DNA from: Spirochaetaceae bacterium
Lineage (GTDB): Bacteria > Spirochaetota > Spirochaetia > WRBN01
Reading direction: 5' to 3'
Length of the DNA stretch: 32,927 bases
Assembly: GCA_009784515.1 (NCBI GenBank)
Contig: WRBN01000010.1
Coordinates: forward strand, 1-32,927
Every line of letters starts with the position of its first letter. Position 1 is the first letter of the stretch. Below, in pieces: positions 1-32,927 of the stretch. The notes below the pieces were generated by a model. That model worked only from the letters and a program-made list of their open reading frames with translations, was not told where the DNA came from and did no database searches. A program made the translations under genes and the position numbers.

Positions 1-2826
1 AGCCTCCTCGGCATTAAAATTAGCGGCCAGTTTAAGCAGTGCGGGCTCTTTATCTTTAACGGCCGCAGCTAAATAACCATTAAGTTTAACTCCTTCGGCG
101 GCGGCGAAAAGCATATCCATATAACACGGCATAGCGGTACGCAGTAAATTTTTACCTATGTTAAAAGCCAAAAGAAACTGCTCGTTGCCGGCCAGATAGG
201 CGGTAAGTTGCAGCTGCTCCTTTAGCAGCGACGATTCCAAATTTAACCGGCCGGCTTTGCCGCTTAAATTTAAGCCGTTAGCCAAAGCAATGTAAGGCTT
301 TAATTGCTCTTTAAGTTTTTGCCGGTAACCGCCACTATAAAACGAAGGCGACAGCCCGCCTTGCTGCTCAATTTTGGCTAAATTTAAATTAAAAAAATTA
401 TCAAAATCGATTGGCCACCCTTCGTTAAGCTGCTCTTTTAATTGATTAAGCAGCTCAAAAATTAAATTATCGTTGGTAAAATTTTCACTCTCTACTTCTT
501 CTTCCAGCACTAAAGAAAGACTGCTTGCCCCCAGCAACTTTAAAAGATGTTTTTTAGGCTCTTTAAAATAACTTTTAAGCCGGCTATAACTAGCAGTTTG
601 ATTTTCATTATTTAAGTTATATTTACTTCTGGGCAGCGGCTGGCCATAATTATAAGTATTGGCTAGTTTAAAGGCCTCGCTATCGTAACTATGGTAAGAG
701 TTATCGCTATTAAAATTACGTTTATCAAAGCTATGTAAAGGCAGCCGGCTAAAACAGCTTAACTTAGTGAACTCTTGGCCAAAACCATAACTTACTAAAT
801 CGTTTAAAGCGGGGCTAGGCTCTAAAGGTTCACCGCCTTCATCTTTATCGCGGTAACTAAGCACCAATTTTTCTTCGGCCGCCATTACAGCCTCTAAAAA
901 AGCGTAACGCTGCGTTGTTTGCAGGCTTAAATCGAAACTTGCGCTAACTATTTGGTTTAAATTAAATTGCGAGGGCCGGTCGTTAGCTGGAAAATCGTTA
1001 TTTAATCCCATAAAAATAATGACTTTAAAGGGGATAGTACGCAAAGCCAGCAGCGAGGCGCAATTAATACCATTTTTTACCTCACCTTTGCGGTGCTCAC
1101 TTAGGGCGCTTACCTCACTTAAATAATTAAGCATTACATCAAAACTAAAACTATCATTTTTATACCCTTTAGTTTTTAAGCCGGCCAATCCCGCCGTTTG
1201 ATACGTTCTTTGTAAATTTCTAAACACACTTTTTAATTCCCAGCCGGCCGCCTCTTCGCCGGCTAAGTGTTTGCGCATTAAAGACTCTAAATATTTGCAC
1301 CACTCTATAAAATTTAACTTTTTATCTTTTAAAGGATAAAAATCATGGTACAAATCTAAAATTAATTTTAATAAACGGCCCAAACTTTCGCCTTGTTCTT
1401 CGCTTTCATTGTTAATGCCCGCTAAAGTTTCTCCCTCCAACAAACTGCTTAACCAGCTGTCTAGGCCATAATACCAGCTGCCATTCGCCGTGGGACTTAG
1501 CTGTAGCTGGCGGCGATGCTGCTCCGTTACCCCATAAGCCACCGCCGTATGGCTGCAAAACTTAAGCCAAATGGCTCTGTCTTCGGCGGTAATGTGCTTG
1601 GCGTTGGCAAAAAAGGGATTGTCTATTAAAGCAAAAATTTCTCTACGACTAAATTGAGAGCCGGCTAAATTGAGCAAAGCCATAAAGGCTTCGCTGTAAC
1701 TTTCGGTAACGGCAATATCGGCCACATTATAGTTTAGATAAGGATTACGGCCAAAAACAGCCTCGATATGGCTAACATAATCGTTAATATTAGGGGCAAT
1801 AAGGGCTATTTCACCTAAATTTAAATTATCGTCATTATTTAAATATTTCAAGATTAAATCTTTAGCTAACTCTACTTCGCGTCTTTTATTGGCCGTACTA
1901 AAGATGGTAAAGCTGTCATCATTTTTATTTAAATCAATTTTCTTATTGTCTTGTTCATAAATTTTGGCCTGCAACTGCCCCAAATTAGTGGAGGGATAAC
2001 TTTGTTCATAGTTATTAGTAATTAAATTAAAATTGTTAATGAAATTGGTAAATTCGTAACCGCTTTGTCCGTATAAATTAATAAAAGTGGCCTCGTTTTG
2101 CTGTTTTAGCGGCATAACCATTAAATGATACAGCTGAATATCCTCACTTAACCGTCTAAAAAAACGCAAGGCTTGCTCGCCAAAAAAGCTGCCGCCCACT
2201 AAAATCACCTTTTTAATAGGGCCACCATAACCTTCGGCGCTATTTATCGCTAAGGCCAGCATATCGCTTAGTAAAAAATGGCCGTTGTTCGCCAATAACC
2301 GCCAGAGGTAACTTTGCAAAGCCTCTTGTTGATTAGCCGCCGCCTCATTTTTTTGCCAGCGACTAATTAAACCGGGTAAATTCATACCATAACTGGTAAA
2401 TAAACCGGCCAAACTATCGCAAAACTGCATAAGTTTAACATCGTTCCCACTCTCAAGATGGGGCAGATAGGCTTTAATCTCACTTAACTCGCCGGGTAAA
2501 TCACCATTTTGTAAAATATTATCTAAATATTTATATAACAAAAGTTTAACTTCGTTGGTATGCACTAATGAGCTCTCATTTAATTTTTCTTTAACTATAT
2601 TAAATCCATTAAGTAACTCACGCAAAGCGCTTTCCAGCAGGTTACTGTTAAAAGCCGCCACAATGCCTTCACCGGCGGCCAGTTGGCTTTGCACAAAACC
2701 GGCCGTTTGTTTATTTTGGCAAATAACATACGGCTCATCACCCAAAAGGCCGGCGGCCTTAAAGAGAGGAGCTTGCTCTTTAATAAGTAAAGATAAATTA
2801 TTACCAGTTATTAAATGATATGCCAT
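1..2826 (-). CDS. recC: Exodeoxyribonuclease V gamma subunit RecC (3' part missing)
   Basis: RecC is the subunit of the RecBCD helicase-nuclease that holds the DNA and scans for Chi during double-strand-break repair in the cytoplasm. The minus frame is open from an ATG at 2826 to the window edge, 942 codons, so the C-terminus lies outside. The N-terminus (MAYHLITGNNLSLLIKEQ, then VICQNKQTAGFVQSQLA) matches the RecC opening. Around two thirds along, RTIPFKVIIFMGLNNDFP, then LSYRDKDEGGEPLEPSPAL, match the most conserved RecC blocks. As usual for RecC, no Walker A motif is seen. AAGGAG lies about 8 bases before the start. recB and recD would be expected to follow to the left. Plus-strand reading frames inside the gene look like shadows. 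Confidence 0.9.
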   Translation of the reverse strand, partial: MAYHLITGNNLSLLIKEQAPLFKAAGLLGDEPYVICQNKQTAGFVQSQLAAGEGIVAAFNSNLLESALRELLNGFNIVKEKLNESSLVHTNEVKLLLYKYLDNILQNGDLPGELSEIKAYLPHLESGNDVKLMQFCDSLAGLFTSYGMNLPGLISRWQKNEAAANQQEALQSYLWRLLANNGHFLLSDMLALAINSAEGYGGPIKKVILVGGSFFGEQALRFFRRLSEDIQLYHLMVMPLKQQNEATFINLYGQSGYEFTNFINNFNLITNNYEQSYPSTNLGQLQAKIYEQDNKKIDLNKNDDSFTIFSTANKRREVELAKDLILKYLNNDDNLNLGEIALIAPNINDYVSHIEAVFGRNPYLNYNVADIAVTESYSEAFMALLNLAGSQFSRREIFALIDNPFFANAKHITAEDRAIWLKFCSHTAVAYGVTEQHRRQLQLSPTANGSWYYGLDSWLSSLLEGETLAGINNESEEQGESLGRLLKLILDLYHDFYPLKDKKLNFIEWCKYLESLMRKHLAGEEAAGWELKSVFRNLQRTYQTAGLAGLKTKGYKNDSFSFDVMLNYLSEVSALSEHRKGEVKNGINCASLLALRTIPFKVIIFMGLNNDFPANDRPSQFNLNQIVSASFDLSLQTTQRYAFLEAVMAAEEKLVLSYRDKDEGGEPLEPSPALNDLVSYGFGQEFTKLSCFSRLPLHSFDKRNFNSDNSYHSYDSEAFKLANTYNYGQPLPRSKYNLNNENQTASYSRLKSYFKEPKKHLLKLLGASSLSLVLEEEVESENFTNDNLIFELLNQLKEQLNEGWPIDFDNFFNLNLAKIEQQGGLSPSFYSGGYRQKLKEQLKPYIALANGLNLSGKAGRLNLESSLLKEQLQLTAYLAGNEQFLLAFNIGKNLLRTAMPCYMDMLFAAAEGVKLNGYLAAAVKDKEPALLKLAANFNAEEA

Positions 2827-2886
2827 TTTATATTTACTCCTTATTAATCATACGCCCAGCCAATACGTATTACGCTCAAAATCGCA

Positions 2887-4695
2887 TTAGTAGTTTAACT
2901 TCCCTGTCCGTTTTAACGCCAGCGTCAGCACTGCTATATCGGCGGGGCGGATACCGGCAATGCGGCCGGCCTGTCCCAAATTAGCCGGCCTAATTTTACT
3001 TAATTTTTCGCGGCTTTCCAGCGATAAAGTAGTTACTAATCCGTAATCAAAATTGGCAGGAATTAATTTCTCTTCATTTTTTTTAAATTGCTCCACTTGT
3101 TCCTGCTCCAATTTTTCGTAACCGCTGTACCTAATATCGTGGTATAAACTACTCCGCCAAGCGGCAGGCAAAGCCGCTAAAGCCGGTAACTGCTCCATCG
3201 CGGTGGCCAATAAAAATTTTGGGTCTTGTAAATGGTCATAAAGTTTTTTACCGGCGTAAGCTTGCTGCTTAAGTAGCTCTTGCATCGCTTCCATTTGGGT
3301 AAGTTTTTTGTAAAAATAATTTACTCTTTCTTCATTTAATAAACCTAACTCGTTAGCTTTACTAAACAACCTGCGGTCGGCATTATCGTGCCTAAGCCGC
3401 ATACGATATTCCGCCCGGCTGCTAAACACACGGTAGGGCTCATTAGTGCCTTTGGTTACCAAATCGTCAACCAGCACCGCCATATAGGCCTCGCTGCGGT
3501 CTAACAAAAAGGGCGGGCGGCCCAATATCTTTAGGGCCGCATTAGCTCCCGCCCAAAAACCCTGCGCCGCCGCCTCCTCGTAGCCGCTGCTGCCGTTTAC
3601 TTGGCCGGCAAAGTATAAGCCGCTAATTATCTTACTCTCTAAAGTGAGATGGTGCTCGCTGGCATCTACATAATCGTATTCTACGGCATAACCGGGCTTA
3701 ATAATCTCTACTTGCTCTAGTCCTTCTATCTGGCGCAAAAATTGTAACTGCAAATCTTCGGGCAAACCGCAATAAATACCGTTAAGATAAGCCTCATCGC
3801 TTTCGTTGCTCTCCGGCTCAATGTAAATAAGATGACGCTCGTGATGCGGAAAATTCATCACTTTTTCTTCAAAGCTGGGGCAATAACGCGGGCCGCCAGC
3901 TGCCTCTGTCCAGATGGGCGAAAATTTAATGTTATCGCGCACAATTTTATGCACTTTTTCATTGGTATACACCATATAACAGGGGCGGTTGGGTTTACCA
4001 ATAAATTTATCATCGTTAAAAAAACTAAAGTTTACTTGCGGTAAAGTGCCCTCTTGTAACTTCATCTTAGCGGTGTTTAAGCTGCGCATACGTACGCGGG
4101 CACTGGTGCTGGTACTTAAACGACCCACTGTTAAACCATTATTCCTCAAAGATTTACCTAAACCAAAAGCTGCCGGCTCGCCGATACGGCCGTAAGGCTG
4201 CCGGTAGCTGCCCAGCATAATACAGCCTTCCATAAAGGTGCCGCTGCAAATAATAGCCGCCTTACAGCTTACCATACCGCCGCGCTCCAGCTTAAGGCCA
4301 ACAAGTTTACCATCTTTAATAATTAAATCTACCACTGTTTCTTGATAGATACTTAAATTGGTTTCGTTATCCAGAGCGGCACGGGCCAAACGGCTGTACA
4401 AATGTTTATCTATTTGGGCGCGCGGGCTTTGGGCAGCGCCGCCTCTGCTTTCGTTTAAAAGCTTGTATTGCAAAGTGCTGGCATCGGCAAGCTGCGCCAT
4501 TTGCCCGCCAAGGGCGTCAATCTCGCGCACAATATTACCTTTAGCAAGACCGCCAATAGCCGGGTTACAGCTAATACGGCCAATACTTTCGGTATTTTGA
4601 GTAACCAGCAAAGTTTTTAAGCCCAATCTTGAGGACGCTAAGGCCGCCTCTATCCCGGCGTGGCCGGCGCCTATTACTATTATATCATAATCCAT
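2887..4695 (-). CDS. mnmG: tRNA uridine-5-carboxymethylaminomethyl modification enzyme MnmG (GidA)
   Basis: MnmG is the FAD-dependent partner of MnmE that builds the cmnm5U modification at the wobble uridine of several tRNAs. The 602-residue product is near the family length (about 620-630). It starts with a dinucleotide-binding loop, [17 protein letters not shown], at residues 9-25. It also has the signatures [35 protein letters not shown] and [16 protein letters not shown], and the tRNA-binding C-terminal domain ending in [13 protein letters not shown]. There is no Shine-Dalgarno sequence before the ATG; a -10/-35 pair lies directly upstream, so the message may be nearly leaderless. mnmE is not in this window. 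The gene is divergent from the exported protein at 4838. Confidence 0.95.
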
Positions 4696-4703
4696 ATTGA
4701 GTA

Positions 4704-4732
4704 ATTATGGCAAATTTATCCGGTTTTTACAA
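4704..4732 (-). promoter_or_regulatory. Promoter of mnmG
   Basis: On the minus strand TTGTAA (4732-4727) is followed after 17 bases by CATAAT (4709-4704). Transcription would begin about 2 bases before the mnmG ATG at 4695, which fits the missing Shine-Dalgarno sequence. Confidence 0.5.
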
Positions 4733-4797
4733 GGGCAACTCCCCACTTGTTACCACAATTAATATTTTTAAAATAAATTGAAAAACCCTAGCTACCC

Positions 4798-4826
4798 TTG
4801 ACAACTTGGCTATAAAATGCTAACAA
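4798..4826 (+). promoter_or_regulatory. Possible promoter of the exported beta-barrel gene
   Basis: TTGACA at 4798-4803 is followed 17 bases later by TAACAA, a weak -10. Transcription would start near 4832, just before the ATG at 4838. The nearby TATAAAAT at 4811 is only 7 bases from TTGACA, too close to be its -10. Confidence 0.35.
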
Positions 4827-4837
4827 TTAAATTGATT

Positions 4838-6943
4838 ATGCTAAAAAAGATAACTTTAATCCTATTACTTTTTTTAACCACCGCTTTATGGGCTCAGCAA
4901 AATCTGGCTGTTAATACCCGGCACCCCGTTTATAGCTTAATAGATACCGCCGAAGCGCGCGGCCTCGTTACCCGCCTTACCCAAGTAAGGCCTTATACAC
5001 GCCGGCAAATTAGCCTGCTACTGGCCGAAATTGACAGCAAACGCTACCAGCTTACCGGCCGCGAGCAAGCAGTGCTCGATTTTTATATAGAAGAATTTTC
5101 GGCTTTCGTCCGCCAAGATAACACTGGCGGCGAACAGCTGTTACTGGGCCGCCTCGATTTTTTTGGCCAAAGGTCGTGGGCCAGTTTAGGTGTTACCATA
5201 GGCCTCGATTTTAGGGTAGCTGCCGAAAATCTAAGTGCTTCTTACATGGCCATTCCTTTCCAACTTTACGGACGGGGTGATTTTTTAGACGGTATGATTA
5301 GTTACAACGCCGACCTTATTTTTGTCGGCAGCCGCCTCAATCCTTTCCCGTTTGCTAGGCCCGCTTTTTTTGTACCGCGCGGTATGGGCTTTCATCAAGG
5401 TGTAGGCTCCGATGATGCCGGGCTAGGCGGCAGCGATGAGCTAACGGTAGGCTACGAAATGAGCCCCGAAATTGCCGCCAGCCTGTGGGACGACCGTATC
5501 TTAATCAGGCTTGGTATGCTTGATACCCGCCGTGTAGGGCATGGCTCGCACGGCCTTAATATCTCCGATACCGCTGTGCCTTACAACGCCTTTGATATGT
5601 CGGTAAGGCCGCTTAATTGGTTTAACTTTTATACCATGACAGCCTCGCTGGGTTACTTTGCCACCGATGCCAAAAGCAGCGGGCGCGGCCATTATGGCCT
5701 TAACCAAATTGACGCCGACCCAACCGGTAATCCTCGTTGGAGTAACTGGTCTACCAGCCCGGGCTTTGTTGATATGCCCACCGGCGGCTACTACGACAGC
5801 TGGGTACGCAATGGTTTTGTGCAAAACAATAAAATGATGGCCTTTCAGATGGGCGAATTTTTTATGTCCGATTATTTTTATTTTGCCCTCTTTCAAAGTG
5901 TAGTTTACGGCCAGCGGTTCGAGCTGGGCTACCTTAATCCTTTAGGTTTTTACTTTTTTAGCCAGCTGCTTTACGGCGAAAACGATAATATGTTTGCCGG
6001 CATTTCGGCCGCTACCATTTGGCCCGGTGTAGCCAAGTTTTGGCTAGAACTTGCCGCCGATGAGGTTGGCAGCCCAACGAATCTTTCACACGCTCGCAAT
6101 TTATATGCTTTACAGTTGGGAGCAAGGGTTAACCTGCCCAGTATTCAACTACTACCTTTTGCCACTTTAACCTTTCAATACACCAAAATCGAGCCGTATA
6201 CTTACAGCCATTATTTTAAACAATATAACTTTAACGGCACCCCTAACCCCGACCCGCATAACCCTATTAACTCACCCCATTCTATTCATACCGATACCAG
6301 CTTTACCAACGAAGGTATGGCTATAGCCACCTATCTGCCTGCCAACAGCGATGAATTTAAACTTACTTTACAAACTATGCCTTTACCGGGCTTGCAACTT
6401 TCACTGGGCTGGCAGCTTATCCGCAGCGGCACTAACCCTAAGGTTTTAGTTAATTTGTGGAGCGACGGCTGGATTAGACGTGTGGACGATAACCCTAACC
6501 GTGTAAGCCCCAACAGCGGCCGCCAGAGCGAATATCAAGACAGAGGATTAGAGGTAGTTGATACCTTTTGGTACCACGACCCCAGCCGGATTAATGGTGG
6601 GCTTGGGGCTACCTACCCTTACCATGGCGGTTTACGGCCACCGCGCAAAAACTTTTTATTTGATGGTATCTATCAATTTAACAACATCTTTAGCTTTGGC
6701 CTTAACTACGATTTACGCGCCGTATCTAGTAGCCGCCGCATACCAATGGTGGTAAATATGCAATACCAATTTTCGCACAACTCCTTTAACTTAAATGGCA
6801 TTAATCCCGATGGTTATTACGCCCGAGAGGTTGCCAGCGGCAGTGATGATTTAGTATGGTTTCCTACCATTGGCCGTACGGGCGGTTATAACCCTTTCTC
6901 GCGTAACATTTTTAGCTTAAACGTTACTGTTTTTCCGCGTTAG
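4838..6943 (+). CDS. Exported outer-membrane beta-barrel-like protein, possibly Wzi-like
   Basis: The product is about 701 residues. It begins with a clear signal peptide (MLKKITLILLLFLTTALWAQ) and a probable cleavage after the AQ. The next segment, HPVYSLIDTAEARGLV followed by RPYTRRQISLLLAEI, resembles the opening of capsule-assembly Wzi-like outer-membrane proteins. The rest is rich in aromatic and glycine residues with alternating hydrophobic patterning, as in a large beta-barrel. The chosen start, 4838, gives the best signal peptide; an ATG at 4817 adds seven residues. Neither has a ribosome-binding site. The 3' end overlaps the convergent RluA-family gene by 20 bases. The barrel and outer-membrane location are inferred; the Wzi assignment rests on the N-terminal motif only. 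Confidence 0.6.
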   Translation: MLKKITLILLLFLTTALWAQQNLAVNTRHPVYSLIDTAEARGLVTRLTQVRPYTRRQISLLLAEIDSKRYQLTGREQAVLDFYIEEFSAFVRQDNTGGEQLLLGRLDFFGQRSWASLGVTIGLDFRVAAENLSASYMAIPFQLYGRGDFLDGMISYNADLIFVGSRLNPFPFARPAFFVPRGMGFHQGVGSDDAGLGGSDELTVGYEMSPEIAASLWDDRILIRLGMLDTRRVGHGSHGLNISDTAVPYNAFDMSVRPLNWFNFYTMTASLGYFATDAKSSGRGHYGLNQIDADPTGNPRWSNWSTSPGFVDMPTGGYYDSWVRNGFVQNNKMMAFQMGEFFMSDYFYFALFQSVVYGQRFELGYLNPLGFYFFSQLLYGENDNMFAGISAATIWPGVAKFWLELAADEVGSPTNLSHARNLYALQLGARVNLPSIQLLPFATLTFQYTKIEPYTYSHYFKQYNFNGTPNPDPHNPINSPHSIHTDTSFTNEGMAIATYLPANSDEFKLTLQTMPLPGLQLSLGWQLIRSGTNPKVLVNLWSDGWIRRVDDNPNRVSPNSGRQSEYQDRGLEVVDTFWYHDPSRINGGLGATYPYHGGLRPPRKNFLFDGIYQFNNIFSFGLNYDLRAVSSSRRIPMVVNMQYQFSHNSFNLNGINPDGYYAREVASGSDDLVWFPTIGRTGGYNPFSRNIFSLNVTVFPR

Positions 6944-7670
6944 TTACGGGCTCGTAATCAATAAAAAGCTGCTCACCGCTAGGGTGCTTAAAGGCTAAAG
7001 CCGTTGCCCAAAACTGCATAGTTCCCTTACAATTACCCGCATTATAAAGCGGGTCGTTGATAATAGGCAGCCCCAAAACCGCCAAACTGGCTCTAATTTG
7101 GTGCCTAAACCCTTGCGTTAAAAAACAATCTATCTTAATAAAATCTTTATCACTATTTAAAGTAAAGTTACTAAGGTAAGGTTTCGTGGCCTTTAGCGAG
7201 CCGCTTAACCCTACCGCCCGCACCTTGCTGCTTTTAGCTTTAGCTTTAACAAAACCGGTAGTTAAAGCTATTTTAAAATTACCAAATTTATTTTTATTTA
7301 ATAATATTTGCCAATTATTTTCTTTAATGTTATCTGGATTAAGATTAGCTAAACCGGCTAAACTATAAGCTAAATAATATTTTTTAAAATTTGACAATTT
7401 GGCTTCATTAAGTAAAAAATCAAAGGAGCTTTGCTCTTTAGCGTAAAGTACCAACCCTTCTGTGGCATTATCAAGACGGTGCAGCAGCCCGCCCTCGCTG
7501 CCGCTAAACCCTTGTACCAAAGCAATAGCCGGACAATAGTTAAAGACCAACTTGGTTAAGTTGTTACCATTAATATCTTTAGCTAAAGGAGCTGTAGCTA
7601 AACCGCGCGGTTTTACTACCACCAAAATAGCTTCGTCTTCGTAGATAATTGTAAATTGATTACTGTCCAC
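6924..7670 (-). CDS. RluA-family RNA pseudouridine synthase
   Basis: This 248-residue protein isomerises uridine to pseudouridine in rRNA or tRNA. The catalytic signature HRLDNATEGLVLYAKEQ contains the active-site Asp, near residue 65. The N-terminal segment IIYEDEAILVVVKPRGLATAP and the C-terminal TQGFRHQIRASLAVLGLPIINDPLY are family hallmarks. No N-terminal S4 domain is present, so it is a short RluA-type enzyme; the target uridine cannot be told from sequence. The start is a GTG at 7670 with AGGTG about 7 bases upstream. It follows the GH57-like gene on the same strand after about 65 bases and may be at the end of the rnf transcript. The 3' end overlaps the convergent gene by 20 bases. Confidence 0.88.
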   Translation of the reverse strand: MDSNQFTIIYEDEAILVVVKPRGLATAPLAKDINGNNLTKLVFNYCPAIALVQGFSGSEGGLLHRLDNATEGLVLYAKEQSSFDFLLNEAKLSNFKKYYLAYSLAGLANLNPDNIKENNWQILLNKNKFGNFKIALTTGFVKAKAKSSKVRAVGLSGSLKATKPYLSNFTLNSDKDFIKIDCFLTQGFRHQIRASLAVLGLPIINDPLYNAGNCKGTMQFWATALAFKHPSGEQLFIDYEPVTNAEKQ

Positions 7671-7735
7671 ACCTAAACACCTGCAAGAATAACTTTACTT
7701 AAAATAACGACTGCCACCATCATTGCTTTAATTAT

Positions 7736-9487
7736 TTATTCCTTTAAGTTGTAAAAACTTACCTCGATAGTTAACCTGCCGCTGCCCTGCGTTAAAGCCA
7801 GCGGAAAGGCCAGCCAAATAGCTGCCCCCTGCCTTATCTGTTGTTGTTCGCCGGCAAAATTTAAATGAGTAGATAAAGTTTTAAAATTTAAAATAGCCGG
7901 CTGCGAAAATTTATAATCGAAATGCAGGTCATCTTCATCAATAATCGTTAATTTATTAACATTAGCTATTTGCTCGCCCTGCCAAAATTCATCATTAATT
8001 AATAAGTTAGCCTGCTCACTTAATGAAAGGTAATGACCGCTGCAAAAATAATAATTGGTTAAAATCTCACCTTTAAAGTAATAATTAACTTCGAAGGTAT
8101 TTTTATAATAAATATATTCTTTCTTAATGCTGATTTTCTTTTTGTCTAATATTTTCTCTGTTAAATAATTAACACTATCGGCATCGGGTTGAGTTTTACA
8201 TTGATAAAAATTATCTTCCTTCAATTCTTCTGCCATAACAGCCCAATCACTCTTTATAGGCACAAAAACATCATGAAAAGCCCTTTGCAACGGCCCATCA
8301 TTAAAAATATTAAGTAAATTCTTGCCGGCAGGCAGGTAATCCAGTTCAAATAAAAGCCCACCTGTATGCTGAGTAAAAGCATTATAAATTGCTCCGCGAT
8401 AAAGCACCTCGCCGGCACCATCTAAATCAAAATCCACCTCGATTAAACCGTAATTTAATTTATCACCGCCGGCTAAACTATCGGCCTGTAATAAATTACG
8501 ATAAGCATAATCGCGCAAAACCGGGTTACGAATACCGCCATAACGACTGGCCCAATAAAGTTGGTGATTTTGACTTTGCCACAAAGATTTAAGCGCTAAT
8601 TTCTTTTGGCCTTTATCTTTAGCTAAACGTACGGCCGCCGTTACGGCCAAAGCGCGGGCATAAAGCAAACCGGTTTCTACTTGTTCAAAAAGGTAATTAC
8701 GATAAAAATTATGATTACCGCCCAAAGTTTCGGCCCCAGAAGCCGGCAGGTAAAGCCGCTGCAAAACCATTTGACGTTTTAAATATTTAGCCGGCTGAGT
8801 TAAAGCAATACCGTAACTCTTTAGCTCCTCTAAAAAACCGGCCAACCATTTCGTGTTAAAATCTTTAAATAAAAAAGTTAATAGATTACCGCCCTGTTTC
8901 TCGGCCAGCTGGGCGTAATCGGCTGCCAACTGCCGATAATCTTTACTTGCCTCTAAAGTAAAATAAGGAAAAACCGCCACCGTTTTCGCGGTTTCCTCCA
9001 CTAAATAAGCTTTAAAAAGATTTTTAGCTTTGGCATTAATAAAAAGTTCGGCAGCCACAAAACTATAATTAAAGCTATGAGGGGCCAATATGGCCGGAAA
9101 ACTTGGCTCCCACAGCCCATAGGGCAAAAAAAAGCCGCGTGGCTTGTGTTTGCTAATATCACGCGCCCAAATAGCACTATCCTCAATTTGGCCAAGTCTA
9201 TCTGTATTAGAAATTAATCCAAGTAAGGAATTATCAAAAAGCCCCCCCAGTAGCTCCAATCGTTTATGAGCGGCCAGCTCCTGCCAAATGGTTAATAATT
9301 CGTTATGATTACTTTTAAGCCACTGCGCTCCCTCACGTTCGATAAACAATAAAAAAAAGTACTCGCTCCGGCTATAAAGCAAAGCAGTTAGCTCCTTAAG
9401 CCAGCGGCTGTAATATTTTTCTTTAATAGCTTCGGGCTGAGCCAGCGGAAAATCGCCGGCCAACAGTAAGATTGCTTCCGCTGCCAT
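7736..9487 (-). CDS. GH57-family alpha-glucanotransferase/amylase homologue, probably catalytically inactive
   Basis: The 583-residue product follows the domain order of GH57 4-alpha-glucanotransferases: a seven-stranded barrel, then the helical region and the C-terminal beta domain (EVDFDLDGAGEVLYRGAIYN, then TGGLLFELDYLPAGKNLL). All five GH57 conserved regions can be placed but are degenerate. HQP is AQP (residues 16-18), the GGFYEP-like block is GGLFDN (81-86), and the nucleophile block WLTERVW is FLPYGLW, with Tyr123 where the catalytic Glu stands. The acid/base block is replaced by FKDFNTKW (207-214). The last block, NHQLYWASRYGGI (307-319), keeps its shape. The ATG is 3 bases after the rnfB stop, so it belongs to the rnf operon. 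Fold assignment is good; loss of activity is an inference. Confidence 0.75.
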   Translation of the reverse strand: MAAEAILLLAGDFPLAQPEAIKEKYYSRWLKELTALLYSRSEYFFLLFIEREGAQWLKSNHNELLTIWQELAAHKRLELLGGLFDNSLLGLISNTDRLGQIEDSAIWARDISKHKPRGFFLPYGLWEPSFPAILAPHSFNYSFVAAELFINAKAKNLFKAYLVEETAKTVAVFPYFTLEASKDYRQLAADYAQLAEKQGGNLLTFLFKDFNTKWLAGFLEELKSYGIALTQPAKYLKRQMVLQRLYLPASGAETLGGNHNFYRNYLFEQVETGLLYARALAVTAAVRLAKDKGQKKLALKSLWQSQNHQLYWASRYGGIRNPVLRDYAYRNLLQADSLAGGDKLNYGLIEVDFDLDGAGEVLYRGAIYNAFTQHTGGLLFELDYLPAGKNLLNIFNDGPLQRAFHDVFVPIKSDWAVMAEELKEDNFYQCKTQPDADSVNYLTEKILDKKKISIKKEYIYYKNTFEVNYYFKGEILTNYYFCSGHYLSLSEQANLLINDEFWQGEQIANVNKLTIIDEDDLHFDYKFSQPAILNFKTLSTHLNFAGEQQQIRQGAAIWLAFPLALTQGSGRLTIEVSFYNLKE

Positions 9488-9490
9488 TAG

Positions 9491-10339
9491 CTAGCCCTTT
9501 TCTTGCCGTAATTTACGTAAAAAACGCTTGTGCTCGTCCTTCGCCAGCGGGACAATCGCTCGCGACTCGCACTTAACGGCGGCGCGCCATCTATCTTCCT
9601 GCCCGGTGCGGTAATCTATAGAGCAAAGATTATCTTTAATGCTAAAACCACCCAAAGGCGCTCTCTTAAGACAGGTGCCGCAAGCCATACAGCCAACGCT
9701 ACAAGCGGCAGCGGTAACTTCGGCGTTATCGTGCGAGCTGCAAGCTACAACAAAATCAGCTGCTTTATCGACAAATTTAATCACTTTAGTAGGGCACAAA
9801 ACCACACAACTGCCGCAGCTTTTACATAAATCTTTATGCACATAAGCCAGCCCTTTACTCACCGTGATAGCTTGCTGCGGACAGGAGGCTGCACAATCGC
9901 CCAACCCAATACAGCCATATAAGCATTGCTTAGAATTTAACACATTTAAATGAGCCGCTGCACAACTGGCAACACCGGTATAATTAAAGCGGTACTTGCT
10001 ATGTTGCTTATTGCCCCCGCAAAAAACATACGCTACTTTGTTTGCAGCTATATAATTATAGTTATAAATCTCCTTAAGTTTAGCAATAAAATTTTCTTGC
10101 TCAAAACTTTCTTGCAGACGGCAACGGCGAGCATTTTTCTCTTTATTAAGCAAAAGCGCCTCTAGATAAGCGGCACAACTATGATAACCGCAAAGGCCGC
10201 AATTTTCGCCGGCTAATAACTCGGCAGAGGCTTCACTGCTAACCTTCGGCGGCATCTTTTTACTAAAAAAGAACCAGCTATAAGCCGCAGTTGCCGCTAA
10301 AATTAGCATAAAAATAATAATGAGCACTAATAATATCAT
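9491..10339 (-). CDS. rnfB: Ion-translocating oxidoreductase complex subunit RnfB
   Basis: RnfB is the ferredoxin-accepting iron-sulfur subunit of the membrane Rnf complex. An N-terminal membrane helix (residues 1-25) is followed by the 4Fe-4S domain ENCGLCGYHSCAAYLEA, with Cys47, 50, 55 and 73. Two classical ferredoxin clusters follow: CLYGCIGLGDCAASCP (Cys139, 143, 149, 153) and CKSCGSCVVLCP (Cys172, 175, 178, 182). A further Cys-rich segment, CSVGCMACGTC near 213-223, could hold another cluster. At 282 residues it is of usual length. The ATG follows the rnfA stop directly, with GGAGGG ahead of it. All canonical cysteines are present, in contrast to the flavin sites lost from its partners. 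Confidence 0.92.
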   Translation of the reverse strand: MILLVLIIIFMLILAATAAYSWFFFSKKMPPKVSSEASAELLAGENCGLCGYHSCAAYLEALLLNKEKNARRCRLQESFEQENFIAKLKEIYNYNYIAANKVAYVFCGGNKQHSKYRFNYTGVASCAAAHLNVLNSKQCLYGCIGLGDCAASCPQQAITVSKGLAYVHKDLCKSCGSCVVLCPTKVIKFVDKAADFVVACSSHDNAEVTAAACSVGCMACGTCLKRAPLGGFSIKDNLCSIDYRTGQEDRWRAAVKCESRAIVPLAKDEHKRFLRKLRQEKG

Positions 10340-10891
10340 CTACCCTCCTATATTACTTAATGCCAGTAACATAAGTACCGTTACTATTAAGATGATAGGC
10401 GCCCCGCGCCAAGCTATCGGTGGCTGATTAAGATAAAAATGCCTAAAGATGGCGATGGCCAGCAAAATAGCCGTTAACATAGCTAAAGCCGTCAACAAAG
10501 TAGCAGCTATTATTAAAAGCAGATTACTACTGTATAAAAACGTTAAAGACAGCATAATACTATTAAAAATTAGTAACCAGCCGGCAAAATCGCTATATTT
10601 ATTGGGTTGCAGCCATTTAAAAAAAAGCATTAAAATAGGCATTAAAGCCATAAAAACTAAACTAAAAAAAAGCGGTGTTAAAGCTAAACCTATGCTTAGC
10701 ATAGTATTACTGAATATAGCAAACCCATAACTAAGTAAAGCCGTTACTAACCATGCCCCAAAGATAGATATTACACATAAATAACTTTTTAAACGGTTAC
10801 TCTTGAAGGTTTGCAGTAAACTTTTGCCATAAAAAGAAACAAGCAAATAATTACTGGCCAACATAAAGGCAAAAAATACTCCTAGCTGCAT
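10340..10891 (-). CDS. rnfA: Ion-translocating oxidoreductase complex subunit RnfA
   Basis: RnfA is a six-helix membrane subunit of the Rnf complex, related to NqrE. The start is set at the ATG at 10891 (MQLGVFFAFMLASNYLLVS), which matches the family N-terminus and has AAGGA 8 bases upstream; a longer frame to 10960 would add 23 non-family residues. The product is then 183 residues with six predicted hydrophobic segments. It is divergent: the expected 'NNFVLSRFLG' type segment reads ASNYLLVSFYG. The start overlaps the rnfE stop by 10 bases and the stop abuts the rnfB ATG, so translation is probably coupled. Confidence 0.78.
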   Translation of the reverse strand: MQLGVFFAFMLASNYLLVSFYGKSLLQTFKSNRLKSYLCVISIFGAWLVTALLSYGFAIFSNTMLSIGLALTPLFFSLVFMALMPILMLFFKWLQPNKYSDFAGWLLIFNSIMLSLTFLYSSNLLLIIAATLLTALAMLTAILLAIAIFRHFYLNQPPIAWRGAPIILIVTVLMLLALSNIGG

Positions 10892-11430
10892 CGATATATC
10901 CTTACAATAAAACGCGTTAAAGCTATTAAAGTGGCTGCCAAAATTAAAGCGAGCAGCCACGAAAGCTGCGCATTAAAATGGCCAATAACCATTACCAATA
11001 AGAGTTGCAGCAATTTAGCTAACACAACTATAATTACTAAAATAGCAGAAAAAACTATAATTTGCTTAAGATTACGGCTTAGGCCACCGGCATTATTAAA
11101 AACCTCGTTGTAAAGCACACAAAACCACAAAACTAAAGCCACCAGCGATGGCACTCCATCTTGTAAATCGCTAAACCACAATATGTTAGCTATTGTAGCT
11201 ACAGTAACTACCAACAACATAAACAAAGCCAATCTTATTTCGGCCGGGATATATGGCTTTAACCACCACAAAAACCTACTTAATAAAATAAAAGCAAATA
11301 AATTAAGAACAACTAACAAAGCGGCTAGCCAAAATCCAGCCACCTGAAAGGCCATAAAATTAATAATTACACTTAACATTACAAAATTATGATTATCTAA
11401 AAATTTATAATTTAAAAAAGTATTTTTCAT
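10882..11430 (-). CDS. rnfE: Ion-translocating oxidoreductase complex subunit RnfE
   Basis: RnfE (related to NqrD) pairs with RnfA to form the membrane core that carries electrons across the bilayer in the Rnf complex. The 182-residue product has about six hydrophobic segments. The family-like block IPAEIRLALFMLLVVTVATIANI is recognisable in the middle, but the rest is diverged, so the call leans on position: it lies between rnfD and rnfA in the standard rnfCDGEAB order. The start ATG at 11430 has only a weak GGATAGGT ribosome-binding site and lies 11 bases after the 31-aa peptide gene. Confidence 0.72.
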   Translation of the reverse strand: MKNTFLNYKFLDNHNFVMLSVIINFMAFQVAGFWLAALLVVLNLFAFILLSRFLWWLKPYIPAEIRLALFMLLVVTVATIANILWFSDLQDGVPSLVALVLWFCVLYNEVFNNAGGLSRNLKQIIVFSAILVIIVVLAKLLQLLLVMVIGHFNAQLSWLLALILAATLIALTRFIVRIYRCS

Positions 11431-11441
11431 TACCTATCCAT

Positions 11442-11537
11442 TTAATTAACACTTAATAACATCGTTACAACTACTGCCGTTGTTGCAATTAAAGTAGCCA
11501 CTAACATAATAATAACTAATCGCCATTCTTTGCTCAT
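11442..11537 (-). CDS. 31-residue single-helix membrane peptide in the rnfG position
   Basis: The ATG at 11537 overlaps the rnfD stop in a 4-base ATGA, preceded by AGAGG, which is a strong sign of a translated, coupled gene. The peptide MSKEWRLVIIMLVATL... is one charged N-terminal tail plus one hydrophobic helix, ending at TAA (11442-11444). In rnf operons this slot is held by rnfG, a roughly 190-residue protein with one N-terminal helix and a periplasmic domain carrying covalent FMN. Only the anchor-like part exists here. It may be a relic or a minimal replacement of RnfG, or an unrelated small subunit; no SGAT flavinylation motif is present. Confidence 0.7.
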   Translation of the reverse strand: MSKEWRLVIIMLVATLIATTAVVVTMLLSVN

Positions 11538-12445
11538 TTAATCCTCTGATACCTTTGCTGCCAAAGATAACGCACCATCGTATTTATAAGTAAATTAACA
11601 AAACTCATTACAAAAATAGCATAAAAAATATCCCCATTAACCAATGGCCCCAGCAAAATAGTTAATAAAGCCAGCAGTACCGCATAAATAATACCACCCA
11701 ACCCACTGTGAGGCAACCCTTCATTCGCCGAAGCCAAAATAAAAAGCCCCACCAAGAACCCCTCATTACTTAAATTAAATAAAATATCGAAATTAAAAAT
11801 ATAATTAATGAAAATATATATTACCAAAAACATTATAGTTATTAAAGGTGAACGTAACTTAAAGAGCCAAATAAAAATAACAGCTATTACCAGCAGGCCG
11901 CTGCCATTAATGATTGCTCCCCCGTTAATACCCATAAAATTATGAACAAAAACAGCTAAAAAACTATCCGACGGCAAGGCGAGCAGCCATTGATACCAAT
12001 CGTAATTTAAAGGGGCCAAAGGCTGCGGCTGCCAAAACAAATTGGGCCACAACATAGCACTAAGGCTATAGGCTACCACCGCCGGGTTGACCAAAGCGTT
12101 ACCAAAACCACCAAAAACTTGCCTGCTAATAAATATAGCCAAAAAACTGCTGATAAAAGCCGGCCACAGCGAGCCCAGCGGAAAAATAAGCGCCCACAGC
12201 ACGGCAAAAGGCAAAGAAGAAAGGCAGCAAGCCCTAAGCGGATAGCGCTTAAAGAGGTAACCCAAAGCGGCAGCTAACAATACTCCCGCTAAAACGACAA
12301 TAAGCAACCATAGTTTTGCATAACCATACAAGAAAACACTGTAAACAAAAGCAGGCATTAAAGCCAACGTAAACAGTAAATTACTGCTTAAATTGGTAAG
12401 TTTGTGATGGATATGCGGGGCATTAGCGTAAACAGGTAACTTCAT
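11534..12445 (-). CDS. rnfD: Ion-translocating oxidoreductase complex subunit RnfD, lacking the flavin attachment motif
   Basis: RnfD (NqrB-related) is a membrane subunit that normally carries an FMN linked to Thr in an SGAT motif. The 303-residue product has about nine hydrophobic segments. Recognisable family blocks are FGGFGNALVNPAVVAYSLSA near residues 110-130 and EGFLVGLFILASANEGLPHSG in the C-terminal third. The stretch between them, where the flavin-bearing SGAT should be, reads LAPLNYDWYQWLLALPSDSF and contains no such motif. The start ATG is 1 base after the rnfC stop; the stop overlaps the next small gene as ATGA. Confidence 0.85.
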   Translation of the reverse strand: MKLPVYANAPHIHHKLTNLSSNLLFTLALMPAFVYSVFLYGYAKLWLLIVVLAGVLLAAALGYLFKRYPLRACCLSSLPFAVLWALIFPLGSLWPAFISSFLAIFISRQVFGGFGNALVNPAVVAYSLSAMLWPNLFWQPQPLAPLNYDWYQWLLALPSDSFLAVFVHNFMGINGGAIINGSGLLVIAVIFIWLFKLRSPLITIMFLVIYIFINYIFNFDILFNLSNEGFLVGLFILASANEGLPHSGLGGIIYAVLLALLTILLGPLVNGDIFYAIFVMSFVNLLINTMVRYLWQQRYQRIK

Positions 12446-12446
12446 T

Positions 12447-13682
12447 TTAATTAGTCCTCGTTAATTTAGTTGCCAATTTAAAGGCAGCCGCCATATCAAA
12501 CCTAGCGGGGCAAAGGTAAGAGCACAGCCCGCAGCTAACACACTCACTTAAAAACATTTTATTAACCAAATCGAGACGGCCGGCGGTTATTCCTTTATAC
12601 ATTTCGTAAGGAATAAGTTTTTTAGGGCAATTAGCCACACATTTATAACAATGGCAGCACTCGCCGGTGGGCCTTACCGCCGCTTCGGCGGCCGTTAAAG
12701 CCAGTACGGTATGAATATCTTTAGTTACCGCCGCCTCTTTAGTTACCGCCACGTAACCGCTCATCGCCCCGCCGACCACTAAACGTGCCGCTTTGCGCTT
12801 AAAACCGCCGCATTCATCAAATAAAAAAGTTAAAGGTGTTCCTATCGCCACCATCATTACAGCGTTCTCGGTTAAAGCCGCACCACCGACACTCACTAAC
12901 TGCCTGTTATGAGCTTCGCCATAAACTAAGGCATTATAAAGAGTAAATAAAGTAGTTACATGTAAAATTAAACTAGATTGACCAAATTTTTCTTTAAGCA
13001 GTCGCTCATTAGCGGCAAGGTAACTATCGTTAAAAACGCAAAGTTCTCCATGCCCTTCCACCAACTCTTTAATTTTAATAGCTTTATTTAGATTGGCTTT
13101 GGTAGTGCAAATAATAACCTGTTCGGTTAAAATTAATTGGGTTACTATTTTTATAGCCTTAATTAATTCGTCTAGATACTCATTAAGCAAAAATTGCCCG
13201 TTAAAGCAGTAAGGGTCGGGCTCTAGTAAATTAATAACTAATTTGTTGACAGAGCTAACATTAAGTTTTAAATGCAACGGCAAAGCCGTAATAGTATCTA
13301 CCACCCCTAAACGTTTTAACTCTGCCAATAAAGTTTTATTATCTAAACTAGATAAATCATTCTCTCTTTTTTTATGCTTAACAAAATTACCACCGGTCTC
13401 TATTTTGATAGAGGTGATTAATTCATTACCTTTAATTTGCGGCGAAATAGCTACTACCTCACCCGGTACCGAGCTATGAATATTTACCCCTTCGGCACCA
13501 TCGGCGATGGCAATAAGGCCATTTTCTTCTATATTTTGGCCCACATTAACCATAACAATAGAGGGCTTACCTTTATGTTGTTTGGCACTAATATAAGCCT
13601 CTCTAGGCAAAGCGGCGTAGGTTATCTTTTGGTTTTTAATAGCTTTGCTGCGCTTTAACTTAAGTGCCTTAAGGCTTAACAT
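12447..13682 (-). CDS. rnfC: Ion-translocating oxidoreductase complex subunit RnfC, flavin loop degenerate
   Basis: RnfC is the peripheral NADH-side subunit of Rnf. The 411-residue product has the N-terminal hybrid domain (VMVNVGQNIEENGLIAIADG, then HSSVPGEVVAI), a central Rossmann-like region and a C-terminal region with two 4Fe-4S clusters, CHCYKCVANCP near 343-352 and CVSCGLCSYLCP near 381-391. The glycine-rich loop that binds FMN/NADH in RnfC and NuoF (GMGGAGFPTxxK) is replaced by GVVDTITALPLHLKL, and the following NGAECEPY block reads NLLEPDPYC. Iron-sulfur ligands are intact. This is the first gene of the operon, with a promoter 19 bases upstream. Confidence 0.87.
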   Translation of the reverse strand: MLSLKALKLKRSKAIKNQKITYAALPREAYISAKQHKGKPSIVMVNVGQNIEENGLIAIADGAEGVNIHSSVPGEVVAISPQIKGNELITSIKIETGGNFVKHKKRENDLSSLDNKTLLAELKRLGVVDTITALPLHLKLNVSSVNKLVINLLEPDPYCFNGQFLLNEYLDELIKAIKIVTQLILTEQVIICTTKANLNKAIKIKELVEGHGELCVFNDSYLAANERLLKEKFGQSSLILHVTTLFTLYNALVYGEAHNRQLVSVGGAALTENAVMMVAIGTPLTFLFDECGGFKRKAARLVVGGAMSGYVAVTKEAAVTKDIHTVLALTAAEAAVRPTGECCHCYKCVANCPKKLIPYEMYKGITAGRLDLVNKMFLSECVSCGLCSYLCPARFDMAAAFKLATKLTRTN

Positions 13683-13700
13683 TCTTTTTACCCCTGATTA

Positions 13701-13729
13701 ATCATAACACTAATTAATCTTTTAGTAAA
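13701..13729 (-). promoter_or_regulatory. Promoter of the rnf operon
   Basis: On the minus strand TTTACT (13729-13724) and TATGAT (13706-13701) are 17 bases apart, and TG at the -15 position makes it an extended -10. Transcription would start about 12 bases before the rnfC ATG. Confidence 0.55.
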
Positions 13730-13763
13730 GAGTTTTTAAGGCTTTTAGCCAATAGTAACCATT

Positions 13764-13791
13764 AAAAAAACCCTGCTAAGCAGGGTTTTTT
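13764..13791 (-). terminator. Intrinsic terminator after the FlaA-like gene
   Basis: The stem CCCTGC/GCAGGG with a 3-base loop is flanked by seven A's on one side and six T's on the other, so it can work on both strands. It lies just downstream of the minus-strand FlaA-like gene. Confidence 0.85.
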
Positions 13792-13798
13792 ATTAAAT

Positions 13799-15247
13799 TT
13801 ACCAATTATCCATTGGGTCATCGGCCGTGCGACCATCTAAAAGCGGGCTTAAATCGGTTAATGCCCTTAGGTCGTCAAAGTAAATAAAATACGCGCCGCC
13901 GGTGTCGGGTAAGTGAAAACGCACTCTAAACCCAACAATACTGATACCGGCTTCATGGTTATTAAGCCTATGTTGTTGCCTAATGCTCGAAGGAATGGCC
14001 ACACTCATTTGACGCCAACCGGTAAAGTTAAGGTCGCCCATATTAAGTTCGCGCAGGTTACCGTCAAAGTCGCGGATTTGTAAAAATAAAGTGTGCGGAG
14101 CGTTGCGGCCGGCTACCCATACCGAAACCACTCTCACAATGCCCTCTACCGCCAGCGGCCTAACGGCACGCAAAGTTAGCTCGGGAGCGCCGCGCCTATT
14201 AAAGTTTACCCTAATACCCAGCATACGGTTATCGGCCGGGTCGCTGTCATCGCCGGCAATAAGCGGCTTGTTAGCGGGCCCGCCGGGGAAAGCGCGCATA
14301 GTGAGCGAGCCAAAATCGCTGCTGACACGCGGCACCCAAAAAACAGGGTCGGCCATTGTGCTTACTTGCACTTCGGCTAGTTGCTGGAAGGCCGGGTTAT
14401 CACCGCCCACACCGGGATTAGCCTGCGGACTAGTTACACTAATAACGGGCTGACCGGGAGCCGGTGTAGGCGCAGGAGCCGGAGCTACGGCTTGCGGCCT
14501 TTCGCCCCAAATAGCGGTAAGAGTTTCGGGCTGAGTTAAGTTAAAGCCGTCAAAACTTTCCCATAAACTTATATGAGTTAAAACGGTAACATCAGAAAAA
14601 TAGATAAAAAACTCATCAACGCGTTCGCGAATATCGGTGGTAATAATAAACCTGCTTAGCCTAAGCTCGGGGCGAAGCGGAAAAGTTTGCTGGTCGTCGG
14701 TAAGCTGCTTAATACTGTCTGGAATAACAGCCGTTAAGTTACGCCAGCCTCTAAAACGCAAGTTACCCATAGGTACACGATGCTCAATGCCTTCCACATC
14801 TAAAAAGATGGCATCAAGCTGATAGTTAAAGTTGCTGCCCCATACCCACATCGATAAAGCCTGCACACGGCCCGGTAACGGTAACGGTTCTGGGTTACCG
14901 CCGCGCCCCGGCCTTACTTCCAGCCAGTTATCGCCGCGCTGGGTAAACGAACCGTTAATGGCAAAGGCCATTAAATCGGCGGCGTTAGCAGGGTCGCTGC
15001 CGTATTTATCCTGCGGCCAAGCGTTGGCTAAAGCCGTTTGCGGAAAACCTTCGGCGGCGTGGCGCGAGGGAACTACCGTCCACTCAATAGGGTCGGTACT
15101 GCCCAAAAAGAATGAGGGATTAGTGGTACTAAACGAATCTACCATTATGGTTTGCAGTGTAAAAAGCGGAAAAGGATTAATATTAGCGCTTATTATCCCC
15201 CCGCCAAGCACTACTGCCAATAATATAAGAGCTATGCCCTTCTTCAT
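13799..15247 (-). CDS. Tandem-domain FlaA-like flagellar filament outer-layer protein
   Basis: FlaA forms part of the sheath around the FlaB core of spirochaete periplasmic flagella. The ATG at 15247 has AAGGAGA 7 bases upstream and begins a signal peptide (MKKGIALILLAVVLGGGI). The mature protein contains two FlaA-like units. Unit 1 has VQALSMWVWGSNFNYQL, LRFRGWRNLTAVIP and FFIYFSDV; unit 2 has VRVVSVWVAGRNAPHTLF, LNFTGWRQMSVAIP and YFIYFDDLRALTDL. A Pro-Ala linker (AVAPAPAPTPAPGQP) separates them. Known FlaA proteins are single-unit, about 240-350 residues; this one is 482. It ends in an acidic tail (DDPMDNW). Both units and the signal are visible; the sheath role is inferred. Confidence 0.82.
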   Translation of the reverse strand: MKKGIALILLAVVLGGGIISANINPFPLFTLQTIMVDSFSTTNPSFFLGSTDPIEWTVVPSRHAAEGFPQTALANAWPQDKYGSDPANAADLMAFAINGSFTQRGDNWLEVRPGRGGNPEPLPLPGRVQALSMWVWGSNFNYQLDAIFLDVEGIEHRVPMGNLRFRGWRNLTAVIPDSIKQLTDDQQTFPLRPELRLSRFIITTDIRERVDEFFIYFSDVTVLTHISLWESFDGFNLTQPETLTAIWGERPQAVAPAPAPTPAPGQPVISVTSPQANPGVGGDNPAFQQLAEVQVSTMADPVFWVPRVSSDFGSLTMRAFPGGPANKPLIAGDDSDPADNRMLGIRVNFNRRGAPELTLRAVRPLAVEGIVRVVSVWVAGRNAPHTLFLQIRDFDGNLRELNMGDLNFTGWRQMSVAIPSSIRQQHRLNNHEAGISIVGFRVRFHLPDTGGAYFIYFDDLRALTDLSPLLDGRTADDPMDNW

Positions 15248-15295
15248 GCTTTGTCTCCTTACATTTAATGCCAAATTATTTTACTTTAATTATTA

Positions 15296-15324
15296 ATTAT
15301 AAACTTTTTTTGCCATCTTGTCAA
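15296..15324 (-). promoter_or_regulatory. Perfect consensus sigma-70 promoter of the FlaA-like gene
   Basis: On the minus strand TTGACA (15324-15319) and TATAAT (15301-15296) are separated by exactly 17 bases. It sits in the 80 bases between the lipoprotein stop and the FlaA-like start. Confidence 0.88.
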
Positions 15325-15331
15325 TTAAAGA

Positions 15332-16069
15332 TTATACCTTAGTTATCGACACCTCTACCCTTTTTATATCACCACTTAAAAACATTTTTAGCAATTCTTT
15401 TATCCTTATATCGATATTAACCCCCAAGCCGTATTGGCTAACATACATGGCAATGTCCATATTATTAGCCAAAATATGGTTTTGCAAAATGGTAGTTAAA
15501 GAGCCGGCCACATTTATAAATAAAGTTACCGCTTGCAGCTGCAAACGGGTTAAAAAACTGGCGATATTTTGCTGCTCGGCCAATAAAAACAACACATTTT
15601 CGTTTAAGGCATACTGCTCTTTTAATTCCGCCACCAAATGAGCATTTTCGTAAAAAATAATAATATACCCTTCGTGCTCCAAATGTTCATCTATTAGCCG
15701 GCTAAAAGCTTTATCTACACTGCTTTGCAGTTGCAAGCGCGGGCTATCCAGCTGAGCTAAACCACTTAGCACCGCCACATTAGCTGCCGTATCGATGGCG
15801 GTACCGGCAAAAAAAGGCGCTAGCACCACATTTTGCAAACCGTCTATACCATTAATATAATTTACCAGCTGTTCTTCGGCCGCCGTACGCCACTGCTGGT
15901 TAATCACTATATAATCAAAACCGGCTTCTTTTACAGATTGAGCCAAGCTGCCGTCGGTGTTATAGACAAGGTCAAAAAAAATATCGGCCACAAAGAGATT
16001 AGGCCCGGCCTGATGCTCGGCCCGGCAAGCCAAGAGTAAAGTTACAATTAATAAAATAATCGGCCGTAT
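15332..16069 (-). CDS. Putative lipoprotein of unknown function with a non-standard start
   Basis: The frame encodes a lipoprotein signal (RPIILLIVTLLLAC, with a good lipobox LLAC) followed by about 230 residues of alternating helix and strand, such as GSLAQSVKEAGFDYIVINQQW. This suggests a periplasmic-binding-protein-like fold, but I do not recognise the family. The only canonical start (TTG at 16033) lies inside the lipobox and would destroy the signal. Upstream, an in-frame stop comes before any ATG, GTG or TTG. The best reading is an ATA at 16069 (giving M-RPIILL...) or an ATT at 16060, behind AAAGGG. It may therefore use a rare start codon, or the start has been lost by mutation or sequencing error. 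Confidence 0.6.
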   Translation of the reverse strand: MRPIILLIVTLLLACRAEHQAGPNLFVADIFFDLVYNTDGSLAQSVKEAGFDYIVINQQWRTAAEEQLVNYINGIDGLQNVVLAPFFAGTAIDTAANVAVLSGLAQLDSPRLQLQSSVDKAFSRLIDEHLEHEGYIIIFYENAHLVAELKEQYALNENVLFLLAEQQNIASFLTRLQLQAVTLFINVAGSLTTILQNHILANNMDIAMYVSQYGLGVNIDIRIKELLKMFLSGDIKRVEVSITKV

Positions 16070-16102
16070 TAGCCCTTTGCCAAAAATAATTTAAAGCACC
16101 CC

Positions 16103-16131
16103 TTTACACAAAAGTTAAAGTATGTTAATCT
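16103..16131 (+). promoter_or_regulatory. Possible promoter of rpmB
   Basis: TTTACA and TAATCT are spaced by 17 bases, with TG before the -10. An inverted repeat ACCTTTT/AAAAGGT lies at 16191-16206 in the leader before the rpmB ribosome-binding site. Confidence 0.35.
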
Positions 16132-16224
16132 TTTAAGATAACTGCCAAAGTACAGCCGCTAGGCAATATTTTGGCTTATGACTAATAATAACCTTTTTTA
16201 AAAGGTAAAGCAAGGATATTAATT

Positions 16225-16458
16225 ATGGCAAGAGAATGTAACTACTGTGGCAAAGGTACTATTACCGGGAATATGGTACCACGTAAAGGTAAAACTAAAA
16301 AGCAAGGCGGTAACGGCGAGCACATTGTTAGGCGCACCGGCCGTACTTTCGAGCCTAACCTCTTTAAAGTACGCACTTTAATTGGCGGCGTACCGCAACG
16401 GGTTAAAGTTTGCAGCCGCTGCTTAAAAGCCGGCAAAGTGGTTAAACTGGTTAAATAG
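16225..16458 (+). CDS. rpmB: Large ribosomal subunit protein bL28
   Basis: bL28 is a small basic protein of the 50S subunit. The 77-residue product starts MARECNYCGKGTITGNMVPR and ends RVKVCSRCLKAGKVVKL, both diagnostic. The four cysteines in CNYC and CSRC give the zinc-binding C+ form. AAGGA lies 9 bases before the ATG. It appears monocistronic, with a strong hairpin terminator straight after the stop. Confidence 0.96.
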   Translation: MARECNYCGKGTITGNMVPRKGKTKKQGGNGEHIVRRTGRTFEPNLFKVRTLIGGVPQRVKVCSRCLKAGKVVKLVK

Positions 16459-16463
16459 GGAAC

Positions 16464-16504
16464 AAGGAATAGGGAATAACGGTAAATATTCCCTATTCCT
16501 TTTT
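16464..16504 (+). terminator. Terminator of rpmB
   Basis: A perfect 15-bp inverted repeat (16464-16478 with 16487-16501) with an 8-base loop is followed by a T run. It separates rpmB from the convergent YgjV-like gene. Confidence 0.8.
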
Positions 16505-16506
16505 AC

Positions 16507-17352
16507 TTACTCCTTATCTTCTTTGGTGGCTTCTTCATAATCTTTAATAATTTCCATATCTTCTTTCATTTTGGCATTGGCTTTTTCAATCTCCTGTAGA
16601 TTGGTAATATGCTCTCGCTTTAAAAGGGCAATTTCATACCTAATCATTTTGGCCAGCAATCGCTCTAATTTATCATAAGGCATAACTTTATCACTATTAT
16701 GATGCTTTACCTTATCTATTTGGATTTGTACGGTAGCCTTAATTTTACGCAGACGATTGGTACGGTAACGGCGCTTAATAATAACAACATAAAAGATAAT
16801 AATAGAAAAGATTTTAGCAGCCTCGATAAGCACCCCCATAATATTGGTACCGTTACTCTCGGCATAAGTAAGCATAATAACGGCAATAGCATAAAAAAAG
16901 GCCGTAAAACGCACAAAATGTTTACCGGGTAAATACTGGCCTACCACAAAAGCCAGCGAAGTTACCAATACAAAAATGCTATAAAGCTTAAGTAAAGGTG
17001 TTTCGGCGTGGCTAAGGCTAATAACGGCAAAGACAAGGCCTACCACTAGCGAAATAATTAACACGGCAATACCGGCAATGTGATGTTTTTTATTATCCTT
17101 AGAAAAAACCCACCAAAAAGCCATACTTTGCGCAATACTAAAGGCCGCTACCAAAGTTAAAATAAATTGATTAAGCGCCCAAAACATACCGGTCCACCAC
17201 ACGCTACCTATGGTAAAAACCAATAAATACTTGCGCTTATCTTTAATCTGGTAAGACAGCCCGTCAAAGACCATTGTTAATAAGCCAAAGATTTGGCTTA
17301 TAATAAACATACGCAGCGGCACAGTTAGCTCCATGCCTAAAAAGGTTTCCAT
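16507..17352 (-). CDS. YgjV-like inner-membrane protein with a cytoplasmic coiled-coil tail
   Basis: The N-terminal 190 residues hold about six to seven hydrophobic segments. The pattern of short helices and the opening FIISQIFGLLTMVFDGLSYQ, then KYLLVFTIGSVWWTGMFWALN, resembles the YgjV inner-membrane family, whose function is unknown. The last 85 residues are highly charged and helical (LERLLAKMIRYEIALLKREH, EKANAKMKEDMEIIKDYEEA) and likely form a cytoplasmic coiled coil; YgjV itself is about 180 residues and lacks this. GGGAG lies 8 bases before the ATG. The family call is by pattern only. Confidence 0.6.
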   Translation of the reverse strand: METFLGMELTVPLRMFIISQIFGLLTMVFDGLSYQIKDKRKYLLVFTIGSVWWTGMFWALNQFILTLVAAFSIAQSMAFWWVFSKDNKKHHIAGIAVLIISLVVGLVFAVISLSHAETPLLKLYSIFVLVTSLAFVVGQYLPGKHFVRFTAFFYAIAVIMLTYAESNGTNIMGVLIEAAKIFSIIIFYVVIIKRRYRTNRLRKIKATVQIQIDKVKHHNSDKVMPYDKLERLLAKMIRYEIALLKREHITNLQEIEKANAKMKEDMEIIKDYEEATKEDKE

Positions 17353-17410
17353 AAAAATACTCCCGTTTTAAGAGTAGCTAATTTACGAAAAATTATCAAT
17401 ATGCTACATC

Positions 17411-17474
17411 AAAAAAATTAAGAACTAATAATTAAAAATTAAGAGCTACTATTTTTAATTATTAGTTCTTAATT
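17411..17474 (-). terminator. AT-only hairpin terminator of thiI
   Basis: A perfect 24-bp inverted repeat (17416-17439 with 17451-17474) with an 11-base loop includes the thiI stop codon. On the minus strand it is followed by a run of T's. The stem is almost all A-T. Confidence 0.72.
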
Positions 17475-18602
17475 ATTAGCTACCGTTTCGTTAATTAAAT
17501 CTTCCAGCTGCAAAGCCTCGTATAACTTTAAGCTCTCCTCAAAATGAGGGCGAATGATAGGGTGCTCGGGAGCAAAGAGGCTGCAACAATCGGTTTCGGC
17601 CTCTATCGAGGTAGTGTAGGTATTAATTTTTTTGGCTATAGCGATAATCTCATTTTTATCCATACCAATACAAGGCCGCAGCACAAGACCACCGGCCAGC
17701 GCATCGGTAAAGGTTAAGGCGGCAAGGGTTTGGCTGGCCACTTGCCCCAAACTTTCGCCGGTAATAAGGCCGGCTGCACCAAGTTGCCCGGCCAATTTTT
17801 GGCAAATTTGCATCATCGCTGCCCGGCTAAAAAGGGTGGTATAGCGGCTATCGCCTTTATTAATTGCCAGCTGGATAGGCGTAAAATTAATGGCATACAA
17901 AGGCAGCTTACCATTATTATAAACGGCCAGCTGTTCGGCTAACCGTTGCACCTTAGCTAAAGCCGCCGGACTGGTGTAAGGCGGGGTATGAAAGTGCACC
18001 GCCGTTAGGCTTAAGCCGCGCTTCATCATTAAATAGGCAGCTACCGGGCTATCTATCCCCCCCGAAAGCAACACGATACCCCGCCCGCTGCTGCCCACCG
18101 GCAAACCGGCGGCAGCCTGTACGGTATTTTTATCTACGCCATAAAGAAAAGCCAAATGACGCACCTCAACCACTATCGTATAACTAGGGGCTTTAACATC
18201 TACTTTTAAGCTAGGATACGCCGTTAAAATATCGCCGCCCAACTGCGCCGCCAGCTGATAACTGGTAAGGGCAAACCCTTTATCGGTGCGTCTGGCCTCT
18301 ACTTTAAAGCCGGTGCCGCCGGGCAATTTAGCCGCTAAATTAAGCGCCGCTTGTCTAATGGACTCGTAATTTTTAGCGCAGCTTGTCGTTAAATGAAAGC
18401 CGGCCAAACCAAAGGTACTGCCTAACACCTGCTCTATCTTGGCGGTATCTTCATCACTTTCTAGGTAAAAACGGCCATCACGTATCTCTATACTGCATTC
18501 CAGTTGCTTTTTTAAGTTGGCTTTTAACTGCTGCTCAAACTGCCGTTTAGTGCCTTTTTTAAGGGCCAGCTCGCCAATGCGAAGTAAATAAAGCTGCTTC
18601 AT
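17469..18602 (-). CDS. thiI: tRNA 4-thiouridine synthase ThiI
   Basis: ThiI adenylates and thiolates U8 of tRNAs and in some bacteria supplies sulfur for thiamine thiazole. The 377-residue protein has the N-terminal ferredoxin-like region (LYLLRIGELALKKG), a THUMP domain at about 60-165, and the PP-loop pyrophosphatase motif SGGIDS at 180-185. The C-terminal ETDCCSLFAPEHP carries the conserved cysteine. It lacks the C-terminal rhodanese domain of E. coli ThiI, like most bacterial homologues. The ATG has no Shine-Dalgarno sequence and lies 6 bases after an extended -10 element. Confidence 0.93.
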   Translation of the reverse strand: MKQLYLLRIGELALKKGTKRQFEQQLKANLKKQLECSIEIRDGRFYLESDEDTAKIEQVLGSTFGLAGFHLTTSCAKNYESIRQAALNLAAKLPGGTGFKVEARRTDKGFALTSYQLAAQLGGDILTAYPSLKVDVKAPSYTIVVEVRHLAFLYGVDKNTVQAAAGLPVGSSGRGIVLLSGGIDSPVAAYLMMKRGLSLTAVHFHTPPYTSPAALAKVQRLAEQLAVYNNGKLPLYAINFTPIQLAINKGDSRYTTLFSRAAMMQICQKLAGQLGAAGLITGESLGQVASQTLAALTFTDALAGGLVLRPCIGMDKNEIIAIAKKINTYTTSIEAETDCCSLFAPEHPIIRPHFEESLKLYEALQLEDLINETVANN

Positions 18603-18608
18603 GGCAGC

Positions 18609-18617
18609 AGTGTAGCA
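18609..18617 (-). promoter_or_regulatory. Extended -10 promoter of thiI
   Basis: On the minus strand TGCTACACT (18617-18609) fits an extended -10. Six bases separate it from the ATG at 18602, so transcription should start at or next to the start codon, making a leaderless message. No clear -35 is seen. Confidence 0.42.
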
Positions 18618-18837
18618 TATTACGAGATAATAGGGAATAATTAATAACCGGTGTCTTCCAGTAATATATTAATTCTCAGACTACTTCAAAATTTGCAAAA
18701 TAATTTCACCCTCAATATTTAATTAATTGTATTTTTATTACTAAATATTTAATTAACCGAAAGCATACTCTCCTTATAATACTTTCTCAAATAATATTTA
18801 AGTAAATAATATATTTCTTTACATAACAACAATATAG
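18618..18837. other. AT-rich spacer without genes
   Basis: No supported reading frame. The only structure seen is a 13-bp direct repeat AATATTTAATTAA at 18714-18726 and 18744-18756, with period 30. It separates thiI from the divergent envelope cluster. Confidence 0.6.
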
Positions 18838-18867
18838 TTGACAAGCTATTATTAAGTGTGGTATAAA
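18838..18867 (+). promoter_or_regulatory. Promoter of the envelope gene cluster
   Basis: TTGACA and TATAAA are separated by 18 bases. Transcription would start near 18874, leaving a leader of about 184 bases before the first ATG at 19058. Confidence 0.72.
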
Positions 18868-18915
18868 AGGTAAGCCATAGACTAATAAAAATTTTTTTCA
18901 TGGTTCTGTATTTTT

Positions 18916-18996
18916 GATGGATTACTTCGGTAATTTTACTATGGTAATAAGTTTATACATCCTCTAAAAGATTGTAAACTTCTGAAGTAATCCATC
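18916..18996 (+). promoter_or_regulatory. Structured 5' leader with competing hairpins
   Basis: A perfect 13-bp inverted repeat, GATGGATTACTTC (18916-18928) and GAAGTAATCCATC (18984-18996), encloses a second stem AAGTTTA/TAAACTT (18949-18955 with 18975-18981). The first arm can instead fold locally as ATTAC-TTCG-GTAAT (18921-18934), a hairpin with a TTCG tetraloop that excludes the long stem. The element lies between the promoter and the first gene. It could be a cis-regulatory RNA; a small palindromic insertion is the alternative. Confidence 0.5.
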
Positions 18997-19057
18997 TCTT
19001 ATTTATTAAATATAAAGTAATTTTTTGCTTTTAAAAAAGGAGTGTTGTTCTTTTATT

Positions 19058-19927
19058 ATGAGAAAAATAACGTTTATTTTTATACTTATCTTCGTCATTA
19101 TGGCCGTATCTGCACAAAGCAGGCTAGCTGGAACCAATAACCAAAATACGCCCGTAGGGCCTGCGCAGTCAGAAATTATTATTGATGCCGGTAATTCAAG
19201 TAGAGATATTGCGGTGTGGATTAACGGCACAATTATTGCCCATATTAGCCCCGGTATGCAAGAACGAATAATTGTACCTAATGGCCAAAATAGAGTGGAA
19301 GTTGCCGACACAACATTTAACTCAAGAAATAATCAGTGGAGCATAGGCAACAGAAGGTCTGTTATGGTTAATTCTCAATCTAACAGGGTTACTATTGGAT
19401 TAACCTTGCGTTACGGCGCTGTTATTAATGCCACTATAACCAACACTTCGGCCATCGGAGGCGGTATGCTGGCAACTCAACCGCCAGCAACTGTTCCGCC
19501 GCCGGTTACCAATGCGCCAACCTCAAACCAGCCTCCCATAGTCCACGCTGTTAATCAGGCTGCTAATGTGTTAGTAGCAAGAATACCCAATAATGTTACT
19601 ATAGCTGTTTTAAGTGTGGGAGCTTTAAATAATAGAGAAATTGAGGAAGCTATGTTTGCTTACGACCGCATTACCTTTTTTTTGGTTAATGCCGGGCGTT
19701 TTAGAATTGTAGATAGAGGTAGCCTTGATAGCATTAGAAGTGAAATGCGCTTTCAACTTTCAGATGAAGTAAACGACAACACAGCCGTAAGAATAGGGGA
19801 AATGCTAGGCGCTCAAATTGTTATAGTTGGCCAAATTAGCGGTAGCGGTAGCTTACGAACTTTAACACTTAGAGCGCTAGATGTACAGTCGGCACAAATT
19901 ATTGCTATGGCCTCAGAATTTTTTTAA
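19058..19927 (+). CDS. Exported protein with C-terminal CsgG/FlgO-like domain
   Basis: The ATG at 19058 starts a signal peptide (MRKITFIFILIFVIMAVSAQ); AAGGAG is present but 15 bases away. Residues around 35-130 form a beta-rich domain (DIAVWINGTIIAHISPGMQ...) that resembles PEGA-type domains. A Pro-rich linker (QPPATVPPPVTNAPTSNQPP) follows. The last about 110 residues look CsgG/FlgO-like: NNVTIAVLSVGALNNREIEEA, FRIVDRGSLDSIRSEMRFQ, then AVRIGEMLGAQIVIVGQISG. Proteins with this domain act at the outer membrane, for example in curli export or flagellar outer-membrane disks. It is the first gene of the cluster. The function is inferred from the domain only. Confidence 0.7.
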   Translation: MRKITFIFILIFVIMAVSAQSRLAGTNNQNTPVGPAQSEIIIDAGNSSRDIAVWINGTIIAHISPGMQERIIVPNGQNRVEVADTTFNSRNNQWSIGNRRSVMVNSQSNRVTIGLTLRYGAVINATITNTSAIGGGMLATQPPATVPPPVTNAPTSNQPPIVHAVNQAANVLVARIPNNVTIAVLSVGALNNREIEEAMFAYDRITFFLVNAGRFRIVDRGSLDSIRSEMRFQLSDEVNDNTAVRIGEMLGAQIVIVGQISGSGSLRTLTLRALDVQSAQIIAMASEFF

Positions 19928-19974
19928 CTAATTTATAACACAAAAAATATACTTAAAAAGGAGAGAAAATAAGT

Positions 19975-20619
19975 ATGAAAATTTTTAAAGTTTTAGCATT
20001 GTGTTTAGTAACGCTAATAGGTAGCCATGTCTTTGCTATGGATATGGCCGTTGGTGGAGGTATTTTATTTAACCAGTCAAGCACCAGCGGCAGTATAAGT
20101 GGCGATGGGATAGGGTTTCCCGGGGAAAGTGTTGATTGGCGAATGAGCCGTTCGGGCTTTGGGGCCTTTGGTTTTTTTGGTTTAGGCCAAAATTGGGAGT
20201 TTAACTTGGGCTTTTTATATAAAAACCCGGGCACCGTACGAGAAGAGTGGAGTGATGGCTATACAGATAGCTATGATGCCAGTGACTGGTTTGAGGCACC
20301 ATTAGCCTTACAAATAGGCATTTACTACAAATACCCTATTGTGCTTAACGAACGTTTTGTTATTTTTCCCACTGCGGGCGTTGACTTTGAGTATACCATA
20401 GGTGGCAACGGTGAAAACGATTTTATAGACGAAACCGAATGGTGGCACGAACTATGGGTACGCGCTGGCGTGGGCCTTGATACCTTTATTACCGAAACGA
20501 TGTTTATAAGAACCCACTTAATTTACGGTGTAGGCCCTGCTTTAGGTGGCAGTGATAGTTTAGGCGCAAGTTTTAGCCATGGTTTATTAGTTAAAATTGG
20601 TTTAGGGGTGATGTTTTAA
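19975..20619 (+). CDS. Small outer-membrane beta-barrel protein
   Basis: The 214-residue product has a signal peptide (MKIFKVLALCLVTLIGSHVFA) followed by alternating amphipathic strands and glycine/aromatic-rich turns. It ends in LVKIGLGVMF with the terminal Phe typical of outer-membrane barrels. The size fits an eight-stranded barrel of the OmpA-like/OprF-like type. AAGGAGA lies about 10 bases before the ATG. It sits 47 bases after the CsgG-like gene and 24 bases before the LPP20-like lipoprotein, so all three are likely cotranscribed. No family name can be given. Confidence 0.72.
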   Translation: MKIFKVLALCLVTLIGSHVFAMDMAVGGGILFNQSSTSGSISGDGIGFPGESVDWRMSRSGFGAFGFFGLGQNWEFNLGFLYKNPGTVREEWSDGYTDSYDASDWFEAPLALQIGIYYKYPIVLNERFVIFPTAGVDFEYTIGGNGENDFIDETEWWHELWVRAGVGLDTFITETMFIRTHLIYGVGPALGGSDSLGASFSHGLLVKIGLGVMF

Positions 20620-20643
20620 TAACATAACTTACAGGAGAGAGTG

Positions 20644-21222
20644 ATGTTTATAAAAAAAATTTTAGTGCTGGCTTTAATCGCAGTAGTTATAACTGGTTGT
20701 GTTTCGACAGATTCGTCAGCTAGAACTTCCTCGGGAGACCCCATAAGCGATTTTGTTTCACAGTCGCGCAGAAATGCGCCTGAAGGAGCCATTATGGGCG
20801 TGGGCATTGCGCGTATTGGCACAGCCGGTCGCCAGCAAGCCATGACCATTTCGGAAACGCGAGGCCGAGCCGAAATTGCCCGCCAAGTTGAAGTTGTAGT
20901 TACCAACATGATAACCGACTTTGTGCAAAGCTCGGAGGCTAATCCGGCGGCAGCCCTTTCTTTTCAGGAAAGTGTTACCCGTACCCTTAGCCAACAAACC
21001 CAAAGGGGTGCACGCATATACGACCAGCGCACCTTTGGCGATGAAGTAGTTACCGTAGTTATTCTTTCGGTTGCTGACCTTAGGAGAGAGGTTGCCAGCG
21101 CTAGCCAATCGGCGGCGGCTTTAGCACCCCATATGGCTAATGCTCAATGGGCTTTAGAGCGTATGGACCAAGCTTTAGCCAACATTAATGCGCAACCGCC
21201 AGTTCTTAACTCTGGTAATTAA
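20644..21222 (+). CDS. LPP20-like lipoprotein
   Basis: The signal MFIKKILVLALIAVVITGC ends in a lipobox ITGC, so the protein is a lipoprotein. The segment GVGIARIGTAGRQQAMTISE, then TRGRAEIARQVEVVVTNMI, is the pattern of the LPP20 fold, as in FlgP of Campylobacter and Vibrio. The start is set at the ATG at 20644, 6 bases after AGGAG; a GTG one codon earlier is too close to it. Length is 192 residues. It is the third gene behind the 18838 promoter and is followed by a strong terminator. The C-terminal tail is Ala/Gln-rich. Confidence 0.75.
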   Translation: MFIKKILVLALIAVVITGCVSTDSSARTSSGDPISDFVSQSRRNAPEGAIMGVGIARIGTAGRQQAMTISETRGRAEIARQVEVVVTNMITDFVQSSEANPAAALSFQESVTRTLSQQTQRGARIYDQRTFGDEVVTVVILSVADLRREVASASQSAAALAPHMANAQWALERMDQALANINAQPPVLNSGN

Positions 21223-21238
21223 AAAAGTATTTTTTGTT

Positions 21239-21277
21239 AAAGCGCCTTTTTAATGAAAAGGCGCTTTTAAAATTTTT
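21239..21277 (+). terminator. Intrinsic terminator after the LPP20-like gene
   Basis: A 12-bp inverted repeat AAAGCGCCTTTT / AAAAGGCGCTTT with a 5-base loop is followed by T-rich sequence. Confidence 0.82.
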
Positions 21278-21295
21278 AACTAACAGGTGGCCTAT

Positions 21296-22063
21296 ATGAA
21301 GAAATTATTATTGCTATGTTTAATTATGGTTACTTTTAATATAAGCCCAAGGCCAAATAGTCATCGCACTTTACAACAGCAATATAATACCGGCCATTTT
21401 GTGTTAAATTTAACCAATAATAATTTTATTACCTTCATTGGTGCTTCTAGCCGTTTAATGAACCGCGCCGATGAAATAATTGCCGCCCAAAATGATGCCG
21501 CAAGGCGTGTTGCTCAATTTTATGAGATAAGTGGCCAAGTGGAACATTTTCATAGCCATGGTTCGGGATTGTTTGATTTTGATGATAATTTCTTTATAAA
21601 TATTGATAATAACGAAGCCGATTACTCGCACTTTGTCAATTTACTCACTTTTAATGCTGAAACCAATGTTTTTCACTTTAACCGTGGCACAATTGTTTAT
21701 TTTCAATATGACACCCAGCATGCCCCTATTAATTTTGCTTCAAGTGTTAATCGCAGTGGTCGCCCTTTTTGGGTAGAAAGAAGTAATTTTACCATTGAAG
21801 GCTATCGTATAGCCGTCGGTTTTGCCCGTAACCGCGAGTGGTTACGCGACACTATAACAAGGGCAAGCGAAGCAGCTATGGCTAAGTTACTTATGGAAGT
21901 TGCTACAGATATTGAAACTTCTGTTACAGAACTTAGTAACAATACTTTAAATTCTATAACCCTAAGAAGTTTTGGTACCTTACACGGCTTTAGAATTATT
22001 GAGCTTTGGATTGACCCGGCTAATGGGTCGGTTTATGTGTTAGCTATAGCTAAAATTAATTAA
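21296..22063 (+). CDS. Exported protein of unknown function, LPP20-like organisation
   Basis: The ATG at 21296 follows AACAGGTGG by 5 bases; the GTG at 21287 belongs to that ribosome-binding site. The 255-residue product opens with a hydrophobic signal (MKKLLLLCLIMVTFNIS) without a lipobox. The body is rich in Asn, Phe and His. The C-terminal half, ITRASEAAMAKLLMEVATDI followed by IIELWIDPANGSVYVLAIAKI, recalls the repeated 'AxxxAxxxLA... VYVLA' layout of the LPP20-like neighbours, so it may be a distant paralogue. It lies between the terminator at 21239 and the next LPP20-like gene. Its function is unknown. Confidence 0.65.
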   Translation: MKKLLLLCLIMVTFNISPRPNSHRTLQQQYNTGHFVLNLTNNNFITFIGASSRLMNRADEIIAAQNDAARRVAQFYEISGQVEHFHSHGSGLFDFDDNFFINIDNNEADYSHFVNLLTFNAETNVFHFNRGTIVYFQYDTQHAPINFASSVNRSGRPFWVERSNFTIEGYRIAVGFARNREWLRDTITRASEAAMAKLLMEVATDIETSVTELSNNTLNSITLRSFGTLHGFRIIELWIDPANGSVYVLAIAKIN

Positions 22064-22110
22064 AAAATATTAAAAAACTATAAATATAAAATATTATTAA
22101 AGGAGTTTTT

Positions 22111-23130
22111 ATGAAACGTTACTTAACTATAGGTTTTTTATTAGCCACTTTACCACTAATGGCACAGTCTTCCCAACCCAATTGGGTGAATAACCCTTAC
22201 ACGCGCGTAAGTAACCAAACTCACCTAGCGGCCGTGGGAGTGGGAAATTCGCGCACTGTTGCCGAACAAAATGCCTTAGCACGATTAGCAGCCACCTTTG
22301 GCCTAGACATACACGTTGATGACCAACTGATAGATACTTACCTTGAAGTTACCCAAAATGGCCGTACCAATTGGCTACAGCAAACCCAGTTGAGTAGCGA
22401 TATTACCACCGCCGTGCGCATGAACAACCTTATTGGCACCGAAATACTGGAGTTTTGGCACGATGGGCGCGGCAATAACTACGCTCTAGCCGTAATGAAC
22501 AAAATCAATGCCGAACGCACTTACTCTGAACTTATCAGAATAAACAACGAGGCCATTACTAACCTTACCAATATTCCTGCGTCCGAAAGAAATAGCCTAA
22601 GTACACTTTCACGTTTACAATTAGCTGCTGTTTTTGCCGATATGAACATAAGCTACGCCGCGGTACTTTCTGTGCTTGGCTCACCAGTACAAGAGTTACG
22701 TAGCGGTGATGACTTTAGACACGAAGCGGAGGAGATACGCAGACAAATTCCCATCAGAATAACTGTGCAAAATGATAGAGATGGCAATGTGTATAATGCA
22801 TTTAACCGGACTCTTACCAATCTAGGCTTTAGAACAGGCGGCTTTAATACGCGTTATGTACTTAATGTAGAAATAAACTTAAGGTTAGAGGAAAGATTTT
22901 CAGAGCCCCTCAATATGCAGCTTACTTGGGCCACCAAAAACCTACGTGCCGAGTTAATAGACACTGCCACCGGCCAAGTTTTACTAGCTTACCACTTTAA
23001 CAGTACCCGTGAAGCCCGTGCACGTGAATCGGATGCGGTAAGTGCAGTCTTTCGCCAAGCGGCAGAGGCTATCGATAAAGAGTATGCTGATATATTACTC
23101 GAGTACCTTACGCGTTTATTTTTAATGTAA
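22111..23130 (+). CDS. Exported LPP20-domain protein with C-terminal extension
   Basis: The signal peptide (MKRYLTIGFLLATLPLMAQ) is cut by signal peptidase I rather than lipidated. Residues about 22-130, NWVNNPYTRVSNQTHLAAVG, NSRTVAEQNALARLAATFG, and NNYALAVMNKINAERTYSE, match the LPP20 pattern. The C-terminal 130 residues form a second domain (TRYVLNVEINLRLEERFSE, then RAELIDTATGQVLLAYHFNS) similar in layout to domains that follow LPP20 in other spirochaete proteins. GGAG lies about 7 bases before the ATG, and the gene is 48 bases after its neighbour. It probably acts in the periplasm or at the inner face of the outer membrane. Confidence 0.7.
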   Translation: MKRYLTIGFLLATLPLMAQSSQPNWVNNPYTRVSNQTHLAAVGVGNSRTVAEQNALARLAATFGLDIHVDDQLIDTYLEVTQNGRTNWLQQTQLSSDITTAVRMNNLIGTEILEFWHDGRGNNYALAVMNKINAERTYSELIRINNEAITNLTNIPASERNSLSTLSRLQLAAVFADMNISYAAVLSVLGSPVQELRSGDDFRHEAEEIRRQIPIRITVQNDRDGNVYNAFNRTLTNLGFRTGGFNTRYVLNVEINLRLEERFSEPLNMQLTWATKNLRAELIDTATGQVLLAYHFNSTREARARESDAVSAVFRQAAEAIDKEYADILLEYLTRLFLM

Positions 23131-23471
23131 CAAAGGGTGACATAACAGCAACGAGATATTAACGGTTATAAATTTTATAATAGAAAAATGTTGCAATCAT
23201 TTAGCACGCAAAAAAATATAGTAAAAACCGGCGACAAACCCGGTGCTTTATCAGCGTATGCGCTTGTTACCTCTAAATAGCACAACTTTAGGGGCCGAGA
23301 TTAACGATAAATTGAACAGAAGCATTGCTTTAGAATTAGAAAGAAAATGAGGATAATTCCACTAATTAGCAACAATATTACCAATAAATAATCAAAATTA
23401 CATTAAACTTACTGAAGATAAGCTCAGAATTTTATTGCTCCTAGTTAATGAAAAAAAAATTATGAGGAAAT
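23131..23471. other. Gene-poor spacer with possible decayed reading frames
   Basis: Two overlapping 30-codon plus-strand frames exist: 23188-23280 (ending GALSAYALVTSK) and 23258-23350 (STTLGAEINDKLNRSIALEL). They lie in different frames, have no ribosome-binding site, and together look like one coding sequence broken by a frameshift. A short hairpin ACCGG/CCGGT is at 23226-23243. Nothing else is recognised. Confidence 0.35.
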
Positions 23472-24620
23472 TTATTTAATATTAATAGGCAGCAAATTTT
23501 TATCGGTTAAAGTTTTAGGAAAAAACATCACAAATTCGGCGCCGTTACCGCCTCCGCGAGGTGGCGAGTATAACTTAATTTGCCCGTTATGGTTTTGCAT
23601 AATCTTATAGGCCATCGCCAAACCTAAGCCACTGCCTTCGCCTTTGGTGGTAAAGTAGGGGGTAAAGATACTTTCCTGCAGCTCGCGGCCGATACCGCTG
23701 CCGCTATCCATTACACTAAGTACAACATAACTCTCTTCTTCGTTTATATTTAGCGTTAAAGTACCGCCGGCAGGCATAGCTTGGGCTGCATTAACAATTA
23801 AATTAATTAACAACTGCTTAACCGCATTTACATCCAACAATAATAAAGGTAAATTATTAGATACAATACAATTAACAGTTATATTTTCGGCCTTAAGTTT
23901 TTCGTCCATTAACTTTAGCGCCTCTGTTACAACCCTTTCCAACCGGCTTTGGCTTAACGTTAATTGCAAAGGTTTAGAGCCATCTAAATAATTAGTAGCA
24001 ATATAGTTAAGTCGGTTTATTTCCTCATTAAAGATTTCTATGGTGTTGCCAAATTGCTCACGGCAGCAGCTTTCACCGGCAATTTTTTTATTGAATAGCT
24101 GCAAATGGATAGACAGCGCCCCCAACGGATTTTTAATTTCGTGGGCCACCAGCTGCGCCATCTTGCTAATGCTGGCCAAACTTTCCTGTCGCCGTAAATA
24201 GTTTTGCTGCTTTCTCTGTTCGGTTACATTATTAATTAAAACAACATTACCGTTTAAACGGCCGCTAATCGCCAATGGATAGCATTCAAGATTATAAAGC
24301 TGATTTAAATGACTAAAATCTTCACTGGTACCGGTGCCGTCATTAATCAGCATCATGCGGATAACTTCACTAAAAGGGTTAATCACCAGCTGCCAAACCG
24401 CCTTATTGGTACGTTTAGGCAGCTGCAAAAGCTGCCTAGCCAAAGTATTGGCAAAAATAAGCTCGTGTTTTTTACCTGTAGCCACGATAGCTTTAGGCTC
24501 GGCATTTAAAATGGCCTCCAGCAAGAGGTTATCTTGATTGACGGAATCCACTACTCCTCTTAAAGGCTCGGGAGTAAGCTTAGCAACTTTTTTAAAGATT
24601 TTTTGGCTGGTGCGCTGCAT
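23472..24620 (-). CDS. PAS-domain sensor histidine kinase, NtrB/AtoS type, soluble
   Basis: This 382-residue kinase has no membrane segment. A PAS-like domain (residues about 35-135, ILNAEPKAIVATGKKHELIF) precedes the HisKA domain with LVAHEIKNPLGALSIHLQLF, where His160 is the phosphorylation site. The ATPase domain has the N box (LLINLIVNAAQAMPAGG), G1 (DSGSGIG), F box (IFTPYFTTK) and G2 (GEGSGLGLAM). This architecture is that of NtrB/AtoS kinases, which partner sigma-54 response regulators. No response regulator is adjacent, so it is an orphan here. It lies 34 bases downstream of tRNA-Arg on the same strand and lacks a clear ribosome-binding site, so it could be cotranscribed with the tRNA. 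Confidence 0.88.
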   Translation of the reverse strand: MQRTSQKIFKKVAKLTPEPLRGVVDSVNQDNLLLEAILNAEPKAIVATGKKHELIFANTLARQLLQLPKRTNKAVWQLVINPFSEVIRMMLINDGTGTSEDFSHLNQLYNLECYPLAISGRLNGNVVLINNVTEQRKQQNYLRRQESLASISKMAQLVAHEIKNPLGALSIHLQLFNKKIAGESCCREQFGNTIEIFNEEINRLNYIATNYLDGSKPLQLTLSQSRLERVVTEALKLMDEKLKAENITVNCIVSNNLPLLLLDVNAVKQLLINLIVNAAQAMPAGGTLTLNINEEESYVVLSVMDSGSGIGRELQESIFTPYFTTKGEGSGLGLAMAYKIMQNHNGQIKLYSPPRGGGNGAEFVMFFPKTLTDKNLLPINIK

Positions 24621-24654
24621 TTTTTAAAGGTGGCAAATTTTAGCTTTCTAAAAG

Positions 24655-24728
24655 CGATCCCGATACGATTCGAACGTACGACCCTCAGTTCCGCAAACTG
24701 ATGCTCTATCCAGCTGAGCTACGGGATC
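24655..24728 (-). tRNA. tRNA-Arg (anticodon GCG)
   Basis: The minus strand folds as a 74-base cloverleaf: acceptor GATCCCG/CGGGATC with discriminator G, D-arm GCTCAGCTGGATAGAGC, anticodon arm TCAGT-TTGCGGA-ACTGA and T-arm with TTCGAAT. CCA is not encoded. The anticodon reads GCG, for CGC (and CGU by wobble), instead of the usual bacterial ACG that is edited to inosine. Confidence 0.93.
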
Positions 24729-24767
24729 AATTAAATTTTAACTTAAAACAGTTACACTGCTTTAAGT

Positions 24768-24785
24768 TTAGGCGGAGAGGGAGGG
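24768..24785. repeat. attL-like 18-bp direct repeat
   Basis: TTAGGCGGAGAGGGAGGG is identical to 31378-31395, where it forms the 3' end of tRNA-Ser(GCU). Here it is a detached tRNA fragment with no rest of the gene around it, the usual sign of site-specific integration. Confidence 0.82.
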
Positions 24786-24847
24786 CACTGCATACTAGCA
24801 TTTACTCTCAAAAACCACCCTATAGATACTTGTTAGCACCTGTGGCT

Positions 24848-24876
24848 ATAATAAAGTATTTATAGAATTTTGTCAA
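24848..24876 (-). promoter_or_regulatory. Outward promoter of the element, towards tRNA-Arg
   Basis: On the minus strand TTGACA (24876-24871) and TATTAT (24853-24848) are 17 bases apart. Transcription would begin near 24841, cross the attL repeat and enter tRNA-Arg about 110 bases on. Confidence 0.75.
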
Positions 24877-24879
24877 CAG

Positions 24880-24897
24880 GTGAACAGTTCACTTTTT
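24880..24897. repeat. Palindrome and left subterminal inverted repeat
   Basis: GTGAACAGTTCAC (24880-24892) is a palindrome just upstream of the outward -35. Its right part extends to GTTCACTTTTT (24887-24897), the inverse of AAAAAGTGAAC at 31301-31311 near the other end. It could be a recombinase arm site or a regulator site. Confidence 0.5.
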
Positions 24898-24923
24898 TAA
24901 AAAAAATACCTAAGCGGCTATTT

Positions 24924-25139
24924 TCAAAAAAGTTTAGAGCGTATTAAATCACTTAATGTGCTAAATCCTAGTTCTTTTTGCCGTTCTTCTAATGCTTTGC
25001 GCTCATCTTGGCTTACCCTGACTTGTATAAAAAATCTAGGTTTTGGTGTTCGGCCTTTGGCTGGTTCTTTATTTTTCGAGCCTTCCGGTCTCCCAGCACC
25101 CTCACGCTTACCGCCGTGTTTACTTACTTTTTTTTCCAT
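24924..25139 (-). CDS. Ribbon-helix-helix DNA-binding protein
   Basis: The 71-residue protein has a basic, flexible N-terminus with HGGKREGAGRPEGSKNK, common in phage and plasmid regulators. A C-terminal ribbon-helix-helix follows: strand FFIQVRVS, helix QDERKALEERQKELG, helix STLSDLIRSKLF. Such proteins bind palindromic operators as dimers. It is the last gene of a minus-strand group behind the promoter at 25395-25423, whose flanking AAAAAGTGC palindrome is a plausible autoregulatory operator. Its start overlaps the 27-residue membrane peptide by 16 bases. The specific family is not recognised. Confidence 0.72.
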   Translation of the reverse strand: MEKKVSKHGGKREGAGRPEGSKNKEPAKGRTPKPRFFIQVRVSQDERKALEERQKELGFSTLSDLIRSKLF

Positions 25140-25207
25140 CTTATCACCATTATTAAAATTAACACACTAATTACTAAGTTGGCTACTAATAATATATCTA
25201 AAAACAT
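25124..25207 (-). CDS. 27-residue single-helix membrane peptide
   Basis: The ATG at 25207 follows AAAGGAG by about 9 bases. The peptide begins MFLDILLVANLVISVLIL, continues with one hydrophobic stretch and ends in the basic tail RWKKK. The gene overlaps the start of the ribbon-helix-helix gene by 16 bases in another frame. The clear ribosome-binding site and membrane-peptide design (hydrophobic core, cationic end) make it likely real. A small type I toxin-like peptide, a pinholin-like peptide or a regulator of a membrane enzyme are all possible. Confidence 0.5.
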   Translation of the reverse strand: MFLDILLVANLVISVLILIMVIRWKKK

Positions 25208-25275
25208 AGTTGACTTTCTCCTTTTTATGGTTTATTATGGCAGTGGGAAGTTGCCCTCCCACCTTTGTACCTTAG

Positions 25276-25371
25276 CTACCGCTTACTTTTAAAGTAAACT
25301 ATAATTAAGGTTAAAATATTTACCGCTACTAGTAATAGCGGTAAAACTTCTCTGAACTCTTCGTTCATCAT
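25276..25371 (-). CDS. 31-residue single-helix membrane peptide
   Basis: A very strong ribosome-binding site (AAGGAGGG) precedes a double ATG (25371, 25368), and a consensus promoter lies 24 bases upstream of the start. The peptide has an acidic N-terminus (MMNEEFRE), one hydrophobic helix (VLPLLLVAVNILTLIIVYF) and a basic end KSKR. It resembles the next peptide downstream at 25124 in layout though not in sequence. It is the first gene after the promoter, so it is probably well expressed when derepressed. Its function is unknown. Confidence 0.58.
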   Translation of the reverse strand: MMNEEFREVLPLLLVAVNILTLIIVYFKSKR

Positions 25372-25394
25372 TGCCCTACCCTCCTTATAAGATA

Positions 25395-25445
25395 AGTATA
25401 GCACTTTTGATTTATATTGTCAAGCACTTTTTTATCAAAAAGTGC
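25395..25445 (-). promoter_or_regulatory. Strong promoter with flanking operator palindrome
   Basis: On the minus strand TTGACA (25423-25418) and TATACT (25400-25395) are 17 bases apart. Directly upstream of the -35 is the palindrome GCACTTTTT-N4-AAAAAGTGC (25424-25445), and a third half-site GCACTTTT (25401-25408) adjoins the -10. The three half-sites suggest repressor control, perhaps by the ribbon-helix-helix protein of the same operon. Confidence 0.72.
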
Positions 25446-25483
25446 GAAATTCTTAAGAAATTTTTAAGCCGCTATAAAGTAAT

Positions 25484-25512
25484 AAAAAACCCTGCCATAA
25501 AAGCAGGGTTTA
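25484..25512 (-). terminator. Terminator of the lysis operon
   Basis: The stem AAACCCTGC/GCAGGGTTT with a 7-base loop is followed by T's on the minus strand, just after the o-spanin stop. Confidence 0.8.
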
Positions 25513-25522
25513 AATAGTTATT

Positions 25523-25780
25523 TTATTTACTATGCGCCGCTACAAAAGCCTGTAAATCTACTAAATAATTGTGTAATCTAACAGCGTCTTCCAAACTGAG
25601 CCATGCTCCTGCCTCACCATTAAATTCACACTCATGCCAAGTAATAGCGGGTGATATAGGCGGTGGTAATAATGGGCGGGTGCTGCTAATTATCGGGGTT
25701 GAACAGGCCATTAAGGTTGCTAACCACATTAGTAGTAGTGGTAGCAGCTTTGGCCTTGTTAGCTTCATTTTGTAACTCAT
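25523..25780 (-). CDS. Putative o-spanin (Rz1-like outer-membrane lipoprotein)
   Basis: The ATG at 25780 has AGGAG 8 bases upstream. The 85-residue product has a basic N-terminus, a hydrophobic stretch (LLPLLLMWLATLMAC) with lipobox LMAC, then a Pro-rich mature part (STPIISSTRPLLPPPISPAI) as in Rz1. Its first 95 bases lie inside the i-spanin gene in another frame, the classic Rz/Rz1 arrangement. In Gram-negative phages the two span the periplasm and fuse the membranes in the last step of lysis. It is the last gene of the lysis group and is followed by a terminator. Spanins have little sequence conservation, so the call rests on architecture. Confidence 0.7.
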   Translation of the reverse strand: MSYKMKLTRPKLLPLLLMWLATLMACSTPIISSTRPLLPPPISPAITWHECEFNGEAGAWLSLEDAVRLHNYLVDLQAFVAAHSK

Positions 25781-25940
25781 TTGCGCGCTCCTGTTGTTGT
25801 TTGCTGGCCGTTTGTTTGGCCTGTAGTTGCTGCACATCTTTTTTGGCCTGCGTACCCTGCTGTAACTTTTTACCTAGTATAACCAGCGCAATGCCCACAA
25901 TGGCCATTAGTGCAGCTTTAATCTTTTTTAGCATTTTCAC
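25686..25940 (-). CDS. Putative i-spanin (Rz-like inner-membrane protein)
   Basis: The 84-residue protein has one N-terminal membrane helix (IKAALMAIVGIALVILG) and then a long charged, Gln/Lys-rich coiled coil (GTQAKKDVQQLQAKQTASKQ, RANELQNEANKAKA), the usual form of phage Rz. It overlaps the holin by 23 bases upstream and contains the start of the o-spanin gene in another frame. The paired lipoprotein at 25523 supports the spanin call. Confidence 0.7.
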   Translation of the reverse strand: MKMLKKIKAALMAIVGIALVILGKKLQQGTQAKKDVQQLQAKQTASKQQQERANELQNEANKAKAATTTTNVVSNLNGLFNPDN

Positions 25941-26142
25941 CCTCTTTGCAGCTTTTAATAGCTACACCCACTTTAGATATATCCACCCCCACAAAAGCGG
26001 CAGCAACAAAGGTAGCAGCCATAATCACCTCGCTCATGGGTAAATCGATAATGCCCATCGCCTTTAGTATTAGCCCTAGTAGTACAGCCACTACAGCCAT
26101 TACCTTGCAAGTTATATTAATGGTATTTGCTTTTAGCGCCAT
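25918..26142 (-). CDS. Putative holin
   Basis: The 74-residue protein has two hydrophobic segments (about 11-31 and 38-60) joined by a short turn, and a charged C-terminal tail (KSCKEGENAKKD), the plan of class II holins. It lies 2 bases after the coiled-coil membrane protein and overlaps the i-spanin start, as in a lysis cassette. Holins form the inner-membrane lesions that let the endolysin out at a set time. The call depends on size, topology and position. Confidence 0.62.
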   Translation of the reverse strand: MALKANTINITCKVMAVVAVLLGLILKAMGIIDLPMSEVIMAATFVAAAFVGVDISKVGVAIKSCKEGENAKKD

Positions 26143-26144
26143 TT

Positions 26145-26501
26145 TTAACCTCCTACATTCATTAGGTAAAATCTATGCATATAGTTAATTAATAAATTAG
26201 CAGCCATGATAAAGCTGGCTACAGTTATAACAAGTTTTATAATATTGCTTGGTTTAAATTTATCTTTAAATCTATCTATGCGTATATGCAAATTAGATAT
26301 AGCAGTTTCAATATTATTTATGCGGCTTTTAACATCGCCTTTGCTGGTGTCAGTAATCTGCAATTCTAATTTTTCAACTTTACCAATAATCCCATTACTT
26401 GTTTTTTGCGTATTATTAATAATATCTATGCCTAAAACTTGCTCTAGGTGCATAATTCTTAGTAATAAATCATCATACTTACATTTATCGCATAAGCTCA
26501 T
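26145..26501 (-). CDS. Coiled-coil protein with C-terminal membrane helix, XhlA-like
   Basis: The 118-residue product has an N-terminal Cys pair (SLCDKCKYDD), a coiled-coil region (VEKLELQITDTSKGDVKSRI, then NIETAISNLHIRIDRFKDK) and one C-terminal hydrophobic helix (IIKLVITVASFIMAANLLI). This layout is like phage XhlA/hemolysin-type lysis accessory proteins. It sits between the putative endolysin (2-base gap) and holin (2-base gap) in one operon. It may be a second holin component or an antiholin. Similarity is by layout, not sequence. Confidence 0.55.
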   Translation of the reverse strand: MSLCDKCKYDDLLLRIMHLEQVLGIDIINNTQKTSNGIIGKVEKLELQITDTSKGDVKSRINNIETAISNLHIRIDRFKDKFKPSNIIKLVITVASFIMAANLLINYMHRFYLMNVGG

Positions 26502-26503
26502 AG

Positions 26504-26959
26504 TTAATTAATTATCTTTCGTAGTAAATCAATACGATTAATACCAAGTAACTCTAAATTATAACTAGCCGGTTTTTGGTAGGGATTATACTCTTTGCCA
26601 TTATTTAATAGTGTAAAGTGGCTAGCAAAATTTGTAGCATACCTAATGATGGCCGTATCATAGCCCGCCATATCCAATAATTGCTGAATATTATCATATT
26701 TAATTTCTATCCGACTTCGCCATCTGTATTTACTTTGCACAGCCTCTAAAATTCCATCATAACTATTAACAAAGGCTTTTAGCTGTTTATTCTCCGTTAT
26801 ATGGCCAAGCTCTACGCAACCTTTGTACATGGCGTTAATGGCAGCGTGGCTTAGGTTGGCAAAATCTTCACGGGTGGCTACCAAGCTTAGGAATAGGCAG
26901 CCATGCGTATAAATGCTAGGGTTATGTATTTTAAACCATTCGTCTGTTTGTTTTACCAT
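26504..26959 (-). CDS. Putative cysteine-peptidase endolysin (papain/C39-like)
   Basis: The 151-residue product has a Cys-containing segment THGCLFLSLVATREDF near residue 20 and a later His segment NFASHFTLLNNGKEYNPYQ near 110-130. This order, Cys in a 'GCxxxS' helix start and His followed by an Asn or Asp-Pro-Tyr, is that of papain/C39-like peptidases. Placed first in the lysis operon, it probably cuts the peptide part of peptidoglycan. AAGGAG precedes the ATG, and a TTGCCA-17-TATAAT promoter is upstream. No signal peptide is seen, so export would depend on the holin. The catalytic assignment is by eye and not certain. Confidence 0.55.
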   Translation of the reverse strand: MVKQTDEWFKIHNPSIYTHGCLFLSLVATREDFANLSHAAINAMYKGCVELGHITENKQLKAFVNSYDGILEAVQSKYRWRSRIEIKYDNIQQLLDMAGYDTAIIRYATNFASHFTLLNNGKEYNPYQKPASYNLELLGINRIDLLRKIIN

Positions 26960-26991
26960 TATGCAACTCCTTGCAAATTTTTCTAGCTACC

Positions 26992-27020
26992 ATTATAATA
27001 TTTTTTAATTTACTTGGCAA
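26992..27020 (-). promoter_or_regulatory. Promoter of the lysis operon
   Basis: On the minus strand TTGCCA (27020-27015) and TATAAT (26997-26992) are 17 bases apart, about 33 bases before the first ATG at 26959. Confidence 0.68.
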
Positions 27021-27087
27021 AATAAAAGTTTGCAAGCAACGGCATGATAATGGCTACTTACCAGTTACTTAGTTTTTGCTCTTAAAC

Positions 27088-27110
27088 AAAAACCGCCCAA
27101 AGAGGGCGGC
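27088..27110 (-). terminator. Terminator of the antirepressor gene
   Basis: The stem CCGCCC/GGGCGG with a 5-base loop is followed on the minus strand by five T's, after the stop at 27134. Confidence 0.8.
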
Positions 27111-27133
27111 TAAACTTAAGCCAGCCTCTTTAG

Positions 27134-27785
27134 CTAAAAAGCCAATTCAGCGGCCTTTCTTTTGGGTAAGGCCTTAGGCTTTTTAAGCCGTTCATGGGCA
27201 AACAAAAAGCTATCGGTAAACTCGTGGTTCTTTAAGGCCTGCTCATAGCAAAGCATAGCCAGTTCGTGGTAAACATTAAGCTGTTTATTTGGCGGTAAGC
27301 TTACCATACCCATAAGTAACTCTATAAAAAACTCACTGTTAAACTGGTCATCACTGCTCACAGCACGGCTAATGCCTAAATAATCAAGTGGTATAGTAGT
27401 ACCATTAACCTGCTTTCTTGCCCTGTTTAAGGCAAAGCTAACCAAAGCGTGCATATCTAGCTTTTTAGCCGCCTCATAGCCGTTTATGGCTTTTTTATCG
27501 GCTAGCTGTTTTTTGCACTCTATAAAGTAAAGCCGTGCTTGCTTGCCCTTTTCGCTGTTGGCCAGCATACACAGTTGCTTAGCACAATCGATGGTGAGGA
27601 GATATTCTTTTGAAGGGCGACCGCCTGTACTTTTTCTTAAATTTAAGAAAAAGTCAAAATTTTCAATAAACCCATAAGGTTTAAATACTTGATTTATCCA
27701 ATCAGGAAATTTAGTTGCTACCTCCAGCCTCGTGTAGCTCTCTTGCGTCTACTTTATTGCCTGTAATTTTAATAATATTATTCAT
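27134..27785 (-). pseudogene. AntA/AntB-type phage antirepressor, frameshifted
   Basis: The ATG at 27785 (after AAAAGGAG) opens MNNIIKITGNKVDARELHEAG, the usual AntA/KilA-type start, but the frame then stops. In another frame it continues at once as VATKFPDWINQVFKPYGFI, STGGRPSKEYLLTID, CAKQLCMLANSEKGKQARLYFIECKKQL and on to the stop at 27134. The AntA block (...LHEFLEV.T.F.DWI...) therefore spans a frameshift at about 27721-27727. Restoring two bases there (GCT-TTG-GAG-GTA) would read ALEVATKF, so a 2-base deletion is likely. Antirepressors block the phage repressor and start lytic genes. A truncated C-terminal protein (27134-27568) could still be made. Confidence 0.75.
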
Positions 27786-27818
27786 GTTTTTACTCCTTTT
27801 TTAGCTTTATTATCCTAT

Positions 27819-27884
27819 TTGTCTATATTATGCCTTATTTTCAATATTATCAATATAGACAATAAGGTTTTTTTATGATAATAT
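27819..27884. promoter_or_regulatory. Divergent promoter/operator switch
   Basis: Leftward promoter: TTGATA (27853-27848), 17 bases, TAATAT (27830-27825). Rightward promoter: TAGACA (27856-27861), 17 bases, TAATAT (27879-27884). An 11-bp inverted repeat, TTGTCTATATT (27819-27829) and AATATAGACAA (27852-27862), covers the leftward -10 and both -35 boxes. A regulator bound there would control both directions. Confidence 0.7.
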
Positions 27885-27892
27885 AGCCATAT

Positions 27893-28102
27893 ATGAGAGA
27901 AGAAAGTATTGAAAAACATTATTCACCCGAAGAGGTATCGCAGTTGCTTGGCGGTAAGCCATCAGGCAAAACAATTATTCGTATGATAGATAGTGGTAAA
28001 ATAGAGGCTACGGATACTAATAGTAATACTAATGGCAAAAGACGTAGATATGTCATGTCTGCCGAAGCTGTGCGTAAAGCTTTTCCATACTTTAAGGGAT
28101 AA
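27893..28102 (+). CDS. Small helix-turn-helix protein (MerR/excisionase type)
   Basis: The 69-residue protein has a MerR/Xis-like winged helix: YSPEEVSQLLGGKPSGKTII, RMIDSGKIEATDT, then a basic wing NGKRRRYVMSAEAVRKAF. Proteins of this kind act as excisionases or as small transcription regulators in mobile elements. The ATG has no ribosome-binding site and lies 8 bases after the -10 box, so the message is probably leaderless. It is divergent from the antirepressor across the operator region and is the best local candidate for the regulator that binds it. Confidence 0.7.
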   Translation: MREESIEKHYSPEEVSQLLGGKPSGKTIIRMIDSGKIEATDTNSNTNGKRRRYVMSAEAVRKAFPYFKG

Positions 28103-28126
28103 TATAGAGGTAAAAACAAATAAAAT

Positions 28127-28804
28127 ATGAAGAAATTAATATTAATTATTTATGTTATTGCATTAAATAGTTGTGGTATTTTGATGTATAGTACTCATTC
28201 GCCACAAGCTTTAGAAAGACAAGCCCAAATTGAACGCGAAAGGCAAGCCGAAATAGATAGGCAGGCAGAGCAAAGAATAATTGAAGCTGAAAGAAGACAG
28301 AGTGAACAACAACGGCAAGCTGAAGAGCGTAGGATTGATGAAGAGATAAGACGTACAGAGGCTTTGGTGATAATTGCTGAATGGCAGAGAATAGTACGTG
28401 AAGATATGCCTAACTTAATTAGACAAATACCTTTAAGTATTGCTGAACTAAATTTAATTAGCAATGAGATAGAAGTTATTTGGCAGGCGGCTAGTAATCA
28501 AACTGCAAGAGCAAGATTGAGCAGAGAAGATAAAGAGAATGCTAGGAGACAACTTAATACTTTAGAAACACGTATTGGAGTAGTTCAACAATTAGGTAAC
28601 GTGCCTATAATAGAAATTGACATAGCCGAACGTTTAGAAAGATCACAAGGTTTTAGTGGAAATGTAGATATCGGCAATGGTAGACACTATTGGTTTAGTA
28701 ATGAAGAATGGGAAGAAATAGAATGGCGTAAATTAAGTGAAGTAAGAAATATAGCTAGACATTTGAGAGATAGAATAAACCAAACAAGATGGTTGTATAT
28801 TTAG
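28127..28804 (+). CDS. Coiled-coil lipoprotein, cargo of the element
   Basis: The N-terminus MKKLILIIYVIALNSC is a lipoprotein signal with Cys16 as the lipidation site. Residues about 25-75 are a highly charged Glu/Arg/Gln coiled coil (QAQIERERQAEIDRQAEQRI). The C-terminal part is helical and Arg/Glu/Trp-rich (YWFSNEEWEEIEWRKL). I do not recognise the family. Surface lipoproteins carried by prophages can block superinfection or modify the cell surface, but nothing here shows that. After its stop the same frame continues open for 29 more codons. Confidence 0.65.
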   Translation: MKKLILIIYVIALNSCGILMYSTHSPQALERQAQIERERQAEIDRQAEQRIIEAERRQSEQQRQAEERRIDEEIRRTEALVIIAEWQRIVREDMPNLIRQIPLSIAELNLISNEIEVIWQAASNQTARARLSREDKENARRQLNTLETRIGVVQQLGNVPIIEIDIAERLERSQGFSGNVDIGNGRHYWFSNEEWEEIEWRKLSEVRNIARHLRDRINQTRWLYI

Positions 28805-28894
28805 AAAATAACTTCTAACTGTGTAGTAAATAGCTGCCTTAAAGACGAAGAAATTAAATTAGAGTTAGAAAAGCTTGCCGATAAGGGTAAATAG
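28805..28894 (+). pseudogene. Coding remnant in frame after the lipoprotein stop
   Basis: The frame of the lipoprotein continues past its TAG for 29 codons, ending CLKDEEIKLELEKLADKGK and then a stop 8 bases before the toxin start. The C-terminal helix has the look of a real protein end, perhaps an antitoxin tail left by an earlier rearrangement. No start codon or ribosome-binding site is seen. Confidence 0.35.
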
Positions 28895-28901
28895 GCGTAT
28901 A

Positions 28902-29204
28902 ATGAAAGAGTTAATAAAAAGTGATACCTTTATAAAATGGTTTGATAAATTAAAAGATGTTAAAGGTAAAATTATTATAGATAAACATATAACCTATTTA
29001 CAAGATGGTTATGCTAAAGATAATAAAGCCATAGTAAACGGCAATGGTATTTACGAACTACGTATCTTTTATAACGGTTATAGAGTATACTATAAAGAGG
29101 TTAATAACCAAATACTACTACTTTTATGTGGTGGTAACAAGGATAGCCAAACACGTGATATAGAAAAAGCCAAAGATTTGCTTAAAGGTTACGAGGGGTA
29201 CTAA
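28902..29204 (+). CDS. RelE/HigB-like toxin of a toxin-antitoxin module (copy 1)
   Basis: The 100-residue protein belongs to the small 'addiction module killer' group of the RelE/ParE fold, typically ribosome-dependent mRNA nucleases. Signatures are TFIKWFDKLKDVKGKIIIDK, GNGIYELRIFYNGYRVYY and LLLLCGGNKDSQTRDIEKAK. The start is the ATG at 28902. The antitoxin gene follows after 1 base, the toxin-first order usual for this group. A paralogue lies at 29566. Confidence 0.85.
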   Translation: MKELIKSDTFIKWFDKLKDVKGKIIIDKHITYLQDGYAKDNKAIVNGNGIYELRIFYNGYRVYYKEVNNQILLLLCGGNKDSQTRDIEKAKDLLKGYEGY

Positions 29205-29205
29205 A

Positions 29206-29460
29206 ATGGAAAAAGAAAACTTTACTAAATGGGATATGGCCGATAATTTTAAGACTAAAGAAGATGTAATAAACTACATAAAGGTAGCTATAGAAGACAA
29301 TGATTTATATTTTTTGTTTAAAATATTTGAAGCTATAAGCCGCAGTAAATTTGCTAGTGATTTTAACTTAAATAATAATAAACCTAGCTTAGAGCCTTTA
29401 CTTAATACATTAGGTTTTAGTTTAAAATTAGAAAAAATTAACGACTTACAAATGGCATAA
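29206..29460 (+). CDS. Antitoxin partner of the copy 1 toxin
   Basis: The 84-residue protein has the addiction-module antidote layout: FTKWDMADNFKTKEDVINYI, KVAIEDNDLYFLFKIFEAIS, then a degenerate helix-turn-helix region (FNLNNNKPSLEPLLNTLGFS). Its partner precedes it by 1 base. The usual Cro/C1-type helix is shortened, so DNA binding may be weak. The last 16 bases of the gene (29445-29460) are identical to the end of the second antitoxin gene. Confidence 0.78.
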   Translation: MEKENFTKWDMADNFKTKEDVINYIKVAIEDNDLYFLFKIFEAISRSKFASDFNLNNNKPSLEPLLNTLGFSLKLEKINDLQMA

Positions 29461-29563
29461 GCCCATCACCAAAGAGGCTGTTTATAGTACGGAAGCCTTT
29501 GAAGCCATAAAAGATGTAGCGGGCAAAGGCCGCCCAGCCAAAGTAAATATAAAAGAAGAGTAA
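29444..29563 (+). pseudogene. Remnant resembling part of an antitoxin
   Basis: In another frame, overlapping the end of antitoxin 1, runs KWHKPITKEAVYSTEAFEAI and then GKGRPAKVNIKEE before a stop just ahead of the second toxin. The PITKE ... GRPAKV pattern recalls the segment before the ribbon-helix-helix of BrnA-like antitoxins. No start is seen. It is likely what is left of a third antitoxin gene. Confidence 0.4.
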
Positions 29564-29565
29564 CT

Positions 29566-29859
29566 ATGAAAAGGATAAAACGTACTAGTAATTTTGTAAT
29601 GTGGCTTAAAAAGTTAAAAGACTTAAACGGGCAAGCTATTATTGAAAAACGCATAAAACGTTTAGAATTAGGCGATTTTGGCGATAGTAAAGCTATAACT
29701 AATGGTAACGGCATACAAGAATTGCGTATACATTATGGTGGTTATAGAGTATACTATATAGAAAGAGAAGAAGAGATTATTATTCTCTTAGTGGGTGGTG
29801 ATAAAGATAGCCAAACAAGAGATATAGAGCAAGCTAAAAGGTTAGCTAAAAACTATTAA
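29566..29859 (+). CDS. RelE/HigB-like toxin of a toxin-antitoxin module (copy 2)
   Basis: The 97-residue protein is a clear paralogue of the toxin at 28902: SNFVMWLKKLKDLNGQAIIE, GNGIQELRIHYGGYRVYY, then LLVGGDKDSQTRDIEQAKRL. The shared GNGI.ELRI.Y.GYRVYY block contains the conserved Arg and Tyr residues of the fold. GAAGAG lies before the ATG. The matching antitoxin begins 12 bases after its stop. Confidence 0.85.
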   Translation: MKRIKRTSNFVMWLKKLKDLNGQAIIEKRIKRLELGDFGDSKAITNGNGIQELRIHYGGYRVYYIEREEEIIILLVGGDKDSQTRDIEQAKRLAKNY

Positions 29860-29870
29860 GGAGTAACTAA

Positions 29871-30188
29871 ATGAAAGAAATAACACCTGAATACGAACAA
29901 GAGCTTAATGAAGTAGGTTTAACCAAAGAAGATTTAGAGCTAAAAGATTGGGATATAGCTGAAATATTAGATACCAAAGAGCAAGCTTTAGCTCATATAG
30001 ATGTAGCATTAGAAGATAACGATATAGCTTTTTTATATGATGTGTTAGAAGCTTTGCCCCGCAGTAAAGCAGCTAAATATTTTGGGTTAGATAATAACAC
30101 ACAATTAACTATTCCCTTTATATTACAGCTATTTAATAACTTGGGGCTTGGGTTAGCACCTAAAAGTAAAAGCTTACAAATGGCATAA
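29871..30188 (+). CDS. Antitoxin partner of the copy 2 toxin
   Basis: The 105-residue protein has an N-terminal acidic extension (EITPEYEQELNEVGLTKEDL) that copy 1 lacks. The antidote core follows: KDWDIAEILDTKEQALAHID, VALEDNDIAFLYDVLEALPR, SKAAKYFGLDN, and a final helix ending LQMA, as in copy 1. GGAG precedes the ATG. The two antitoxins differ enough that cross-neutralisation is uncertain. Confidence 0.78.
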   Translation: MKEITPEYEQELNEVGLTKEDLELKDWDIAEILDTKEQALAHIDVALEDNDIAFLYDVLEALPRSKAAKYFGLDNNTQLTIPFILQLFNNLGLGLAPKSKSLQMA

Positions 30189-30234
30189 AGGCCCTTACCT
30201 GCTAGGTAATTTTTACTTATAATACATTTATGTC

Positions 30235-30263
30235 TTGACAATGTAGTTTTTGTGGGTTAAAAT
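30235..30263 (+). promoter_or_regulatory. Promoter of the membrane protein at 30294
   Basis: TTGACA and TAAAAT are exactly 17 bases apart. AGGAGAG precedes the ATG at 30294. Confidence 0.75.
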
Positions 30264-30293
30264 ATTTTTATTAATTATCTAGGAGAGTGATTT

Positions 30294-30947
30294 ATGAGTT
30301 TTAATAAAGGGTTTACTTGGGGATTAGGCCGTAATGCAGCTAACGACTTATGGTATGGAGCCGAGCGTAGACAAGCTAAGCTTGAAAAAGCTAAAACTAA
30401 TGACCAAAAAATAAGGGAACGCCAGCTTGTATTTGATAATGCGGTGGCCGATTTGCAGGAAAACTATGCTACCGAGTATGCGGTGCATAAATTAGTAGTA
30501 AAGCAAGTAATGCACTTATTTTTAAGGCAAGAAAAGATAGATAACGAGTACACTAGCCAAAAGGCTGCTCAAGAAGCTGCTAAGTATATAAAACGTGAGC
30601 TAAAACCGCAAATTTTTTCTAGCATATTGTTAAACTTTACTGCAACAGAGCTTAAGGCAAAACCATCTTTTATTCCACCAATTATTAGATTTATATTTAT
30701 AAGTTTTTTAGGCTTAATGGCTGCTGACTTATCTTTTATCCAATGGCCTCCGCTAGCTGCTATTATAGTAGTATATGCCTTACTTTCCTCTATCCGTAAA
30801 TTTTACTCTAAAAGGGTTACCCGTGTAATGTGGCTTAAAATGATAGGATTGTCTAAAGAAGATATAATATTATTTGATAAACTGCCGCGTAGCGAAAAGA
30901 AAAGCATTGAGGTTGATAAAGCCGGCAGGCCAATATTTAATAGATAA
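30294..30947 (+). CDS. Two-helix membrane protein of unknown function
   Basis: The 217-residue product has a charged, helical N-terminal half (AERRQAKLEKAKTNDQKIRE, YIKRELKPQIFSS). A pair of membrane helices follows at about 128-160 (PPIIRFIFISFLGLMAADLS, PPLAAIIVVYALLS), then a basic C-terminal tail. It starts with a Gly/Asn-rich motif (MSFNKGFTWGLGRNAANDLW). It has its own promoter and ribosome-binding site and so is probably expressed in the integrated state. I do not recognise it. Confidence 0.6.
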   Translation: MSFNKGFTWGLGRNAANDLWYGAERRQAKLEKAKTNDQKIRERQLVFDNAVADLQENYATEYAVHKLVVKQVMHLFLRQEKIDNEYTSQKAAQEAAKYIKRELKPQIFSSILLNFTATELKAKPSFIPPIIRFIFISFLGLMAADLSFIQWPPLAAIIVVYALLSSIRKFYSKRVTRVMWLKMIGLSKEDIILFDKLPRSEKKSIEVDKAGRPIFNR

Positions 30948-30957
30948 TAACTAAAAT

Positions 30958-31275
30958 TTAAACTATTAACTCACGTACTTTACTTATATATTCTGGGCTT
31001 TGCAGCAGCATGGCATTAATAGCCTCTTCTCTTAGCTTAATCAGCTCTTCTTCTACCCGTTGTTTTTCTTGCGCTTCTTCATCGGTTACCCAGCAATTTT
31101 CTTGGTTATCCCACTTAGCAAAGGGGATACCTTTGGGGCTAAGCAAAGTTTCATCACTGCTTGGCGCATCGCCTAGTTCTAAAATTTTACGGTATTTTAA
31201 AGTATACTTATGGTATACTTCTTTGCCGCGCAGCGACCGCCATATTACCTTAATATCTTTTTTTTGCTGAGGCAT
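30958..31275 (-). CDS. Hypothetical protein, weakly like phage tail-fibre assembly proteins
   Basis: The 105-residue product has a basic start (MPQQKKDIKVIWRSLRGKEV), a middle part FAKWDNQENCWVTDEEAQEK and a helical end. The 'W....WV.DEEA' layout is seen in tail-fibre assembly and similar small phage proteins, but it is too general for a firm call. AAGGT precedes the ATG. It is convergent with the 30294 gene and lies next to the right end of the element. Confidence 0.45.
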   Translation of the reverse strand: MPQQKKDIKVIWRSLRGKEVYHKYTLKYRKILELGDAPSSDETLLSPKGIPFAKWDNQENCWVTDEEAQEKQRVEEELIKLREEAINAMLLQSPEYISKVRELIV

Positions 31276-31300
31276 AACTACCTTATCGACCTACTTTTTG

Positions 31301-31324
31301 AAAAAGTGAACAAAGGTGGTGAAC
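31301..31324. repeat. Right subterminal repeats
   Basis: AAAAAGTGAAC (31301-31311) is the inverse of 24887-24897 near the left end, and GTGAAC recurs at 31319-31324. Both lie between the last gene and the right att repeat. Confidence 0.5.
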
Positions 31325-31377
31325 AAGGTAGCTATTTGATTTGTAAATCTTTTAATTAAAAAAACTTACAAATTGTG

Positions 31378-31395
31378 TTAGGCGGAGAGGGAGGG
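31378..31395. repeat. attR-like 18-bp repeat in the tRNA-Ser 3' end
   Basis: Identical to 24768-24785. It covers the last 13 bases of tRNA-Ser(GCU) and 5 bases beyond it, so the tRNA stays intact after integration. Confidence 0.82.
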
Positions 31396-31470
31396 ATTCG
31401 AACCCTCGGCACCCTTGTGAGGTGCAACTCCTTAGCAGGGAGACCGATTCGGCCACTCTCGCACCTCTCC
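31383..31470 (-). tRNA. tRNA-Ser (anticodon GCU)
   Basis: The minus strand gives an 88-base class II tRNA with acceptor GGAGAGG/CCTCTCC, discriminator G, anticodon loop CTGCTAA (GCU), a long variable arm and T-arm GGGTTCGAATCCC. CCA is not encoded. Its 3' end is the integration site of the element. Confidence 0.95.
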
Positions 31471-31486
31471 GTTATTATAAACCGAG

Positions 31487-31571
31487 CGGAGAAGGTGGGA
31501 TTCGAACCCACGGAAGCTCTCACCTCGACGGTTTTCAAGACCGCTTCCTTAAACCACTCGGACACTTCTCC
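31487..31571 (-). tRNA. tRNA-Ser (anticodon UGA)
   Basis: The minus strand gives an 85-base class II tRNA with acceptor GGAGAAG/CTTCTCC, discriminator G, anticodon arm GCGGT-CTTGAAA-ACCGT (UGA), a long variable arm and T-arm GTGGGTTCGAATCCCAC. It lies 16 bases upstream of tRNA-Ser(GCU), in the same transcript. Confidence 0.95.
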
Positions 31572-31586
31572 AGCAGAAGTTATGGT

Positions 31587-31615
31587 AGTTTACACAACTT
31601 TACCGCTTATGTCAA
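31587..31615 (-). promoter_or_regulatory. Promoter of the tRNA-Ser genes
   Basis: On the minus strand TTGACA (31615-31610) and TAAACT (31592-31587) are 17 bases apart, about 16 bases before the first tRNA. Confidence 0.75.
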
Positions 31616-31673
31616 GAGCTTTTTAATTAAGAACAGTAAAAATGTCTTTTTAATTTTTAATTACCCACCGCCC

Positions 31674-31703
31674 TTGACTTTGCCTTAAGCAAACTGCTAA
31701 AAT
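31674..31703 (+). promoter_or_regulatory. Promoter of the rhomboid-like gene
   Basis: TTGACT and TAAAAT are 18 bases apart. The -10 ends 6 bases before the ATG at 31710, which has no ribosome-binding site, so the message is probably leaderless. Confidence 0.65.
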
Positions 31704-31709
31704 ATTATT

Positions 31710-32312
31710 ATGGTTACAAACAATCCTATTTATTCATCTAAAGCTACTATATTTTTAATAATTTTATATTTAGCCGTCTATTTGGCTAATAGCTTAGCTT
31801 TAAATATAACTTCTTTATTTAATTTTAACATCTTTGCTATTTTTAACGGCCAGTGGTGGCGGCTTTTTACTTATCCTTTTTTTGACCCACTCTTTGTTTT
31901 TTCGCTCTTAGGCTTACTTTTCTTTGGCTCTATCCTCGAACGTTTACTTGGCCCTGCACAGCTGCTTTTAATCTTCTTTAGCATAGCAGCCATTAACGGC
32001 TTAGCAGCTATAGCTTTATACGCTATAGGCTTTATAGCCCCTATCTTTGCTTTAAGCCTTTTTCACGCTTATTATATTATGCTGGCTGCCGTTATCTTTG
32101 CTCCGCAATTTACTATAAGTTTAATGGGGATAACTCAAGTTAACATTCGTTTAATTGTTATCTTTTTTTGCATTTACCTTATTATTACAATGCGTTTATT
32201 TTTAGCCCCGCTGCTTTTAGCGTATTTAGCTTTATCGTCGCTTATTATTATGCTGCTCTTAGGTTTACTTTACCGCTTTAATCCCTTTAAACGGCTCATC
32301 AGCCGCAATTAA
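31710..32312 (+). CDS. Rhomboid-like membrane protein without the catalytic GxSG motif
   Basis: The 200-residue protein has about six membrane helices and the rhomboid landmark GQWWRLFTYPFFDP followed by LLGLLFFGSILERLLGPAQL, in the right place after the first helix. Active rhomboids have a GxSG serine motif at the start of helix 4; the matching region here reads APIFALSLFHAY, with no GxSG. It is therefore probably a pseudoprotease or a distant rhomboid-fold protein. It has its own promoter, divergent from the tRNA promoter, and is followed by a bidirectional terminator shared with flaB. Confidence 0.65.
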   Translation: MVTNNPIYSSKATIFLIILYLAVYLANSLALNITSLFNFNIFAIFNGQWWRLFTYPFFDPLFVFSLLGLLFFGSILERLLGPAQLLLIFFSIAAINGLAAIALYAIGFIAPIFALSLFHAYYIMLAAVIFAPQFTISLMGITQVNIRLIVIFFCIYLIITMRLFLAPLLLAYLALSSLIIMLLLGLLYRFNPFKRLISRN

Positions 32313-32324
32313 GAAGTAAAAATT

Positions 32325-32352
32325 AAAAAAGCCTCCGTAAGGAGGCTTTTAA
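32325..32352. terminator. Bidirectional terminator between the rhomboid-like gene and flaB
   Basis: The stem GCCTCC/GGAGGC with a 4-base loop is flanked by six A's and four T's. It serves the plus-strand gene ending at 32312 and minus-strand flaB ending at 32376. Confidence 0.85.
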
Positions 32353-32375
32353 AAGTTAATAACTTGTAACTAAAA

Positions 32376-32927
32376 TTAGTTAAGCAAGCTAAGAACACCT
32401 TGAGTACGCGTGTTAGCTTGTGCCAGCATAGCAATACCGCTCTGCATAAGAATGTTGTCGCGGGTAAGCTCAACGGCACCGGCTGCCATGTCTTGGTCTC
32501 TAATTTGGCTTTCGCTAAATTGTAGGTTTTGGGCGGCATTCATTTGGGCATTTACAAGCATTTCCATACGGTTTTGGAAAGCGCCTAAATCGGCGCGTTG
32601 CCTGTTAATTAAATCCAAAGCGCCGTCAAGGGTCCCAATGGCTTGGTTAGCGGCATCGGTGCTATCGTATACTAAACCTTCAATTTGTAAAGCGGCTGCA
32701 CTCATATCGCGCACATCAACGCTAATGCGTTGGTCCATGTTAGCGCCAATGTGGCCTACTAAAGAAGCTCCACCATTAGCGCCATCGATGCTACCGTCAA
32801 GGATTTGCATGCCGTTAAATTGTGATTGCTCGGCAATGCGGTTTACTTCCTGAATTAACTGGCTAATTTCGGCCTGAATGTTTACACGGTCGCTGTCGCT
32901 GTAAATACCGTTAGCGGCTTGCACAGC
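32376..32927 (-). CDS. flaB: FlaB-type periplasmic flagellin (N-terminal part outside the window)
   Basis: The frame is open to the window edge and encodes the last 183 residues of a flagellin of about 286. It contains AVQAANGIYSDSDRVNIQAE and IAEQSQFNGMQILDG, the middle of spirochaete FlaB. It ends in the conserved C-terminal helix NILMQSGIAMLAQANTRTQG followed by VLSLLN. FlaB forms the core of the periplasmic flagellar filament. The true start lies beyond 32927; GTG at 32924 is an internal Val codon. Confidence 0.93.
   Translation of the reverse strand, partial: AVQAANGIYSDSDRVNIQAEISQLIQEVNRIAEQSQFNGMQILDGSIDGANGGASLVGHIGANMDQRISVDVRDMSAAALQIEGLVYDSTDAANQAIGTLDGALDLINRQRADLGAFQNRMEMLVNAQMNAAQNLQFSESQIRDQDMAAGAVELTRDNILMQSGIAMLAQANTRTQGVLSLLN

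Follow-up and report, generated by a model that had tools for sequence, protein, structure and literature searches.

The rnf operon of a Spirochaetaceae bacterium probably encodes (we would give this reading about 60%) a distinct spirochaetal complex of the Rnf type, maintained by selection, that has lost the FMN of RnfC, RnfD and RnfG together with the [2Fe-2S] cluster of RnfA/E, and whose RnfB' and RnfC' would form a cytoplasmic Fe-S relay or sensor. The operon lies in a stretch of 32,927 nucleotides, hereafter the window, from an assembly of 1.83 Mb that is 95% complete and belongs to the class holding Treponema. Below we describe the operon, its relatives among spirochaetes, and the bearing of both on the Rnf of Treponema pallidum.

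The rnf operon of the window

Homologous RnfC, RnfD and RnfB are encoded within a single operon, whose extent had been given initially as 11442-13682; this was too short, as the unit runs on to 7736 and also takes in RnfE, RnfA, RnfB and a GH57-like gene. The individual open reading frames have the coordinates given earlier, and they are unbroken and translationally coupled, with no frameshift found among them. Of the tight packing and promoter that had been described, the packing and coupling hold, but the promoter is a match to 9 of 12 consensus positions, and matches of such quality show only a moderate excess over shuffled sequences. The features are as follows.

13765..13791, plus strand: palindromic terminator-like stem of 12 pairs, between the flaA-like gene and rnfC'
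13701..13729, minus strand: promoter-like match upstream of rnfC' (9/12 consensus positions, weak evidence)
13682-7736, minus strand: rnf operon, order rnfC-D-[31 aa]-E-A-B-GH57
12447..13682, minus strand: rnfC' (411 aa) with the fold of RnfC and two [4Fe-4S] clusters; FMN/NADH site absent
13263..13307, minus strand: former FMN/NADH glycine-rich loop of rnfC', now GVVDTITALPLHLKL (alignments)
12510..12659, minus strand: two intact CxxCxxCxxxCP [4Fe-4S] motifs of rnfC', 8/8 cluster cysteines
11534..12445, minus strand: rnfD' (303 aa), membrane subunit without the flavinylated Thr motif (PF03116 4.9e-27; 9eri_D 7.7e-14)
11996..12043, minus strand: stretch of rnfD' at the expected S/T-x-A-T flavinylation site, NLFWQPQPLAPLNYDW (alignments)
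11442..11537, minus strand: ORF of 31 aa (one helix) at the place of rnfG, its start overlapping the rnfD' stop, no family match
10882..11430, minus strand: rnfE' (182 aa), from operon position and weak homology (E 0.007, canonical RnfE profile)
10340..10891, minus strand: rnfA' (183 aa from ATG), full-length match to the canonical RnfA profile (E 1.6e-4)
9491..10339, minus strand: rnfB' (282 aa), NF005503 5.6e-46, 7zc6_B 1.5e-34, 20 cluster cysteines = five [4Fe-4S]
7736..9487, minus strand: GH57 / 4-alpha-glucanotransferase-like gene (PF03065 3.5e-11)

Cofactor sites lost and kept

RnfC' is recognisable by its profile match (TIGR01945, 1.2e-60, under that model's cut-off), by its similarity to 7zc6_C (E 2.1e-39) and to the RnfC of C. 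tetanomorphum, A. vinelandii and A. woodii (E 2e-39 to 3e-29), and by an AlphaFold model (pTM 0.71) whose top PDB match is 9eri_C (TM 0.72), the C-terminal cluster region being modelled with low confidence. The initial annotation had claimed that the glycine-rich FMN/NADH loop was missing, and the alignment bears this out, since it contains no shifted loop and reveals the loss of two further motifs. In place of GMGGATFPTHVKL in the characterised RnfC (7zc6_C) stands GVVDTITALPLHLKL, and the ECEPY and YPQGxEK motifs conserved in canonical RnfC are replaced by LLEPDPY and YLAANER, such that three motifs in all, the G-x-GG-x-x-(F)P-T loop, NxxECEPY and YPQGxEK, are lost relative to both the characterised and the fetched canonical RnfC proteins.

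The flavinylation motif D-x-V-S/T-x-A-T-P/V-L, present in all canonical relatives, is absent from RnfD' of the window, so that alignment upholds the missing SGAT-type motif reported before. RnfG is likewise reduced to a 31-residue helix, as had been stated, and the next gene follows 11 bases on, leaving no space for a shifted FMN domain. Searches of the whole genome, which is 95% complete, detected no FMN_bind domain, no ApbE and no canonical RnfA/E, and neither the second canonical rnf operon nor the free rnfG nor the apbE that had been listed as counter-evidence to look for turned up. Genome-wide loss of flavin use is rejected as the cause, because the flavin biosynthesis gene RibF is present, as are HydB and PrdC, whose FMN loops are intact, and, in the window itself, MnmG.

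The statement that the complex kept its iron-sulfur clusters is true of the cytoplasmic ones (RnfC 8/8, RnfB 20 cysteines) but not of the membrane [2Fe-2S] cluster. The Pfam search returned no PF02508 match (the RnfA/RnfE membrane pair) for either RnfA' or RnfE' of the window. RnfA' has lost both cluster cysteines (GKSLLQ for GLCPFL; FNSIML for TNCAVL), and RnfE' the first, the second possibly being kept as Cys104, so at most one of the four remains. The structure model of RnfE' is poor (pLDDT 58), and this putative subunit is named mainly by synteny, with weak similarity in addition. The 20 cysteines of RnfB', making up five clusters, are identical to the set of some canonical spirochaete RnfB; absence of the last half-cluster was considered as a mark of the lineage and rejected, since some canonical spirochaete RnfB also lack it.

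Losses shared with a sister genus

The family of the window is sampled by two genomes, each about 95% complete. The second one, G001, belongs to a different genus and carries the same rnf operon with GH57 downstream, at an identity of 34% for RnfC, 30% for RnfD, 28% for RnfE, 25% for RnfA and 32% for RnfB, and the GH57-like proteins are syntenic homologues (L034:2228-4063, E 7.9e-83). Every cofactor loss of the window operon recurs in G001: its RnfD, RnfE and RnfA contain zero cysteines (0/4 of the membrane cluster), at the position of rnfG it has a 172-aa protein that lacks FMN_bind, and ApbE, FMN_bind and PF02508 are all absent from its genome. The cysteines of the cytoplasmic clusters coincide in the two operons, 8/8 in RnfC and 19/20 in RnfB. 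That two genera whose proteins are 25-34% identical have the same losses and yet retain all ligands of the cytoplasmic Fe-S clusters, and that the locus type is maintained in other spirochaetes, argues against random decay, as the initial annotation had held.

These data also bear on the idea of a working Rnf pump that employs substitute cofactors or sites of an unrecognised kind, such as a non-covalent flavin or partner subunits in trans. The alignments carry no verdict on RnfD-bound riboflavin, RnfC' has retained its fold and RibF is present, all of which would suit such a pump; however, FMN_bind, ApbE and canonical RnfA/E are missing from both family genomes, the ligands of the membrane cluster are gone, and RnfA, RnfE and RnfD of the sister genus have no cysteine at all, so we regard it as very improbable.

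Overlapping rnfC' in G001 is a gene for a 699-aa multi-pass membrane protein (L034 8797-10896) that has no Pfam match, lacks the DKTGT motif and has marginal P-type-ATPase/copper-chaperone similarity only; it is possibly a dead P-type ATPase within the same operon.

A separate Rnf lineage of Spirochaetia

The survey of related spirochaetes proposed with the initial annotation yielded more loci of this kind. Among 297 genomes of the class, those with RnfD were taken, those with FMN_bind subtracted, and the RnfC loops then inspected. The locus type occurs in 12 genomes of seven families, being found, complete or partial, in G143, G149, G238, G076, G280, G082, G013, G038, G161 and G014 besides the window genome and G001, with the recurring order DUF212 - (480-aa membrane protein) - rnfC - rnfD - rnfG slot - rnfE - rnfA - (rnfB) - GH57-like. 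An IQ-TREE analysis covered 27 RnfC proteins and put the 12 from these loci on one side of a branch with support of 98/95 and 100% of bootstraps; three long branches among them make the inner order of the tree unsure. RnfC of the window lies within this clade and the GH57-like gene lies downstream, while no DUF212 precedes rnfC in the window (a FlaA gene is found there) or in G001 (the 699-aa membrane protein). On tree and synteny, the window operon is thus a member of a separate Rnf lineage of Spirochaetia and not peculiar to one genome, and, as judged from sequence, the locus DUF212 - rnfC'-D'-G'-E'-A'-(B') - GH57-like is a descendant of Rnf. Two Rnf loci, a stripped one (L098) and an intact canonical one (L051), occur together in the treponeme-family genome G238, so the stripped locus is a second system there and not merely a decayed sole copy.

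Several further loci were met in the survey. The seemingly canonical RnfA/E of G014 were ruled out as a case of co-existence with Rnf, as they sit in an NQR-type operon (L094 4790-8683, a B-C-D-E-F set in which an adjacent NqrA/RnfC-like gene went undetected), and a Borrelia-type PF02508 match (G172) was set aside because no locus surrounds it. An RnfC homologue from Phycisphaerae (L046 8902-10386) keeps its Fe-S clusters and lacks the FMN loop; it is a stand-alone gene with no operon and so was rejected as a lineage member, and by its sequence it is an independent loop loss outside spirochaetes. Treponeme-type loci have, immediately before rnfC', a gene for an unclassified membrane protein of ~480 aa without Pfam match (L075 9919-11358, L076 10167-11591, L098 4257-5747), and two otherwise canonical treponeme-family Rnf operons (L047 9321-9629, L048 7172-7543) have an apparently very short RnfB (~100 aa) after rnfA. 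No close relative of the window emerged from the scan of genome contigs.

Graded loss under selection

The eight cluster cysteines of RnfC are kept in 12/12 lineage members, and the other cofactor sites are lost by degrees. The FMN-type RnfC loop persists in G013 and G038, and a flavin-type motif in RnfD of G014. All four [2Fe-2S] cysteines are retained in G013, as they are in G280, where the loop is lost, and in G082 only those of RnfE remain. Both the loop and all four cysteines are gone from the window (except Cys104 of RnfE), G001, G143, G149, the second copy of G238, G161 and T. pallidum. An rnfB' was found in no lineage member other than the window, G001, G280 and G238. At the former flavin loop of RnfD' most members, excluding the window and G001, have acquired a conserved, lineage-specific insertion.

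Homologues of the GH57-like protein of the window were compared in the loci L034, L075, L076, L078, L079, L080, L093 and L098. Members differ in the glutamate of the ER-x-WEP motif: G013, G038, G082 and G280 have it, and it is missing from the window, G001, G143, G149, G238 and T. pallidum, the window protein reading PYGLWEP where locus members elsewhere have (A/T)ERIWEP. The members without it are just those in which the RnfA/E cluster cysteines are completely or almost completely gone, a pattern that suggests that the GH57-like protein and the RnfA/E cluster may decay or change role together.

A functionless operon degenerating towards loss would account for this gradation, which includes rnfG, rnfB and the GH57 glutamate, and for the neighbouring gene in G001 being a diverged membrane protein as well. 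It is disfavoured and very improbable, since no internal stop codon is found within the subunits of the loci examined, since dN/dS for the rnf and GH57 genes lies at 0.15-0.31 in a comparison of the treponeme loci of G143 and G149 (dS being close to saturation), since the cofactor sites are hit while the cytoplasmic cluster ligands stay, and since the locus is kept in the 1.14-Mb genome of T. pallidum.

Comparison with known systems

With the Rnf (RnfABCDGE) of A. woodii, C. tetanomorphum and A. vinelandii the window complex shares homologous subunits (clearly so for RnfC, RnfD and RnfB, by position and weak similarity for RnfA' and RnfE'), the C-D-G-E-A-B order, the RnfC fold and the [4Fe-4S] motifs of RnfC and RnfB, whereas it lacks the FMN/NADH site of RnfC, a flavinylated RnfD, the FMN domain of RnfG, the membrane [2Fe-2S] cluster and a genomic ApbE. 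The membrane core is also common to Na+-NQR (NqrA-F), which has flavins, a [2Fe-2S] core and NqrF, none of which the window complex has; an RnfC homologue free of redox cofactors has its precedent in NqrA (PMC12174285). The NQR/RNF-like flavinylated clusters of Meheust et al. (PMC8238504) are likewise incomplete sets of Rnf/Nqr genes in which the electron flow is changed; however, they are defined by flavinylation, which the window complex has lost. In the same genome, a PrdC-type protein (G000:C39, L035) has the RnfC/NuoF-like domain in common with rnfC', but retains GMGGAGFPT and ECEP, lacks the dicluster and stands beside proline-reductase-like genes. That region (L035 2140-7777) comprises a PrdA-like gene, a PrdB-like piece and the PrdC-like RnfC relative, and Stickland metabolism in the host is possible.

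Possible function of the stripped complex

The final step of Rnf is the transfer of electrons from FMN-C to NAD+. Before it, electrons pass from the RnfB clusters to the [2Fe-2S] cluster of RnfA/E, then to FMN-G, FMN-D, riboflavin-D, the RnfC clusters and FMN-C (PMC12174285). The redox centres that demonstrably remain in the window complex are the cytoplasmic clusters of RnfB and RnfC. Because the membrane [2Fe-2S], FMN-G and FMN-D are missing, the complex cannot use the known mechanism to pump by redox chemistry: given the losses found, there would be no electron transfer across the membrane and back, no NAD+ reduction and no ferredoxin:NAD+ ion pump. A ferredoxin:NAD+ redox pump is therefore effectively excluded by the predicted proteins. 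Of the functions proposed initially, the simplified ion pump is not supported, every testable cofactor of the transmembrane electron path being absent; disuse of NADH is supported by losses common to the sister genus while all cytoplasmic Fe-S ligands are kept; and an electron relay is possible.

We envisage that RnfB' and RnfC' would constitute an Fe-S relay or redox sensor, anchored to the membrane and facing the cytoplasm, taking low-potential electrons from ferredoxin or flavodoxin and passing them on, or giving a signal, to a putative partner that may dock at the former NAD/FMN site. RnfD', RnfE' and RnfA' could then serve as a scaffold, or could change conformation or conduct ions independently of redox cofactors. 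Relay, sensor and scaffold fit the sequence alike, and since the loci of T. pallidum, G143 and G149 are without rnfB', a relay from RnfB' to RnfC' would not be universal.

The main rival is a redox-independent role of the membrane core, in which RnfD', RnfE' and RnfA' would be a cofactor-free transporter, channel or assembly/signalling scaffold, gated or stabilised by the Fe-S clusters of RnfC'. All four membrane positions persist even where RnfB and every transmembrane redox site are gone, the RnfD flavin loop has given way to the new insertion in most members, and the locus is associated with DUF212 and the GH57-like protein, all of which speak for such a role; yet no ion motif or transported substrate was identified, and the strict keeping of the eight Fe-S cysteines of RnfC' suggests redox use. 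We hold it to be unlikely, at a clear distance above degeneration or a pump with substitute cofactors, and prefer the Fe-S relay or sensor.

Implications for Treponema pallidum

The genome G076 is a single contig of 1,139,633 bases, and its troA product is a match to the solved TroA structures of T. pallidum (1toa, 1k0f). Its rnf locus (L079), the sole Rnf locus detected in that genome, is of the stripped type, without rnfB, flavin sites or membrane-cluster ligands; no canonical RnfA/E was found in the genome, and of its two FMN_bind matches none was recognised in the rnfG slot. A flavin-based RNF model of T. pallidum reportedly goes back to a 2015 mBio paper. Published energy models of the organism centre on this "flavin-based RNF complex," termed noncanonical and putative (PMC7512555, PMC10194888), and assume flavin-driven pumping, whereas L079 belongs to the stripped lineage. 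No report of Rnf cofactor losses was found in the literature searched, in which subscription papers are thinly covered and prior notice is thus possible.

The genes of Rnf are treated as one unit and read as evidence of a flavin-based ion pump. Since rnf genes persist here under selection without the tested flavin sites or the membrane cluster, the presence of the genes does not imply pumping, and the stepwise loss of cofactors offers a natural series for asking what the Rnf membrane subunits do without redox chemistry. We see an even chance that a neofunctionalised, non-pumping Rnf paralogue extends across part of Spirochaetia and that the only "Rnf" of T. pallidum is of the same kind. If so, T. 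pallidum would be without an Rnf redox pump, its ion gradient would be made otherwise, and the stripped Rnf would provide an Fe-S-dependent membrane function. The stripped L079 bears directly on the flavin-based RNF proposed for T. pallidum (PMC7512555, PMC10194888), and a long-standing question about its energy supply becomes testable.
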